From assembly GCF_037023735.1 (NCBI RefSeq), contig NZ_CP146069.1:3017501-3081500 (forward strand): DNA of 64,000 bases, written 5' to 3'. This document shows, piece after piece, positions 1 to 64,000 of this stretch. The translations under genes and the position numbers were made by a program. The notes under the pieces are model-generated. The model was not told where the DNA came from. It ran no database searches and saw nothing but the letters and a program-made list of their open reading frames with translations. Source of the stretch: Roseovarius sp. S88. Lineage in GTDB: Bacteria; Pseudomonadota; Alphaproteobacteria; Rhodobacterales; Rhodobacteraceae. How positions within the stretch are numbered: the first letter of the stretch is position 1; each line of letters starts with the position of its first letter.

Positions 1-500
1 GTGTCGGCTTCCAAAATGCGCTCGGCGCACTGGCGCCACCCGAAGTGGCGGTGCATCTGGAATGGGCAGGCGGCTTGCGCGTCAACGGGGCGTCCTGTGG
101 TCGTATGCGCGCCATGGCTGGCTCTGATGACCCCAAAGAGATGCCCGGCTGGCTCGTGGTGGGGTTCGAACTCCCATTGGTTCTTCTCAGCGCGGTCCCC
201 GGTGACGACCCTGACCAGACCGCGCTCTACGAGGAAGGCTGCGCAGATGTGGACCCCACCCAGCTTCTGGAAAGCTGGGCCAGACATACACTGGTCTGGA
301 TCAACCGCTGGGAAGACGAAGGATCGCGCCCCTTGCACGCCGAATGGCGTGGCCTTGCGCACGCCATGGGCGAAGAGGTCGAGATCAACGGCCAGACCGG
401 CACGTTCCTCGGCGTAGATGAAAATTTCGGGATGCTCCTGCGCTCTGGCGAAACCACAGACCTTGTCCCGCTCAGCTCAGTTCTGGAGTCCCAATCATGA
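1..500 (+). CDS. Biotin/lipoate-protein ligase-like protein, C-terminal part (cut by window start)
   Basis: The reading frame is open from base 3, so the gene starts left of the window; about 165 C-terminal residues are present, starting with VGFQNALGALAPPEVAVHLE. The text resembles the biotin/lipoate A/B ligase-like family with a DUF4444-type C-terminal domain found in Rhodobacteraceae (LEWAGGLRVNGASCGR, then the SWARHTLVWINRWEDEG segment). The stop overlaps the next start as ATGA, so the two genes are probably co-translated. Whether it is an active ligase cannot be judged because the catalytic N-terminal part is outside the window. An internal ATG at 45 is unlikely to be the true start, because the homology-like text continues upstream of it. 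Confidence 0.75.
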   Translation, partial: VGFQNALGALAPPEVAVHLEWAGGLRVNGASCGRMRAMAGSDDPKEMPGWLVVGFELPLVLLSAVPGDDPDQTALYEEGCADVDPTQLLESWARHTLVWINRWEDEGSRPLHAEWRGLAHAMGEEVEINGQTGTFLGVDENFGMLLRSGETTDLVPLSSVLESQS

Positions 501-976
501 AACTCGCCCGCGCCATCCATTTCGATGAAAGCGACACTCGCGTCTACCACTCTCCGGCGCGCACCGGTGAATGGTGCATCTCTGGCGGTTTTGAGTTTTC
601 CAACTGGGCCGAGGCGGACCTGACCGGCAAACAGCGTCAGGCCTTTTCCAACGGTTGGCTCGGCCTGGAGACCTTCGGGCGTGTGACATTCGTCGCTGTC
701 ACCCAGGTCGAAGAGGCAGAACGCGCAACCCTCACAGATGCGCTGGCACAGCATTTTGTCGACATATACGGCGCGCCAGACCTTGACGCGGCCCGCCCTG
801 TCGCCGCCAACGAAATCGCGCAAATGGTCGACCTCTGCGACGATCACGACGCCAACACCCTGCTGACCGTAGCCCGTGAACTCACCGACGCCGGGGTGCG
901 CGAAACCTACCGCGTCATCGACGCTCAGGAAGCCGGTCTCGAACAATTTGCGATCCACGGCTCGCTGGACGAATAA
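497..976 (+). CDS. DUF6505-type conserved protein of unknown function
   Basis: A 159-residue soluble protein without signal peptide or membrane segment. It starts at an ATG overlapping the stop of the ligase-like gene by four bases, so translation is probably coupled. The N-terminus (MKLARAIHFDESDTRVY, then GEWCISGGFEFSNW) matches my recollection of the DUF6505 family, which in Rhodobacteraceae usually sits beside this ligase-like gene; that family name comes from memory. The pairing suggests a shared role in cofactor attachment, but nothing in the sequence shows a catalytic motif. Confidence 0.75.
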   Translation: MKLARAIHFDESDTRVYHSPARTGEWCISGGFEFSNWAEADLTGKQRQAFSNGWLGLETFGRVTFVAVTQVEEAERATLTDALAQHFVDIYGAPDLDAARPVAANEIAQMVDLCDDHDANTLLTVARELTDAGVRETYRVIDAQEAGLEQFAIHGSLDE

Positions 977-1013
977 GCTGCTTCTTTCTTGTCAGAAATA
1001 CCCAAACGCGCGG

Positions 1014-2429
1014 TCAGCCCCGTAGAATAACGCCCGGATTCATGATCCCTCGCGGGTCCAGCGCCGCTTTGATGGCCCGCATCGCCGATAGCTTGGCCGG
1101 ATCCCCGTAGCGCTCCAAGTCCTCGACCTTGAGCCGCCCAACGCCATGCTCTGCAGACACCGATCCGCCCATCTGATGCACCAGATCATGCACCGTGCGC
1201 TTGACCGCATCACGTTGCGCCACATAGGCGCCCCGCATCTCGCCCATCGGAGCGAAAACATTGTAATGCAAATTTCCATCGCCCAAATGGCCAAAGCAAT
1301 TCACTCGGTAGGGCCCCAGCGCCGCAATGGCCTCATTGCCACGTGCTATGAAATCTGAAACCACGCTCAGGGGCACTGAGATATCATGACTGCTGACGGA
1401 CCCAATCCGCCGGTTTGCCTCTGGAATGCTCTCTCGCACTGCCCAAAATGCCTGTCGCTGGGCATCTGACTGCGCAATCAGCCCGTCAGAGGCCAATCCC
1501 TTGTCCAACGCCTCTGCAAACAGCGCCTCCAGCGCCCCCGCCGGGTCAAGCCCACGCGCCAGCCCAATGTCGATCAGCACAAACCAGTCGGGCAAATCAG
1601 CAAACGGCAAACGCACATCCGGCATCGTCTCATTCAGAAACTCCAGCCCAGTGCGATGCATCAATTCAAAGGCTGAAATGCCCTCACCCAAATGATCCCG
1701 CGCCAGCGCCAAAAGAGACAGAGCTGCCTCTGGGCTTGGCACCACCATGAGCGCTGTGCCCTCGGAGGAAGGTTTTGGAAAAAGCTTCAGCGCCGCCGCC
1801 GTGATCAGCCCAAGGCTGCCTTCAGAACCGATCAAGAGGTTACGCAGATCATAGCCGCTGTTGTCCTTGCGCAGCCGTTTAAGCCCATGAAAAATCTCAC
1901 CATTGGGCAAAATCGCCTCAATACCAAGACACAGATCACGCGCATTGCCATAGCGCAGAACATTCAAGCCACCGGCGTTTGTCGCAAGATTGCCGCCGAT
2001 TTGCGCGCTGCCTTTGGCCGCAATAGTGAGCGGGAACAGCCGATCCACCCCAGACGCGGCATCACGAATGTCCGACAGGATCGCCCCCGCCTCTGCGACC
2101 ATGACGTTTTCTTCTGGCCAGATCCCACGGACCGCACGCATCCGTTCCAGGCTGAGCAAAACCGGGGCCGGACCTTCCGTCGCAATCTGTCCACCGACAA
2201 GCCCCGTGCCGCCACCATAGGGCACCACTGGAACGCGCGCCTCATGCGCCATTCGCACGACCGTCGCCGCCTCTTCCGTAGTCCCGGGTCGCAGCAAAAG
2301 TCCCGCCTGTCCCCGCCATCGGCCTCGCGGCTCTTCCAGATAGCCCGGCGTGACTTCACCAAAACATGGGCCTGGCAGCTGCGCGCGCAGCTGCGATACA
2401 AACTCAGGTGTCACAGGGTTCAAGGTCAT
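1014..2429 (-). CDS. FAD-binding oxidoreductase, GlcD/D-lactate dehydrogenase type
   Basis: A 471-residue flavoprotein of the FAD-linked oxidase C-terminal-domain family (GlcD, D-lactate and D-2-hydroxyglutarate dehydrogenases). The PCMH-type FAD domain shows PVVPYGGGTGLVGGQ around residue 70 and IGGNLATNAGG around residue 145. The C-terminal substrate domain carries NCFGHLGDGNLHYN and SAEHGVGRLK, the histidines typical of this family. It probably oxidises a D-2-hydroxyacid and passes electrons to a quinone or electron-transfer flavoprotein; the exact substrate cannot be read from the sequence. It lies 31 bases downstream of the asmA-like gene on the same strand. Confidence 0.9.
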   Translation of the reverse strand: MTLNPVTPEFVSQLRAQLPGPCFGEVTPGYLEEPRGRWRGQAGLLLRPGTTEEAATVVRMAHEARVPVVPYGGGTGLVGGQIATEGPAPVLLSLERMRAVRGIWPEENVMVAEAGAILSDIRDAASGVDRLFPLTIAAKGSAQIGGNLATNAGGLNVLRYGNARDLCLGIEAILPNGEIFHGLKRLRKDNSGYDLRNLLIGSEGSLGLITAAALKLFPKPSSEGTALMVVPSPEAALSLLALARDHLGEGISAFELMHRTGLEFLNETMPDVRLPFADLPDWFVLIDIGLARGLDPAGALEALFAEALDKGLASDGLIAQSDAQRQAFWAVRESIPEANRRIGSVSSHDISVPLSVVSDFIARGNEAIAALGPYRVNCFGHLGDGNLHYNVFAPMGEMRGAYVAQRDAVKRTVHDLVHQMGGSVSAEHGVGRLKVEDLERYGDPAKLSAMRAIKAALDPRGIMNPGVILRG

Positions 2430-2460
2430 GCAAAGGGCCTAAATCGCACGACCTTCAAGG

Positions 2461-4422
2461 TCAATCAAAGAGGTTGCGCAACCCGCGACCCAGCTCTTTC
2501 TTGAGCGCATCTTCTGCGGCATCCTCAAGCGACTGGCCGTCTTCGCGGTCGAGACCGAGCTCTTTCTCAAGCGTGCGTTCCAACTCTTGCTTGGCTTTCT
2601 CTTCCAGCTCTTTCTTCTCTGCGGCAAGGTTCAAATCGATGGCCTTCTCCAGATCAGGCTGGATACGGATATTTGACCAGGGTCCACGCAGTCGCACAGG
2701 GATTGCCAGCCCACGGCCATCTCCGCTGTCGAGTAAGATCGGTGTGAAAGTGTAGTCAATATCGCGCGCACCCAATCCAACACGACCCTCACCGCTCGCC
2801 GACGCCTGCGGCAAGCGCATGCTCAGATCATTGTTAAACATGTTCCCGTTTTCCATTCGGAAAGTTGCCGACATGGTATCAAACACAGTGGTTCCGCCAC
2901 CGGGCTGCCCGCCACGCATGATCCGGTCCAAATCAAAGCCCGAAATCACCCCGCGCGCCATGCTCACCGCACCATCGCCGGAAAGCGAATTCATGATTGC
3001 ATGCACAGATGCTCCAGAGCCGAGAAACGACACATTACCATTGGCATTGCCTGACAGTCTTGAAACGTCCATCGCATCCGTGAGGAAACGCTCAAGATCG
3101 ATACCATTGGCTGTCATCGTACCGCCCACCGACAGACCCGAACGATTGTTCATGACAAATTCGCCGGTGATTAGCCCAGCATAGGCCTGCACTTCACGCA
3201 GTTGAAACACCAGGCGTGACCGATCGAGCGACGCCAGTGTCCGCGTCTTTCCGAGCTTGAAGTCGCCTAGATCAATGCTGTCCGCCACAAGGGCAAATTC
3301 ACCATCCACAGCGCCCAGACCTGAGGCGTTGATGGGTGATTTGGACCATACGCTGGAGGCATCAGAGCTTGCTGATGAGCCGCTTCCAGAGCTTTCATTG
3401 TTCGCGCTGCTCAACCCGGTCAAGTCCAGCGCACCAGCGTTCAGTTGAACATTCAGCCGCGGTTTTGCGCCAGACATATCGACATCCGCCGCCCCGGTGA
3501 ACGCGTTTCCGTCCAATTGCAACCGCGTGTCTCGCAACGACAAGCGTCGCTCATTCGTAAACGTGATAGACGTATCAAGCTTGGCCGCACGTCCAAGCCC
3601 GCGCGGAATCTCCATCGGGCCAAGGCCCAATGCCACCATCAAGGCCGAGGTGTCTTTCGCATCTGCCGAAAAGGTTCCGGCAAACTCGGGCGTGGACCCT
3701 GCTTTCCCTGTAAAATTCGCCGTTCCCGCCGATGTGCTTACAGTCGCGACAACATCCGATACACCCCCCGAGATAAAGTGCCCCACACTTTCAAGCTTAC
3801 CCGTAACGCTGACGCGTTCGCCCGCTGGCTGAAGTCCAAGTTCAAACTCCGCGGCACCCTCATAGTCCGGCCAGCGCAGGTCAAAATCCACACCGGATTG
3901 CTGCGTCGTGGTGCCGTTCAATTCATCAACAAAGCTGAAAGACGCATTTTGAATCAAGGCCCTGTCCAGGGTGAGGGCAAGCCGTGATGACCGCGCAGGC
4001 GCACCATCATCCGATTGCCCCGATGGCGCCACACCCTCGACACCCAATTCCCAGTTCACCCGGCCGTTTTTGTCGCGTCGCAAGTTGATCTGTGGGCCAA
4101 TCGCCTCGAGCCCGGTAATGCGAATATCTCCGCCAAAGAGCGCCTGCGGCTCCACACCGATCTTCAAGCTCTCGGCCTGAAACATGGGCGTATCCCCAGC
4201 CCAATCCGCGTTGGCCACGGTCACAGCACCTGTGCTAATCCCCAAAACTGGATAGAAACTGACGGTCGTGTCACCGGTCATTGTGACCTGCCGCCCGGTC
4301 ATGTTGCTAATCTGGTCAGCGGCGATCTTGGCAATCCGGTCACCCGGAAGCAGAAAAACCGACACCACTGCAAGCAAGGCCACGACAATCAAAAGCCCCA
4401 AAAGACGGACAATCCAACGCAT
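2461..4422 (-). CDS. AsmA family protein
   Basis: A 653-residue envelope protein with one N-terminal membrane segment (MRWIVRLLGLLIVVALLAVV) followed by a large periplasmic region of beta-rich AsmA type (LTGLSS, GEFVMNNRSGLSVGGTM, DGAVSMARGVISGFDLD). AsmA-like proteins are bridge-type lipid transport or outer-membrane biogenesis factors. I chose the start at 4422 because AAGGAG stands eight bases upstream and the membrane segment begins there; the frame stays open further up without a ribosome site. The C-terminal 60 residues are Lys/Glu/Leu-rich and probably helical (EKKELEEKAKQELERTLEKE). It is divergent from rimO. Confidence 0.9.
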   Translation of the reverse strand: MRWIVRLLGLLIVVALLAVVSVFLLPGDRIAKIAADQISNMTGRQVTMTGDTTVSFYPVLGISTGAVTVANADWAGDTPMFQAESLKIGVEPQALFGGDIRITGLEAIGPQINLRRDKNGRVNWELGVEGVAPSGQSDDGAPARSSRLALTLDRALIQNASFSFVDELNGTTTQQSGVDFDLRWPDYEGAAEFELGLQPAGERVSVTGKLESVGHFISGGVSDVVATVSTSAGTANFTGKAGSTPEFAGTFSADAKDTSALMVALGLGPMEIPRGLGRAAKLDTSITFTNERRLSLRDTRLQLDGNAFTGAADVDMSGAKPRLNVQLNAGALDLTGLSSANNESSGSGSSASSDASSVWSKSPINASGLGAVDGEFALVADSIDLGDFKLGKTRTLASLDRSRLVFQLREVQAYAGLITGEFVMNNRSGLSVGGTMTANGIDLERFLTDAMDVSRLSGNANGNVSFLGSGASVHAIMNSLSGDGAVSMARGVISGFDLDRIMRGGQPGGGTTVFDTMSATFRMENGNMFNNDLSMRLPQASASGEGRVGLGARDIDYTFTPILLDSGDGRGLAIPVRLRGPWSNIRIQPDLEKAIDLNLAAEKKELEEKAKQELERTLEKELGLDREDGQSLEDAAEDALKKELGRGLRNLFD

Positions 4423-4521
4423 ACTGCTCTCCTTGATTGATCTTAACTTAAGAACCACACAATCCCGCAACAACAGTTTTTCGGCTTTTGATCACATTGG
4501 CGTGCCGCTATATCGCGGATC

Positions 4522-5913
4522 ATGTCACCGAACCCGCCCAACCTAAGACCGGATCTGGCGCAGCCGCGCATCAAGCCTGAGCAACGCGGCGACCAGCCTG
4601 TGATCGGCATGGTCTCGCTGGGGTGTCCAAAAGCGTTGGTGGACAGCGAACGCATCCTGACTCGGCTCCGCGCTGAAGGTTATGGCATTTCACCCGACTA
4701 TACCGGTGCGGACGCCGTGATCGTGAACACCTGCGGGTTCCTCGATTCCGCCAAGGCCGAAAGCCTGGATGCCATCGGCGAGGCACTGCGCGAAAATGGT
4801 AGGGTGATCGTAACAGGCTGTTTGGGCGCCGAAGAAGACTACATCACCGGCGCGCATCCCAGCGTTCTGGCTGTGACCGGTCCGCACCAATACGAACAGG
4901 TTCTGGATGCCGTGCACCAGGCCGTTCCACCAAAACCCAACCCGTTTGTGGACCTGCTGCCCGAAACCGGTGTCAAACTGACACCGCGGCACTATTCGTA
5001 CCTCAAGATTTCCGAGGGGTGTAACCACAAATGCAAGTTCTGCATCATCCCCGACATGCGGGGCAAACTGGCCTCTCGGCCCGGCCACGCCGTCCTGCGC
5101 GAAGCCACGGCGTTGGTCGAAAACGGGGTACGCGAACTTTTGGTAATCTCCCAAGATACAAGTGCTTACGGGTTGGACCGAAAGTATGACGTGAACAGCT
5201 GGAACGATGTCGAACTGCGCAGTCACATCGTCGATCTGTCCAGAGAGCTCGGCAAACTCGGTGCATGGATCCGCCTGCACTATGTCTATCCCTACCCACA
5301 TGTGCGCGAGTTGATCCCGCTCATGGCCGACCCTGACAATGGCCTCCTGCCCTATCTCGACATTCCGTTTCAACACGCCCATCCTGACACATTGAAACGC
5401 ATGGCGCGTCCTGCCGCCGGCACCAAAACCCTAGACGAAATCACCGCCTGGCGCACCATTTGTCCCGACATCACCATCCGCTCGACCTTTATCGTGGGAT
5501 ATCCTGGAGAAACCGAGGAAGAATTCCAGACTCTTCTCGATTGGCTGCAAGAAGCACAGCTCGATCGCGTCGGGTGTTTTCAATATGAAAACGTTGAAGG
5601 CGCGCGCGCCAACGACTTGCCAGATCATGTGCCCGAAGAGGTCATGCAAGACCGCTGGGAGCGATTTATGCAAACGGCTCAGGCTATTTCTGTGGATAAG
5701 CTGACCGCAAAGGTTGGAACGCAGCAAGAGGTCATCGTCGACGACATTGACGAAGATGGCATTGCCACCTGCCGGACGAAGGCCGATGCGCCTGAAATCG
5801 ATGGCTGTCTCTTCATAGATGAAAATACCGAGAGCCTGTCGGTCGGTGACATTGTCACCGTCGAGGTGGACGAGGCTGGCGATTACGATCTTTGGGGCCG
5901 GTTGATCCGCTGA
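4522..5913 (+). CDS. rimO: Ribosomal protein S12 methylthiotransferase RimO
   Basis: A 463-residue radical SAM enzyme that methylthiolates the conserved aspartate of ribosomal protein S12. The UPF0004 domain carries the three cysteines C35, C71 and C100 ([26 protein letters not shown]). The radical SAM cluster motif [10 protein letters not shown] gives C167, C171 and C174. A TRAM domain ends the protein (IVDDIDEDG to LWGRLIR). Length and layout are normal for RimO rather than MiaB ([12 protein letters not shown] is RimO text). The ribosome site is weak and the first 25 residues look poorly conserved, so the start may lie a little further in. Confidence 0.96.
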
Positions 5914-6103
5914 CGTGTCATCACCCACGTTTTTTCAATACATTTCAGAACAACACCAAACCGTCATTGCATGTTTCGGTTTTGTAATGATTCACACCGC
6001 TGCGTGCAGTCATGTTTCCAACGGTTGAAAGTGATGCCCGGAACTCCGAGGTCATGGCCAGACACAACAATCCGCACACCGCGGTATACATAGGAAACGG
6101 ACA

Positions 6104-6619
6104 ATGACCGACATTACAACACCCACATCCCGCGGATGGGCCCTGCCTTCCATCTCCGTCAACACTCTCATGCTGATCCTGCTCGGCGGGGCCGCTGGCA
6201 CTCTGGCTTTTGACATCTTTGGCCGCGCCATTTCACCGATCCTTGGTTTTGCCTCTTTGGCACCCGTAGGCCTGGCACGCGGATTTCTCGGCGCGCTCGA
6301 CCTTCCGAACGGCGCAGCTTACGGCCACCTGATGCACCTCTTCTTGGTCGGCACACTGGCCTATCCAATCGGCTGGCTCTTCGTGGCGCGCCCGGTGTTG
6401 GCGCGCGTGATGCCCAGCTTGCACTGGCTGCCCGCCTCGGTCGCGTATGGCATCGGACTTTGGGTGTTTGCCATTGGCGGCATTGCCACATTCGCAGGCA
6501 ACGCGCCCTTCCTGAACTTCACTCAAATCACATGGGTCGCGCTGGTGGGTCACGTTCTCTACGCCATCATTGCTGCTGCAACAATCGCCTTTCTGGAGCG
6601 CCTTCAGAACGCCCGCTGA
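6104..6619 (+). CDS. Integral membrane protein, function unknown
   Basis: A 171-residue hydrophobic protein with four or five predicted membrane segments (for example LMLILLGGAAGTLAFDIFG, LMHLFLVGTLAYPIGWLFVA, IGLWVFAIGGIATFAG, VALVGHVLYAIIAAATIAFL). AGGA lies nine bases before the ATG. I do not recognise the family. Histidines in or near the membrane segments (YGHLMHLF, VGHVLY) could be functional but this is only suggestive. It stands alone between rimO and the PAQR gene, both on the same strand. Confidence 0.7.
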   Translation: MTDITTPTSRGWALPSISVNTLMLILLGGAAGTLAFDIFGRAISPILGFASLAPVGLARGFLGALDLPNGAAYGHLMHLFLVGTLAYPIGWLFVARPVLARVMPSLHWLPASVAYGIGLWVFAIGGIATFAGNAPFLNFTQITWVALVGHVLYAIIAAATIAFLERLQNAR

Positions 6620-6792
6620 TAGCAAACCAGCAACGCGCAGGCCCAGTCCCTCCGGCCTGCGCGTTGCTAAATGGTTAAAATATTGTGTTAAACTCAATCC
6701 AACAAGCGAGAAAGGCTCAACAAATTTGCGACATTTCTTTGCCATGCTGAAGCCGGGAAGGACGGCTTAGTTCTATGACGGAGGTTCGCCAG

Positions 6793-7434
6793 ATGTCTTA
6801 TCCGGACTACACGCGCGCTGAACGCATTGCTGATGGCATCGTACATGTGATTGGTGTCACTGCCGCCCTGGCCGGCGTGGTTTTGGTGTTTTTCTATGGC
6901 CTGGACCGGTTGAGTTTCGGCATGGTCATTGCCATGACCATCTATTGTGTCGCATTGGTTTTCATGCTCGGTGCCTCGGCGGCTTATCACATGGCGGCCC
7001 ATACGCCCGCCCGGCCCTGGCTGCGACGACTGGATCATGCGGCCATCTACCTCAAAATCGCGGGAACCTTGACGCCGCTGGGCGTTCTGCTTGGCGACAT
7101 CTTTGCGTATAGCATACTGGCGCTCATCTGGCTTTTGGCGCTCAAGGGGGCAGTCAACAAACTGCGCGCGGCACCGGGTGAAATGACCACAGAGTGGGTG
7201 CCGCAGGTGGCGTTAGGTTGGCTTGGGCTGGCCTTGATCATACCTCTCAGCCGCGCTTTGCCGGAGTTGAGCCTGAATCTGATTATCGCCGGGGGTATCA
7301 TCTACACCTCGGCTGTGGTGTTCTACTGCTGGGAAAACCTGCGCTACGCCAACGCGATCTGGCACGCCTTTGTGTTGATCGCAACAACCTGTTGTTTTCT
7401 GGGAATTTCCGGCGCTATGGCTGGTCCGGTTTGA
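6793..7434 (+). CDS. Hemolysin III / PAQR family membrane protein
   Basis: A 213-residue seven-helix protein of the hemolysin III (TrhA, PAQR) family. Typical marks are YTRAERIADGIVHVIGV at the N-terminus, GASAAYHMAAH in helix 2-3, LRRLDHAAIYLKIAGTLTP and the late NAIWHAFVLIA. The bacterial members have been linked to membrane energetics and lipid homeostasis; hemolysis is not a safe inference. An in-frame ATG exists at 6775, but GGAGG stands eight bases before the ATG at 6793, so I take the shorter form. Confidence 0.9.
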   Translation: MSYPDYTRAERIADGIVHVIGVTAALAGVVLVFFYGLDRLSFGMVIAMTIYCVALVFMLGASAAYHMAAHTPARPWLRRLDHAAIYLKIAGTLTPLGVLLGDIFAYSILALIWLLALKGAVNKLRAAPGEMTTEWVPQVALGWLGLALIIPLSRALPELSLNLIIAGGIIYTSAVVFYCWENLRYANAIWHAFVLIATTCCFLGISGAMAGPV

Positions 7435-7506
7435 GCTTTGGCAAGGAGATTTCGCAAATCTGAAAACCCTGCCAAGCAACACTGTAGCAGGCTCTACGCA
7501 AACGCA

Positions 7507-7803
7507 TTAACGCAGGAATTTCTTTCGCAACGCTTTTGACTGTGCAAGTCGATTGAATGTCTCGGCATTTGGACAAAAATCCGGGGCGCGATCACTTCCC
7601 GTGCTGCAACCTGCCAGCCACGCCACACATTCATCGACATGCTGGCACGCGCGACACCGTGTGACAAGCGTTGCATACTCTTTTGCTGTAAGATCTTTCT
7701 CCAGCATCGCTTCTGATAAATTGACATCAAGACTGCGGGCCAAAGACCGGTTGATCCAAAAGTGCCGATCCGCATCGCCAAGCGATCTGTTGTGAACGGT
7801 CAT
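7507..7803 (-). CDS. DUF6455 family protein, third gene of a triplet
   Basis: A 98-residue soluble protein with the cysteine pattern seen in all three neighbours: CRACQHVDECVAWL, then FCPNAETF about 20 residues later. The four cysteines could hold a metal or Fe-S cluster, but no experiment supports that here. The start at 7803 is set by AAGGAG nine bases upstream and by the ATGA overlap with the preceding gene's stop. It is the last gene of a three-gene overlapping run. The N-terminal half (SLARSLDVNLSEAML) aligns by eye with the middle of the other two copies. Confidence 0.8.
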   Translation of the reverse strand: MTVHNRSLGDADRHFWINRSLARSLDVNLSEAMLEKDLTAKEYATLVTRCRACQHVDECVAWLAGCSTGSDRAPDFCPNAETFNRLAQSKALRKKFLR

Positions 7804-8075
7804 GCCACTGCTCCTTGCTTTGCGGACAGCCCCGCCAATGTCGCGCGATTGCGGCACTGCATTGGGCATTCATCGCCACGCTTTGCGGCCCGCAACCACT
7901 TGCGACAGCCGGACACCCACTCACATCCACGACAGGAGGTGACCATGCCGGACCACTCTTCAAGATCAAGCGCCTCAGCGTCAAAGACGGCTGCAAAATC
8001 CACTTCGACGACTTTTCCCATGGTTTGCAACAACATAGTGTGGTCTTGCTCGGAGCCGATCACGTCGTGTTTCAT
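7800..8075 (-). CDS. DUF6455 family protein, second gene of a triplet
   Basis: A 91-residue paralogue of its two neighbours. The cysteine block reads CRGCEWVSGCRKWL followed by CPMQCRN, so it carries one cysteine more than its neighbours. Start and stop both overlap the flanking genes by four bases (ATGA), implying translational coupling. The region before the cysteines (VVEVDFAAVFDAEALDLEEW) is acidic. No catalytic motif is visible; the family is uncharacterised. Confidence 0.8.
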   Translation of the reverse strand: MKHDVIGSEQDHTMLLQTMGKVVEVDFAAVFDAEALDLEEWSGMVTSCRGCEWVSGCRKWLRAAKRGDECPMQCRNRATLAGLSAKQGAVA

Positions 8076-8341
8076 ACCGGCTTGCCCTTGCTCAGAAACT
8101 CAAACATCGTCGCATTGCGGCACATGATCGGCGCAGCCGACGCTCCAACACCACGGTTCGCGTTCAGCCAAAGCTCACACCCTTCGGTATCGCTACATCC
8201 TGTGCAACGCAGGACAGCATCTGAAAGCGTACAGGGGTCAAGCAAACCTTCCAGAATCTTTTCTTCCAAATCCACGCCCAGCGTATCGGCCATACGGTCC
8301 ACAAGATCTGCGTGATGTTTGATTGTTATTGTGTCGGTCAT
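8072..8341 (-). CDS. DUF6455 family protein, first gene of a triplet
   Basis: An 89-residue paralogue with CTGCSDTEGCELWL and IMCRNATMFEFL, the same C-x2-C-x5-C...C arrangement as the two genes behind it. I set the start at 8341 (MTDTITIKHH); GAAAGG lies about nine bases before it, and the frame upstream lacks a ribosome site. The promoter region holds an FNR-like palindrome centred about 69 bases upstream. The three genes form one tight unit and probably arose by tandem duplication. Confidence 0.8.
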   Translation of the reverse strand: MTDTITIKHHADLVDRMADTLGVDLEEKILEGLLDPCTLSDAVLRCTGCSDTEGCELWLNANRGVGASAAPIMCRNATMFEFLSKGKPV

Positions 8342-8403
8342 GTTTGACCTTTCAAAAACCTGTTGCACCAGGTTGATGATGCCCCAGGGTGGTTGTCAAA
8401 ACA

Positions 8404-8417
8404 TTGATCTGTGTCAA
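8404..8417. promoter_or_regulatory. FNR/Crp-family box (TTGATCTGTGTCAA) before the DUF6455 genes
   Basis: The palindrome TTGAT-N4-GTCAA fits the FNR/Dnr-type consensus TTGAY-N4-RTCAA. It lies 63 to 76 bases upstream of the first DUF6455 start, a normal distance for an activator site, and overlaps the stop codon of the IMPACT gene. Oxygen-dependent regulation by an FnrL-type factor is inferred; the regulator gene is not in the window. Confidence 0.55.
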
Positions 8418-8770
8418 GTTTTGAGCGCGTCGATATACGTCTGAACACAGTCCTGGACGTGCCGAAACCGGTCTCCGCCCAAATGTTTCCCGCCATACCA
8501 ACGAGTTACAACAACGATGTGGTCAAAAAGCTGCGCCCGCTCCAGCATGCGCAAAATCACCATTCCGGCTCCCGCTTCTCCATCGTCAGACTTGAGCGGC
8601 GCGCCATCCGTTCGCAAAACCGCCCAGGTGTTATGCGTTGCGCGCGCGAATTTCTTGTCTTTTTTCAGCTCTTTGAGAAACTCGTCCACGGAGTGTCTGT
8701 CCACGGCTTCGCCCCCCGAAACCGCATATTTCGAGCCTCGGTCGCTGACCACATTCTTGATCTGCAGCAT
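8414..8770 (-). CDS. IMPACT/YigZ (UPF0029) family protein
   Basis: A 118-residue protein consisting of the IMPACT N-terminal-type domain only. Diagnostic text is ARATHNTWAVLR, DDGEAGAG and VVVTRWYGGKHLGGDRFRH. YigZ proteins of Gammaproteobacteria are about 200 residues with a second domain, so this is a single-domain form. Its start overlaps the stop of the M48 lipoprotein gene by one base (TGATG), so the two are likely co-transcribed. Its role is unknown; eukaryotic IMPACT acts in translation control. Confidence 0.88.
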   Translation of the reverse strand: MLQIKNVVSDRGSKYAVSGGEAVDRHSVDEFLKELKKDKKFARATHNTWAVLRTDGAPLKSDDGEAGAGMVILRMLERAQLFDHIVVVTRWYGGKHLGGDRFRHVQDCVQTYIDALKT

Positions 8771-9483
8771 CAGAGCTGCGAATTCACCCGACGCACGGTT
8801 TGGATCCGTTCCGCATTGGGCGGATGCGTGCCCAGAAAACGGTCGCCAGGATCCGGGATCCGGTTAAAGAATTCCGCTCCACGAACCGGGTTGTACCCCG
8901 AGCGCCTCGCAATCACCGTGCCCAGCGCATCGGCCTCCAGTTCAAAGTCCTTGGAATAGGTCCGCGCGCCGACCGTCGCACCAACATTGGCTGCAGCATC
9001 CACCGCGCCTGATCCCGCACCGGCAAGTGTTGCCAATCCTCCGAGGATAATCGCCCCAGCCGTCGCATTTTGTCTCTGGCGCGGAATATGGCCGGCAATA
9101 TGATGCGCCGCTTCGTGGCTGAGAACAAAGGCAATTTCATCGGAATTCCGCATATTGGCCAAAATAGCCAAGTTGAACGCAAGAATGGGACGGCCGTTTT
9201 TGTCCAACGTCTGATAAGCGTTGGCCGGTTGGTTGGGCCGTCTGTCAATCACGATGTTGAAATCGCAATTGGTGTTCTTCCGTCTTTGCCGACAATATCG
9301 TTCGGCAACAGGCTCCACACGGCCGATCACTTGCCGGAACCGCGTCACCTGTGCGTCTGTCGGAACACTTGGCGCCTTGCGTGCGGTTTGTTGCTGTGGC
9401 GCGGGCTGCTGTGGAGCAGACCCTTCTGTCGTGGTGACACACCCCGCCAACAGCGACACGAAAATCAAGCCAATCCAACGCAT
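8770..9483 (-). CDS. M48 family metalloprotease, lipoprotein
   Basis: A 237-residue predicted lipoprotein: signal MRWIGLIFVSLLAGC with the lipobox cysteine at residue 15, then a Gln/Pro-rich linker. The peptidase domain carries the zinc motif HEAAHH (123-128) and the third ligand region ELEADALG (181-188), and ends with RGAEFFNRI and LGTHPPNAERI, typical of M48 (Oma1/BepA/LoiP-like) envelope proteases. I chose 9483 as start because the signal peptide begins there; the longer frame to 9561 has no signal. It probably degrades misfolded outer-envelope proteins. Confidence 0.93.
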   Translation of the reverse strand: MRWIGLIFVSLLAGCVTTTEGSAPQQPAPQQQTARKAPSVPTDAQVTRFRQVIGRVEPVAERYCRQRRKNTNCDFNIVIDRRPNQPANAYQTLDKNGRPILAFNLAILANMRNSDEIAFVLSHEAAHHIAGHIPRQRQNATAGAIILGGLATLAGAGSGAVDAAANVGATVGARTYSKDFELEADALGTVIARRSGYNPVRGAEFFNRIPDPGDRFLGTHPPNAERIQTVRRVNSQL

Positions 9484-9648
9484 GAAACTTATCCCATTCC
9501 TGAACTCGGTCCGTAGTTTAGCAGGGATTCCCCGACCCGCCAGCCCTGTTGAGCGAAACATCGGTTTTCAGTCGCGGCTTGCCGATTTGTCCGCGTGACG
9601 AGGCCGAAGCTGTGTTGCATACTACGCCTGTAAATCAAAGAGGCTGAC

Positions 9649-9888
9649 ATGTTTTCAATCGAGCACGAATTTGATTCCACCGTGGTCACACTGGTGGACG
9701 AAGGTGAAACGCCGCTCCTAGAAGACGTGGTGATCAACGCGTTCGAGGAATGCGTCACGGTCGAGCAATTCGATCCGCGCACAGATTCCATGCAAAAGGT
9801 GACGCTAAGCATGTCTCAATTGCGCGATCTGCGCGCCGCATTGAACCTGCCGGAAGGGGTCTACAAACTCGCCGGCAAAGCCTCCTGA
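9649..9888 (+). CDS. Small conserved hypothetical protein
   Basis: A 79-residue acidic soluble protein (MFSIEHEFDSTVVTLVDEGE). AAGAGG precedes the ATG at a suitable distance and codon use matches neighbours, so it is probably a real gene. Its C-terminal text (MQKVTLSMSQLRDLRAALNLPEG) suggests a helix with a regular Leu pattern. I do not recognise a characterised family. It lies alone between the divergent M48 gene and the nitroreductase gene. Confidence 0.7.
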   Translation: MFSIEHEFDSTVVTLVDEGETPLLEDVVINAFEECVTVEQFDPRTDSMQKVTLSMSQLRDLRAALNLPEGVYKLAGKAS

Positions 9889-9972
9889 CATTCGATGCAG
9901 CCAAACCTGCACCTTGATCCGCGCGCAAGTCGATCCGACATCCTGCTCAATAATGCAACCTAAAGGCCCACA

Positions 9973-10551
9973 ATGCCCGATCCAAACCCAGCCGCGATGG
10001 CGTTTCTGCTCTCACGCCGGTCCCGCCCCGCCAAAACCCTCGGCTTGCCTGTCCCAACACGAGATGAGCTACGGCCTCTGCTGACCGCCGCCGGGCGCAG
10101 CCCGGACCACGGAAAACTCGAACCCTGGCGGTTTATTGTTTTAGAACGCGCGGCTCTGGAACGGTTGGCCAGCCTCGTGGACAAAAGGGGTGCCGAATTG
10201 AACCGCGCACCGGAAGATATCGCGAAGGCACGCTCCCAGTTTTCCGATGGCTCCCTCGCAATTGCCGTGATCGAAGTGCAAAAACCGTCCGAGAAAATCC
10301 CGCCCCTCGAACAAACCTATTCCGCCGGAGCCGCCTGCCTTGCCCTACTAAATGCGGCGCTTGCCTCTGGCTGGGGGGCCAACTGGCTCTCTGGCTGGCC
10401 CGCCCATGATCGCGGCTTTGTGGAAAAGGGGCTTGATCTCGCCCCACATGAACGTGTCGCCGGGTTCATCCATATCGGCACAGAACGCAGCGCGCCCCCC
10501 GAACGCCCACGCCCCGACATCGGCGCCATTACAACATGGATGTCTGAATGA
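9973..10551 (+). CDS. Nitroreductase family protein (YdjA-like)
   Basis: A 192-residue FMN-dependent oxidoreductase of the small nitroreductase group. It shows FLLSRRSRPAKTL at the N-terminus (the RRSxR FMN-binding arginines), AGRSPDHGKLEPWRFIVL, and the late GAACLALLNAALASGWGANWLS, all typical of YdjA-like proteins. The physiological substrate is unknown. It overlaps the next gene by ATGA, suggesting co-translation with the EI24 membrane protein. Confidence 0.9.
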   Translation: MPDPNPAAMAFLLSRRSRPAKTLGLPVPTRDELRPLLTAAGRSPDHGKLEPWRFIVLERAALERLASLVDKRGAELNRAPEDIAKARSQFSDGSLAIAVIEVQKPSEKIPPLEQTYSAGAACLALLNAALASGWGANWLSGWPAHDRGFVEKGLDLAPHERVAGFIHIGTERSAPPERPRPDIGAITTWMSE

Positions 10552-11243
10552 TTTTCGCATGCTTTTTCAAAGCACTGTCACAGATCAGCGATCCACGCTT
10601 TCGCAAGGTCCTGATGCTCGGCATCGGGCTGACTCTGGTTCTGCTCATTGCTGCCACCGCCGCGTTTCTGATGCTCATCCAATGGCTGGCCGGTGACACG
10701 ACCGAGGTCTGGCTCATCGGCGAAGTGCAATGGCTCGATGACCTGCTGGGGTGGACGGGCTTTCTGGCCATGTTTGTGCTGTCCATATTTCTGATGGTGC
10801 CGGTCGCTTCGGCCATCACATCCATGTTCCTTGATGAGGTCGCCCAAGCTGTCGAGGATCGACACTACCCAAACCTGCCACCCGCAACGAGAGTCTCCCT
10901 GTGGGACGCGACACGCGACACCGTTAATTTTCTAGGCGTACTCGTCGGCGCGAACCTTCTGGCACTAGTCCTGTACGCCTTTGTGCCGCCTCTGATGCTC
11001 TTCATCTTCTGGGGAATGAACGGCTATCTGCTGGGCCACGAGTATTTCCAGCTCGCCGCGATGCGCCGCGTCGGGCGCACCAAGGCCCGTGAACTGCGCA
11101 AGGCCAACCGTGGCACGATCTGGTTGGCGGGCATCCTGATGGCCGTGCCACTCTCGATACCTCTGGTCAACCTGCTGATCCCGATCCTCGGCGCGGCCAC
11201 ATTCACTCATGTGTTCCATGGGTTGAAAAACCGTACCGCTTGA
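10548..11243 (+). CDS. EI24 domain membrane protein (CysZ-like)
   Basis: A 231-residue membrane protein with four or more hydrophobic segments (LGIGLTLVLLIAATAAFLMLI, FLAMFVLSIFLMVPVASAI, LGVLVGANLLALVLYAFVPP, LAGILMAVPLSIPLVNLLIP). The N-terminus KALSQISDPRFRKVL and GYLLGHEYFQLAAMRR match EI24/CysZ family proteins. CysZ takes up sulfate, but this group is not proven to do so. Its start overlaps the nitroreductase stop by four bases. Confidence 0.85.
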   Translation: MIFACFFKALSQISDPRFRKVLMLGIGLTLVLLIAATAAFLMLIQWLAGDTTEVWLIGEVQWLDDLLGWTGFLAMFVLSIFLMVPVASAITSMFLDEVAQAVEDRHYPNLPPATRVSLWDATRDTVNFLGVLVGANLLALVLYAFVPPLMLFIFWGMNGYLLGHEYFQLAAMRRVGRTKARELRKANRGTIWLAGILMAVPLSIPLVNLLIPILGAATFTHVFHGLKNRTA

Positions 11244-11250
11244 ACAGCCT

Positions 11251-12705
11251 CTAAAGCGCCGAACCCTCTCGCGACTGTTCATCCGGCGTCGGTGTGTGGT
11301 TAAACACATAAGCCTCGCGACACGCCTGTTCCCCTCCCAGCGCGTCAATCCGAGCCCTTTGATCAGCAAAGCATTGCACGTTGACGGCCTCGGGGTCACA
11401 AACCTCACGCAAACGGCGCTTCCCCTCGGCAAGTGCATTGGCGATCCGCACATCCGCCTCCGAACGCCCGGCCAGATCCTCAAGCTCCAGCGGATCCGCC
11501 TCCAGATCAAATAGCTGCGGCGCATGCCCGACATAGTGAACATATTTCCACCCCCGCCACCGCACCATGAATGTGCCCGTGGTCGATCCTCCGTCGTGAT
11601 ACTCGCTCAACACAGTTCGCTCCAGATCATCCTCTGCGCGCGCTATGTCGCACAAGGAGTGTCCGGCAAGGTCCGATACCTGTGGCACGCCAAAAACATC
11701 CAAGGCCGTGGCCGAGACATCCAGAAGACTGGTGCCTGTGCCAACGCGTTTACCCTTAGGCACGCCCGGCCCGGCCAGGATCATCGGCACTCCGGCTGAG
11801 GCCTCATACATCACCTGTTTGGTCCAAAACCCATGATCGCCCAGCATCTCGCCATGATCCGAGACATAAAGGACAACCGTGTCTTCCGCCTGACCCGAAG
11901 CCTCCAGCGCCGCCAGGATACGTCCAACACAATCATCCATGAAACTGGTAAGCGCAAAATATGCGGCCTTCGCCTCTTTCAATCGCGCTTCGTCAAAGTA
12001 GCGATCATAGTCAAAGAAACTGGCGACATTGGCCAGTTCACTATGCGACGGACGCACGTCTGGCGCATAGCCTATGGGCAAATCCATGTCCTCCGGATGA
12101 TAGAACTGCGCCCAGTCTTCTGGTGCTGTCAGCGGGTAGTGCGGGCTGACCAACGACACAAATGCCGCCCAGGGAGTTTCGCGGCGCTCAGGCGCATGCA
12201 GCCAATCACAAGCAGCCTCGGTGATGTCCCGGTCATAGGCCGTATAGCTGCTCTCACCCGTGCCCACATCGGCCGCCAGCTCTGCTGCCGCGTCATAGTC
12301 CGGCGTATTTTCTCGCAAGAGCCCCACGGCCCACCCCACGCCGCCCACCACATGCATCGGCAGGATCTCTTCGCTGAAGCCATTGTCATCCGTGCCGGAT
12401 CGAAAATGGAGTTTGCCTATTGACGCCACATGCACACCCGCATTCCTCAACCTGTGCATCCAACTCGTCCGGCTGCCATCATACGGCGTCGCACTGTCCC
12501 AAAACCCCGTCCGGTGCACATGGTCACCACAGGCAATCGCGGCGCGCGTGGGCACACACATCGGGGACGGCGTGTAAGCGTTTTCGAATAGCGTACCGCG
12601 CGCCGCCAGCGCATCCAGGTTCGGCGTTTGAACAACTGGGTGCCCCATGCACCCCATCGCATCGCGCCGGTGTTCATCAGAAATCAGGATCAGGAAATTG
12701 GTCAT
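11251..12705 (-). CDS. Sulfatase-like hydrolase
   Basis: A 484-residue enzyme of the alkaline phosphatase/arylsulfatase superfamily. The C50-V-P-T-R54 block fits the CxPxR signature whose cysteine becomes formylglycine. Metal-binding text is ILISDEHRRDAMG at the N-terminus and VVLYVSDHGEMLGDHGFW in the middle. No signal peptide is visible, so it would act in the cytoplasm. The substrate (sulfate ester or phosphonate) cannot be told. The neighbouring XRE-cupin regulator is on the same strand upstream, with an 11-bp tandem repeat between them. Confidence 0.9.
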   Translation of the reverse strand: MTNFLILISDEHRRDAMGCMGHPVVQTPNLDALAARGTLFENAYTPSPMCVPTRAAIACGDHVHRTGFWDSATPYDGSRTSWMHRLRNAGVHVASIGKLHFRSGTDDNGFSEEILPMHVVGGVGWAVGLLRENTPDYDAAAELAADVGTGESSYTAYDRDITEAACDWLHAPERRETPWAAFVSLVSPHYPLTAPEDWAQFYHPEDMDLPIGYAPDVRPSHSELANVASFFDYDRYFDEARLKEAKAAYFALTSFMDDCVGRILAALEASGQAEDTVVLYVSDHGEMLGDHGFWTKQVMYEASAGVPMILAGPGVPKGKRVGTGTSLLDVSATALDVFGVPQVSDLAGHSLCDIARAEDDLERTVLSEYHDGGSTTGTFMVRWRGWKYVHYVGHAPQLFDLEADPLELEDLAGRSEADVRIANALAEGKRRLREVCDPEAVNVQCFADQRARIDALGGEQACREAYVFNHTPTPDEQSREGSAL

Positions 12706-12727
12706 ACCTCACTCAACGCTGCAAATC

Positions 12728-12771
12728 GCACCGACGCAATACCGACGTGATACCGACGCAATACCGACCTT
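12728..12771. repeat. Four tandem 11-bp units (ATACCGACGCA type)
   Basis: Four head-to-tail units with an exact 11-base period: GCACCGACGCA, ATACCGACGTG, ATACCGACGCA and ATACCGACCTT. The array fills most of the 80-base gap between the regulator stop and the sulfatase start. Twenty-seven bases (12727-12753) recur identically at 46227-46253 in the retron island. The period is close to one DNA helical turn, as in iteron or operator arrays, but no binding protein is known. Confidence 0.85.
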
Positions 12772-12785
12772 GATTTTCAGGCCAT

Positions 12786-13409
12786 TTAGCTGAGCGATGT
12801 CACCCACAGAATCGTGGCATCCTCGTCGCTGACAGACACCACATTGTGCCCCATCGTGGCATCATAATAGGCACTGTCACCCCGGCGCATTTCGATGGGT
12901 TCGTAGAACTCGGTGTAAAGCCGGATCACCCCCGTCAGCACGTAAAGAAACTCTTCCCCGTCATGCCGCACCCAGCCGTCAAACTCCTCTACCGACCGCG
13001 CCCTGATGCGCGCGCGATAGGGCAGCATTTGCTTTTTTGAAAGCGCCTCTCCCAGAAGCTCATGTTCATAGGTAACAGTGGCATGGGTCTTGCCCTGACC
13101 GGTCTTGGTCACCGCCATACGCCCGCTGATCTGACCCGCGCTGGGCGGCGTAAAGAGTTGTGGAACAGAAATCTCCAGCCCGACGGCCAGTTTCTTAAGT
13201 GCTTCATAAGTGGGCGACATTTGCCCATTTTCAATCTTGCTCAGCGTTGATCGCGCCAGCCCAGCCTGCCGCGCGGCTTGCTCAAGGGTCCAGCCCTTAG
13301 ATTTGCGCAGACCGCGAACGCGCGTTCCAAGATTGAGCGGTTCAGCGCCTTCTTCGGTGCCGCTGTCACGCGCAATGCGGATCAGATTGACAGGTGAACG
13401 ATCTTCCAT
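12786..13409 (-). CDS. XRE-family regulator with C-terminal cupin domain
   Basis: A 207-residue one-component regulator. A helix-turn-helix lies at about residues 30-82 (LRKSKGWTLEQAARQAGLAR, STLSKIENGQMSPTYEAL); a cupin sensor follows at about 125-200 (DGEEFLYVLTGVIRLYTEF, MRRGDSAYYDATMGHNVV). This is the PuuR-like layout, where the cupin binds a small ligand. I start at MEDRSPVN because the frame further upstream is Arg-rich and unlike the family. It is divergent from the acyl-CoA ligase gene with 65 bases between starts, so it may control that operon, the sulfatase, or both. Confidence 0.88.
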   Translation of the reverse strand: MEDRSPVNLIRIARDSGTEEGAEPLNLGTRVRGLRKSKGWTLEQAARQAGLARSTLSKIENGQMSPTYEALKKLAVGLEISVPQLFTPPSAGQISGRMAVTKTGQGKTHATVTYEHELLGEALSKKQMLPYRARIRARSVEEFDGWVRHDGEEFLYVLTGVIRLYTEFYEPIEMRRGDSAYYDATMGHNVVSVSDEDATILWVTSLS

Positions 13410-13474
13410 GATCCAGCTATAGGCCAGAGCTTTGCCACCTTGCAACCGACGAGGCCGCGGCCTAAGCCTTGGAA

Positions 13475-15001
13475 ATGCTGTCGCAAACGCAATCTGAGCC
13501 TTTCCCGCCCTGCCCCGCGCCATTCAATCTGGCGGCGCATGTTCTGGGGCGCGCTGACGAACTGCAAGACAAAGTCGCGCTTGCCGTGCTCGGCCTGACC
13601 GGCGCGGAACGCTGGAGCTTTGCGCGATTGAAAACCGCTGTCTTGGGCACTGCAACCGGACTGCGCCAATCCGGGCTGGTACCCGGTGACCGCGTCTTGA
13701 TGCGGCTTGGAAATAGTATTGACTTTCCAATATCTTATCTTGGATGTATTGCCGCTGACCTGGTACCTGTCGTCACTTCATCTCAGCTGACAGAGCGTGA
13801 AACGGCCACGATCATTGAAACCGTAGCCCCCAAACACATCCTGCGCAGCGTGGGCGTGGCGTGCCCAACAACGGACATCCCCGAGACCGAAACAGATGCC
13901 TTGCGCGCCATGCGCGACCTGCCACCAACCCGCTTTGAGATGGGCGATCCAAACCGGCCTGCCTACATCATCTTCACGTCAGGCACATCTGGCACGCCTC
14001 GGGCGGTGGTCCATGCCCACCGTGCCATCTGGGCGCGGCAGATGATGTTTGACGGCTGGTATGGCCTCACCGAGGATGACCGTCTCTTGCATGCAGGCGC
14101 CTTTAACTGGACCTACACGCTTGGCACCGGGTTGATGGATCCCTGGACCATCGGAGCCACGGCCTTGATCCCGGAAACCGGCACCACACCAGAGCAACTG
14201 CTGCTTTTGCTCAAACGCCATGATGCGACGATTTTTGCTGCGGCTCCGGGCGTTTATCGGAAAATTCTAGGGTATCACAAAGAGACCTCCCTGACGCGCC
14301 TGCGTCACGGCCTGACGGCCGGTGAAAAGCTGTCTGACACAATCCGTAATAACTGGGAACAGGCCACAGGCACCGCGCTTTATGAGGCCTACGGCATGTC
14401 CGAATGCTCTACCTTTGTCTCGGCCAGCCCGTCAAATCCCGCAGCACCCGGAACATTGGGCCAGCCTCAACCGGGCCGACGCTTGGCGCTTTTGGGTCCT
14501 GATGGCCCTGTCCCAATCGGCCAAGAAGGCACCATCGCCATTCACCGATCCGACCCGGGCCTCATGCTGGGCTATCTGAACGCTGAGGAAGAGACCCAAG
14601 CCCGCATGCAAGGCGACTGGTTTCTGACAGGAGATCAAGGGGTTATCGACGAGGCTGGCAACATCACCTATCTCGGACGATCCGATGACATGATGAATGC
14701 CGGGGGCTATCGCGTGTCTCCGATGGAGGTAGAGGCCGTGCTCAACGCCCATCCTGACATCACACAGGCCGCCGTCACCGATATCGAAGTCAAGCAAGAC
14801 GCGCGCCTCATCATGGCCTTCTACACCGCCCCCAACCCGGTTGCCGACGCCGCGCTGACATCCTATGTCCAAGAGAACCTGGCCGCTTACAAGCAACCGC
14901 GCGGCTTTTTCCATGTTGAGGCGTTGCCCACTGGCGCCAACGGCAAACTCCTGCGTCGCGCCCTGCGACCGATTTACGAAAGCCTCCATGATCAAGCTTG
15001 A
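13475..15001 (+). CDS. Acyl-CoA synthetase (AMP-forming), benzoate/acetate-CoA ligase-like
   Basis: A 508-residue ANL-superfamily enzyme that activates a carboxylic acid with ATP and CoA. Core motifs are present: the P-loop IIFTSGTSGTPRAVVHAHRA (Arg stands where Lys is usual), YEAYGMSECS, GDWFLTGDQG, GRSDDMMNAGGYRVSPMEVE, and the C-terminal GANGKLLRR catalytic lysine. The text is closest to benzoate/aryl or medium-chain acid ligases; the substrate is not clear. A TTG six bases upstream is a possible alternative start. The gene overlaps the DsbA-like gene by 14 bases and is divergent from the XRE-cupin regulator. Confidence 0.9.
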   Translation: MLSQTQSEPFPPCPAPFNLAAHVLGRADELQDKVALAVLGLTGAERWSFARLKTAVLGTATGLRQSGLVPGDRVLMRLGNSIDFPISYLGCIAADLVPVVTSSQLTERETATIIETVAPKHILRSVGVACPTTDIPETETDALRAMRDLPPTRFEMGDPNRPAYIIFTSGTSGTPRAVVHAHRAIWARQMMFDGWYGLTEDDRLLHAGAFNWTYTLGTGLMDPWTIGATALIPETGTTPEQLLLLLKRHDATIFAAAPGVYRKILGYHKETSLTRLRHGLTAGEKLSDTIRNNWEQATGTALYEAYGMSECSTFVSASPSNPAAPGTLGQPQPGRRLALLGPDGPVPIGQEGTIAIHRSDPGLMLGYLNAEEETQARMQGDWFLTGDQGVIDEAGNITYLGRSDDMMNAGGYRVSPMEVEAVLNAHPDITQAAVTDIEVKQDARLIMAFYTAPNPVADAALTSYVQENLAAYKQPRGFFHVEALPTGANGKLLRRALRPIYESLHDQA

Positions 15002-15638
15002 TATCATCTCCGACCCGATCTGCCCGTGGTGCTATATCGGAAAAACTGCCTTGGATAAGGCCTTGCTCGAACGGCCCAAACATCCGTTCACCATTGAATG
15101 GCATCCATTTCAACTGAATCCTGACATGCCCAGGGAAGGCATGGATCGCCGCGCCTATCTGGAGGGCAAGTTTGGTGGCAAGAAAGGCGCGGTGGAGGCC
15201 TACGCCCCTGTGGTCGAACGCGCTGAGGCCGAGGGGCTGCACATCAACTTCGAAGGGATCACCCGCACGCCCAACACCATGGACGCCCACAGGCTCATTC
15301 ACTGGGCCGGGGTTGAGGACCGCCAGATGCCCGTCGCCATGTCGCTTTTTCGCGCCTATTTCGAAGAAGGCCGTGATATCGGCGACCGCGAAGTGCTCGG
15401 CGATATTGCCGACAGCGCGGGTATGGACGCAGCCGTAGTGCAAAAGCTGCTCGCCTCCGACGCCGATATCGAGGACATCACCCAACGCGACACTGCTTTT
15501 CGGCAAATGGGTGTCACGGGCGTGCCCTGCTTCATTGTTGCAGGCAAACACGCCGTGCCCGGATGCCAGCCCACCGGCATGTGGATCAAGGTGATTGACG
15601 AAATCACGGCTCAGCTAGAGGCAGATGGCGAGGTATAG
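14988..15638 (+). CDS. DsbA family oxidoreductase (FrnE/HCCA isomerase type)
   Basis: A 216-residue thioredoxin-fold protein without signal peptide, so cytoplasmic. The N-terminus MIKLDIISDPICPWCYIGK has the CPWC redox motif (C12, C15), and FRQMGVTGVPCFIV carries the cis-proline loop. This group includes FrnE and 2-hydroxychromene-2-carboxylate isomerase-like proteins. I take the ATG at 14988, within the end of the ligase gene, since the fold begins exactly there. Overlap suggests translation coupled with the ligase and perhaps a role in the same aromatic or acid pathway. Confidence 0.92.
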   Translation: MIKLDIISDPICPWCYIGKTALDKALLERPKHPFTIEWHPFQLNPDMPREGMDRRAYLEGKFGGKKGAVEAYAPVVERAEAEGLHINFEGITRTPNTMDAHRLIHWAGVEDRQMPVAMSLFRAYFEEGRDIGDREVLGDIADSAGMDAAVVQKLLASDADIEDITQRDTAFRQMGVTGVPCFIVAGKHAVPGCQPTGMWIKVIDEITAQLEADGEV

Positions 15639-15676
15639 TGCTTTTGCGTACCAGCTGCCTGTGGTAGCGCGCAGTC

Positions 15677-16906
15677 ATGCAATCGTCTCCCGCCACGACC
15701 AACCAAACCCTAAGCCGCACAGAATTCGTGGCACTTATGGCCATGCTCGTGGCCACGATTGCCTATTCCATCGACGCCATGCTCCCCGCACTGCCCCAGA
15801 TCGGTGCGGATCTATCGCCAAGTGATCCAAACCGCGCGCAACTGGTGGTGGGCAGCTTCATTCTGGGTCTAGGTCTGGGCACGTTTTTCGTGGGCGCGAT
15901 ATCGGACGCCTTCGGGCGCAAGCCCGTGCTGTTCTGGGGTGCAGTGATCTACGTCATCGGCGCGGCCTTGGCCACACTGACCCCTTCTATGGAGGCCCTC
16001 ATCGCCGCGCGCATCCTTCAGGGCCTCGGCGCGTCTGCGGCGCGGATCGTGGCGCTGGCCATCATTCGAGACCTTTATAAAGGGCGTGAGATGGCCCGGC
16101 TTATGAGCTTTGTGATGCTGGTCTTTGCCCTCGTGCCAGCCGTTGCCCCTATGGCCGGAGCTGCCATTCTCAGCGTTACAGGATGGCGCGGGATTTTCGT
16201 TTCCTTCCTGGTTTTTGCCGCCATCACAACCCTCTGGACCAGCTTACGTCTCACAGAACCCCTACCACCAGAGCAGCGCAACAAATTCGAGTTGCGCACA
16301 CTTCTGAGCGCCGCGAAAGAAGTTATCGCCCACCCGATGGTGCGCCTGTCCATCGCCGTGCAGACGCTCTGCTTCACAATGCTTTTCGCGTCGATCAGCT
16401 CGATCCAGCAGATCATGGACCAGAGCTTTGGCCGGGGATCGGAATTCCCCTATTGGTTCGCCCTAATTGCACTTGTGGCCGCCACTGGCAGCATCGTAAA
16501 CGCCTCGCTGGTTCTCCGGCTCGGCATGAGAAAACTGATCCTCGTGGCACTTATTGGCCAGATTGTCGTGACCGTTCCAATCCTTGCGCTCTTTTTGCTC
16601 CAAAATAGCGCTGGGCCCGGGTTCTTTATCTATTTCCCATGGCAGGTCACTGTTTTCTTCATGATTGGCCTGACCTTGGGCAACCTCAACGCACTGGCGC
16701 TCGAACCGTTGGGCCATATCGCAGGAATGGCGGCCAGCATCACGACTGGGATTGCGACGGTGGGTTCCGTGGTGTTCTCTGTACCTATAGGTCTTGCATT
16801 CAACGGTACTCCGGTTCCTTTACTTGTCGGCGTTTTGATTTGTGCATGCGTCGCGTGCGCCCTGACACAGCGCATGCGCGGTCTGGAAAGAGGCAGTTCG
16901 ACATAA
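15677..16906 (+). CDS. MFS transporter, Bcr/CflA drug-resistance type
   Basis: A 409-residue transporter with about 12 membrane segments. Family marks are DAMLPALPQIGADL in helix 1, the loop motif GAISDAFGRKPVLFWG, ARILQGLGASAARIVALAI, and FALVPAVAPMAGAAIL, typical of Bcr/CflA proton-drug antiporters. The middle loop is short. It follows the DsbA-like gene by 38 bases on the same strand. The exported compound is unknown. Confidence 0.92.
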   Translation: MQSSPATTNQTLSRTEFVALMAMLVATIAYSIDAMLPALPQIGADLSPSDPNRAQLVVGSFILGLGLGTFFVGAISDAFGRKPVLFWGAVIYVIGAALATLTPSMEALIAARILQGLGASAARIVALAIIRDLYKGREMARLMSFVMLVFALVPAVAPMAGAAILSVTGWRGIFVSFLVFAAITTLWTSLRLTEPLPPEQRNKFELRTLLSAAKEVIAHPMVRLSIAVQTLCFTMLFASISSIQQIMDQSFGRGSEFPYWFALIALVAATGSIVNASLVLRLGMRKLILVALIGQIVVTVPILALFLLQNSAGPGFFIYFPWQVTVFFMIGLTLGNLNALALEPLGHIAGMAASITTGIATVGSVVFSVPIGLAFNGTPVPLLVGVLICACVACALTQRMRGLERGSST

Positions 16907-16987
16907 AACAATTTTAGTATACCATCGCATACCGTCTAGCCAGAACGCTTCCAATAGGGTATCACGCGCACAAATCACGATTCCCGG

Positions 16988-17023
16988 GCTGGATGGGTCT
17001 TATGCGTTTTAGACCCGCCCAGC
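16988..17023 (+). promoter_or_regulatory. Long hairpin in the icd leader
   Basis: Arms GCTGGATGGGTCT (16988-17000) and AGACCCGCCCAGC (17011-17023) pair over 13 positions with one mismatch and one wobble, around a 10-base loop. No T-run follows, so it is not an ordinary terminator. It ends 73 bases before the icd start, and may be a leader structure or part of a small RNA between the transporter and icd. Confidence 0.5.
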
Positions 17024-17096
17024 GCCACCGCTTCACATGCGTATGGCACCGGACCGCGCAATCGCTCGAAACAAATCAGATCAAGAGGGATCTCAG

Positions 17097-19301
17097 ATGG
17101 CCAACACTCCCAATCCCGACATCATCTACACCAAGGTTGACGAAGCTCCCGAGCTTGCCAGCGCGTCGCTACTGCCCATTATCCAGCGCTTTGCCAAAGC
17201 CGCAGGTGTCAGTGTCGGTACCAAGGATATCTCGCTTGCCGGGCGCATTCTGGCGACTTTCCCGGATCACCTCAAAGAGGATCAACGCATTGCGGACGAC
17301 CTCGCCGAGTTGGGGAAACTGGTCAAAACACCCGATGCCAACGTCATCAAGCTGCCGAACATCTCGGCCTCCGTTCCGCAACTCGTAGAAGCTGTGCGTG
17401 AACTGCAGAGCAAAGGCTTTGCTGTGCCCGATTACCCTGAGACGCCTGACACAGACGCCGAGAAAGAAATCCGCGCCCGCTATGACACGATCAAAGGCTC
17501 CGCTGTGAACCCGGTTCTACGAGAAGGCAACTCTGACCGCCGCGCGGCCGCGGCCGTCAAGAAGTTTGCCCAGAACAATCCACACCGCATGGGCGACTGG
17601 AGCGCCGACAGCAAAACACGCGTAGCCGCCATGTCAGGCAATGACTTCTTCTCGAATGAGGTATCGGCCACCTTGCCGAACGAGACGGACGCCAAGATCA
17701 TTCTTGAAACAGCAAATGGCGAAACCGTTCTGAAAGACGGCCTGTCCTACCCCGCTGGCACAGTTGTGGACGCAACCTTCATGTCGGCCGCTGCCCTGGA
17801 TGCGTTCCTGACCGACGAAATCGAGAAAACCAAAGCCGAAGGCGTGCTCTATTCGCTGCACATGAAAGCCACGATGATGAAGGTCTCTGACCCGATCATC
17901 TTTGGCCACGCGGTCAAAACCTTCCTTGCGCCTGTATTTGAGAAATACTGGACCGAGATGGATGCGCTCGGCGTTAACCCGAACCAAGGTCTTGGCGCAC
18001 TAGTGGACAAGGTTGAAGGCAACGCCGAGATCAAAGCTGCGATTGAGGCTTGCATGGCCGAGCGCCCGCCGATGTACATGGTCGACAGCGACAAGGGCAT
18101 CACCAATTTGCACGTGCCCTCTGACGTGATCATTGACGCCTCCATGCCTGCTCTGATCCGTGCCGGTGGCAAGGGTTGGGGACCGGATGGGAAAGAGGCG
18201 GATGCGGTCTGTGTGATCCCCGACAACTCCTATGCGCCGGTCTATGACGAAGCAATTAACTTCTTCAAAGCCAACGGAAAACTGGACCCGGCGACCGCCG
18301 GGACGGTGCAGAACCTGGGGCTGATGGCGCAGAAGGCCGAAGAATACGGCAGTCACCCAACCACATTTGAAATCCCGGAGGCCGGGACCGTCAAGATGAT
18401 CCTCGACGATGGCACGGTGCTTCATTCACATGATGTGCAAGCCGGCGATATCTGGCGCTCTGCCTCGGCGCGCAAGGCCCCTATCGAAGACTGGGTAAAT
18501 CTCGCCATCGAACGCCAGAAAGCCACTGGTTTCCGTGCAATTTTTTGGCTCGATGCCAGCCGCGCGCATGACGCAGAACTGATCAAATACGTGACACCTA
18601 TTCTTGAGGCCAAAGGCGTGGCTGACAAGTTCGAGATCATGGCCCCGCGCGAGGCCACTCGCGCCTCGCTTGAAACGATCACGAAGGGCGAAAATACCAT
18701 CGCAATCACCGGCAACGTTCTGCGTGACTATCTGACTGACCTCTTCCCGATCCTCGAACTCGCCACATCGGCCAAGATGCTGTCGATTGTGAAGCTTATG
18801 CAGGGCGGCGGGTTGTTTGAAACCGGCGCGGGCGGTTCTGCCCCGAAACATGTGCAGCAGTTGCATGGCGAAAATCATCTGCGCTGGGACAGCTTGGGTG
18901 AGTTTTGCGCCTTGGGCGAAAGCTTCAAATTCCTTGCAGATGCCAAAGGCAATGCAAAAGCACGGGTTCTGGGCGACGCGGTCGAAGCCGCCACACAAGG
19001 CATCCTGGACGACAACCGCAGTCCCGGTCGCAAGGTTGGTCTGCCTGACAACCGCGACAGCCATTACTGGTTCGCCCGCTACTGGGCCGAGGCGCTCGCG
19101 GCACAAAGCGATGAAGCTGATCTGGCAGCGGAATTTGCACCGGTGGCCAAGGCTTTGGCGGATAACGAGGCCAAGGTCATCGAAGAACTGGACGCAGGCC
19201 AAGGCGCACCCGCTGACACCGGCGGCTATTACCTCAATGATGAAGCGAAACTCGCCGCCGTAATGCGTCCTAGTGCAACGCTGAACGCGATTATCGGCTA
19301 A
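17097..19301 (+). CDS. icd: NADP-dependent isocitrate dehydrogenase, monomeric
   Basis: A 734-residue monomeric (type II) isocitrate dehydrogenase converting isocitrate to 2-oxoglutarate with NADPH formation. Recognisable text: [18 protein letters not shown] at the start, [29 protein letters not shown]-like substrate segment ([18 protein letters not shown]), [14 protein letters not shown], and [20 protein letters not shown]. Length matches the family (about 740). AGAGGG precedes the ATG at 17097; the frame to 17037 lacks that support. Rhodobacteraceae commonly use this form instead of the dimeric enzyme. Confidence 0.97.
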
Positions 19302-19321
19302 GCCATATTGCTCCGAAGATT

Positions 19322-19346
19322 TCACCCCTGGTCACGTCGGGGGTGA
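19322..19346. terminator. Hairpin between icd and the DUF6356 gene
   Basis: TCACCCC (19322-19328) pairs with GGGGTGA (19340-19346). It lies between convergent 3' ends and could end transcription from both sides, although a clear T-run is missing. Confidence 0.45.
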
Positions 19347-19348
19347 GC

Positions 19349-19555
19349 CTATTGCCCCCGATTGTGTGTTTTCGCGTACATCTCGGCAATCATGCGGCTT
19401 GCCGTTTTCTCAAACGCAAAAGGCAGCACCGCATGCACCAACGCACAAAACGCTGCGGCAAACAGCCGAAGGCTGAATGCCCCTGCAAAACGGGCATGTT
19501 CGAGGTAGCTCTCATCCACACTGCGCGGATGGTCAAGAAAAAGGCGGGTAATCAT
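19349..19555 (-). CDS. DUF6356 family small membrane protein
   Basis: A 68-residue protein whose opening ITRLFLDHPRSVDESYLEHA and following hydrophobic part (LFAAAFCALVHAVLPFAFEK) fit DUF6356 proteins, which are common in Rhodobacteraceae and have one membrane segment. AGGAGA stands before the ATG at 19555. Function is unknown. It is convergent with icd and divergent from the Lrp regulator. Confidence 0.8.
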   Translation of the reverse strand: MITRLFLDHPRSVDESYLEHARFAGAFSLRLFAAAFCALVHAVLPFAFEKTASRMIAEMYAKTHNRGQ

Positions 19556-19671
19556 AGGCTGTCTCCTGTTCTACGCGTGGCCAGGACGCTATCGCAGGGC
19601 AGAGTTGATTGGCTCCCAAATTTCAAAAATTATTAATAGATATTGAGAATTTTTCCCAATATAATTTCAAT

Positions 19672-20133
19672 ATGCCAAAAATCGATGCATTTGACCGCAA
19701 AATCTTGAACGCCCTTCAACATGAAGCGGACTTGGGCCTGGAAGAGCTTGGTGACAGGGTTGGCCTGTCCCGCAATGCCTGCTGGCGGCGGATCAAGGCA
19801 TTGGAAGACGCAAAGGTCATTCGCGGGCGCGTGGCACTTCTGGACGCACAAAAGCTGAACCTGGGCCTCAATGTTTTTATTCAGATCAAGGCCGCGGCCC
19901 ATGACGCCAAATGGCTTGATCAATTCTCCCGCGCGACAAGAGACATGGAGCAAATCCAAGGCGTGTACCGCATGACCGGTGATCTGGATTATCTGATCCG
20001 CGCGCGGGTCGCAGATATGGCAGATTACGACCGGCTGTATCAGACCCTTGTGGCGCGCGTTCCGATGGGCGATGTGTCCGCGAGCTTTGTTATGGAAGAG
20101 ATCAAGGACACAACCGCCCTGCCTCTGATCTAG
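19672..20133 (+). CDS. Lrp/AsnC family transcriptional regulator
   Basis: A 153-residue regulator with an N-terminal helix-turn-helix (DAFDRKILNALQHEADLGL, LGDRVGLSRNACWRRIKAL) and a C-terminal RAM ligand-binding domain (QGVYRMTGDLDYLIRARVAD). It starts at MPKIDAFDRK, preceded by an A/T-rich stretch that probably holds its promoter and autoregulatory site. The amino acid it senses is not evident. It is divergent from the DUF6356 gene. Confidence 0.93.
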   Translation: MPKIDAFDRKILNALQHEADLGLEELGDRVGLSRNACWRRIKALEDAKVIRGRVALLDAQKLNLGLNVFIQIKAAAHDAKWLDQFSRATRDMEQIQGVYRMTGDLDYLIRARVADMADYDRLYQTLVARVPMGDVSASFVMEEIKDTTALPLI

Positions 20134-20139
20134 CGAACC

Positions 20140-20418
20140 CTAGTTCCGCGCACCGGACATTGTACCGAAAAAGTCAATGTCCCGCACGGTAATCACCTCA
20201 CCCAGAATGATGTAGGCGGCGATTGCCCAAATCACGAAAGCCACTGCAGTGGTGATGATGAATTTCTTGCGCAAGTGATGCTTCTCAGGCGAGCCATGAT
20301 GCGTGCCCTCGACGGTGGTGCCCGCCTCGCCCTGCGTCTGGATACGAATGGGAAGTGCGACCAGAAAGGTCATGAACCAGATCACCAGAAACAGAACTAT
20401 GCCAGATGCCACCCCCAT
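20140..20418 (-). CDS. DUF1467 family membrane protein
   Basis: A 92-residue protein with two membrane segments (GIVLFLVIWFMTFLVALPI and FIITTAVAFVIWAIAAYIIL) separated by a charged loop. This layout and text fit DUF1467, which in Alphaproteobacteria commonly follows the methylmalonyl-CoA epimerase gene. Its start shares one base with the epimerase stop, so they are co-translated. Function unknown. Confidence 0.9.
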   Translation of the reverse strand: MGVASGIVLFLVIWFMTFLVALPIRIQTQGEAGTTVEGTHHGSPEKHHLRKKFIITTAVAFVIWAIAAYIILGEVITVRDIDFFGTMSGARN

Positions 20419-20822
20419 CAGACCTGCTCCAGCTCAACAAGGCAGCCGTTGAAATCTTTAGGGTGCAAGAACAAGACCGGCTTGCCATGTGCCCCGATCT
20501 TGGGATTGCCATCGCCCAGCACACGTGCACCAGTCTCTTTCAGACGGTCCCGAGCCGCGAGAATATCGTCGACCTCGTAGCACACATGATGGATGCCACC
20601 CGAGGGGTTCTTTTCCAGAAAGCCATTGATCGGGCTATCCTCGCCCAGCGGAAAAAGTAGCTCTATCTTTGTGTTGGGCAACTCGATGAAGATCACTGTG
20701 ACACCATGATCCGGCTCATCCTGCGGCGCCCCCACATTTGCGCCCAGCGCACCGCGATATTGTTCTGCTGCGGCCTCCAGGTCTGGCACGGCAATGGCTA
20801 CGTGGTTCAAGCGTCCAATCAT
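20418..20822 (-). CDS. mce: Methylmalonyl-CoA epimerase
   Basis: A 134-residue VOC-fold enzyme interconverting (R)- and (S)-methylmalonyl-CoA in propionate and ethylmalonyl-CoA pathways. Text is classic: IGRLNHVAIAVPDLEAA (metal His), IELLFPLGEDSPINGFLEKN, GIHHVCYEVDDI (second His) and CLVELEQV (metal Glu). The length equals the family norm. It begins the two-gene unit with the DUF1467 gene and is divergent from the response-regulator gene. Confidence 0.95.
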   Translation of the reverse strand: MIGRLNHVAIAVPDLEAAAEQYRGALGANVGAPQDEPDHGVTVIFIELPNTKIELLFPLGEDSPINGFLEKNPSGGIHHVCYEVDDILAARDRLKETGARVLGDGNPKIGAHGKPVLFLHPKDFNGCLVELEQV

Positions 20823-21002
20823 GGCAGATGTCCTCAGCGTTCGATGTTGCGCTTGTTATGGGGTCACTCGCAACAAGAGACAAGAGACAGAGCGCCGCAA
20901 CGGACCGTCCTCACTCCTTTCTGCACAGAACAGCACGATTAACGGTTCATTAGCCCAGGCCGAATAGCGTGAGGTTGGGTATTCAGTTGCAGGAGACCTC
21001 TG

Positions 21003-21719
21003 ATGGACGAATCCGATCCCTTTGCGTTGCGCACATCGCCCACCGCTCGAAGACCACTACTCGGCCTCACTGTTCTGGTGGTCGAAGACAGCCGATTTGC
21101 CTGTGAAACCATGCGCTTGATGTGCCTGCGCAGCGGTGCACGTATTCGGCGCGCGGACTGCCTGCGCTCGGCGCGACGGCATCTGAAAGTTTACCGGCCA
21201 TCGGTCGTGATCGTTGACATGGGCCTACCCGATGGGCGGGGTGAAGACTTGATCCGCGATTTGAACACAGCCACCCCAAGGGTCAGCGCACTTTTGGGCA
21301 TCAGCGGAGATGATGGTGCAGAAGAGCGCGCGGCGGTTGCTGGGGCAGATGGGTTTCTTAGCAAACCGCTTCAAAGCCTCGCTGCCTTTCAAGAGGCAGT
21401 GCTGGCCATTCTTCCCGAAACGCAGCGCCCCCAGGGCCTTAGGTCGGTGGCGGATGATCAGATCATTCCTGACCCCGCCACATATCGCGATGACATGTCC
21501 CATGTGGCGGACTTGTTAGATGGTGAAACCGATGGTCCCATGTTGGACTATGTGGCGCAATTTCTAGGCGGCGTGGCACGATCAGCCCATGACACATCTT
21601 TGGCCGAAGCCGCCACGCGGCTCAAAAAACAACGTGCAACGGGCGCGGGTGCCTCAGACATTGTGCGGGATCTGTCTCAGATGGTGCGCGACCGGATCAA
21701 GCAAAAAGTTGCGATCTAG
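21003..21719 (+). CDS. Response regulator with REC domain and unclassified C-terminal region
   Basis: A 238-residue protein. The receiver domain spans about residues 22-138: acidic pair E28-D29 in VLVVEDSRF, phospho-acceptor D72 in VIVDMGLPDG, and K121 in FLSKPL. After it come about 100 residues (DDMSHVADLLDGETDGPMLD to RDRIKQKVAI) with no DNA-binding or enzyme motif that I recognise; they look helical. No histidine kinase is next to it. It overlaps the convergent GNAT gene by four bases. Confidence 0.9.
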   Translation: MDESDPFALRTSPTARRPLLGLTVLVVEDSRFACETMRLMCLRSGARIRRADCLRSARRHLKVYRPSVVIVDMGLPDGRGEDLIRDLNTATPRVSALLGISGDDGAEERAAVAGADGFLSKPLQSLAAFQEAVLAILPETQRPQGLRSVADDQIIPDPATYRDDMSHVADLLDGETDGPMLDYVAQFLGGVARSAHDTSLAEAATRLKKQRATGAGASDIVRDLSQMVRDRIKQKVAI

Positions 21720-22432
21720 TCTAGGCTTGGGTCATTGGCGCGCCGCACCAAGCGAGTCAAATCGCTGACCCGCTCTTTCTGTGCCCCGTGCTCATCGAAA
21801 TTCGATGGCGAAAGCCAAAGCTGATAGGCTTCCTTGAGCGCAGGCCAGTCCTTGTCGATCACCGCCAGCCATGCCGTGTCACGATTGCGCCCCTTGACCA
21901 CCGTGGCCTGCACAAAGACACCTTCATAGCTGAACCCCAGCCTTTGCGCTGCGGCGCGAGACGGCCGGTTGAGCGCATCACATTTCCATTCATATCGCCG
22001 ATAACCTACATCAAAGGCCCATTCCATCATCAGATACATCGCCTCGGTGGCCGCGCGCGTCCGCTGTAGCGCGGGGGCCATGGCGATGTAGCCCACCTCG
22101 ATAGAGCCAGAGGCAGGCTTCATGCGGAGATAAGAGGCAAAGCCACCGAATGCGCCAGAATCCTTGTCAAAGATAGCAAAAAACAAGATGTCATCCGCTG
22201 CTGTCGCGTCCTTCATCCAGCGGTGAAACTGCGCCGCTGACCCAAAGGGCCCCGCCGGCATGTAATCCCAAACCCAGTCATGACCCTCAAACGCCCGAAA
22301 CAGAAGCGCTGCATGCAACTCTGCCTCTAGGGGCTCCAACCGCGCATAGCGACCCTCCAAGACCATATCTCCTGGCAAAGGCGGCTCGTGCCAGCCTTCG
22401 ACGACGGGTCCGATTGGACGGTCAGCACGCAT
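21716..22432 (-). CDS. GNAT family N-acetyltransferase (RimJ/RimL-like)
   Basis: A 238-residue acetyltransferase of the RimJ/RimL group. The central part has FAIFDKDSGAFGGFASYLRM, SIEVGYIAMAPALQRTRAAT (acetyl-CoA site region) and RYEWKCDALNRPSRAAAQRL followed by GFSYEGVF, all typical of this family. The target could be a protein N-terminus or a small amine. It lies 68 bases upstream of nothing on its own strand except the start of aspS's terminator region; it is probably monocistronic. Confidence 0.9.
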   Translation of the reverse strand: MRADRPIGPVVEGWHEPPLPGDMVLEGRYARLEPLEAELHAALLFRAFEGHDWVWDYMPAGPFGSAAQFHRWMKDATAADDILFFAIFDKDSGAFGGFASYLRMKPASGSIEVGYIAMAPALQRTRAATEAMYLMMEWAFDVGYRRYEWKCDALNRPSRAAAQRLGFSYEGVFVQATVVKGRNRDTAWLAVIDKDWPALKEAYQLWLSPSNFDEHGAQKERVSDLTRLVRRANDPSLD

Positions 22433-22500
22433 TCCCCCACTCCTTCACGCTCACCCAAACGATAGGCGTGACAGCGGCCAAAAGAAAAGTGGGAAAACGT

Positions 22501-24282
22501 TCACTCCTGCGGAATAACCCTGAGCCCCAATTCCATCAACTGGTCACTTGTCGGATCGCTTGGCGCGTTCATCATCAGGTCTTCGGCGCGTTGGTTCATC
22601 GGGAACATGATGACCTCACGGATGTTGGACGTGCCCGCCAGCAGCATCACGATCCGGTCAATCCCCGCCGCACAGCCGCCGTGTGGCGGCGCACCGTATT
22701 GAAAGGCGTTGACCATGCCGCCAAAGCGCTTGCGCACCTCGGCCTCATCATAGCCTGCGAGCTCAAACGCCTTAATCATGATCTCAAGCTTGTGGTTCCG
22801 GATAGCGCCAGAGACGAGCTCATACCCGTTGCAGGCCAAGTCATACTGGTAACCAAGTACAGACAGCGGATCGCTGGTCAGCGACTCCACCCCGCCTTGT
22901 GGCATGGAGAAAGGGTTGTGCGAGAAGTCAATCGCACCGCTTTCCTCATCCGCCTCATACATCGGGAAATCCACAATCCAGGCAAAGGCGAAACGGTTCT
23001 GATCGGTAAGGTTTAGCTCTTCCCCAATCACATCGCGCGCCTTGGCCGCGACGCGCTCAAAGGCGCTTGGCTTGCCCCCAAGGAAGAACGCCGCATCACC
23101 CACGCCAAGGCCAAGCTGTTGGCAGATGGCCTCAGTCCGCTCAGGACCGATGTTCTTGGCCAAGGGTCCGGCGGCTTCCATTCCATCCCCCTGATCACGC
23201 CAAAAGATATACCCCATTCCCGGCAGGCCCTCTTTCTGAGCAAAGGCATTCATACGGTCACAGAACTTGCGGTTGCCACCCGTGGGCGCAGGGATCGCGC
23301 GGATTTCGGTGCCCTCTTGCTCCAGAAGCTTGGCAAAGATGGCAAAGCCAGAGCCGCGGAAATGCTCGGACACGTCCTGCATCTCAATCGGGTTGCGCAG
23401 GTCAGGCTTATCCGAACCATATTTCAGCATCGCCTCGGCAAAGGGGATCTGCGGCCAGCTTTCCGGCGCATCCACCGCCTTGCCGCCGCCGAATTCCTCG
23501 AACACACCGGCAATCACAGGCGCGACCGTGTCAAACACATCCTGCTGCTCAACAAAGCTCATTTCCATGTCGAGCTGGTAGAAATCCGTGGGTGAGCGGT
23601 CGGCGCGGGGATCCTCATCGCGAAAGCACGGCGCGATCTGGAAATACCTGTCAAAGCCCGACACCATGATCAGCTGTTTGAATTGCTGTGGGGCTTGCGG
23701 CAGAGCGTAGAATTTACCCGGATGCAGGCGGCTCGGCACCAGAAAGTCGCGCGCGCCTTCCGGGCTGGACGCCGTGATAATCGGCGTTTGATACTCGCGG
23801 AACTCCTTATCCCACATCCTTTTGCGGATAGAGGCCACCACGTCAGAGCGCAGCTTCATGTTCTCCTGCATCACCTCACGGCGCAGATCGAGATAGCGAT
23901 GGCGCAGACGGGTCTCCTCAGGATATTCCTGATCCCCAAAGACAATCAAAGGCAGTTCTTCAGCAGAGCCCAGAACCTCCATATCCCGGATAAAGACCTC
24001 AATCTCACCCGTTGGGATCTTGGCGTTGATCAGGCTCTCATCCCGCGCCTTTACATTGCCATCAATGCGAATGCACCATTCAGAGCGCACCTTCTCAACC
24101 TCGGAAAAAACCGGGCTGTCGGGGTCGCAAAGCACCTGCGTCACGCCATAGTGATCACGCAGATCGATAAAGAGCACGCCTCCGTGATCGCGAATACGAT
24201 GCACCCAACCAGACAGGCGCACGGTATCGCCGACATTGTCTTTGGTCAGCTCGGCACAGGTGTGAGAGCGATATGCGTGCAT
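22501..24282 (-). CDS. aspS: Aspartate-tRNA ligase
   Basis: A 593-residue class IIb aminoacyl-tRNA synthetase. The OB-fold anticodon domain opens with [32 protein letters not shown]. Motif 2 appears as [20 protein letters not shown], motif 3 as [16 protein letters not shown], and the bacterial-type insert lies between them. Length matches bacterial AspRS. The start at 24282 is set by GGAGG; the frame open to 24708 is not family-like. Alphaproteobacterial AspRS is often non-discriminating (also charges tRNA-Asn), but this cannot be decided here. Confidence 0.97.
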
Positions 24283-24547
24283 AATAAGGCCTCCGAGGCA
24301 GTCTCCGGCCCCAAAAGGCCGCACATTTGACGTCCGGGCCGATACACATGGGTGCGCGGGTAAAGTCAAGGCCCGCCTTTTGTGCGGGAAACCGCGCAAT
24401 CCGGCAAAACCGTTTACAGGTCTGTCAAATTGCGCAAAAATCTTGGCCACAAAGAACAAGCCGGAGTGGGAGCCGGCACAGAGGCAGGATCGCACGAGGG
24501 ACCACGGGACGTGCCGAAACGGCGCATTTAATGACGTGGGGTGGACT

Positions 24548-25777
24548 ATGTGGATCAAACTGCTTGATGCCTTTCTAAGGCACCTCTTTCGCAAAGGTGA
24601 GCTTCGACTGACCTTTCCTGACGGAACCAAGGAAACATATGGCGATGGCGGAAGTCCTTCTGTGGCGGTGTCGCTCAAAGAAGATAGCCTGCCCTGGCGG
24701 ATCATCATGTCGCCCGATCTTGCCGTTGGAGAGGCCTATACCGATGGCACACTGACGATCGAGGATGATGACCTTTACGGGTTCCTGTCCCTCGCCGTGA
24801 GCAATATCGCTGCGCAAGGTCAACCCTGGTTCCGAAAACCGCTTGTTGTGCTGCGCCATCTGGGCCGTCACCTGCAACAATTCAACCCAGCCAGCCGCTC
24901 CCGCTCAAACGTGGCGCATCACTATGACCTGTCAGGTGAGCTCTACGATCTGTTCCTCGACGAGGACCGTCAGTATTCCTGCGGGTATTTTGCTGATCCC
25001 AATATGACGCTGGAAGAGGCGCAAATTGCCAAGAAGCAGCATATCGCACGCAAGCTGATGATCGAGCCAGGCATGCGGGTGCTGGATATCGGCTGTGGCT
25101 GGGGCGGTATGGGTCTCACCCTGGCGCGTGACTTTGGCGCTGATGTGGTCGGCGTCACTCTGTCCGAAGAGCAACATGCCATGGCCAACCAGCGCGCCGA
25201 AGCGGCAGGACTGGCCGACAAAGCCCAGTTCAAACTGATGGATTACCGCGATGTGCAGGGAACGTTTGACCGCATTGTCTCGGTTGGCATGTTCGAACAT
25301 GTGGGCGTGCCGCACTACAACGAGTATTTCCGCACCGTGCGCAGGCTGCTTAAGGACGATGGCGTGGCGCTCATTCACACGATAGGCCGCTGCGCCCCAC
25401 CCAGCACAACAAGCCCGTGGATCGCCAAATACATCTTCCCCGGCGGCTATGTGCCGTCCCTGTCAGAGGCCACCAAGGCCATCGAGTATCAGGATTTTCA
25501 CACAACTGATATCGAGATTTGGCGCTTGCATTACGCCGAAACGCTGCGCCATTGGTACAATCGCTTTATGGAAAACATCGACAAAGCCGAAGCGCTTTAT
25601 GACGCCCGGTTCTGTCGGATGTGGCGATACTACCTGATTGCCTGCGAAACGACGTTCCGTTTCAACAAACAGGTCGTGTTCCAGTTCCAGCTGTCCCCGA
25701 AACAGGATGTGGTGCCGCTGACGCGGGATTATCTCTATCCGCAGGCTGCCAAAGAAGTCCGCCACGCGGCGGAATAA
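24548..25777 (+). CDS. Cyclopropane-fatty-acyl-phospholipid synthase family
   Basis: A 409-residue SAM-dependent enzyme of the CFA synthase family, which adds a methylene to unsaturated acyl chains of membrane phospholipids. SAM motif: [15 protein letters not shown]. Other marks are [37 protein letters not shown] and [12 protein letters not shown] start at the ATG in [14 protein letters not shown]. The N-terminal domain (about 110 residues) is complete. It is divergent from aspS and 103 bases ahead of carB. Confidence 0.93.
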
Positions 25778-25880
25778 ACCACCGGAATCGCTCTTACCGG
25801 CAGCAAGAGGTGCGATGCCTCTTGCACTGCTTGGCGTGGCAGTTATAAGGCCAACAATTTGCGCGGAACCGGGGGGTCAC

Positions 25881-28800
25881 ATGCCAAAAAGAACCGATAT
25901 CAACTCCATCATGATCATCGGTGCGGGACCCATTATTATTGGGCAGGCATGTGAGTTCGATTATTCCGGTGCGCAGGCCTGCAAAGCGCTAAGGGAAGAG
26001 GGATACCGGGTGATCCTGGTCAACTCCAACCCGGCCACGATCATGACCGACCCCGAGCTGGCCGATGCCACCTATATCGAGCCGATCACCCCAGAGGTCG
26101 TGGCCCGTATTATAGAAAAAGAGCGTCCAGATGCGCTCTTGCCGACGATGGGTGGTCAGACCGGGCTGAACACAGCCCTTGCGGTGGCCGATCTGGGCGT
26201 GCTGGAGAAATTCGGTGTTGAACTCATCGGTGCCAATCGCGAGGCCATTGAGATGGCCGAAGACCGCAAGCTTTTCCGCGAGGCGATGGACCGGTTGGGA
26301 ATTGAGAACCCCAAGGCCACCATCGCCAACACGATGGAAGAATGCATGGCCGCGCTTGAAGAGATCGGCCTGCCCGCCATTATTCGCCCCGCCTTTACCC
26401 TTGGCGGCACAGGCGGCGGCGTGGCCTACAACCGCGCCGATTATGAGCATTTCTGCAAGTCCGGCCTCGACGCGTCGCCAGTCAGTCAGATACTGATCGA
26501 CGAAAGCCTGCTGGGCTGGAAAGAATTTGAGATGGAGGTTGTGCGCGACAAAGCCGACAACGCCATCATCGTTTGCGCGATTGAGAACGTGGACCCGATG
26601 GGCGTGCACACTGGCGACTCTATTACCGTCGCCCCTGCCCTGACGCTGACCGACAAAGAATATCAGATCATGCGGAACGGCTCGATCGCCGTGCTGCGCG
26701 AGATTGGCGTGGAAACCGGGGGATCGAACGTGCAGTGGGCGATCAACCCGGATGATGGTCGCATGGTTGTCATTGAGATGAACCCACGTGTGTCACGCTC
26801 TTCGGCGTTGGCGTCCAAGGCCACGGGCTTTCCGATTGCCAAGATCGCAGCCAAGCTCGCCGTGGGCTACACGCTCGATGAACTCGACAACGACATCACC
26901 AAGGTGACGCCTGCCAGCTTTGAGCCGACCATCGACTATGTGGTCACTAAGATCCCGCGCTTTGCCTTTGAGAAATTCCCCGGATCGGAGCCACACCTGA
27001 CGACGGCAATGAAGTCCGTGGGGGAAGCGATGTCGATTGGACGGACAATCCACGAAAGCCTGCAAAAGGCGTTGGCGTCGATGGAAACCGGCCTCACAGG
27101 GTTTGACGAGATTGAAATTGACGGCGCGCCGGATAAAACCGCAGTTGTCAAGGCCATCAGTCAGCAAACTCCCGACCGCTTGCGCACCATTGCACAGGCC
27201 ATGCGGCACGGATTGACCGATGACGAGATTTTCAACGTCACCAAGTTTGACCCCTGGTTTCTCGCCCGTATTCGCGAAATCATCGAAGCCGAGGAAGATG
27301 TACGTGCAAACGGCCTGCCGTCCGATGCAACCAATCTCCGCAAGCTCAAGATGCTGGGCTTCACCGATGCGCGCCTCGCCAAACTGACAGGTTTCAAAGA
27401 AGCCGATGTGCGCCGCGCACGGATCGCCCAAGGTGTGACCGCGGTCTTCAAGCGCATCGACACCTGTGCGGCCGAATTTGAGGCCCAGACGCCCTATATG
27501 TACTCCACCTATGAAACCCCGATGATGGGCGATGTGGAATGCGAGGCGCGCCCCTCGGATCGCAAGAAAGTTGTCATCCTCGGCGGCGGTCCAAACCGGA
27601 TCGGCCAGGGGATCGAGTTTGACTATTGCTGCTGCCACGCCTGTTTCGCGCTCACAGACGCGGGGTATGAGACGATCATGATCAACTGCAACCCTGAAAC
27701 AGTGAGCACGGATTATGACACCTCCGACCGGCTTTATTTTGAGCCGCTCACTTTTGAGCATGTGATGGAGATCCTGACCAAAGAGCAGGAAAACGGCACG
27801 CTACATGGAGTGATTGTTCAGTTCGGTGGGCAAACCCCATTGAAGCTCGCCAACGCGCTGGAGGCCGAGGGCATTCCCATCCTCGGCACCTCGCCCGATG
27901 CCATTGATTTGGCAGAAGACCGCGAGAGGTTTCAGGCGTTGGTCAATCAGCTTGGCCTCAAGCAACCCAAGAACGGCATAGCCCATAGTGACGCCGAGGC
28001 GCTCAAAATTGCCGAGGATATTGGCTTTCCACTGGTCATCCGTCCATCCTATGTTCTGGGCGGCCGTGCGATGGAAATCGTCCGCGATATGGCGCAGCTG
28101 GAGCGATACATCTCAGAGGCTGTAGTCGTATCAGGTGACAGCCCCGTCCTTCTTGACGGGTACCTATCTGGCGCCATCGAATGCGATGTCGACGCGCTTT
28201 CGGACGGCACAGACGTGCATGTCACGGGCATCCTGGAACATATCGAAGAGGCGGGCGTGCATTCCGGTGACAGCGCCTGCTGCCTGCCGCCGCATACCCT
28301 GCCGCAATCGACCATCGACGAGATTGATCGCCAGACACGTGCGCTCGCCCTGGCGCTCAACGTGCGTGGCCTGATGAACGTGCAATTCGCGGTCAAGGAT
28401 GACGAGATTTACCTCATCGAGGTGAACCCCCGCGCCTCGCGCACCGTGCCTTTCGTGGCCAAGGCCACCGACAGCGCGATTGCCTCTATCGCGGCACGCC
28501 TCATGGCAGGAGAGAGCCTCAGCGCTTTCCCAAGCCGAGGCACATACCCGTCTGACGCCAAGCCGGGCACCTTGCCCATGGCAGACCAGATGACCCTCGC
28601 CGATCCGGCGATGCCGTGGTTCTCTGTGAAAGAGGCCGTCATGCCCTTTGCCCGCTTCCCCGGCGTCGACACCATCCTCGGCCCCGAGATGCGCTCCACC
28701 GGCGAAGTGATGGGCTGGGACGTGAATTTCCCTCGCGCCTTCCTCAAGGCGCAGATGGGCGCGGGCGTCACCTTCCCCGACAGCGGCAAGGTGTTCTTCT

Positions 28801-29177
28801 CGATCAAGAATGACGACAAAACCGATCAGCTTGTTGAGACCGCGCGTCACCTCGTGGATATGGGCTTTGCCATCGTCGCCACCCGCGGCACGGCGTCCTT
28901 CCTCGAAGGGCACGAAATAGCCTGCGAGGTCGTCAACAAGGTCTATGAGGGCCGCCCCGACGTGGTGGATATGCTCAAGGACGGGCAAATCAGCCTTGTG
29001 ATGAACACCACAGAAGGCGCGCAAGCGGTCGAAGACAGCCGTTCCATCCGTTCCGTCGCGCTTTATGACAAGATCCCCTACTACACCACCGCCGCCGCCG
29101 CACATGCCGCCGCGCTGGCGATGAAAGCCCGCCAGGACGGGGATATTGTGGTAATGCCGCTACAGGGCACGGCGTAA
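25881..29177 (+). CDS. carB: Carbamoyl-phosphate synthase large subunit
   Basis: A 1098-residue enzyme making carbamoyl phosphate for arginine and pyrimidine synthesis from glutamine-derived ammonia, bicarbonate and two ATP. The two homologous synthetase halves are both visible: [19 protein letters not shown] with [19 protein letters not shown], then [20 protein letters not shown] with [19 protein letters not shown]. The C-terminal MGS-like allosteric domain follows ([20 protein letters not shown]). GGGGGG lies close before the ATG at 25881. carA is not in the window, so the subunits are unlinked here, as in many Alphaproteobacteria. Confidence 0.98.
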
Positions 29178-29294
29178 ACAGCTGTTTCTGAATTAGAAAC
29201 AAGACTATAAGATATTGATCTTAATATATAAAAGCAGCTTATCCACAGCTATGCTTTGCGACCATTTCAGGCATGCAGAAAACGCATAGATATT

Positions 29295-29308
29295 TTGATC
29301 GAAATCAA
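29295..29308. promoter_or_regulatory. Perfect FNR box (TTGATCGAAATCAA)
   Basis: TTGAT-CGAA-ATCAA is an exact match to the FNR/FnrL consensus TTGAT-N4-ATCAA. Its centre is about 95 bases before the first microprotein start, and the surrounding DNA is A/T-rich, as a promoter would be. Activation under low oxygen is the expected effect, inferred from the family. Confidence 0.7.
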
Positions 29309-29396
29309 TTGCACAGGCGTTTTTTTTGACTACATGCGTTTCATAGAACAAGTCGTGTTCGACCCAAAACGTCACCGCCAACCGAAGGAGGCACCC

Positions 29397-29519
29397 ATGA
29401 CACGCGACGAACTGAACCGCGAACTTCGTATGCACAGTGCCACCTGGCAAGCTGTCGTACTCGTGTACGGCGTACTTGTTGGCACTTTGGTTTTCTCAGC
29501 CATGGCCATCGTCGGCTAA
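29397..29519 (+). CDS. 40-residue single-pass membrane microprotein, first copy
   Basis: A 40-residue protein beginning MTRDELNRELRMHSATWQAV and ending in a hydrophobic helix of about 21 residues (VVLVYGVLVGTLVFSAMAIV). GAAGGAGG stands six bases before the ATG, a very good ribosome site. The charged N-terminus and lack of a signal cleavage site suggest a membrane-anchored small protein. It has a paralogue 100 bases downstream. I do not recognise the family; subunits of respiratory complexes such as CydX are similar in size but not in sequence. Confidence 0.75.
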   Translation: MTRDELNRELRMHSATWQAVVLVYGVLVGTLVFSAMAIVG

Positions 29520-29619
29520 GGCGCTAACCACGCGTTAAACCTTTCTGCCTATATACGGCAAGCCAAGGCGTTGAGCGGTCATCCCGTTTAACGCCTCTGT
29601 GTTTTTGGGAGTGACCACA

Positions 29620-29742
29620 ATGACCCGCGATGAACTGATCCGCGAAGTGCAGGCCAAGCGCGGCTCCTGGCCAGCTGTTGTATTTGTCTATGCGCTCATT
29701 TTGGGCACGATGGTGCTCACTGGCATGGCCATCACCGGATAA
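29620..29742 (+). CDS. 40-residue single-pass membrane microprotein, second copy
   Basis: A 40-residue paralogue of the gene before it: MTRDELIREVQAKRGSWPAV, then VFVYALILGTMVLTGMAITG. By eye 22 of 40 residues are identical, including MTRDEL at the start, the Trp at 17, VYxxxxGT and GMAI/AMAI near the end. A GGGAG ribosome site precedes the ATG. A strong hairpin follows directly after the stop. The pair is probably one transcription unit under the upstream FNR box. Confidence 0.75.
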   Translation: MTRDELIREVQAKRGSWPAVVFVYALILGTMVLTGMAITG

Positions 29743-29745
29743 AAA

Positions 29746-29771
29746 AACGGCCGCCTCTTTGGGCGGCCGTT
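29746..29771. terminator. Bidirectional intrinsic terminator
   Basis: AACGGCCGCC (29746-29755) pairs perfectly with GGCGGCCGTT (29762-29771) across a six-base loop. An A-run lies on the left and T-rich sequence on the right, so it can end both the microprotein transcript and the ABC operon coming from the other side. Confidence 0.85.
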
Positions 29772-29799
29772 CTGTTGTATTAGAGGTCAGACGGAACTG

Positions 29800-31467
29800 C
29801 TACTCGCCCATCTTGGCCGAGGCCGCATCCCCCACATTGTCAACACCACGCTCTTCCAGAAGCGTCGTGAGCCAGTTGGGGTCCATCTCAGGCACAGAGC
29901 TCAAAAGCAGGTCTGTGTAAGGATGGTGCGGCGGCTTGAACATGTCGTCCTTCGGCCCCTGCTCTACCACCTTACCCTGCTGCATCACGATCACCTCATC
30001 GGCAATCGAGCGCACCGTCGCAAGGTCATGCGTGATGAACATATAGGCCAGGTTCAACTCGTTCTGCAGCCGGTCCAGCAGGCGCAAAATGCCTTCCGCC
30101 ACAAGCTGATCGAGCGCCGAGGTCACCTCGTCACAGACGATAAAGGTCGGCTCGGCAGCCAGCGCCCGGGCAATCCCGATCCGCTGTTTCTGACCACCCG
30201 AAAGCTCAGATGGATACCGATTGTAGAACTTCGACGGATCTAGCTCGATCAGATCGAGAATCTCGTCTACCCGGTTCTTCAGATCCGCTCCGGTCAGCCC
30301 CGAATAAAACTGCGCCGGGCGACCGATGATTTCCGAAATCTTAACCTTCGGGTTCAGCGCCGTATCCGCCATCTGATAAATCATCTGGCATTGCCGCAAC
30401 TGGTCCTTGGACCTGTTCCGATAGTCAGGCGGGAAAGGTTCCCCTCTGAACAGAACCTCACCCTTTTGCGGCGGTAGAAGACCCGTGATCACACGTGCCG
30501 TTGTAGACTTACCTGAACCGGATTCCCCCACGACCGCCACGGTCATGCCTTCGTAGATATCAAACGACACGTCATCCAGAATTTTTGGACCCGCCGTGTA
30601 GGCTGCGTCGACATTCTTTACCGAAATGAGAGGCGTGGTATCTTTTGGACGATGCCGCTGCGGACTTTCAAAGCTGCGCACAGCCCAAAGCGACTTCGTG
30701 TAGTCTTCTTTGGGGTTGTTGAGCATCTCCTCTGTCGAGGCTTCCTCAACCTCGTTGCCCTTCAGCAGCACTTTGATCGTGTCGGCCATCTGAGCCACGA
30801 CCGCGAGGTCATGTGTGATGTAAAGCGCGGCCGTGTTGAACTGATCCACGATGTCCCGGATCGCAGCCAAAACCTCAATCTGCGTGGTCACGTCGAGGGC
30901 CGTGGTCGGCTCATCAAAGATGATCAGGTCCGGACGACAGGACATCGCCATCGCCGTCATCGCTCGCTGTAGCTGACCGCCCGAGACCTGATGCGGATAC
31001 CGGAACCCGATTTCTTTCGGGTTCGGCAGCCGCAGCCGCTCATAGAGGTCCATCGCGTCTTCCTGCGCTTCCATGCGCTTTTGGATGCGATAGTGCAGAG
31101 GCGCCTCTGTGTGCTGATCAATGATCTTGTGCGCCGGATTGAAAGACGCCGCCGCGGACTGCGCCACATAGGCGATGCGAGAGCCGCGCAGGGCACGTTT
31201 CTCGGATTCCGACGCCGTGGTGAGCTCCATCCCGTCAAACTCGATCTTGGAGCCTTCCACGATGCGCGTGCCATCCCGGGCATAGCCCATGGCCGCAGCA
31301 CCGATCGTGGATTTACCCGCACCGGATTCCCCGATGAGGCCCATGACCTCACCGCGATGCAGGGTTAAATCAACACCCTTGATGATGGGCACCCAGGTTT
31401 CGTCTGAGTACCCTTCAATCTTGAGGTCTGCTATTTTAAGAAGGACTTCTTTTTTCTTACTAGCCAT
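29800..31467 (-). CDS. ABC transporter ATP-binding protein, two fused ATPase domains (DppD-DppF type)
   Basis: A 555-residue fusion of two ATPase domains for a peptide/nickel-type importer. First domain: Walker A GLIGESGAGKSTI, signature VSGGQLQRAM, Walker B LIIFDEPTTALD. Second domain: Walker A AVVGESGSGKSTT, signature LSGGQKQRIGIARAL, Walker B FIVCDEVTSALD. The C-terminal oligopeptide-type extension (GPKDDMFKPPHHPYTDLLLS) is present. It is the last gene of the four-gene importer operon, two bases behind the permease gene. Confidence 0.95.
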   Translation of the reverse strand: MASKKKEVLLKIADLKIEGYSDETWVPIIKGVDLTLHRGEVMGLIGESGAGKSTIGAAAMGYARDGTRIVEGSKIEFDGMELTTASESEKRALRGSRIAYVAQSAAASFNPAHKIIDQHTEAPLHYRIQKRMEAQEDAMDLYERLRLPNPKEIGFRYPHQVSGGQLQRAMTAMAMSCRPDLIIFDEPTTALDVTTQIEVLAAIRDIVDQFNTAALYITHDLAVVAQMADTIKVLLKGNEVEEASTEEMLNNPKEDYTKSLWAVRSFESPQRHRPKDTTPLISVKNVDAAYTAGPKILDDVSFDIYEGMTVAVVGESGSGKSTTARVITGLLPPQKGEVLFRGEPFPPDYRNRSKDQLRQCQMIYQMADTALNPKVKISEIIGRPAQFYSGLTGADLKNRVDEILDLIELDPSKFYNRYPSELSGGQKQRIGIARALAAEPTFIVCDEVTSALDQLVAEGILRLLDRLQNELNLAYMFITHDLATVRSIADEVIVMQQGKVVEQGPKDDMFKPPHHPYTDLLLSSVPEMDPNWLTTLLEERGVDNVGDAASAKMGE

Positions 31468-31469
31468 TT

Positions 31470-32693
31470 TTATTGCTCCTTCAGACCGGAGGACCGGAAC
31501 AGCATCCAGTCAACCACGAAGTTGACCGCCACCGTCAACAGCGCGATGGCTGCCGCCGGAATAAGTGGCGTGATGTCACCAAACGAGATCAGCGTCGCAT
31601 TCTCCCGCACCATGGAACCCCAGTCCGCCGTGGGCGGCTGAATGCCAAGGCCAAGGAAGCTGAGACCCGCGACAAGCAGGAACACAAAGCAGAACTCCAG
31701 ACCAAATTCAGCGATCAGAGGCGCTGTTGAGTTTGGCAGAATTTCCCGACGGATCAGGTATCCGGTGCCCTCACCACGTAGCTTGGCCGCTTCGATATAG
31801 TCCATCACCACAACGTTGCCCGCGACCGCCCTTGTCAGGCGGAACACGCGCGGGGCATAGATGATAGCAACGGCACAGATGATGACGAACGTGCTGGGTC
31901 CAAAGATCGACAGCATCAAAAGCGCGAAGATCAGGGACGGAATTGACATGATCACATCAGCAATCCGGCCCATCAGCTGATCAAACCAGCCTCCTTTGGT
32001 GGCAGCCAGAAGGCCGGCACCTGCCCCAAGCACAAACGCAGCCACGGTCGCGGTCAGTGCGAGGCCAACCGAGTTGCGTGCGCCATAGACAATGCGGCTG
32101 AACATGTCTCGACCAAGCTGATCCGCGCCCAGAAGCATGGATTCATCGGCGGGCGCGAAGGCGGACGATATCACCGCTGCCTCGCCATGCGGAGCGATGT
32201 AGGGTGCGAAGATGCCGGCAATCGCATAGGTGAAGATCACGAACATCCCGAACGCCGCCGTCATCGGCGCAGTTCGAAGCTCCTTGGCGGTTTCGCTGTT
32301 CATCCCGATTAGGATGATCACCAAAATGAGCGCGGCAAGCGCAAACTCTGTGATTGGCCACTCAAGCAAGCGAGACAGCACAATCAGCACAATCGGGATG
32401 ATGATGCAGCCATACAGCACTGGCGGATTGTTGGTGAAGGACAGTCCGATATTACTTTCGGCCATCTGGATGAGGAATTCGCGGAACGCGTAGGACACCA
32501 TCCCGGTCAAAAGCAACAGGCCGGCACAAATAGCCACAGCCCGCAAAGCACCTGGCCCACCAACGATCCCAAGGACAAATGAAACCAAGGTCAGCGAGAA
32601 GGCCAGCAGAAAGACCGTCTTCTTGTTAAAGTAAGCTGCAAGGCACGAAACCGCCAGCAGCAGGGTGTAGTATCCGATGACGAATAGGCTCAT
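31470..32693 (-). CDS. ABC transporter permease, DppC type with long N-terminal membrane region
   Basis: A 407-residue permease. The C-terminal 270 residues are a normal DppC/OppC protein (LLGADQLGRDMFSRIVYGAR, LIRREILPNSTAPLIAEFGL, GLGIQPPTADWGSMV). Ahead of it stand about 130 residues with four or so extra membrane segments (YYTLLLAVSCLAAYF, VFLLAFSLTLVSFVLGIVG, AVAICAGLLLLTGMVSYAF, LYGCIIIPIVLIVLSRLLEW), which DppC lacks. The partner genes are adjacent: 12 bases after the DppB gene and two bases before the ATPase. Confidence 0.92.
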   Translation of the reverse strand: MSLFVIGYYTLLLAVSCLAAYFNKKTVFLLAFSLTLVSFVLGIVGGPGALRAVAICAGLLLLTGMVSYAFREFLIQMAESNIGLSFTNNPPVLYGCIIIPIVLIVLSRLLEWPITEFALAALILVIILIGMNSETAKELRTAPMTAAFGMFVIFTYAIAGIFAPYIAPHGEAAVISSAFAPADESMLLGADQLGRDMFSRIVYGARNSVGLALTATVAAFVLGAGAGLLAATKGGWFDQLMGRIADVIMSIPSLIFALLMLSIFGPSTFVIICAVAIIYAPRVFRLTRAVAGNVVVMDYIEAAKLRGEGTGYLIRREILPNSTAPLIAEFGLEFCFVFLLVAGLSFLGLGIQPPTADWGSMVRENATLISFGDITPLIPAAAIALLTVAVNFVVDWMLFRSSGLKEQ

Positions 32694-32705
32694 GTCTCTA
32701 CCCCC

Positions 32706-33662
32706 TTACTTCGGATGCCGCAGACGCGGGTTGGTAAGAATTGCACCAACGTCGGCTGCCAGATTGAGAAGGATGAAAGTCGCCGCAAAGATCAGACAGC
32801 AGGCTTGCACAACCGGGAAATCCCGTTTCGAAACCGCGTCCACAAGCGCCTGACCGATACCCGGGTAAACGAACACCACCTCGACCAAAACCACACCTGT
32901 GATCAGGTAGGCCAGGTTCAGCGCCACAACGTTGATGATCGGGGCCCAGGCGTTGGGCAGAGCGTGCCGAACAATAACCTTCCACGGCGGTGTGCCCTTC
33001 AGCCGTGCCATCTCGATATAGGGCGAGGCCAGAAGGTTGATGATCGCCGCTCGGGTCATCCGCATCATATGCGCCACAACGACAAGAACCAGCGTCAGGG
33101 CTGGCAGGAAGGTTCGGTTGAGAAGCTCACCAAACGACATCCCTTCACTCAAACTCGAGATCGCCGGGAACATGCCCCATTTGACAGAGAAATAGAGGAT
33201 CAGGATGTAGCCAAGGAAAAACTCAGGCGAAGAGATCGACGTCAACGTGGCCACGTTGGCCACCCTGTCGAAGATAGAATTGCGCAGAAGGGCGACGAGC
33301 ACGCCCAGAACAATCGCCACTGGAACAGCGATCACCGCAGCGTAGGCCGCAAGAAAGAGCGTATTCATGAACCGCTCTCCGATGATCTCGGTGACCGGAG
33401 TTTTCGTCACGATCGAACTGCCAAAGTCGAACGTTACCGCATCCTTGAGCCAGGCCAGATATCTGACGATGGCGGGTTGATCCAATCCCATTTCCTTACG
33501 CAATGCCGCAAGGTTTTCTTCCGTCGCCCCCTGACCAAGAACTGCCTGCGCGATATCGCCAGGCAGAAGTTCGACCATAAAGAAGATGATGACGGAGATA
33601 ACTAACAAAATGATCAACCCGAGACCAAGACGCTGGCCTACGAGTCGTGCAATGTCACCCAT
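32706..33662 (-). CDS. ABC transporter permease, DppB type
   Basis: A 318-residue permease of the peptide/opine/nickel group with six membrane segments. Text: RLVGQRLGLGLIILLVISV at the start, LLPGDIAQAVLGQGAT, ISSPEFFLGYILILYFSVKW and VLVEVVFVYPGIGQALVDAV. I start at 33662 since AGGAGG lies five bases before it; nine more in-frame residues upstream have no such site. The SBP gene lies upstream with a stable hairpin in between. Confidence 0.94.
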   Translation of the reverse strand: MGDIARLVGQRLGLGLIILLVISVIIFFMVELLPGDIAQAVLGQGATEENLAALRKEMGLDQPAIVRYLAWLKDAVTFDFGSSIVTKTPVTEIIGERFMNTLFLAAYAAVIAVPVAIVLGVLVALLRNSIFDRVANVATLTSISSPEFFLGYILILYFSVKWGMFPAISSLSEGMSFGELLNRTFLPALTLVLVVVAHMMRMTRAAIINLLASPYIEMARLKGTPPWKVIVRHALPNAWAPIINVVALNLAYLITGVVLVEVVFVYPGIGQALVDAVSKRDFPVVQACCLIFAATFILLNLAADVGAILTNPRLRHPK

Positions 33663-33815
33663 GTGTCCCTCCTGCTGTTGTGCTGACATCCGCCGACACG
33701 CGGTCTGTCGATTCTCAGCATTTTTGTTGTGAGGTCTTTATGAACTCGACCGTCCATTATGCCCCCTGTTTGCATCTGACACAGCTTTGTCCAAAAAAGC
33801 CATGCCCAAAATGCG

Positions 33816-33841
33816 TGCCCCGGCACCTGGGTGCCGGGGCA
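33816..33841 (-). promoter_or_regulatory. Intercistronic hairpin after the binding-protein gene
   Basis: TGCCCCGGCAC pairs with GTGCCGGGGCA (11 bp, loop CTGG) eight bases beyond the stop of the binding-protein gene. The T-run on the transcript is about 19 bases further on, so it is a weak terminator at best. Such hairpins commonly protect the upstream mRNA and raise binding-protein output over the permeases. Confidence 0.6.
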
Positions 33842-33848
33842 AAGTGTT

Positions 33849-35456
33849 TTAAGCGAACCACCAGCGCTGTGCTGCGCGGGCGCCGTCCATTGGCCAGCTG
33901 GCCGCGAGTTCACCTGTATGCTCCAGGTTGCCGCGACGCGCGTAGACGAAGTTCGGGAAGTACGGAATGACCGTGCCGCCATCGTCTCGTGCGATCTGAC
34001 CCATCTCGGTGTAGATCTCTGCACGAACCGCATCGTCCAGTTCGGCCTTGCCCTGACGCAGAAGCACGTTGAAGCGCTCGTTCTGCCAGAACGACTCGTT
34101 CCAGGACGCGTCATCTTTATAGGCCAGGCTGTACATAACATCCGGCGTTGGGCGTGCGCCCCACTGAACCATGCACCATGGCTTCTTGAGCCAGACGTCT
34201 GAGTAGTAGCCGTCATTGGCTTCGCGCACGACATTGATTGTGATGCCCGACGCTTTTGCGTGCTCCGCATAAAGAACCGCTGCGTCAACCGCACCCGATG
34301 TCACCGAGTCGGCAGTGCTGAGGTTTACTGTCAGACCTTCTGCGCCTGCTTTCTTCAACAGGGCCTTAGCTTGATCAGGGTCATAAGGACGCTGCTCAAT
34401 GCTTTCGGGGAAGTACGGCATCGCTGGCGAATGGTGGAAGTCATTGCCGATGGTCGCCGCACCAAACTGGATCTTCTCGATCAGCTCTTCACGGTTCACC
34501 GACAGCTTCAGCGCATTGCGCACATCTGGATTGTCAAACGGAGCCGCATTGGTGTGCATCGGCATTGTCACCGCCGCCGCAGACGCCACGTTGTCGATCT
34601 TGATGTCCGGGTTGCGCGACAGCAAGCCAAGCGTCTTGTTCTCAAGCTGGCTGGCCGCATCCACGTCACCGGTGATCACGGCCGTTTGGCGCGCGTTCGG
34701 GTCGTTGATGATGAGGATCTGCACTTCGTCGAAGTAAGCACCCTCACCATGCCAGCCATCATGGCGGACAAGACGTGAGCCGACACCAAACTCGTTTTCA
34801 ACGAGCTTATACGGGCCAGAGCCATCGCCACTCTGCCAATTGGCCGAGCCGTCTTCATTCGCCGGAACAATCGCCAGGTGATAGTCTGTCATCAGCCATG
34901 GCAGGTCCGCATTGGGCGAGTTCAGCTTGAACGTGACGGTATTGTCGCCATTGTCGACAATGTCAGCAACATCCGCCAGCAGCGCAGCTGCGGCCGATGT
35001 ATTGCCTTCACCACGGTGGTGGTTCATCGAGGCCAGGATATCGTTCGCAGTAACTTTGCCACCGCTGTGGAACGACGCTTTGTCCGTCAGCTTGAACGTC
35101 CACTCTTTCGCGTCAGGTGTCGCCGACCATTCTGTCGCGATATCGCCACCCAGAGACTGATCGGGTTCGATCTGCGTGAGGTAAGACCGATATGTATGCG
35201 CCAGGTTGATCATGGCGAATGTGAGATACGTACCGGGGTCATGCGTATCCGACGAGTTACCATCGTGCTGCGCCAAACGGTAGGTCCCGCCACGCTTGGG
35301 TTCTGCCTTGGCCGAGCTGGTCCACAGCCCGGTGGCAGTCGTGCTTGTGACACCGGCAACGGCAGCATAATGCATAAATGAGCGACGCGAGATACGACCT
35401 TCGCGCGCTGCACCGGCCAGCTTGTCCAGCAAGACTTGGTCTTTTGAATGTGTCAT
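33849..35456 (-). CDS. ABC transporter substrate-binding protein, family 5, Tat-exported
   Basis: A 535-residue periplasmic binding protein (SBP_bac_5: peptides, opines, nickel). The N-terminus has a twin-arginine signal (ISRRSFMHYAAVAGVTSTT) with a likely cleavage after AKA near residue 51. Family text: LTDKASFHSGGKVTANDILA, DVRNALKLSVNREELIEKI and RPYDPDQAKALLKKAG. GGGAG precedes the ATG. It is the first gene of the operon; the 315-base gap upstream should hold the promoter. The ligand cannot be told from sequence. Confidence 0.95.
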   Translation of the reverse strand: MTHSKDQVLLDKLAGAAREGRISRRSFMHYAAVAGVTSTTATGLWTSSAKAEPKRGGTYRLAQHDGNSSDTHDPGTYLTFAMINLAHTYRSYLTQIEPDQSLGGDIATEWSATPDAKEWTFKLTDKASFHSGGKVTANDILASMNHHRGEGNTSAAAALLADVADIVDNGDNTVTFKLNSPNADLPWLMTDYHLAIVPANEDGSANWQSGDGSGPYKLVENEFGVGSRLVRHDGWHGEGAYFDEVQILIINDPNARQTAVITGDVDAASQLENKTLGLLSRNPDIKIDNVASAAAVTMPMHTNAAPFDNPDVRNALKLSVNREELIEKIQFGAATIGNDFHHSPAMPYFPESIEQRPYDPDQAKALLKKAGAEGLTVNLSTADSVTSGAVDAAVLYAEHAKASGITINVVREANDGYYSDVWLKKPWCMVQWGARPTPDVMYSLAYKDDASWNESFWQNERFNVLLRQGKAELDDAVRAEIYTEMGQIARDDGGTVIPYFPNFVYARRGNLEHTGELAASWPMDGARAAQRWWFA

Positions 35457-35771
35457 GGTTTCTCCCTGTGACTTTTTATGTCGCTCCAGCCATCTCCGGA
35501 CCAGAGTCCCAGCAGCTTCGCGTTGTTTCCCCCAACCGGTCGGCTTGTTTGCGACATAAAGTTAACAAATCACGAAATTTTCCACGCATCTAGCCTCTAA
35601 CTGCCCTACACACGAAAGTTTCGTTTTTTTCTGTGTACAGAACCGTTTAGAGCGTCCAAATCGTATTTTAGCTGAAGTCACATTCAAGATTTCTGAAGAG
35701 TCCGTCACATTCATAGTCTAAAAACGACATAAATCACGATTCGCATCCCCCAAATCAAAGGTAAGAATCGC
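35457..35771. other. Intergenic region upstream of the ABC importer operon
   Basis: These 315 bases lie between the end of rarA and the start of the binding-protein gene, both on the minus strand. No gene is visible. The middle is A/T-rich with a 13-base palindrome (ACGAAAGTTTCGT, 35615-35627), and the importer promoter must lie here. I could not assign a -35/-10 pair with confidence. Confidence 0.5.
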
Positions 35772-37091
35772 TTAACCGGCGTCAGCCCCACGTTTCGACC
35801 GCAGTTTGGAAAAGTAGTCGAGGCGCTTCTTCAACTCTCTCTCAAACCCACGCTCCACAGGTTGATAAAGAGATGTCCTCTCAATGCCTTCCGGAAAATA
35901 GTTCTGTCCCGAGAACCCATCTTCCGCATCATGGTCATAGGCATAGTCGGCACCATACCCGATCTCCTTCATCAGTCGTGTTGGCGCATTCAGGATATGT
36001 TTTGGCGGTGGCGCGCTCCCGGTGTCCTTGGCTTGCCGTACGGCGGATTTATAAGCCACATAGGCCGCATTCGATTTAGGCGCGAGGGCGAGGTACAAAA
36101 CTGCTTGTGCCAAGGCCAGCTCACCCTCGGGACTGCCCAAACGTTCATATGTCTCCCAGGCCTGCAGGCACTGCGCCTGCGCCTGAGGGTCGGCCAGCCC
36201 GATATCCTCGACCGCCATACGGGTGATGCGCCGTGCGAGGTACTTAGGATCCTCGCCCCCTGCCAACATCCGCGCCAGCCAATAGACAGCGGCGTCCGGG
36301 TCTGACCCGCGCACCGATTTATGCAAGGCCGAGATGAGGTTGTAATGTTCATCACCCGACTTGTCGTATTTTGCAGCGCGCTTCATCAGGCGTGCAGACA
36401 GCGCCTCGGTGTCAAGCTTGCCATCCACGTTCCAGGCAGCGATTTGCTCAATCAGGTTCAACAGCGCCCGACCGTCGCCGTCTGCCATCTCCAGCAGCGC
36501 CTCACGCGCGGCCCCGTCAAGTGGCAAGGCCACGCCAAGCTCCTGCTCTGCACGCTGTGCCAAACGTTCCAGATCGGCCAATTCAAGCCGTCCCAGCACC
36601 AAAACCTGCGCCCGGCTCAGCAAAGCGGCGTTCAACTCAAAACTTGGGTTCTCGGTGGTCGCCCCCACCAGAAGGATCGTGCCATCCTCCATATGCGGCA
36701 AAAATCCATCCTGCTGCGCTTTGTTAAAGCGGTGAATTTCATCAACAAAGAGCAACGTACCGCGTCCGTTGCGGCGCCGCATCTTGGCCTCTTCAAACAC
36801 TTTGCGAAGCTCCGGCACGCCGGTAAAAATCGCACTGATCTGCACAAAATGCAGGTCCGTCTCATCCGCCAAGAGCCGCGCGATAGTGGTCTTGCCCACA
36901 CCCGGCGGACCCCAAAGTATCAGCGAAGACAGGCTTCCTGAGGCCAGCATCACACCCAATGGCGCCTCTGGTCCTAGGACCTGACCCTGCCCGATCACAT
37001 CCGACAGTTTCTGAGGGCGCAGCCGATCAGCCAAAGGTCGCGGGGCAGTCTCTGGAATGGCATCCGGGGCCTGATCAAAAAGATCACTCAC
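35772..37091 (-). CDS. rarA: Replication-associated recombination protein RarA (MgsA)
   Basis: A 439-residue AAA+ ATPase acting at stalled forks. Walker A is [17 protein letters not shown], Walker [17 protein letters not shown], then [15 protein letters not shown] (sensor 1). The C-terminal part has the tetramer domain text [32 protein letters not shown] and [11 protein letters not shown], all RarA-specific rather than RuvB. It begins two bases after the protease gene, so both are probably one operon. Confidence 0.96.
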
Positions 37092-37093
37092 CT

Positions 37094-38479
37094 CTAAAGC
37101 CGAAACCGCAGTGTCGAGCGTTTTACCCCACGCTGTACATCAAGCGTGAGCCACCGCCCGCCTTGCGACAAGAGTGCCTCGACATCCGCCGTCGAGCGCA
37201 CCGGTTCGCCATTGATTTCCCGCAAAATATCGCCGGGGCGCAGTCCGGCACGCTGTCCCACGCGACCTGGGGCCTCGACCACAACACCTTGCGCTGTCAG
37301 CGACAGATTGCGCTCTGCGATCACAGCAGGATTGATCGTTGAGACTGTTACGCCGGGCATGACGGTGCGATCACTGGTCTCGCGTGTGTCGCGCGGCGGA
37401 TCTTCTGGTGCGACCCCAAGCGTCAGCGTCAGAACCTCTTCTTCGCCCTGACGAACGCGCGTCACTTGTGTCTCGCCACCAATCCCCGCGACAGACATCC
37501 TGTAAATCATATCCGGTGCCGCATTGACGGGATGGCCATCGACATGGGTGATCACATCCCCCGGCGCCACACCGGCACCGGCAAACGGGCTTTGCACATG
37601 CACATCAGAGACCAGCAAACCGTTTGGGCCATTCAAGCCCAGCGCCTCGACCATATCGGCGCCAACCGGCTGCCCGCTCAGACCCGCCCAGGGGCGTTGA
37701 AACACCGAATGACCCGCCCTGGCCTGGGCCACAAATTGCGCGACCAATGCCGACGGGATGGCAAATCCGATGCCGTTGGATCCACCCGACCGGCTTAGAA
37801 TACGTGTATTGATCCCAATGAGGTCGCCGTTGATATCGACAAGCGCACCGCCCGAGTTGCCCGGATTGATCGGTGCATCAGTCTGAATGAAATACCCCCG
37901 CGCGTTGCCGGTCGCTGTTCCCGACCGCGCCAATCCCGAAACGATCCCGCTGGTCACGGTTTGGCCCACGCCAAACGGATTGCCAATCGCCAAAGCCAGT
38001 TCACCCACTTGCAGCGTATCGCTGTCCCGCAGACCCAAAGTCGGCATACCCGAGGCATTATCAAGTTGCAGAATAGCCAAGTCGCTCTCCTGATCAGACA
38101 ACAACACCTGCGCTGAATACTCGCGTCGATCATTCAGCACGACACGAATATCCGTGGCCATGCCGACCACGTGGTAATTCGACACCACAATGCCGTCGTC
38201 GCTGAGGATCACACCTGACCCAAGTGAGTTCTGCACCCGCTGCCGCGTCGATCCAAAGTCGCGAAACATGTCCTGAAAAAACGGGTCGCCTCGAAACGGG
38301 CTGGACCGCACGTTCACAACCCGCTTGGCATAGATGTTCACCACCGCAGGCGCTGCCTCTTTCACCACGGGCACAAATCCCATGCTGATCTCGGCCTGAC
38401 TTTGCGGCACGCGCATTTCCGAGGCCACCACCGACGTGCCAAAGGTCAGGATCAAAGCAAAAAGCAAACGGTGTATCAT
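37094..38479 (-). CDS. Periplasmic serine protease, HtrA/DegP (Do) family
   Basis: A 461-residue S1C protease with a signal peptide (MIHRLLFALILTFGTSVVAS). The catalytic triad is H103 (SNYHVVG), D133 (ESDLAIL) and S209 (NPGNSGGALVD). Two PDZ domains follow (about 250-340 and 365-450). The start at 38479 fits GGGAG upstream and the signal peptide; the longer frame lacks both. It follows rplQ at the end of the ribosomal cluster, behind a terminator, and leads into rarA. Confidence 0.95.
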   Translation of the reverse strand: MIHRLLFALILTFGTSVVASEMRVPQSQAEISMGFVPVVKEAAPAVVNIYAKRVVNVRSSPFRGDPFFQDMFRDFGSTRQRVQNSLGSGVILSDDGIVVSNYHVVGMATDIRVVLNDRREYSAQVLLSDQESDLAILQLDNASGMPTLGLRDSDTLQVGELALAIGNPFGVGQTVTSGIVSGLARSGTATGNARGYFIQTDAPINPGNSGGALVDINGDLIGINTRILSRSGGSNGIGFAIPSALVAQFVAQARAGHSVFQRPWAGLSGQPVGADMVEALGLNGPNGLLVSDVHVQSPFAGAGVAPGDVITHVDGHPVNAAPDMIYRMSVAGIGGETQVTRVRQGEEEVLTLTLGVAPEDPPRDTRETSDRTVMPGVTVSTINPAVIAERNLSLTAQGVVVEAPGRVGQRAGLRPGDILREINGEPVRSTADVEALLSQGGRWLTLDVQRGVKRSTLRFRL

Positions 38480-38560
38480 CCACACTCCCCATGTGTCTGT
38501 GCAGTTGATATGCTCAGCATCGATCTCAAATGCAAGCACCACACACCCCGGCTAAGGACA

Positions 38561-38592
38561 AAGAAAAACCCCCGCAGACTCTGCGAGGGTTC
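38561..38592 (-). terminator. Intrinsic terminator of the alpha ribosomal operon
   Basis: On the minus strand the hairpin formed by 38567-38591 (AACCC-CGCAG arms with CTGCG-GGGTT) is followed by a T-rich run (the A-run at 38561-38568 on the plus strand). It stands 25 bases after the rplQ stop. Confidence 0.8.
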
Positions 38593-38615
38593 GAATGTTG
38601 GCCGGACAAGAGAGA

Positions 38616-39041
38616 TTACTCTTCGTCGGCTTCAATCTCTTCTGCGGCGGTGCGGGCCTTGTCAGCCGCACCCTTGGCATCCAGATCGCGATCGACAAAT
38701 TCGATAATCGCCATCGGCGCCATGTCGCCATAGCGAAACCCGGCCTTGAGCACACGGACATACCCGCCGTTGCGTTCTTTGTAGCGAGGGCCAAGTACGT
38801 CAAAAAGCTTGGCGACGTATTGGTCTTGCTTAAGCTGCGATGCAGCCTGGCGGCGCGCATGCAGATCGCCCCGTTTGCCCAGCGTGATCAGTTTCTCAAC
38901 AACCCGGCGCAATTCCTTGGCCTTGGGCAGCGTTGTTTTGATTTGCTCATGTTCAATGAGCGAGCCTGCCATGTTTGCCCAAAGCGCCTTGCGGTGCTCA
39001 TGGGTGCGGTTCAGGCGGCGATAGCCTCGTGCGTGACGCAT
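38616..39041 (-). CDS. rplQ: 50S ribosomal protein L17
   Basis: A 141-residue L17: [20 protein letters not shown] at the start and [20 protein letters not shown] at the end of the core. The C-terminal 25 residues ([20 protein letters not shown]) are an acidic tail common in Rhodobacteraceae. Last gene of the alpha operon, behind rpoA; the gap to rpoA contains a copy of the GTAGG palindrome. Confidence 0.97.
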
Positions 39042-39137
39042 TTTCTATACTCCTATTGCCCTCTACGGGCTGTTTTGCTTTGTCTGGTCAGCGATGCGTG
39101 TCACCGACTCTCCTTGGGGCAACGTGCCCGGTGCGGA

Positions 39138-39160
39138 GTAGGCCGGGATTCACCCCGGCC
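39138..39160. repeat. GTAGG-type palindromic repeat between rpoA and rplQ
   Basis: GTAGGCCGGGATTCACCCCGGCC, an imperfect palindrome of the dispersed family described at other gaps of this cluster. It ends six bases before the rpoA stop. Confidence 0.75.
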
Positions 39161-39166
39161 CATCCG

Positions 39167-40183
39167 TTAAAACTGATCTTCGAATTTCTTCGCCAGATCC
39201 TCGATGTTGTCCGGCGGCCAATCTTCGACATCCATGCCAAGGTGCAGACCCATGCCTGACAGCACTTCCTTGATCTCATTGAGGGACTTACGCCCAAAGT
39301 TCGGTGTGCGCAGCATTTCTGCCTCGGTCTTCTGGATCAGATCACCAATGTAGACAATATTGTCGTTTTTCAAGCAGTTAGCAGAGCGGACAGACAGTTC
39401 AAGCTCATCCACTTTCTTAAGCAGAAGCGGATTGAACTCAAGCCCGTCATCCTCGTCCTGACGGCTGGCGCTCTCAGGCTCTTCGAAGTTCACGAAGATG
39501 CTGAGCTGATCCTGCAGAATACGTGCGGCAAAGGCCACGGCGTCTTCCGGCGTGATCGAGCCATCTGTTTCGAGCTTCATGGTAAGCTTGTCGTAGTCCA
39601 GAACCTGACCTTCCCGTGTCGGCTGAACATCATAGCTCACCTTGGTGACAGGCGAATAAATCGCGTCAATCGCAATCAATCCAATCGGCGCGTCTTCCGG
39701 CTTGTTCTTGTCGGCCGCGACATAGCCTTTGCCGGTGTTGACGGTCAGCTCCATAAAGAGATCCGCACCATCATCAAGGTGGCAAATCACGTGATCCTTG
39801 TTCAGAATCTCAATGCCTGCGCTATCCGAAATCTCGGCAGCGGTCACAACACCCGGTCCCTTGGCCGAGATCGACAAACGCTTAGGTCCTTCGACGTCCA
39901 TGCGAAGCGCCACGCCCTTGAGGTTCAGAACAATGTCGGTGACGTCTTCACGCACACCGGCCACGCTTGAAAACTCATGCAGAACATTGTCGATCTGCAC
40001 CGATGTTATGGCCGCGCCTTGCAGAGACGACAAAAGCACACGCCGCAGCGCGTTCCCCATTGTCAGACCAAAGCCACGCTCAAGCGGTTCGGCCACAACA
40101 ATCGCCTGACGCAACGGGTCATTGCCCGGCTTCACATCAAGCTGTGTCGGTTTGATCAGTTCGGCCCAGTTTTTATGGATCAT
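39167..40183 (-). CDS. rpoA: DNA-directed RNA polymerase subunit alpha
   Basis: A 338-residue alpha subunit. The N-terminal domain has [20 protein letters not shown] and [15 protein letters not shown]; the C-terminal domain that contacts UP elements has [20 protein letters not shown] and [16 protein letters not shown] start at [10 protein letters not shown] (40183). Order rpsM-rpsK-rpoA-rplQ is the normal alpha operon, without rpsD, which is common in Alphaproteobacteria. Confidence 0.98.
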
Positions 40184-40295
40184 GCGGTCCCTCCATTCCT
40201 GTTCCAAGCTGCATGTCCGTGGGCTTGGAACGCCCGAGGTTTAAAATGTCGGAATGGGGCCGTGCAAAAACACGGTCCCCATCCATGAATACTGT

Positions 40296-40685
40296 TTAGA
40301 CCCGACGCCGTTTCGGCGGGCGGCAACCATTATGCGCAATCGGCGTCACATCACGGATCGACGTGATGTTAAAGCCAACAGCCGCCAGCGCGCGCAGCGC
40401 GCTTTCACGACCAGAGCCAGGCCCCTGCACTTCAACTTCCAGCGTCTTCATACCGTGTTCCTGCGCCTTGCGGCCAGCGTCCTCCGCGGCCATCTGCGCG
40501 GCATAAGGCGTCGACTTCCGAGAGCCTTTGAAACCCATGGTGCCCGCCGACGACCACGCAATCGCGTTGCCTTGCACATCCGAGATCAGGATCTTGGTGT
40601 TGTTGAACGAGCTGTTCACATGCGCCACACCCGTGGCGATGTTCTTGGAAACCTTACGCTTGGTGCGTTTTGTATCACGTGCCAT
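40296..40685 (-). CDS. rpsK: 30S ribosomal protein S11
   Basis: A 129-residue S11 with the family core [20 protein letters not shown] and the C-terminal signature [17 protein letters not shown]. Lies 15 bases after rpsM in the alpha operon. Confidence 0.98.
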
Positions 40686-40700
40686 TGGTTCAGCCCTCCC

Positions 40701-41069
40701 TTACTTCTTCTTGCCGGCAATGGCCTTAGCAGGGCCTTTGCGCGTGCGTGCGTTGGTATGGGTACGCTGACCACGAACCGGCAGGTTGCGGCGGTGACGC
40801 AAGCCACGGTAGCAGCCAAGGTCCATCAGGCGCTTGATGTTCATCTGCACTTCACGGCGCAGGTCACCTTCGACCATATAGTTGGCATCAATATGCTCAC
40901 GCATTGCAAGAACCTCGGAATCCGACAGCTCATTGATACGGCGCGTGGGGTCAATCTTGACCGCTTCGCAAATGGCTTTGGCCGAAGCATGGCCGATACC
41001 AGTGATGTAAGTCAGGGCAATGGGGACCCGTTTATGGGTCGGAATGTTAACGCCGGCGATACGTGCCAC
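40701..41069 (-). CDS. rpsM: 30S ribosomal protein S13
   Basis: A 122-residue S13: [20 protein letters not shown] at the start, [20 protein letters not shown] near the end. First gene of the alpha operon. The 219-base gap to adk upstream may hold a second promoter. Confidence 0.98.
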
Positions 41070-41288
41070 GTGTCATATCCTTTCGTTGCGGGTCCGTAGT
41101 TCCAGACCCTTTTTTCACAACGTAGGCCCGAGGCATTCGCTCCGGGCCGCAGCTGAATTCAGGTGGTCGATTCGGGTAACAGGAGCGACCTGTCAAGAAT
41201 CATTACTCTCATGCGAGATGGTGCGTGTTAGAAGGGTTTGGAAGGGGCGTCAAGACCTATGGTTAAAATAGGATAAAGCTAATGAAAT

Positions 41289-41933
41289 TTAACCCAAAAC
41301 ACCCGCAATCTCCGCCTTAACCTCATCAATCTCGCCAAGGCCATTGACCCAGGCCAGATTGCCCTTGGCGTGGTAATAGCCAATCAGCATCGAGGTTTTC
41401 TTGTAATATTCCATCAGGCGGTTCTTGAGGCTTTCCTCATTGTCATCCGCGCGGCGGGTAAAGCCTTTGGCCTGACCACATTTGGTGCACACTTCATCAG
41501 CCGGAATGGGCTTGGTAATATCGTTATAGACCTCACCACACCCGGCACAGGTTGCGCGTGCCGTGATGCGTGCCACCAACGCGTCATCGTTGACTTCCAT
41601 GGCCACAACCTTGTCGAGCGTTTCACCGGTTTCTTCCAGCAAGTCCGCCAATGCATCGGCCTGAGCCAGCGTCCTTGGGAACCCGTCGAAGATGAACCCA
41701 CCCTTTTTGTCGCCCTGCAGCTTTTCGCGGATCAGTCCAATAACGATCTCATCGGTTACAAGATCACCTCGCGCCATCACATCGGCCACGATCTTGCCCA
41801 TCTCGGAACCGCTGTCCTTGGCCTCGCGCAGCATGTCGCCTGTGCTCAGCTGGATCATGTTACGCTCTTCCACGAGGAAATGCGCCTGCGTGCCTTTGCC
41901 CGCCCCTGGCGGTCCGAGAAGAATGATGTTCAT
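41289..41933 (-). CDS. adk: Adenylate kinase, zinc-type LID domain
   Basis: A 214-residue long-form adenylate kinase converting ATP and AMP to ADP. P-loop [17 protein letters not shown] site [14 protein letters not shown]. The LID has four cysteines (CAGC at about 130 and CTKC at about 150), the zinc-binding type known in Gram-positives and Paracoccus, instead of the His/Ser/Asp/Thr set of E. coli. Its start overlaps the secY stop by four bases. Confidence 0.97.
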
Positions 41934-43294
41934 CGACGTGCTGTCCCTTTTCTGCGCGCCCGTTTTTTACCTTTGCCACCGAGCTGCGATTTCTCGATCA
42001 GGTCCTCATATTGATGCGCCAGAAGGTGGGATTGCACCTGTTGGATCGTGTCCATGGTCACCGACACAACGATCAGAACCGAAGTGCCGCCAAAATAGAA
42101 TGGGATCGCAAATTGACCACGCAGAATCTCCGGTAGGAGACAAACTGCCGCAAGGTAAGCCGAACCAAGCACCAAGATACGAGTGACCACGTATTCCAGA
42201 TATTCGGCGGTTTTCTTGCCTGGGCGAATGCCTGGGACAAACCCGTTCTGGTTCTTGAGGTTGTCGGCCACGTCATCCACTTTGAACGACACGTTGTAGG
42301 TGTAGAAATAGGTGAAGAAGACGATCATCACCGTAAAGAACACCAGATAGGCAGGCTGTCCGGGACCAAAATAAGCCATGATCGTAGACATCACCGGCCC
42401 GGTCTGATCGCCCGAGAATGTACTAAGCGTTGCGGGCAACAGCAGCAGCGAAGAGGCAAAGATCGCCGGGATCACGCCAGCCGGATTCACCTTGACCGGC
42501 AGGTGGCTTGAGCCGCCGTCATAGACCTTCATCCCAACCTGACGGCGCGGATACTGAATGTGGATCTTGCGCAAAGAGCGCTCCATGAAGACCACAAAGG
42601 CGATGGTCGCGATCACCATGACGATGACACCGATGATCACGGCCGGGCTGAGCGCACCAGAGCGGCCAGACGCAAAGAACTGCGCCAAGGCCGCAGGAAG
42701 CTCAGCAATAATGCCCACGAAAATGATCAGCGAAATACCGTTGCCCACGCCGCGTGCTGTGATCTGCTCCCCCAGCCACATCAGGAACATAGTCCCACCC
42801 ACAAGCGTGATCATGCAGCTTGCGATAAAGAAGAACCCAGGGTCAGACGCCAATCCGCCGCCTTGCAACGAGGCGGCCAGACCATAGGATTGCAAGGTCG
42901 CCAAGAACACTGTGCCATAACGCGTGTACTGGTTGATCTTCTTGCGCCCCTGCTCACCCTCTTTCTTGAGCTGCTCAAGGGCGGGCACCATGGCCGTCAT
43001 CAGCTGCACAATAATCGAGGCCGAGATGTAGGGCATGATGCCCAGCGCAAAGATCCCCATCCGGCCCAGCGCACCGCCCGTGAACATCGACAGCATCCCG
43101 CCGATTGAGGCCTGTGCGCCCTCCATGAACTGGCGAAGTTCAGCCCCATCAATGCCCGGCACCGGAATGAACGTGCCAATCCGGTAAACAATCAAAAGCC
43201 CGATGGTGAAGAAAATACGCTTGCGAAGCTCTGTTGCTTTGCCCAGAGCGGCCCAACTCGTATTGGCCGCCATTTGTTCTGCTGCAGATACCAT
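41930..43294 (-). CDS. secY: Protein translocase subunit SecY
   Basis: A 454-residue ten-helix channel of the Sec translocon. Text: [57 protein letters not shown] and [20 protein letters not shown]. It follows rplO with a strong hairpin between, and is translationally coupled to adk by a 4-base overlap. Confidence 0.98.
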
Positions 43295-43317
43295 GCGTGG
43301 TCTCTTTGTTATGGCAA

Positions 43318-43352
43318 ACGCCGCCCGGGGCCGTTTTCCGGCCAGGCGGCGT
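43318..43352 (-). promoter_or_regulatory. Stable hairpin between rplO and secY
   Basis: ACGCCGCC (43318-43325) pairs with GGCGGCGT (43345-43352), and inner bases (CGGGGCCG/CCGGCC) extend the stem. No adjacent T-run is visible on the transcript, so it is more likely a processing or stability element within the operon than a terminator. Confidence 0.55.
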
Positions 43353-43403
43353 CCAAAGGAAAACTAGAAGCTATGTAAGGGGACATGCGCCCTCTCACAA
43401 GTT

Positions 43404-43877
43404 TTATTCAGCCGATTGTGCCGCCGCGACGGTCAAAGACCCGCCTGCTTTTTCCACCGCCTCAATGGCCGATTTCGACGCGCCCGTCACTTCCAGCTTG
43501 AGCTTGGCACTGACCTCGCCCTTTGCCAGAACGCGGATACCGTCCAGCTTGCGCCGCACCAGACCGCTTTCAACGAGTACGTCTTCTGTGATTGCTTTCT
43601 TGGCATCCAGTTTCTTCGCATCGACGAATTTCTGAATGAGACCAAGGTTCACCACGGCAAACTTCTTGCGGTTTGGCTTGTTAAAGCCGCGCTTGGGCAG
43701 CCGTTGGTAGAGCGGCATTTGCCCACCCTCATAACCCGCAATAGCCACGCCCGAACGGGATTTCTGACCTTTGATACCGCGGCCCGCGGTTTTACCCATG
43801 CCAGAGCCAGGACCACGGCCAACGCGTTTCTTGCGTTTCGTGGCGCCGGGATTGTCGCGCAATTCATTGAGTTTCAT
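43404..43877 (-). CDS. rplO: 50S ribosomal protein L15
   Basis: A 157-residue L15: [40 protein letters not shown] and [15 protein letters not shown]. In the normal spc operon it directly follows rpmD; here rpmD ends 4.8 kb away and an unrelated gene island lies in between. It must therefore use its own promoter or very long read-through, possibly a promoter in 43878-44010. Confidence 0.98.
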
Positions 43878-44010
43878 ATCGCTTCTCCTAAGCCGGATGT
43901 GACCCCCGAAGCGTAACGGGCCAACCACGGCGTTTCTTGATTGTGAGTCGTATGGCACTGGGCCACCGGGGGCGTATAGACCCGAAGCGATATGTGATCA
44001 AGTGCGAAGA

Positions 44011-44394
44011 CTATTGCAACCGCGCCGGACTTGCCTGCCTCCGACGTTCGCTCACGAAAGTCGGGCGCTCAGACGCCGCCACATGGGTCGATGTGACCTC
44101 AACAGAAGGCAGACGCCGCGACCCCAACTGCCGCCACCGCTTCACCGCGCCACCCAGCGACATCACGATGTAAAACGCCTGGATCAGCGCCGCACTGAGA
44201 TTGAAGTCCACAAACAGCGACACCATCACACAAGACGCCGCACTGCCCGTCAGCAAAAAATATGTCGGCGTGGAGCAGCTTAGGCGTCCAGTACACAGGG
44301 CAAAAAATCCCAACACATAAATAGACACCCCCACCAGACCCACGGCACGACATACCAACACAACATCAACACTCGAAAACTCATACGAAACCAT
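44011..44394 (-). CDS. Small membrane protein resembling the CBU_0592 group
   Basis: A 127-residue protein with three hydrophobic segments (about residues 8-32, 42-60 and 64-82; for example GVSIYVLGFFALC and TYFLLTGSAASCVMVSLF), and a polar basic tail of about 40 residues. The hydrophobic part resembles CBU_0592-type proteins, which are of unknown role. I take MVSYEFSSVDVV as the start; an upstream ATG at 44451 is possible. It is divergent from the retron-like locus, with 257 bases between its start and the candidate RNA. Confidence 0.65.
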   Translation of the reverse strand: MVSYEFSSVDVVLVCRAVGLVGVSIYVLGFFALCTGRLSCSTPTYFLLTGSAASCVMVSLFVDFNLSAALIQAFYIVMSLGGAVKRWRQLGSRRLPSVEVTSTHVAASERPTFVSERRRQASPARLQ

Positions 44395-44651
44395 CACACA
44401 CCTGGCTCTTTCCCAGCCTGGCACTCGTTGCTGCGAGTACATCCAAGCCATGAAACCCAGCTACCTCGCTCCCTGTCAGCGCACCGTCAGTTAAGGCGTT
44501 AAAGAAGTGTGAAAAACACGTGAGCAGTCGCGTTTTGGCGACACCGGACAGCAGAGAGGCGTGCTCCACTCAACAAAGTGAAGGACTGCAAACACTTGAC
44601 GCTTAACGGTATTCCCTCTTGCCAGCGCGCTCCTCAATTTGCATGTTTGAA
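44395..44651. promoter_or_regulatory. Divergent region between the small membrane gene and the retron RNA
   Basis: No gene is visible. Two small hairpins stand out: ACTCG/CGAGT at about 44422-44438 and GTCGC/GCGAC at about 44527-44542. A TTGACG at 44596-44601 could be the -35 element for the RNA, but I see no good -10 element at the right distance. Confidence 0.35.
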
Positions 44652-44813
44652 ATACAACGGCGGCCTCTGGATAGCTCGCTGCAGCTTTGCAGAGAGTTGG
44701 GCGGGGCATCCCCGCCTTCGAAGATGACCAACACAAACAAGGCGCAACCGCCACTGGGTTTCACCCAGAACGGGTAGCGCAAATCGCAGAAAAGCAGAGG
44801 CCGTTCGTTGCAT
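44652..44813 (+). ncRNA. Candidate retron msr-msd RNA
   Basis: The outer arms form an imperfect inverted repeat. CGGCCTCTG (44661-44669) pairs with CAGAGGCCG (44795-44803), and CAACG (44655-44659) with CGTTG (44806-44810), with a wobble and one bulge between. Just after the left arm comes AGC (44673-44675), the context of the branching G in retron msr. Then two hairpins follow, CTCgCTGCA/TGCAGaGAG (44675-44696) and GGCGGGG/CCCCGCC (44700-44716). A longer msd-like stem runs 44742-44780 (GCGC, CCG/CGG, CTGGGT/ACCCAG). The right arm ends 13 bases before the reverse transcriptase ATG. This is the layout of known retrons (a1-msr-msd-a2-RT); production of msDNA is inferred. Confidence 0.6.
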
Positions 44814-44826
44814 CCGGTCAAGTCAA

Positions 44827-46152
44827 ATGGATAAACGCCAGCTTGCAGAAAACCTTGCGGTCAGCCTGTGCAGTGCAGGATGGTCAAAAGAGACGCTCTG
44901 TTCCACACTAGTCCGCAGGCTTCCGCCAGCTGTGCACGTTTTGGCAGGGCCAATAAGCAGCGATCTGGTTGGTGAAATCGTGAAACCTTACGCGCCTGCG
45001 CCCAAAGTCGTGCAAAGCATTCTTTGTCAAAATCCAAGTTTTCAACGCCTTTTCACTTATTGCCAGAAAAACAATGTCTGGCCGGCTCCGGACCTGACTG
45101 CGCCGGTCATGGCACCGACCGACGCCTTTGTGGCCCTGGAACTGCCTAAACTCACTACCGCAGATGCTCTTGCCGATTGGGTCGGGCTGTCACTGGATCA
45201 ACTCGCATACCATTCAGATCTGCAGAACCGGTTCGAAGAACACGGCGATATGGCAGTCAATCATTACCACTATCACCTCAAACCAAAGTCATCTGGCGGT
45301 CAGCGTGTGATCGAGGCCCCAAAAAAGCGCTTAAAGACCATCCAACGCCGCATTTTGACCGGGATCCTCAACCCTGTTGCCTCACATCCAGACACGTTTG
45401 GCTTTGTCAGAGGGCGCAACTGTCTTGACGGCGCGGCGCGTCACGCCGGGGAACAGGCTGTATTGTGTTTTGACCTAAAGGATTTCTTTCCCTCCATCGG
45501 ATATGCGCGTGTGTTCGGATTGTTCAGATACCTTGGATACCCTCACACCGTCGCCCGCCATTTGTCAGCTTTCTGCACAAACGTGACCCCGTCGCGCATT
45601 GTCGAGCATTTGCGGCCCGAAGATCGCCCGCTGTACAAGACCCCGCATCTGCCACAGGGCGCGCCAACCTCGCCATCCTTGGCCAACCTTTTGGCCTACA
45701 CACTCGACAAACGGTTGTCGGCGCTTGCGCGATCCCTGAATGCAAATTTCAGCCGATACGCTGATGATTTGGCGTTTTCGGGGGACTCATTCATCGCGGC
45801 AACTCTGGTGCGCACCGTGCCCAGCATCGTCGAAGAGGAAGGGTTCACACTCAACACCAAGAAAACCAGAGTGACATCCGCCTCGTCGCGTCAGTCTGTA
45901 ACGGGCATCGTGGTGAACCAACACCTCAATATTGACCGTAAGACCTTTGACCGGCTCAAGGCCATCATCCACGCTTGCGGAAAACCTGAAGACACAAGAT
46001 TAAACGACCCTGCCTTTTGCGCCTCGCTGATTGGCAAGCTTGATTGGTGCGAACGCGTGAATCCCGGGCGAGGACAAAAACTCAAGACATTGCTCTCAAG
46101 ATCAATTGATCGCAAGTTTGGACGTGACGAGACAGCCCCTTCCAAGACTTGA
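44827..46152 (+). CDS. Retron-type reverse transcriptase with long N-terminal region
   Basis: A 441-residue RT. RT1 is at about 146-176 (SGGQRVIEAPKKRLKTIQRR), RT2 at 191-206 (FGFVRGRNCLDGAARH; GAARH stands where retron RTs have NAxxH), RT3 at 214-224 (CFDLKDFFPSI, catalytic D216), RT4 at 275-289 (LPQGAPTSPSLANLL), RT5 at 310-319 (RYADDLAFSG, catalytic D313-D314), RT6 at 339-349 and the VTG motif at 358-360 (QSVTGIVVN). VTG and the NAxxH-like position mark retron RTs. No maturase, endonuclease, CRISPR or protease domain follows. The first 110 or so residues exceed the usual retron length and match nothing I know. No separate effector gene is adjacent, so this region may be the effector or an RNA-binding part. 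Confidence 0.85.
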   Translation: MDKRQLAENLAVSLCSAGWSKETLCSTLVRRLPPAVHVLAGPISSDLVGEIVKPYAPAPKVVQSILCQNPSFQRLFTYCQKNNVWPAPDLTAPVMAPTDAFVALELPKLTTADALADWVGLSLDQLAYHSDLQNRFEEHGDMAVNHYHYHLKPKSSGGQRVIEAPKKRLKTIQRRILTGILNPVASHPDTFGFVRGRNCLDGAARHAGEQAVLCFDLKDFFPSIGYARVFGLFRYLGYPHTVARHLSAFCTNVTPSRIVEHLRPEDRPLYKTPHLPQGAPTSPSLANLLAYTLDKRLSALARSLNANFSRYADDLAFSGDSFIAATLVRTVPSIVEEEGFTLNTKKTRVTSASSRQSVTGIVVNQHLNIDRKTFDRLKAIIHACGKPEDTRLNDPAFCASLIGKLDWCERVNPGRGQKLKTLLSRSIDRKFGRDETAPSKT

Positions 46153-46216
46153 TGCCACTGAAAGTTCCAGAACATCGACAGTGTCGCGCACAGTCCGCAC
46201 CATTAACCCTCTCCAG

Positions 46217-46271
46217 ATACCGACGCCGCACCGACGCAATACCGACGTGATACTGATGTAATACCGACATC
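46217..46271. repeat. Five tandem 11-bp units (ATACCGACGCA type)
   Basis: Units ATACCGACGCC, GCACCGACGCA, ATACCGACGTG, ATACTGATGTA and ATACCGACATC in exact 11-base period. It lies between the 3' ends of the RT and ectoine synthase genes. Twenty-seven bases are identical to the array at 12727-12753. Confidence 0.85.
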
Positions 46272-46308
46272 CAAATCCCCTCAAAACAAGGGCGTTAACC
46301 TTTGCGCC

Positions 46309-46692
46309 TCACTCCGACGCCGCATAGCTCCCATCGGCATCATGCGTTTCTTGCCCGCTCAGCGCGGGCGTGAAGATACAGATGAACCGCAGGTCTGTTT
46401 CAGCCCGGATGATATGCGGGTCATGCTCATCAAGCACATACATCACTCCCGGCTCAAGCGGCCAGGTTTCACCGGTGACGGCGTTCTCAACTTCTCCTTT
46501 CCCTTCAATGCAGTAGTTCGCCTCAATATGGTTCTTGTAGTGCAGGTGCTGGGTGCTGCCGGCCTTTACCACCGTGTCGTGAAACGAATACCCCAACCCA
46601 TCGCGTGCCAACAAAATCCGCCGGCTTTCAAAGGCGTCTCCCGTGGCATGATCTGGTGTGCCAAGTACGTCAGAAAGCGTTTTTACCAACAT
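46309..46692 (-). CDS. ectC: Ectoine synthase, stand-alone
   Basis: A 127-residue cupin that would close N-gamma-acetyl-diaminobutyrate to ectoine. HLHYKNHIEANYCIEGKGEV and YVLDEHDPHIIRA are EctC text. With the start at 46692 the iron ligands fall at E57, Y85 and H93, the same numbers I recall for the structurally known EctC, which supports this ATG over the TTG six bases upstream; GAGGG also fits it. ectA, ectB and ectD are not nearby, so this is an orphan EctC of the kind used to make ectoine from imported precursor, or with another cyclase role. Confidence 0.9.
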   Translation of the reverse strand: MLVKTLSDVLGTPDHATGDAFESRRILLARDGLGYSFHDTVVKAGSTQHLHYKNHIEANYCIEGKGEVENAVTGETWPLEPGVMYVLDEHDPHIIRAETDLRFICIFTPALSGQETHDADGSYAASE

Positions 46693-46753
46693 ATTCAATT
46701 CCCTCGCAGTGCTGTGAGTTGATTTTAGGCCCGTTGGGATATGTTATGACAAT

Positions 46754-47452
46754 ATGAAGAGCACAAAGACAATCCTGGCCAGCTGCCTCGCCGCAAGCCT
46801 CACGTTCAGCACAACAGCCTCTGCCACCGATTGCGCCCGTGATGCGATGCTGGTGTTTGACGGATCAGCCTCCATGGCCGAATTGGGTCTCAACCTTGCG
46901 GATCCCAAGCGCATCGACGACGCCCGCACTGCGTTACACGACGCAATGCCGCAGATTGCCCCGGTGCGCCGGATTGGCCTGTTGACCTATGGGCCGGGTC
47001 CGGAGAACTCCTGCGAAGGGATCAACCTCAAATTTGGGCCTGTCGCGGATGCTGCGCAACCGATCCTTGAGGCGATAGAGCTACTTGATCCCAATGGCTT
47101 AACCCCCCTGACAGAGGCCGTGCGCACCGCTGCTGACGTGCTGAACTATCGCTCAGAGCCTGGTATCGTGGTGCTCGTTACAGATGGCAACGAAACCTGT
47201 GGTGGCAGGCCTTGCGCCTTGGGCGCCGAACTCGCGGCAACGGATCGCGACCTAACTGTGCACGTCATCGGATTTCGCGTGGTCACGGATCGCTTTGCCT
47301 GGGACAGCCCCGAGGCCAATGTGTACCCTGATGGCATTTCGGTCGCCAAATGTCTCTCGGATCAAACCGGGGGTATGTATGTCTCAACCGAGACCATTGA
47401 TGAGCTGAGCCAGGCCCTGCGACGCACTCTGGGATGCGCCCTCATTGGCTAA
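46754..47452 (+). CDS. Secreted VWA-domain protein, first of a tandem pair
   Basis: A 232-residue protein with a signal peptide (KTILASCLAASLTFSTTASA) and a von Willebrand A domain. The MIDAS motif is FDGSASMAELG; further VWA text is GLTPLTEAVRTAADVL and IVVLVTDGNETC. Six cysteines are shared with the next gene, pointing to disulfides in the periplasm. It may bind a protein partner via a divalent metal. Divergent from ectC; overlaps the next gene by eight bases. Confidence 0.88.
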   Translation: MKSTKTILASCLAASLTFSTTASATDCARDAMLVFDGSASMAELGLNLADPKRIDDARTALHDAMPQIAPVRRIGLLTYGPGPENSCEGINLKFGPVADAAQPILEAIELLDPNGLTPLTEAVRTAADVLNYRSEPGIVVLVTDGNETCGGRPCALGAELAATDRDLTVHVIGFRVVTDRFAWDSPEANVYPDGISVAKCLSDQTGGMYVSTETIDELSQALRRTLGCALIG

Positions 47453-48131
47453 AGTTCTGAAAACCGCCGCCGCAACAGGCCTTGCGTTATGCGTGGCCAC
47501 CCAGAGCATGGCGCAATGCAGCCGGGACGCTATGTTGGTCTTTGACGGCTCAGCCTCCATGGCGGAACTTGGCTTTGGCGCCAGTGGCCCCTCACGCATT
47601 GAAGAAGCCCGTACAGCGGTGGCCGAGGTGATGCCGCAGGTCGCCCCGGTCCGTCGCATCGGGCTATTGACTTATGGGCCGGGCGCAGCGGACAGCTGTC
47701 GCGGGATTCAGGTGAAATTCACACCAAGGGCAGATGCAGACAGGGCTGTGATTGCCGAGGTGAAGGCCCTACGCCCTGCCGGCCTGACCCCGCTCACGGA
47801 TGCCGTGCGCGAGGCGGCTGAGGTTTTGGACTATCGCACCACCCCCGGCATCATCGTGCTGGTCACAGACGGCTCGGAAACCTGCAGCGGCGCGCCGTGC
47901 CGGCTAGGCCAGCAGCTGGCATCGACAGGCCGCGATCTGACGGTGCACATCATCGGCTTCAGGTTGGTGTTTGACCCGTTTTCGTGGAACAGTATTGAGG
48001 CGTTTCAAGCCGCCGCCGCAGAGGTGCAATGCCTCGCAGATCAGACCGGTGGGAGCTATGTGACGACCGAAACGGTAGATGAGCTTGCGGATGCGTTAAG
48101 ACGGACGTTGGGGTGTGCGGTGGTGGGGTGA
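47445..48131 (+). CDS. Secreted VWA-domain protein, second of a tandem pair
   Basis: A 228-residue close paralogue of the preceding gene: signal peptide KTAAATGLALCVATQSMAQ, then CSRDAMLVFDGSASMAELG, RRIGLLTYGPGAADSC, GLTPLTDAVREAAEVLDYR and TVDELADALRRTLGCAVVG. The start is a TTG inside the end of the first gene; the signal peptide begins there and no ATG replaces it. The overlap and rare start suggest translation by re-initiation from the first copy. Confidence 0.85.
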   Translation: MAKVLKTAAATGLALCVATQSMAQCSRDAMLVFDGSASMAELGFGASGPSRIEEARTAVAEVMPQVAPVRRIGLLTYGPGAADSCRGIQVKFTPRADADRAVIAEVKALRPAGLTPLTDAVREAAEVLDYRTTPGIIVLVTDGSETCSGAPCRLGQQLASTGRDLTVHIIGFRLVFDPFSWNSIEAFQAAAAEVQCLADQTGGSYVTTETVDELADALRRTLGCAVVG

Positions 48132-48157
48132 TCGAGTGCGATTACCACAATGCTTTG

Positions 48158-48400
48158 TCATTTTCTCTCACAATTTCCAAAGTGCTGAGCCGCCACAATT
48201 TCTCCAAATAAAACAGTGTTACGCGAATGGACAGCCTGTCCATCTCTCATCACGGTTGTTGTTTGGATAGCACCCGAAGAGAGTTTCTCAGTGAATGAGA
48301 ACGCACTTTCACCAACAAAAATCTCTACCGCAACGAACCCGGCGTTGCCCTGCATATAAGCTTTTTGAGAAATGGTATCCACTTTGAACATCAATAGCAT
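48158..48400 (-). CDS. Possible small hypothetical protein
   Basis: An 80-residue frame in a less G+C-rich stretch after the VWA genes. It starts at MLLMFKVDTISQKAYMQGNA with only a weak AAAGAG ribosome site and matches no family I know. It may be a remnant. The rest of 48132-48683 shows no gene, only palindromic repeats near its right end. Confidence 0.3.
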   Translation of the reverse strand: MLLMFKVDTISQKAYMQGNAGFVAVEIFVGESAFSFTEKLSSGAIQTTTVMRDGQAVHSRNTVLFGEIVAAQHFGNCERK

Positions 48401-48624
48401 TTTCTCTTTGTCGACACCGTCGGCGTCGACTCTAGTTTCAAAGTGACGGTCCCAATCTAGTACCTCGGACGAAGTCGGGCTGGCATAAAAGGCCTAAACC
48501 AAAATCACACTATTCAAAAACTTCATTGTAAATCGGTCCACCGAATAACTCGCGATTCAGAGTAGAGTTTTTTTAGCGGACAATAAAACGAAAACACCCC
48601 GGCCATCGCTGACCTGGGTGCATC

Positions 48625-48677
48625 GGCGGGGTGAAACCCCGCCTTACGGATTTGGGTAGGCCGGGGTTCACCCCGGC
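48625..48677. repeat. Pair of inverted GTAGG-type palindromes before rpmD
   Basis: GGCGGGGTGAAACCCCGCC (48625-48643) and GTAGGCCGGGGTTCACCCCG (48656-48675) face each other. They sit at the end of the island, seven bases before the rpmD stop. Confidence 0.75.
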
Positions 48678-48683
48678 ACATAC

Positions 48684-48872
48684 TCACCCTTTTTCTTCGA
48701 CGATTTCCACCAGATGCGGGATCTTGTTGATCATGCCGCGCACGGATGGCGTATCTTCCAGCTCGCGCGTCTTGTGCATCTTGTTGAGGCCCAGACCGAT
48801 CAGCGTGGCGCGCTGGTCTTGAGGGCGGCGGATGGGCGAGCCCACTTGTTTGACGACGATGGTTTTTGCCAT
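48684..48872 (-). CDS. rpmD: 50S ribosomal protein L30
   Basis: A 62-residue L30: [20 protein letters not shown], then [20 protein letters not shown]. It follows rpsE by 12 bases. In most bacteria rplO is next; here the operon is interrupted after rpmD. Confidence 0.97.
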
Positions 48873-48884
48873 GTTCCCGTCTCC

Positions 48885-49463
48885 TTACGCTTCTGCGGCT
48901 TCGGTCGAAGCCTCTGCAGCAGGCGCGTCATCCTTGCGCAGGATGTCGGCGACCTTTTTGCCACGACGCTGCGCGACCATGCGCGGGCTGGCCTCTTTTT
49001 GCAGACCGTCGATTGTGGCGCGGATCATATTGTACGGGTTTTGCGAGCCAATCGACTTGGCCACAACGTCCTGCACACCCAGCATCTCGAACACAGCCCG
49101 CATCGGACCACCGGCGATGATACCGGTACCGGTTGGTGCTGTGCGCATCACGACCTTACCCGCCCCATGACGTCCTTCGACATCGTGGTGCAGCGTCCGA
49201 CCCTCGCGCAGGGGCACGCGGATCATCTGACGCTTGGCTTGCTCTGTGGCTTTGCGGATCGCCTCAGGCACTTCCTTGGCCTTACCCTTGCCAAAGCCAA
49301 CGCGGCCTTTCTGATCGCCAACGACGACGAGCGCGGCAAAGCCAAAGCGCTTACCACCCTTTACGGTCTTTGAAACACGGTTGATCGCAACCAGGCGATC
49401 GGCGAATTCCGGGGCTTCGTCGCGATCGCGACCACCACCACGGCGTTTGTCATCTCTTGCCAT
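48885..49463 (-). CDS. rpsE: 30S ribosomal protein S5
   Basis: A 192-residue S5: [40 protein letters not shown] and [18 protein letters not shown]. Start at [10 protein letters not shown]. The C-terminal tail ([15 protein letters not shown]) is Ala/Glu-rich, as common in the group. Confidence 0.97.
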
Positions 49464-49569
49464 ACTCGGCGTCCTTTCTTCGTGGCGCACTGCGCCGCTT
49501 GTCCAATCCCAGTGCTCCGGATCAGTCCGGGGCCCGGATCATCGAGACGGGGTAACCGTCTTCGCTAAA

Positions 49570-49624
49570 GGTGGGTCGAAGCCCCACCCCACGCCGTTTT
49601 GGTAGGGTGGGATTTCATCCCACC
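49570..49624. repeat. Palindromes between rpsE and rplR
   Basis: GTGGGTCGAAGCCCCAC (49571-49587) is followed by GTAGGGTGGGATTTCATCCC (49602-49621). The second abuts the rplR stop codon. Members of the dispersed family of this cluster. Confidence 0.7.
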
Positions 49625-49983
49625 TATATTTTCAGGCCACCTTCACGGGCGGCATCAGCCACAGCCTTAACCTTGCCGTGAAAGAGGAACCCGCCACGGT
49701 CAAAATAGGCCTCCGTGACACCCGCCTTTTTTGCGCGCTCCGCAATTGCGGCACCCACCTTGGTTGCGGCTTCCACGTTGTTCTTGCCTGCAACACCCAG
49801 ATCTTTTTCCAGGGTCGAGGCCGCAGCCAATGTAACGCCATTGACGTCATCAATAAGCTGCGCGCTGATGTTTTTGTTCGAGCGGTGCACGCTGAGGCGC
49901 ACGCGCCCTGCGTTGACCTTGCGAAGTTTGTTCCGGACGCGCAGGCGGCGTTTGAGGAACAGTTGTCTTTTGCTGTTTGCCAT
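49624..49983 (-). CDS. rplR: 50S ribosomal protein L18
   Basis: A 119-residue L18: [38 protein letters not shown], and [20 protein letters not shown] at the end. Spc-operon order is normal (rplF before, rpsE after). Confidence 0.97.
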
Positions 49984-49995
49984 CTTATCGCGTCC

Positions 49996-50529
49996 TTACT
50001 TCTTCTTGCCTTCCTTCTGGAAGATATACTCGTCTTTATAGCGAATGCCTTTGCCCTTGTAGGGCTCGGGCCGACGCCAGTCGCGGATATTGGCCGCGAC
50101 CTGGCCGACGAGCTGCTTGTCATGGCCTTCCACGATCAATTCCGTGGGCTTGGGCGCCGTGACAGTCACACCTTCCGGAACCGGGAAATCCACGTCATGG
50201 CTGAGACCAAGGTTCAGCTTCAGGACATTGCCCTGCATCTGTGCCCGGTAGCCAACGCCACGGATTTCCAGCTCTTTCTTAAAGGTCTCTTTGGACCCAT
50301 GCACCATGTTGGCGATGACCGTGCGGGTCATGCCCCACTGTTGACGCGCGCGCTTGGATTTGCCGCGTGGTTCAACAGTGACCGTGCCATCCGCAACCGT
50401 CAGCGTCACGTCATCCGTGGCGGTGAAGGATTTGGAAGCCTTGGGACCTTTGATTTCGATTGTCTGACCGCTCAGTGTCGCTGTGACACCATCAGGCAGA
50501 GCAACCGGTTGTTTGCCGATACGAGACAT
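49996..50529 (-). CDS. rplF: 50S ribosomal protein L6
   Basis: A 177-residue L6: [35 protein letters not shown] and [20 protein letters not shown]. Between rpsH and rplR in the spc operon. Confidence 0.97.
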
Positions 50530-50543
50530 TTCTCAAAGCCTCC

Positions 50544-50936
50544 TTAGAATACGGTGCAGAGCACTTCGCCGCCAACATTGGCCGCCCGTGCGTTTGCATC
50601 CGACATCACACCTTTGGAGGTGGAGACAATCGACACACCCAGACCCTGACGGACCTGCGGAATGTCACCGACGCTCATGTAAACCCGACGACCGGGTTTT
50701 GAGACCCGCTTCATTTCGCGGATCACAGGCGCGCCTTCGAAGTATTTCAGGCTCACTTCGATGGCCGGGTGGCCATCTTTGCCCGTGGCATTTTCGAAAC
50801 CACGGATATAGCCCTCGTCGGCCAGCACATCCAGAACGCGCACGCGCATTTTGGAGGCCGGAACCATAACAGTGGATTTGCCACGCATGCCCGCGTTGCG
50901 GATACGGGTGAGCATATCGCCGATAGGATCGTTCAT
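50544..50936 (-). CDS. rpsH: 30S ribosomal protein S8
   Basis: A 130-residue S8: [20 protein letters not shown] and the C-terminal [20 protein letters not shown] followed by GGEVLCTVF. The start at 50936 follows the rpsN stop by 13 bases; the longer frame reads into rpsN. Confidence 0.97.
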
Positions 50937-50949
50937 CTCATGTCCCTCC

Positions 50950-51255
50950 TTACCAGCTCGACTTGACCATGCCCGGAAGCTGACCGGCAGACCCAAGCTC
51001 ACGCAGGGCAATCCGGCTGATTTTCAGCTTACGGTAATAGGCATGCGGCCGGCCGGTGAGCTGGCAGCGGTTATGAAGGCGGGTGGCCGAGCTGTTGCGC
51101 GGCAGGTTCGCCAGTTTCAGGGAGGCCCGGAAGCGTTCTTCCATCGGCTTTTCCTGATCGTTGATGATCTCTTTCAAAGCGGCACGCTTGGCGGCGTATT
51201 GCTTCACCAGACGCTGACGCTTCTTTTCGCGTTCGATCATTGCTTTCTTAGCCAT
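50950..51255 (-). CDS. rpsN: 30S ribosomal protein S14
   Basis: A 101-residue zinc-free S14: [20 protein letters not shown] and [20 protein letters not shown]. The CxxC pairs of the zinc form are absent, which is usual for Alphaproteobacteria. Confidence 0.97.
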
Positions 51256-51273
51256 GTCTAAAATTCCTCGCGA

Positions 51274-51837
51274 TTAGCTGCTGAAAGGCATGTTGAAGTG
51301 CTTCAACAGCGCCTTGGCTTCAGCGTCGGTCTGCGCCGTGGTTCCGATAACAACGTCCATGCCCCATACTTCGTCGACCTTGTCGAAGTTGATCTCGGGG
51401 AAAACGATGTGTTCCTTGATGCCCATGGCATAGTTGCCACGACCATCAAATGACTTGCCCGACACGCCGCGGAAGTCGCGGATGCGCGGCATGGCCACGG
51501 TGATCAGACGATCCAGGAATTCATACATCCGGTCGCCACGCAGGGTCACTTTTGCGCCCATTGGCATGCCCTCACGCACACGGAACCCCGCGATGGAGTT
51601 CTTGGCGGTGGTCATGACAGCGTGCTGGCCGGCGATCGTGGTCAGATCTTCCTGAGCCGACTTGGCTTTCTTGGAGTCCTTAACCGCTTCTGCGCCACAG
51701 CCGATATTGAGAACAATCTTCTCAAGCTTCGGAATCTGCATGTCATTCTTGTAGCCGAATTCCTCTTTCAGAGCGGCACGAATGGCGTCCTTGTAAGCGG
51801 CTTTCAGGCGCGGGGTGTAGTTTGCTGTATCAAGCAT
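51274..51837 (-). CDS. rplE: 50S ribosomal protein L5
   Basis: A 187-residue L5: [40 protein letters not shown] and [18 protein letters not shown]. The ATG at 51837 lies within the end of rplX (8-base overlap). Confidence 0.97.
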
Positions 51838-52141
51838 CAATCACGTCCCCCGTGGTCTTGGCGTAACGCACCTTCTTGTCGCCTTCCATCTTGAAGCCCA
51901 CGCGGGTGGGTTTGCCCTTTGCATCAACAAAAGCCAGATTGCTCAGGTCAATTGGCATCGCCTTGGGAAGGCGGCCACCCTGGCTTGTCTGGCTTTGGCG
52001 TGTGTGGCGGATGGCCATGTTGATGCCATCGACAACCGCTTTGCCGGCCTTGGGATCAACAGAGGCAATCGTGCCTTCCTTGCCCTTGTCCTTGCCAGCC
52101 AGAACGACGACCTTGTCGCCTTTTTTCAACTTAGCAGCCAT
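51830..52141 (-). CDS. rplX: 50S ribosomal protein L24
   Basis: A 103-residue L24 with the KOW motif [20 protein letters not shown] and the middle [20 protein letters not shown]. One base separates it from rplN. Confidence 0.97.
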
Positions 52142-52142
52142 A

Positions 52143-52511
52143 TCACAGCACCTCCGGGGCGAGCGAGATGATCTTCATGAAGTTCTTGGCCCGCAGCTCG
52201 CGCACAACCGGCCCGAAGATACGGGTGCCGATGGGTTCACCTGCGGTGTTCAGGATCACGGCGGCGTTGCGGTCAAAGCGAATGGCAGTACCGTCTTCAC
52301 GGCGGATTTCCTTGGCGGTGCGCACGACAACGGCTTTGCGCACGTCGCCTTTTTTCACACGGCCACGTGGGATGGCTTCCTTCACCGAGACGACGATAAC
52401 ATCGCCCACGGACGCATATTTGCGTTTGGAACCACCCAGGACCTTGATGCACTGAACCCGGCGAGCACCGGAGTTGTCAGCAACATCCAGATTGGTCTGC
52501 ATCTGGATCAT
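52143..52511 (-). CDS. rplN: 50S ribosomal protein L14
   Basis: A 122-residue L14: [40 protein letters not shown] and the end [19 protein letters not shown]. Confidence 0.98.
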
Positions 52512-52586
52512 GAGGTTTCTCCCGACCTTTGGGGGGCGTCATTGCCGTATCCCCAGGGTTTCGATCAAACCGAAAGGTTTGCAGGC

Positions 52587-52817
52587 TTACGCCTCCAGAA
52601 CCTCCCAGCGTTTCGTTTTCGATTTCGGCGCGCATTCGATGATGCGAACTTGGTCGCCGACCTTGAAAGCGTTCTTTTCATCGTGAGCCCGGTACTTCTT
52701 GGACTTACGAATGGTTTTCTGAAGCACAGGGTGCTTGAAGCGGCGCTCAACCGAGACAGTGACGGTTTGGGCGTTTGCGTCGGAGGTCACGACGCCGGAC
52801 AGTATACGCTTGGGCAT
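52587..52817 (-). CDS. rpsQ: 30S ribosomal protein S17
   Basis: A 76-residue S17: [20 protein letters not shown] and [20 protein letters not shown]. Between rpmC and rplN, the usual order. Confidence 0.97.
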
Positions 52818-52828
52818 AGGTGCTCTCC

Positions 52829-53032
52829 TTAATCCGCAGCCGCGTCAGCAGCTTTTTCATTCAACACGGTTTTGACACGCGCCACATCGCGGCGCACAGT
52901 CTTGATCCGTGCAGGGTTTTCCAGCGACCCGGTCGCTGCCTGAAAACGCAGGTTGAACTGCTCTTTTTTCAGGTTGGCCAGCTCCTCACGAAGCTGGTCG
53001 GGCGTTTTATCACGCAACTCAGTGGCGTTCAT
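52829..53032 (-). CDS. rpmC: 50S ribosomal protein L29
   Basis: A 67-residue L29: [20 protein letters not shown] and [21 protein letters not shown] choose the ATG at 53032 because AAGGA lies about eight bases upstream; the ATG at 53038 is too close to it. rplP, its usual upstream neighbour, is 4 kb away behind five unrelated genes, so rpmC needs its own promoter, probably in 53033-53257. Confidence 0.97.
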
Positions 53033-53257
53033 TGCCATCTTCCTTCTCAAAACACCGGCCGGCCCCTGATTTGGATGGCTCAGGGTCACACGGAGTACCC
53101 GGTGGATGAATAACAAAACGAATCCCCGCACGAAGTGGGGACGTCAGATGGGCGCGGTATAGGGGAGGATGGGATGCGGGGCAAGGGAAAGTTTGGAACT
53201 TTGTTCGATCTATGATTTGACTGTGATTAGCCTTCTTTTTATGTCCCAGAGGCCAAA

Positions 53258-53722
53258 TTGACCCAACCTACGACAGCCTACTGCAACTGCGGTGCCTGCA
53301 GCGTGAGCGTTGACCGGGAGCCGCGCCACCGGCTTTATTGCCACTGCAGCGTCTGCCAGCGCGTCTACGGTCAACCATATGCTGATGTCACGATCTTACC
53401 GGCTGCAGCGGTCAGCGTCCCAGAAAACACTCGGATAACCTTCGATCGTTACAAGTCTCCACCAGCAATCCGGCGCGGCATGTGCCCCGACTGCAAGACC
53501 CCCGTTGTGGGCTTTATGACATATGGCCCCGGCCTGCGTCTCGCCTACATTCCGGCCACGGCATTTAAAACAAATCCGCCAGAAACGAAACCAATGGTAC
53601 ACCTCTTCTACAAGACACGTCAGGCAGATGTGGAAGATAGGTTGCCCAAGATTGCAGGGACTATCGCCAGCTTCATCGCCGGAACACCGCTTGTTTTGGG
53701 GGCACTTTTCTCACGGCGTTAG
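53258..53722 (+). CDS. GFA (CENP-V/GFA domain) family protein
   Basis: A 154-residue zinc protein of the glutathione-dependent formaldehyde-activating (GFA-like) family. Cysteines C9, C11, C14 (YCNCGACSV), C28, C30, C33 (YCHCSVCQRVYG) and the later MCPDCKTP pair form the family's zinc sites. Most members are uncharacterised, so a formaldehyde role is not assured. The start is a TTG with AGAGG five bases upstream. It overlaps the convergent TIGR02466 gene by four bases and sits inside the ribosomal operon. Confidence 0.88.
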   Translation: MTQPTTAYCNCGACSVSVDREPRHRLYCHCSVCQRVYGQPYADVTILPAAAVSVPENTRITFDRYKSPPAIRRGMCPDCKTPVVGFMTYGPGLRLAYIPATAFKTNPPETKPMVHLFYKTRQADVEDRLPKIAGTIASFIAGTPLVLGALFSRR

Positions 53723-54339
53723 GCCCACCCATAATTAAAACTCACCGAAATCCGGTCGTCCTCGCTCATATTCATCGGCACCTCGTGGCGCAGCCAGCTT
53801 TCCCAAAGGAGCACGTCGCCCACCACCGGCTTGGCATAAACAAAAGTTCGCAACTCCTCTCGTGCGTCCTTCTTGCGCGCAGGGGCCGCCATCATCCGTG
53901 CTGATCGCGGATCTTCCAGCTTCAGCGCCGATGCGCCGTCTGGCATCGCCACATAGGTTGTCCCCGAAATCACCGAATGCGGATGGATGTGGGAGCTATG
54001 CGTGCCGCCTTCGGGCAGGATGTTGATCCAGATGTCCTCAAGCGTCAGCGCCCGGTCTTCCAGATCAAACTCCAGATCCTCCGAAAATGCCGCCACATGC
54101 GCGTCGAGCGCCTTCACCAAATCGCCAAAGATCGGAAAGCGCCACGGCAGGTCCGTCAAAGACGCGTAAGACGTATAGCCGGGATACCCGTTCTCTTCGC
54201 ACCAGGTTTGTCCGGCTTCATCATCTTCGGCAATGGAATAGCAAGATGCCTCCAGCTCTGTAGGGTCAATAGACGGCTTCTGCTCTGACAGGGCAGCGTG
54301 ATAGAGGCGGGTGACGAAAAGTGATTTGAGATTTGGCAT
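53719..54339 (-). CDS. TIGR02466 family protein (2-oxoglutarate/iron oxygenase-like)
   Basis: A 206-residue cytoplasmic protein. ILPEGGTHSSHIHPHSVISG carries the first iron-ligand histidines, and LLWESWLRHEVPMNMSEDDR the distal one, followed by RISVSFNYGW. This fits the TIGR02466 group of putative 2-oxoglutarate-dependent dioxygenases. The start at MPNLKSLFVTR resembles other members; an ATG eight codons upstream is possible. The substrate is unknown. Confidence 0.87.
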   Translation of the reverse strand: MPNLKSLFVTRLYHAALSEQKPSIDPTELEASCYSIAEDDEAGQTWCEENGYPGYTSYASLTDLPWRFPIFGDLVKALDAHVAAFSEDLEFDLEDRALTLEDIWINILPEGGTHSSHIHPHSVISGTTYVAMPDGASALKLEDPRSARMMAAPARKKDAREELRTFVYAKPVVGDVLLWESWLRHEVPMNMSEDDRISVSFNYGWA

Positions 54340-54378
54340 GAGATCCGCATAGCGCAGACGCATCTTTGACGCCAGAGC

Positions 54379-54983
54379 CTAGCTCTTCACCGGCCCCGAG
54401 CTACAGCGCGGATTGGGCCGCCCGCCATCGGCATAGGCCAGGCAAAGAACAATCTCTTCCGGTCCCGGCGCATCGGCAATGAACAGTGTCATCGTGTCGA
54501 AATGATCAAAGGACCAGGGATTGTCTTTATGCCCCACCGGCAGGTCAATCGGCGTGCCCGGAGGTCCGATCTTGACGTTGGACGGGATCACGGCCTCTCC
54601 GCCGCCAGCGGCGGCCCGCATGGGTGCGCCAAGCTTGGGATGAATAACGGCCCCACCATGTTCCATCTCACCCATCGGCCCCACGAGCGCGGCCTACCAT
54701 ATGACACTGGCGCGCCGGGCAGCTGCGCAACAGCCTCCTCGGACAATTGCTCGCCCAGTACGCGCCCTATCTCAAAGAGCGGCGAGAGGACGTCTGTCAC
54801 CTGCCCCGCCAATGGATGGCGCAGGACGGCCATCGCGGCCACCCTTGTGATCGGGTCACAGGACGCACCACCATAGGCCGCTGTGACGATCTCCCGTTGG
54901 AATACGACTTTGCGAGGGGAAATAATATCCGTGGTCCCTTTCCATCCAAACGCGTCAATAGTTACGCCGCTTTTGCACTTCAT
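54379..54983 (-). pseudogene. Amino acid synthesis (AA_synth) family protein, frameshifted
   Basis: Two pieces in different frames make one protein. The N-terminal piece reads KVVFQREIVTAAYGGASCDP, ITRVAAMAVLRHPLAGQVTD, VLGEQLSEEAVAQLPGAPVS and YG. The C-terminal piece continues GPMGEMEHGGAVIHPKLGAP, AAAGGGEAVIPSNVKIGPPG and AYADGGRPNPR. The family runs on through this point without a break. A single missing base near 54693-54697 (GGTAGGCC where GGTAAGGCC would keep the frame) explains the shift. Everything else looks intact, so the mutation is recent or a sequence error. The start near 54983 is uncertain. Confidence 0.75.
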
Positions 54984-55144
54984 GATAGAGGATATCGACC
55001 CAAGCAGATGAACACGGCCCGGCGTACCGGGGATGATAGGCATGAGACAGCGCCACCCAAAACGTGACCCCAATATGCCTTTATTCAAAGAAAATTCAGA
55101 ACTGACCCTTAAACACCGTGAAATGCACCAGAAAGGGGCGTTAC

Positions 55145-55846
55145 ATGGGTCGAGTGTTGTGTTTGATGTGCGTTTGGCTTGTTCTTGGCTTTCCGGCGGC
55201 GGCTGACATGTCCGCAGGCGGACTTTTTCATGCACGCCAGCCCTTGATTGATACCAATCAGCCCGTACGCGCTTTGGTCGCGTCGGCCAGTCTTTTTGTT
55301 GGCGATGCCGATGGCGGACTGTTTGCAGCTCTGCCCGGACGTCTCGATGCGCCCTTGCGACAGGGTGGCACCAAGGCTGCCATGCTGCGCGACTTGATCG
55401 CCTCTGCAGAAGCCGGGCACGCTGGATACAATGCCGTGCAACATGGCGCGCGCAAAAAACCCGCCAAGCGCCCCACGGACATGACACTGCAAGAGATCTA
55501 CACCTGGATCAAAGCAACTCCGGGTCAGCCCCACGCGATCGGGCGCTATCAGTTCATTCCCGCCACACTTCGCCACTCTGCCGCGCGGCTTGGCCTTGCG
55601 CCTGATACGCGGTTTAGCCCCAATGTCCAGGATACACTGGCCGATCTCTTGCTCGGTGATGCCGGGTTTCTAAAGGTTCAAAAAGGGGACATCAGCCCTA
55701 AGGAGTTCATGCACAACCTCGCCAAGATCTGGGCGGGATTGCCCACCGCGTCCGGACAAAGCTACTATCATGGTGTTGCAGGCAACAAGGCTGTGCTGAG
55801 CTGGGAAACCTACGCAAATCAGGTGCGCGCCATCCTCAAAAATTGA
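55145..55846 (+). CDS. Secreted lysozyme-like (muramidase-type) protein
   Basis: A 233-residue protein with a signal peptide (MGRVLCLMCVWLVLGFPAAA). The core LRDLIASAEAGHAGYNAVQH, LQEIYTWIKATPGQPHAIGR and YQFIPATLRHSAARLGL resembles phage-type muramidases of the lysozyme superfamily, with the Glu of SAEAGH as the likely catalytic acid. AAGGGG precedes the ATG at 55145. It could cut peptidoglycan in the periplasm or act as an endolysin-derived domesticated gene. Confidence 0.78.
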   Translation: MGRVLCLMCVWLVLGFPAAADMSAGGLFHARQPLIDTNQPVRALVASASLFVGDADGGLFAALPGRLDAPLRQGGTKAAMLRDLIASAEAGHAGYNAVQHGARKKPAKRPTDMTLQEIYTWIKATPGQPHAIGRYQFIPATLRHSAARLGLAPDTRFSPNVQDTLADLLLGDAGFLKVQKGDISPKEFMHNLAKIWAGLPTASGQSYYHGVAGNKAVLSWETYANQVRAILKN

Positions 55847-56004
55847 GCCCCTCGGCACCGCGTGCTCCTGGCTCAGGGTGGCTTGAGCGAAACATTGGCC
55901 GCGATCAGTCAGCAAAAGGTGATCTGTGACAAACGATTGCGTCTGGCACGTCGCGCTGCAGAAAGATAGGCAATCTCAACCCGCATAAATCAAAGGCGCG
56001 AGAC

Positions 56005-56937
56005 ATGCCTGACATCATTCTGCACAACTATCCACAATCTCCTGTGGCCGAAAAAGTTCGCGTTGCCCTGGGCATCAAGGGTCTGAGCTGGCGGTCCGTC
56101 GAAATCCCACGTCTGGCACCGAAACCCATGCTCACCCAATTGACTGGCGGCTATCGACGCACGCCAGTGATGCAAATCGGAGCGGACATCTACTGCGACA
56201 GCCAATGCGTGATCCGAGAGTTGGAACACCGCATTCCGTCGCCCAGCTTCTTTCCTACAGCCGATGCAGGTCTGATGTGGTGCCTGAGCCGTTGGACGGA
56301 TGGGGCCTTGTTTGACGCAACAGTCAAACTGGTGCTCGGGGCCGCGGGCGATGCGCTGCCACAGGATTTCGCGGCTGATCGCGGGCGGCTTTATCTTGGC
56401 CCGGACTGGGCCGACGGGCTCAAAGCGGCCAACGCCGCCCTACCCCACTTGGCCACCCAACTGCGCGCACCGCTCTTCTGGGCCAATCAGCAATTCGCCG
56501 ATGGCCGCGCGTTCCTGACCGGAGATGCGCCTGCGGCGATTGATGCACAGCTTTACCATGTGGTCTGGTTCATTCGTGGCCGCTGGGAGAACGGTCCGGC
56601 CTTTTTGTCTGAATTCCAAGGGCTGGAGGCCTGGGAAGCAAAGATTGCCGCCATTGGGCATGGCACCTTCACCGCCATGACGCCCGAGCAGGCTATTGCA
56701 GAAGCCACCGCTCATGATCCGGTGCACATATCGGGACACGACCCGCATGACCCACAGGGATTAAAGCCAGGCATAGAGGTAACCGTTTCACCTGATCTTG
56801 ACGGCGGGGAACAACCGGTCTCAGGCACGGTCGTTGCCGCCAGCGTCGACACCTTCACGGTCGCACGATCAGACAGCGATATTGGCAAGGTGCATGTGCA
56901 TTTTCCACGTGCGGGCTATCGGGTGAACATCAGCTAA
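56005..56937 (+). CDS. Glutathione S-transferase family protein with extra C-terminal domain
   Basis: A 310-residue protein. The thioredoxin-fold N-terminal domain (IILHNYPQSPVAEKVRVALG, GYRRTPVMQIGADIYCDSQC) is followed by the helical GST domain (LTGDAPAAIDAQLYHVVWFI). About 75 more residues come after it (GLKPGIEVTVSPDLDGGEQP, VHFPRAGYRVNI), a beta-rich piece not found in ordinary GSTs. Substrates are unknown. It lies in the rplP-rpmC interruption. Confidence 0.87.
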   Translation: MPDIILHNYPQSPVAEKVRVALGIKGLSWRSVEIPRLAPKPMLTQLTGGYRRTPVMQIGADIYCDSQCVIRELEHRIPSPSFFPTADAGLMWCLSRWTDGALFDATVKLVLGAAGDALPQDFAADRGRLYLGPDWADGLKAANAALPHLATQLRAPLFWANQQFADGRAFLTGDAPAAIDAQLYHVVWFIRGRWENGPAFLSEFQGLEAWEAKIAAIGHGTFTAMTPEQAIAEATAHDPVHISGHDPHDPQGLKPGIEVTVSPDLDGGEQPVSGTVVAASVDTFTVARSDSDIGKVHVHFPRAGYRVNIS

Positions 56938-56943
56938 AATGTA

Positions 56944-57005
56944 AAAACCCCCGCCAATCTCTCAGCAGGGGTTCTCTATGTCGTAGGGTGGGGTTTCACC
57001 CCACC
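56944..57005. terminator. Terminator hairpin and GTAGG-type palindrome between the GST gene and rplP
   Basis: AACCCC (56946-56951) pairs with GGGGTT (56968-56973) with a short inner GC/GC. Next comes a dispersed palindrome (56983-57005: GTAGGGTGGGGTTTCACCCC and three more bases). It lies between convergent 3' ends (GST plus strand, rplP minus strand). Confidence 0.65.
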
Positions 57006-57007
57006 AA

Positions 57008-57421
57008 TCACCAGTCCTCGCGAACCACCACGCGGGTTTTCACCGGCAGCTTCATCGCCGCAAGGCGCAGAGCCTCCATGGCAACGCCTTCGGCAACGCC
57101 GTCGATCTCGAACATGATCCGGCCTGGCTTGACCTTGCAGGCCCAGCGGTCCACAGACCCTTTACCTTTACCCATCCGCACCTCAATCGGTTTGGCGGTG
57201 ACAGGGGTGTCTGGAAAGATCCGAATCCACACACGGCCCTGACGTTTCATGTGACGCGTCATGGCACGACGTGCGGCCTCGATCTGGCGCGCGGTGACAC
57301 GCTCCGGCTGGGTAGCTTTCAGGCCATAGGTGCCAAAGTTCAGGTCAGACCCGCCCTTGGCTTCGCCCTTGATACGGCCCTTGAACTGTTTACGGAATTT
57401 TGTGCGCTTTGGTTGAAGCAT
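57008..57421 (-). CDS. rplP: 50S ribosomal protein L16
   Basis: A 137-residue L16: [40 protein letters not shown] and [20 protein letters not shown]. Three bases after rpsC. The S10 operon breaks off after this gene. Confidence 0.98.
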
Positions 57422-57423
57422 GA

Positions 57424-58137
57424 TTAGTTCCTCCGACCGCCGCCAGCACCGCGCGGTGCGGGACCGTCCTGCAGCTCTTGCGCTTTGCGATCACGGGCCG
57501 ACGGATCGTGCTCCATGATGTCGCCTTTGAAGATCCAGACCTTGATCCCGATGATGCCATAGGGCGTCTCTGCCTCGGTCGGTGCGTAATCAATATCCGC
57601 ACGCAGCGTGTGAAGCGGCACACGGCCCTCGCGGTACCATTCTGTCCGCGCGATTTCCGCACCACCCAGACGACCGGCAACATTCACTCGAATGCCCAGA
57701 GCGCCCATGCGCATCGCGTTTTGAACCGCGCGCTTCATGGCACGGCGGAAGGACACACGACGCTCAAGCTGTTGCGCGATGCTTTCGCCCACAAGAGCTG
57801 CATCCAGCTCAGGCTTGCGCACTTCCACCACATTGAGGTGCAGCTCGCTGTCGGTCATGTTGGCCAGCTTACGACGCAGACCTTCGATGTCTGCCCCTTT
57901 CTTGCCGATGATCACACCCGGACGCGCGGTGTGCACAGTCACGCGGCATTTCTTATGCGGGCGCTCGATGATCACACGGCTGATACCGGCTTGCTTGCAC
58001 TCTTTGTTGATGAATTCACGGATCGCAATGTCTTCCAGCAGAAGATCACCGTAATCCTTGGTATCGGCGTACCAGCGGCTGTCCCAGGTGCGGTTGACCT
58101 GAAGGCGCATGCCGATTGGATTGACTTTATTTCCCAT
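57424..58137 (-). CDS. rpsC: 30S ribosomal protein S3
   Basis: A 237-residue S3: [20 protein letters not shown], the KH-domain text [20 protein letters not shown] and [20 protein letters not shown]. Its start overlaps the rplV stop by one base. Confidence 0.98.
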
Positions 58138-58517
58138 TAGGCTTGCTCCTCAACTTCACGCACCTTGATGGTGAGCTCGGAAAACGGCTTCAGGATGCGA
58201 CCAAACCGGCCACGCGCCCGCGGGCGACCGCGTTTCATGATCAGGTTCTTGCCGACATAGGCTTCCGCCACGATCAACTCATCCACATCCAGGTTGTGGT
58301 TGTTCTCGGCATTGGCAATCGCCGACTGAAGGCATTTCTTCACGTCCTCGGCAATCCGCTTGTTCGAGAAGGTCAGGTCATTAAGCGCCTTATCGACCTT
58401 CTTGCCACGGATCATGGCCGCAACCAGGTTCAGTTTCTGCGGGCTGGTCCGAAGCATGCGCAGTTTTGCCATTGCTTCGTTTTCAGCCACGCGGCGGGGG
58501 TTCTTTTCCTTGCCCAT
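58137..58517 (-). CDS. rplV: 50S ribosomal protein L22
   Basis: A 126-residue L22: [40 protein letters not shown] and [20 protein letters not shown]. Confidence 0.98.
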
Positions 58518-58520
58518 GAC

Positions 58521-58799
58521 TTACTTCCGTTTCGCTTTTTTGTCGGCTGCATGACCGTAATAGGTACGGGTCGGTGCGTATTCACCGAATTTCTGACCAA
58601 TCATATCTTCCGACACGTTGACGGGGATATGTTTCTGACCGTTGTAGACGCCAAACGTCAGACCCACGAACTGGGGCAGGATCGTCGAGCGGCGCGACCA
58701 GATTTTGATGACTTCGTTACGACCACTTTCGCGCGAGGCTTCGGCTTTCTTAAGCACGTAAGCATCCACAAAAGGGCCTTTCCAGACTGAGCGGCTCAT
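58521..58799 (-). CDS. rpsS: 30S ribosomal protein S19
   Basis: A 92-residue S19: [40 protein letters not shown] and [20 protein letters not shown]. Three bases after rplB. Confidence 0.98.
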
Positions 58800-58802
58800 A
58801 TG

Positions 58803-59645
<843 letters not shown>

Positions 59646-60049
59646 GCTTTCTGTCTTCCGTTTAGCAGTGGCGGATGAATGCATCCGCCTATGTAGGCCG
59701 GGGTTGACCCCGGCATGGATATAGGCCCCCGGAGGTGCCCGGTTGAAATGGTCTTGCGACCAAAAGCACAGCCCCGGACGAATCCGGGGCCTTGCCGATG
59801 GGGTCGTTTACGAAAGAGAGGGGGCGGGTCAAGGGGGCTGGATGAGAAACTCCACGCCGTCATCCTCGGGCTTGACCCGAGGACCACTTGACCAGGAGAT
59901 CCCCGATCAAGTCGGGGATGACGACACGCAGAGTGGTAAGCCGCGCGATATCGAAGTCAGCAGTCGCAGATAGATGATTGCAAGGAAGTTGAAATATCTA
60001 AGTTCAGTATTCACTTTCAATAAATGAATATAGAGACCTGGAATATGGA
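59646..60049. repeat. Repeat-rich gap upstream of rplB
   Basis: No gene is visible on the minus strand in these 404 bases. Present are a dispersed palindrome at 59693-59714 (GTAGGCCGGGGTTGACCCCG plus two bases), a hairpin CCCCGGA/TCCGGGG near 59773-59789, and a larger cruciform at 59858-59923. In the cruciform, CGTCATCC pairs with GGATGACG around two inner hairpins (CCTCGGG/CCCGAGG and CCCCGA/TCGGGG). The rightmost 80 bases are A/T-rich. Confidence 0.65.
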
Positions 60050-60547
60050 ATGTGGCCCTTCAATCGCGAGAGAGTAACGAAAAGGCTAAATACGGTAGAT
60101 CTCGACCCAGAACTTGGAGACGTCGAGTTTCTATGTGCGGTGGAGGAAGTCTTTGACGTGAATATAAGTAAAGACGCTGCGGCAAACCTAATCACGGTAG
60201 GCGCACTGCATGAGCTCATTCTAAAGCAAAAAATTGACCTATCACAAAGTGAAAGCATTTGGTCATCGCTTACAGAGCTTCTGCGCGAACACACTGGTAC
60301 CAAAGACCCAATTGATCACGAAACAACATTCTTTCCAAAATTCGCAAAAAAGCGCGGCAGACCTGGAACGACCGAACAAGAAACCCCGGCCACTCTCGCA
60401 GCCGGGGTTTCTCAAATCGTAGGGTGGGGTTTCACCCCACCAAGGCTCAAAGCCCCGTGGTCACGTCAATCGTGTTGCCTTCTTCCAGCGTCACATAGGC
60501 CTTTTTCACGTCTTTCCGTTTGCCCATCTGGCCGCGGAAGCGTTTGA
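60050..60547 (+). CDS. Acyl-carrier-like protein of foreign character, possibly decayed
   Basis: The first 60 or so residues ([52 protein letters not shown]) recall helices II-IV of acyl carrier proteins. The DSL serine that carries phosphopantetheine is replaced (ELGDVEF), so it cannot be a normal carrier. The codons are A/T-rich with ATA and AAA, unlike neighbours. The frame reads through a terminator and a palindrome into the antisense of rplW, so the true stop seems lost and the real product is probably about 115 residues or none. It faces the opposite way to the operon. Confidence 0.4.
60381..60441. terminator. Terminator hairpin and GTAGG-type palindrome after rplW
   Basis: AAACCCCGGC (60381-60390) pairs perfectly with GCCGGGGTTT (60401-60410), a strong two-way terminator. 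A palindrome (60419-60441) follows and reaches to six bases from the rplW stop. The hairpin would stop or reduce transcription between rplW and rplB. Confidence 0.75.
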
Positions 60548-60743
60548 CTTTGCCCTTTGTAATCGCCGTATTGACCGCCTTCACCTTCACCCCAAAGAGC
60601 GCCTCAACGGCCTCTTTGATCTGTGGTTTGGCCGCGTCAATCGCCACCTCGAACACAACCGCGTTGGACTCAGAGGCCATCGTGGCTTTCTCGGTGATGA
60701 TCGGCTTGCGGATCACGTCGTAATGTTCTGGTTTCGCGCTCAT
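60447..60743 (-). CDS. rplW: 50S ribosomal protein L23
   Basis: A 98-residue L23: [40 protein letters not shown] and [20 protein letters not shown]. Start overlaps the rplD stop by four bases. Confidence 0.97.
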
Positions 60744-61357
60744 TTCAACCGAGCCTCCAGTGCTTCGATCCCTGCTTTGGTCAACACAAGCGTGTCGCGG
60801 CGCAGGATGTCATATACGTTTGCGCCCATGCTTGGCAGCACGTCGAGACCGTCAATATTGGCCGCCGCCTTGGCAAACCCTTCATTGACTTCGGCCCCGT
60901 CGATTACCAAGGCCCGCTTCCAGCCCAGGTCTTTGACCTGCTTGGCCAGGTCCTTGGTCTTGCCTTTGGAATCGGCGGCGTCCAGAACCACAAGCTCACC
61001 TGCCTTGGCCTTGGCCGACAGAGCATGCTTGAGGCCCAGCAAACGCACCTTCTTGGGCAGATCATGCGCGTGGCTGCGCGGAGTCGGACCCTTGTAGATA
61101 CCACCCTTGCGGAAAATCGGCGCGTTGCGGTCCCCGTGGCGTGCGCCCCCGGTGCCCTTCTGGCGATAAATCTTCTTGGTCGAGTAGCTGGTTTCCGACC
61201 GTGTCTTGACCTTGTGCGTACCAGCCTGCGCCTTGTTGCGCTGCCAGCGGACGACGCGGTGCAGGATATCGGCGCGGGGTTCGAGACCAAAGATTTCTTC
61301 GCCCAGATCGACCGACCCGGCTTTCTTGCCGTCGAGTTTGATCACGTCGAGTTTCAT
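60740..61357 (-). CDS. rplD: 50S ribosomal protein L4
   Basis: A 205-residue L4: [40 protein letters not shown] and [20 protein letters not shown]. It overlaps rplC by four bases. In E. coli L4 also regulates the S10 operon; no leader was examined here. Confidence 0.98.
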
Positions 61358-62223
61358 GCCTCACCGTCCTTCTTCTCTTCAGCTTCGGCAGCTTCTGCCT
61401 CGGCCACGGTATCGATCTTGGCCTCGTCTGCCTCAGCCGCTTCCATCGCGGCTTGCTCTGCTTCGGCGGCGGCTGCTGCCGCAGCTTCTGCTTCAGCAGC
61501 GGCAGCGGCCGCAGCTTCTTCAGCGGCTTTTTCAGCTTCGGCAGCGGCGGATTTCAAGGCAGCCGGCAGAATGGCGTTCTCAGGGAACGGCTTTTTCACC
61601 GCATCCTTGATCGTCACCCAACCGCCTTTGGAGCCTGGAACAGCGCCCTTGACCATGATCAGGCCACGGTCGGCATCGGTACGCACCACTTGCAAGTTTT
61701 GGGTGGTCACACGGGCAGCCCCCATATGGCCGGCCATCTTTTTGCCTTTGAACACGCGGCCCGGATCCTGACATTGTCCGGTTGAGCCGTGCGAACGATG
61801 GCTGATCGACACACCGTGCGTGGCGCGCAGACCGCCAAAGTTGTGGCGTTTCATGGCGCCAGCAAAACCTTTACCAATCGACGTGCCCGAGACATCCACA
61901 AACTGACCCTCAAAGTAGTGGTTCGCAGTAATCTCTTCCCCCACGGCGATCATGTTCTCAGGCGCAACGCGGAACTCCGCGACCTTGCGCTTGGGTTCCA
62001 CCTTCGCGGCCGAGAAATGACCCCGCATGGCCTTTGAAGTCCGCTTTGCCTTGGCCGAGCCGGCACCCAACTGCACAGCGGCATAGCCATGTGCGTCGGG
62101 CGTGCGCTGAGCCACGACCTGTAGTTTGTCCAGTTGAAGCACGGTCACAGGAATCTGCTTGCCGTCCTCCATGAAAAGCCGGGTCATGCCGACTTTCTTT
62201 GCGATCACACCAGAGCGCAACAT
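61354..62223 (-). CDS. rplC: 50S ribosomal protein L3 with a long Ala/Glu tail
   Basis: A 289-residue L3. The core (residues 1 to about 220) is normal: [40 protein letters not shown] and [20 protein letters not shown]. Residues 221-289 are a low-complexity tail of Ala and Glu ([20 protein letters not shown]) ending in EEKKDGEA. L3 of E. coli has 209 residues, so the tail adds about a third. AGGAGG precedes the ATG at 62223. Confidence 0.97.
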
Positions 62224-62236
62224 ATCGAAGCCCTCC

Positions 62237-62551
62237 TTAGACCGAGATTTGAACGTCCACACCAGCGGCCAGGTCGAGCTTCATCAGCGCATCGACAGTC
62301 TGCGGTGTGGGATCGACGATATCGAGAAGACGCTTATGCGTCCGGATCTCGAACTGGTCGCGGGATTTCTTGTTCACGTGCGGGCCGCGCAGAACAGTGA
62401 ATTTCTCAATCTTGTTCGGCAACGGAATCGGTCCGCGCACATCGGCGCCAGTCCGTTTCGCAGTATTGACGATTTCCTGCGTGCTGGCATCCAACACACG
62501 ATAATCAAACGCCTTCAGGCGGATGCGGATGTTTTGGCTTTGAACGGCCAT
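62237..62551 (-). CDS. rpsJ: 30S ribosomal protein S10
   Basis: A 104-residue S10: [40 protein letters not shown] and [20 protein letters not shown]. First gene of the S10 operon, 109 bases after tuf. S10 (NusE) also works in transcription antitermination. Confidence 0.98.
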
Positions 62552-62660
62552 TGTTCTTATCCCTCAAAGGGTTCAAGCGGAGAGGAAGAGAGGCGGGATT
62601 GCCGCGCTTCATCGCGCCAAAATGAAAGGGTGCGCTTGCACGCACCCCAATTTGTTTACA

Positions 62661-63836
<1,176 letters not shown>

Positions 63837-63859
63837 GATGGCCTCCTGTCTTTGCGGAT

Positions 63860-63912
63860 GGTGGGATAAAATCCCACCCTACGGTGGTGGGTAGGGCGGG
63901 GTTCACCCCGCC
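63860..63912. repeat. Pair of inverted GTAGG-type palindromes between fusA and tuf
   Basis: GGTGGGATAAAATCCCACCC (63860-63879) faces GTAGGGCGGGGTTCACCCCG (63891-63910). Same family as at the other gaps of the ribosomal cluster. Confidence 0.75.
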
Positions 63913-63919
63913 ACCCGGG

Positions 63920-64000
63920 TTATGCGTATTTCGACTGAATCTCTTCCGAGATATTCGATGGCACCGGTTCGTAATGCGAGAACTGCATGGTGAACTGGGC
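63920..64000 (-). CDS. fusA: Elongation factor G, C-terminal end (cut by window end)
   Basis: The last 26 codons of fusA on the minus strand, ending FTMQFSHYEPVPSNISEEIQ then SKYA and a TAA stop. YEPVP and the terminal pattern are EF-G text. The gene continues beyond the window, so the str operon order fusA-tuf-rpsJ is confirmed. Confidence 0.9.
   Translation of the reverse strand, partial: AQFTMQFSHYEPVPSNISEEIQSKYA

Follow-up and report, generated by a model that had tools for sequence, protein, structure and literature searches.

Our analysis strongly supports the presence of a retron at positions 44654-46152 of a 64,000-nucleotide stretch of the Roseovarius sp. S88 genome (hereafter the window), in which a structured RNA of the msr-msd type (44654-44814) is followed on the plus strand by the gene for a 441-residue reverse transcriptase (RT; 44827-46152). 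This assignment, a computational one, is based on covariation of the RNA in two sets of homologs, the linkage of the RNA to the RT gene, the phylogeny of the RT, and its predicted fold. The S88 genome comprises 3.64 Mb in 2 contigs, and the retron is situated in it between a ribosomal-protein block and an ectoine-synthase-like cupin gene (46309-46698, minus strand). The ribosomal-protein block contains an ORF at 43404-43958 (minus strand) that we take to be rplO-like, and a small ORF for a membrane protein of the CBU_0592 family occupies 44011-44451. The RT is the only match to RVT_1 in the genome, and the RNA model R1 (see below) has its sole genomic match at E<=0.001 at 44654-44814, with a score of 167.5 bits.

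Structure and covariation of the msr-msd RNA

The RNA is enclosed by the imperfect inverted repeat of 9 + 5 bp that had been noted in a preliminary description of this locus. The a1 arm (44655-44659 and 44661-44669) pairs with the a2 arm (44795-44803 and 44806-44810) over 5 + 9 bp, with 44655-44659 facing 44806-44810 and 44661-44669 facing 44795-44803. The two msr-like hairpins and the msd-like stem proposed at the same time are also present and supported by covariation; they correspond to msr hairpin 1 (44673-44698), msr hairpin 2 (44700-44716), and an 8-bp msd stem (44742-44780) that contains an apical hairpin with a 5-bp stem (44754-44768), all on the plus strand. The distance from the right arm to the RT was misjudged earlier as 13 bases: the gap between the end of a2 (44810) and the RT start codon (44827) is 16 bases. 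Folding of 44640-44830 yields -77 kcal/mol, versus -59.2 +/- 3.75 kcal/mol for 200 shuffled sequences, none of which was as low (z -4.76). No Rfam match to the msr-msd RNA of the window was obtained.

A first alignment (A3) was assembled from 21 distinct upstream regions of homologous RT genes, aligned by sequence, onto which the structure drawn from the window was placed. Its rows are the nhmmer hits at E<1e-6 minus copies (L001, L115, L017, L101, and L120), and L107 (a partial match) and L119 (close to L102) were also left out by choice. In A3, 90.6% of 882 cells are paired, compared with 38-44% when the partners are slid, and double-sided changes are seen in 30 of 44 pairs versus 15.6 in shuffles. 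The covariation score is 0.316 versus 0.156 in shuffled alignments, and none of 500 shuffles, which ignore relatedness, scored as high. The a1/a2 helix is paired in 96.5% of its cells, the 8-bp msd stem in 92.3% (with double changes in 7 of 8 pairs), and the apical 5-bp stem in 96.2% (2 of 5 pairs). Hairpin 1, whose length and sequence vary, is the least conserved helix, with 67.8% of its cells paired and compensatory changes in all 10 of its pairs. A second alignment (A7) contains 37 matches from 38 chosen sources (L030 gave none) and has no row in common with A3; it shows pairing in 93.7% of its cells, a percentage inflated by the fitting of A7 to the structure, and double changes in 40 of 44 pairs. 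The preliminary description had suggested that the arms be checked by folding and by covariation with homologous loci, and they do covary, with changes on both sides in 8 of 14 pairs in A3 and 14 of 14 in A7. In view of this covariation among homologs, the RNA structure is not a product of chance.

Hairpin 2, with 7 bp and a 3-nt loop, is the most conserved element of the RNA, being 100% paired in A3 and 99.2% paired in A7. According to the sections of PMC6868368 that were consulted, the Ec86 RT requires a core stem of 8 bp and the Ec73 RT binds a stem of 9 bp, each closed by a loop of three bases. Hairpin 2 resembles these stems and is likely the RT recognition hairpin. In the msd, the apical hairpin reads CTGGG/CCCAG or much alike in most of the 21 rows of A3, and forms like CTGCG/CGCAG are found in many rows of A7. 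This hairpin may represent a protein-binding site on the msDNA. A further observation concerns the database proteins P0021 and P0033, whose ORFs run through the msr-msd region; the conserved look of their N-terminal tails is probably due only to the underlying RNA.

Linkage of the RNA to the RT gene

The RNA model built from A3 (R1) was searched in 81 sources and gave a match at E<=1e-3 in 47, including six A3 members or copies (the window, L012, L013, L016, L017, and L021). All 47 matches are on the RT strand, at estimated distances of -41 to +81 nt from the RT start (median 14 nt). Among the 34 sources missed by R1 are some lacking upstream sequence (L011) or outside the family (L004), and many were later found by the model built from A7 (R2), which was searched in 79 sources. 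At E<=1e-4, where the E-values of either model should be taken as rough, R2 detected the RNA at 47 of 49 RT loci of the family and at none of 30 other RT loci. The family loci missed are L053 and L080; L074 is cut by the contig end. The 30 other loci comprise eight type XIII-like loci (by PADLOC, tree or sequence), ten viral-contig relatives, and 12 other retron, DRT, or unassigned RTs; the best R2 E-value among them is 0.23, and two (L091 and L092) begin inside the RT frame and could not show the RNA. One locus of the family, from Solirubrobacterales (L078), has an RNA model match at 5468-5641 on the strand opposite to its RT.

Candidate branching guanosine, predicted msDNA template, and promoter-like element

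An AGC reported earlier directly after the left arm is indeed present, at 44673-44675, and it is not conserved: the column of its G (44674) holds G in 13 of 21 A3 rows, in a gappy part of the alignment, and the nearest relative, L008, has AAC in its place. The classical TAGC/AGC is thus not conserved in the family, but a guanosine at the inner end of a1 is. G44670, which directly follows a1, is matched by G in 21 of 21 rows of A3 and 35 of 37 rows of A7. The inner end of the a1 stem in known retrons contains the priming guanosine or stops just before it (PMC6868368, as far as consulted). Given this placement and its conservation, we propose G44670 rather than G44674 as the better candidate for the branching guanosine that would supply the 2'-OH primer. 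By the anatomy of known retrons, the msDNA template is predicted at 44725-44794 (plus strand), with a 3' limit that adjoins a2 and a 5' limit that may fall anywhere within 44725-44738. The locus would accordingly be expected to produce msDNA, most likely of about 57-70 nt. Upstream of the RNA, a promoter-like element is found on the plus strand at 44619-44647 (TTGCCA at 44619-44624, a 17-nt spacer, and CATGTT at 44642-44647), ending 7 nt before a1. A CTTGGCA ... GCAT-like pattern can be seen by eye in many, but not all, of the 21 homologs, with variable spacing to a1, which lends weak support to a promoter here.

Motifs, fold, and phylogeny of the RT

The RT motifs listed in the preliminary description were all located in the 441-residue protein: LPQGAPTSP (residues 275-283), YADD (311-314), VTG (358-360), and GAARH (202-206). 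Both active-site aspartates are kept in 85 of 85 aligned relatives. In the NAxxH motif of region X, the histidine (H206) is present in all 85 but an asparagine occurs at residue 202 in only four, and in the VTG of region Y, T359 is found in 64 and G360 in 82 of the 85. The RTs of Ec48 and Mx65 are likewise described, in the consulted sections of PMC6868368, as lacking the N of NAxxH. Pfam RVT_1 matches the RT with 83.6 bits, and 5306 database proteins among 7997 scored match it at E<=1e-3. The AlphaFold2 model of the RT has a pLDDT of 95 and a pTM of 0.89. Its best solved match in Foldseek is the RT of retron Ec86 (Eco1), a type II-A retron, with a TM of 0.86 normalised to the Ec86 chain.

The best two PADLOC models on the RT are RT_other (PDLC02949; 405 bits, residues 3-425) and RT_outgroup (PDLC03740, described as "retron"; 384 bits, residues 4-425), which cover nearly its full length, N-terminal part included, and each match 85 of 85 aligned relatives; RT_XIII is third, with 320 bits over residues 102-429. 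RT_other and RT_outgroup are RT models only and name no effector type. Among NCBIfam models, a retron model scores best, but below its curated cut-off. In a 63-row IQ-TREE phylogeny with a midpoint root, several long outgroup branches, and 20 rows of odd letter composition, the RT family forms one clade (support 100/98), which takes in a previously ungrouped myxobacterial row (L162). The reference rows of this tree were assigned by PADLOC or record annotation and the rest by score only. The family is sister to the type XIII-like rows (98/94), which form their own clade (96/88), and the retron rows, including both of these, are set apart from Drt2-like, Drt8-like, and other RTs (96/81). The RT had been proposed for placement against published retron clades, and it falls inside the retron RTs.

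Comparison with known systems

Retrons have been sorted into 13 types according to what their effector does and how the operon is built (PMC12548924, as consulted). The sister clade, type XIII (PADLOC RT_XIII; Mx162-like retrons of myxobacteria), shares an extended N-terminus. It differs in that L127 (presumably Mx162-like), L126, and L171 score best with RT_XIII (515, 387, and 538 bits, respectively), whereas the window RT scores best with RT_other, and none of eight type XIII-like loci has an R2 match below an E-value of 0.2. Membership in type XIII was rejected: the RT is sister to that type, both clades are supported, and its score is 405 bits with RT_other versus 320 with RT_XIII. Membership among the DRTs (Drt2- or Drt8-like) was likewise rejected, as Drt2 and Drt3a reach only 41 and 23 bits and both the tree and reference scans group the RT with retrons.

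Ec86 resembles the window in the fold of its RT core, the order of its RNA elements, and a core hairpin whose loop has three bases (the RNA features in part from the consulted sections of PMC6868368). Unlike Ec86, the window has no neighbouring effector that we could find and its RT carries about 105 extra N-terminal residues, and the N of NAxxH is replaced in most of the family. Mx65 (Retron-Mxa2), likened here by its description only, shares the extended N-terminus and the substituted N in NAxxH (PMC6868368, in the part consulted). The preliminary description had called this a new retron. As PADLOC already holds nearly full-length models for the RT clade, this is only partly right: the clade is catalogued, while the RNA and the N-terminal domain are without a description that we could find. 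The literature searched for such a description included the accessible portions of PMC6868368, PMC12548924, PMC12262390, PMC10221251, PMC3832669, and PMC8934634, and its scope stopped short of two key surveys.

The N-terminal domain

The roughly 100 extra N-terminal residues remarked on earlier prove to be a family trait, all 85 aligned relatives having 102-125 residues ahead of the column for residue 112, a count biased by the choice of full-length sequences. We delimit an N-terminal domain at residues 1-105 (44827-45141, plus strand) from the AlphaFold2 model and the alignment of relatives. Structure prediction, which had been recommended for residues 1-110, shows five helices in residues 1-82 and then a Pro-rich linker to about residue 111. 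No confident fold match for the domain was found in the PDB. A profile search restricted to similarly sized proteins returned three, of which two are named RNA-directed DNA polymerase (one of them "partial") and one is unnamed, and so found no free-standing homolog. The helical domain has so far been seen only in this RT family. When seven type XIII-like N-termini were compared with the family profile, only a 24-column segment adjoining the RT core was aligned and the helical part was not. Extended N-termini of unknown function are reported for myxococcal retron RTs in the consulted part of PMC6868368.

Neighbouring genes

The neighbours of the RT were clustered at 81 loci (L008-L087 and the window) with flanks of up to 6 kb and mechanically called ORFs, and no conserved effector-like neighbour was found. 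Apart from the RT and its shadow ORFs, the only neighbour group present at more than five of the 81 loci is a generic ABC-transporter group (16 loci). A set of 128 near neighbours was taken as the two nearest ORFs of at least 100 residues on each side at 32 of the 81 loci. Ten PADLOC families matched within this set, none in more than four of the 128 proteins, and Pfam returned mixed families, none of the 25 listed occurring in more than four. The preliminary description had noted no adjacent effector gene of a known retron class, and in the family no effector-like gene recurs at the 81 loci or among the 128 near neighbours. Tripartite retrons have a linked effector or a recognisable fused effector domain; neither was found, at the neighbours or by Pfam, which detects RVT_1 alone in the RT protein of the window. 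Neighbour analysis is blind to effectors encoded elsewhere in a genome. As no conserved effector-like neighbour accompanies the RT, the reading of this locus as a defence unit is unproven, and its context, namely the neighbour analysis and the metabolic-looking ORFs at the site of a close relative (below), does not support that earlier claim.

Inheritance and distribution

The nearest RT relative, in an uncultured Roseovarius (L008), has its retron at the same site, with 72% identity to the window at 43901-44411 and 78% at 46219-46896 on either side, and 73% in the retron itself. Five other loci (L023, L024, L026, L027, and L028) have a common neighbourhood, other than that of the window. The congener G008, with flanks 90-94% identical to those of the window, has other, metabolic-looking ORFs at the retron site, and blastn detected nothing of the retron between the flanks in seven further congener pieces; one of these congeners (G014) carries a distant member of the RT family elsewhere (44% identity). 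An RT homolog at E<=1e-60 was found in 15 of 394 genomes sampled at the family level and 16 of 390 at the order level (overlapping samples that include the S88 genome), and the RNA in five of 84 genomes of the genus, one of them weakly. The shared site in L008, the shared neighbourhood of the five loci, the replacement in G008, and these patchy counts indicate that the retron keeps its site by inheritance over some distance and that loss or replacement occurs as well. Congeners differ in how long the interval from the rplO side to the cupin gene is and in what it contains (43981-46309 in the window; L148-L155). The replaced region of G008 includes a segment resembling window 46213-46401 (L148 6006-6206, 82%), besides the copy at the cupin gene.

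More widely, members of the RT family occur in loci labelled as Alphaproteobacteria, Burkholderiales, Acidobacteriota, Planctomycetota, Gemmatimonadota, Actinomycetota, and Myxococcota, many of them MAGs. Around Pyxidicoccus, 33 of 59 genomes gave a match at E<=1e-15, a count that mixes the family with type XIII-like RTs. In Tsukamurella, the RT is flanked by a helix-turn-helix gene on one side and a HAD-like gene on the other, with polA and rpsA a few kb away, in a record filed as a plasmid. At least 80% of the RT is covered in only four of 195 matching plasmid records, and 80% coverage was reached in none of the 30 phage records with a match. The 13 relatives from viral contigs all lack a match before residue 108, and the nine that the tree includes lie outside the family. 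One locus with a Rhodobacterales-like retron RT and neighbourhood (L028, CP059262.1) is titled as an Exiguobacterium profundum MAG and is probably mislabelled.

Proposed mechanism and alternative explanations

We consider it likely that this locus represents a retron from a widespread RT clade without a linked effector, operating by transcription, folding with recognition, and synthesis of branched msDNA. Transcription from a promoter just before a1 would give a single transcript containing the RNA and the RT message. The pairing of a1 with a2, for which covariation provides the evidence, would set the 3' end of the template beside G44670, and the conserved hairpin of 7 bp with its 3-nt loop would be read by the RT. 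As in known retrons, the 2'-OH of G44670 would then prime the RT to copy about 57-70 nt of the msd, and the branched RNA-DNA product would stay bound to the RT. As a hypothetical further step, the complex of RT and msDNA could act without a neighbouring effector gene, with the N-terminal helical domain replacing a separate partner and offering a surface for contacts with the msDNA, with itself, or with an unlinked partner. This would define a two-part retron class of RNA and RT, in which the helical domain stands in for an effector or sensor and which forms a stable chromosomal system in many phyla, outside defence islands, with a function possibly other than abortive infection; we put this broader proposal forward tentatively and consider it rather doubtful at present.

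That a chance inverted repeat happens to lie beside an unrelated or decayed RT was conceivable while the observation rested on one sequence, but it is scarcely credible in the face of the covariation, the linkage in strand and spacing, the restriction of the RNA to one clade, and the intact RT frame and motifs. A DRT-like system, in which the upstream RNA would be a template or scaffold for the RT and there would be no 2'-5' branched priming, has a precedent in DRT2 and DRT9, which also pair an RT with a neighbouring RNA (PMC12039810 and PMC12489045, as consulted). It is nonetheless very improbable here, as the RT clusters with those of retrons and apart from Drt2- and Drt8-like ones, its Drt2 score is a small part of that of the best retron-class model, and the order a1, msr, msd, a2 is that of retrons.

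The remaining alternatives concern function. If the locus were a standard tripartite defence retron, its toxic effector would have to be encoded elsewhere and be restrained by the complex of RT and msDNA, but toxin and antidote genes are normally linked, and neither a conserved effector-like neighbour within the flanks of up to 6 kb nor a recurrent defence family was found beside the RT. We therefore regard this as unlikely, even though PMC12548924 (in the sections consulted) presents retrons as immune systems made up of RT, RNA, and toxic effector, and the family has a patchy occurrence in the genus of the kind often seen for defence genes. That the retron makes msDNA for a housekeeping or regulatory role, or persists as a nearly neutral resident element, rather than serving in defence, is a reasonable possibility, though short of probable. 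It is favored by signs of vertical inheritance, in that the window and L008 share a site whose flanks have diverged to about the same extent as the retron and the five other loci share a neighbourhood, and by the position of the viral-contig relatives outside the family and the lack of any record covering 80% of the RT among the 30 matching phage records. Its weaknesses are the patchy occurrence in the genus and the close relative with other genes at the site, and the neutral variant is further at odds with the maintenance of an intact RNA and RT over several phyla.

The preferred reading of a retron without a linked effector departs from the current view, in which RT, RNA, and toxic effector lie side by side, as here RNA and RT are kept together on their own. 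The most interesting point is how such a retron works and whether its N-terminal domain fills the role of the effector. With the RNA defined by covariation, the questions of whether these retrons produce msDNA, whether the N-terminal domain acts as an effector built into the RT, and what purpose a retron serves that has no toxin linked to it become directly addressable, and the RNAs also provide a collection of compact templates on which RT-DNA tools can draw.

Other features of the window

A DNA match to the ectoine-synthase-like cupin gene was present at the corresponding site in all eight congener pieces fetched, and a homolog was found somewhere in 35 of 40 genomes of the genus, some of which have two. 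Beside this gene, 46754-47452 and 47445-48131 encode related von Willebrand factor A domain proteins, in tandem and slightly overlapping, both with signal-peptide-like starts. An Rfam L2-Alphaproteobacteria ribosomal leader was identified at 59648-59740 on the minus strand.
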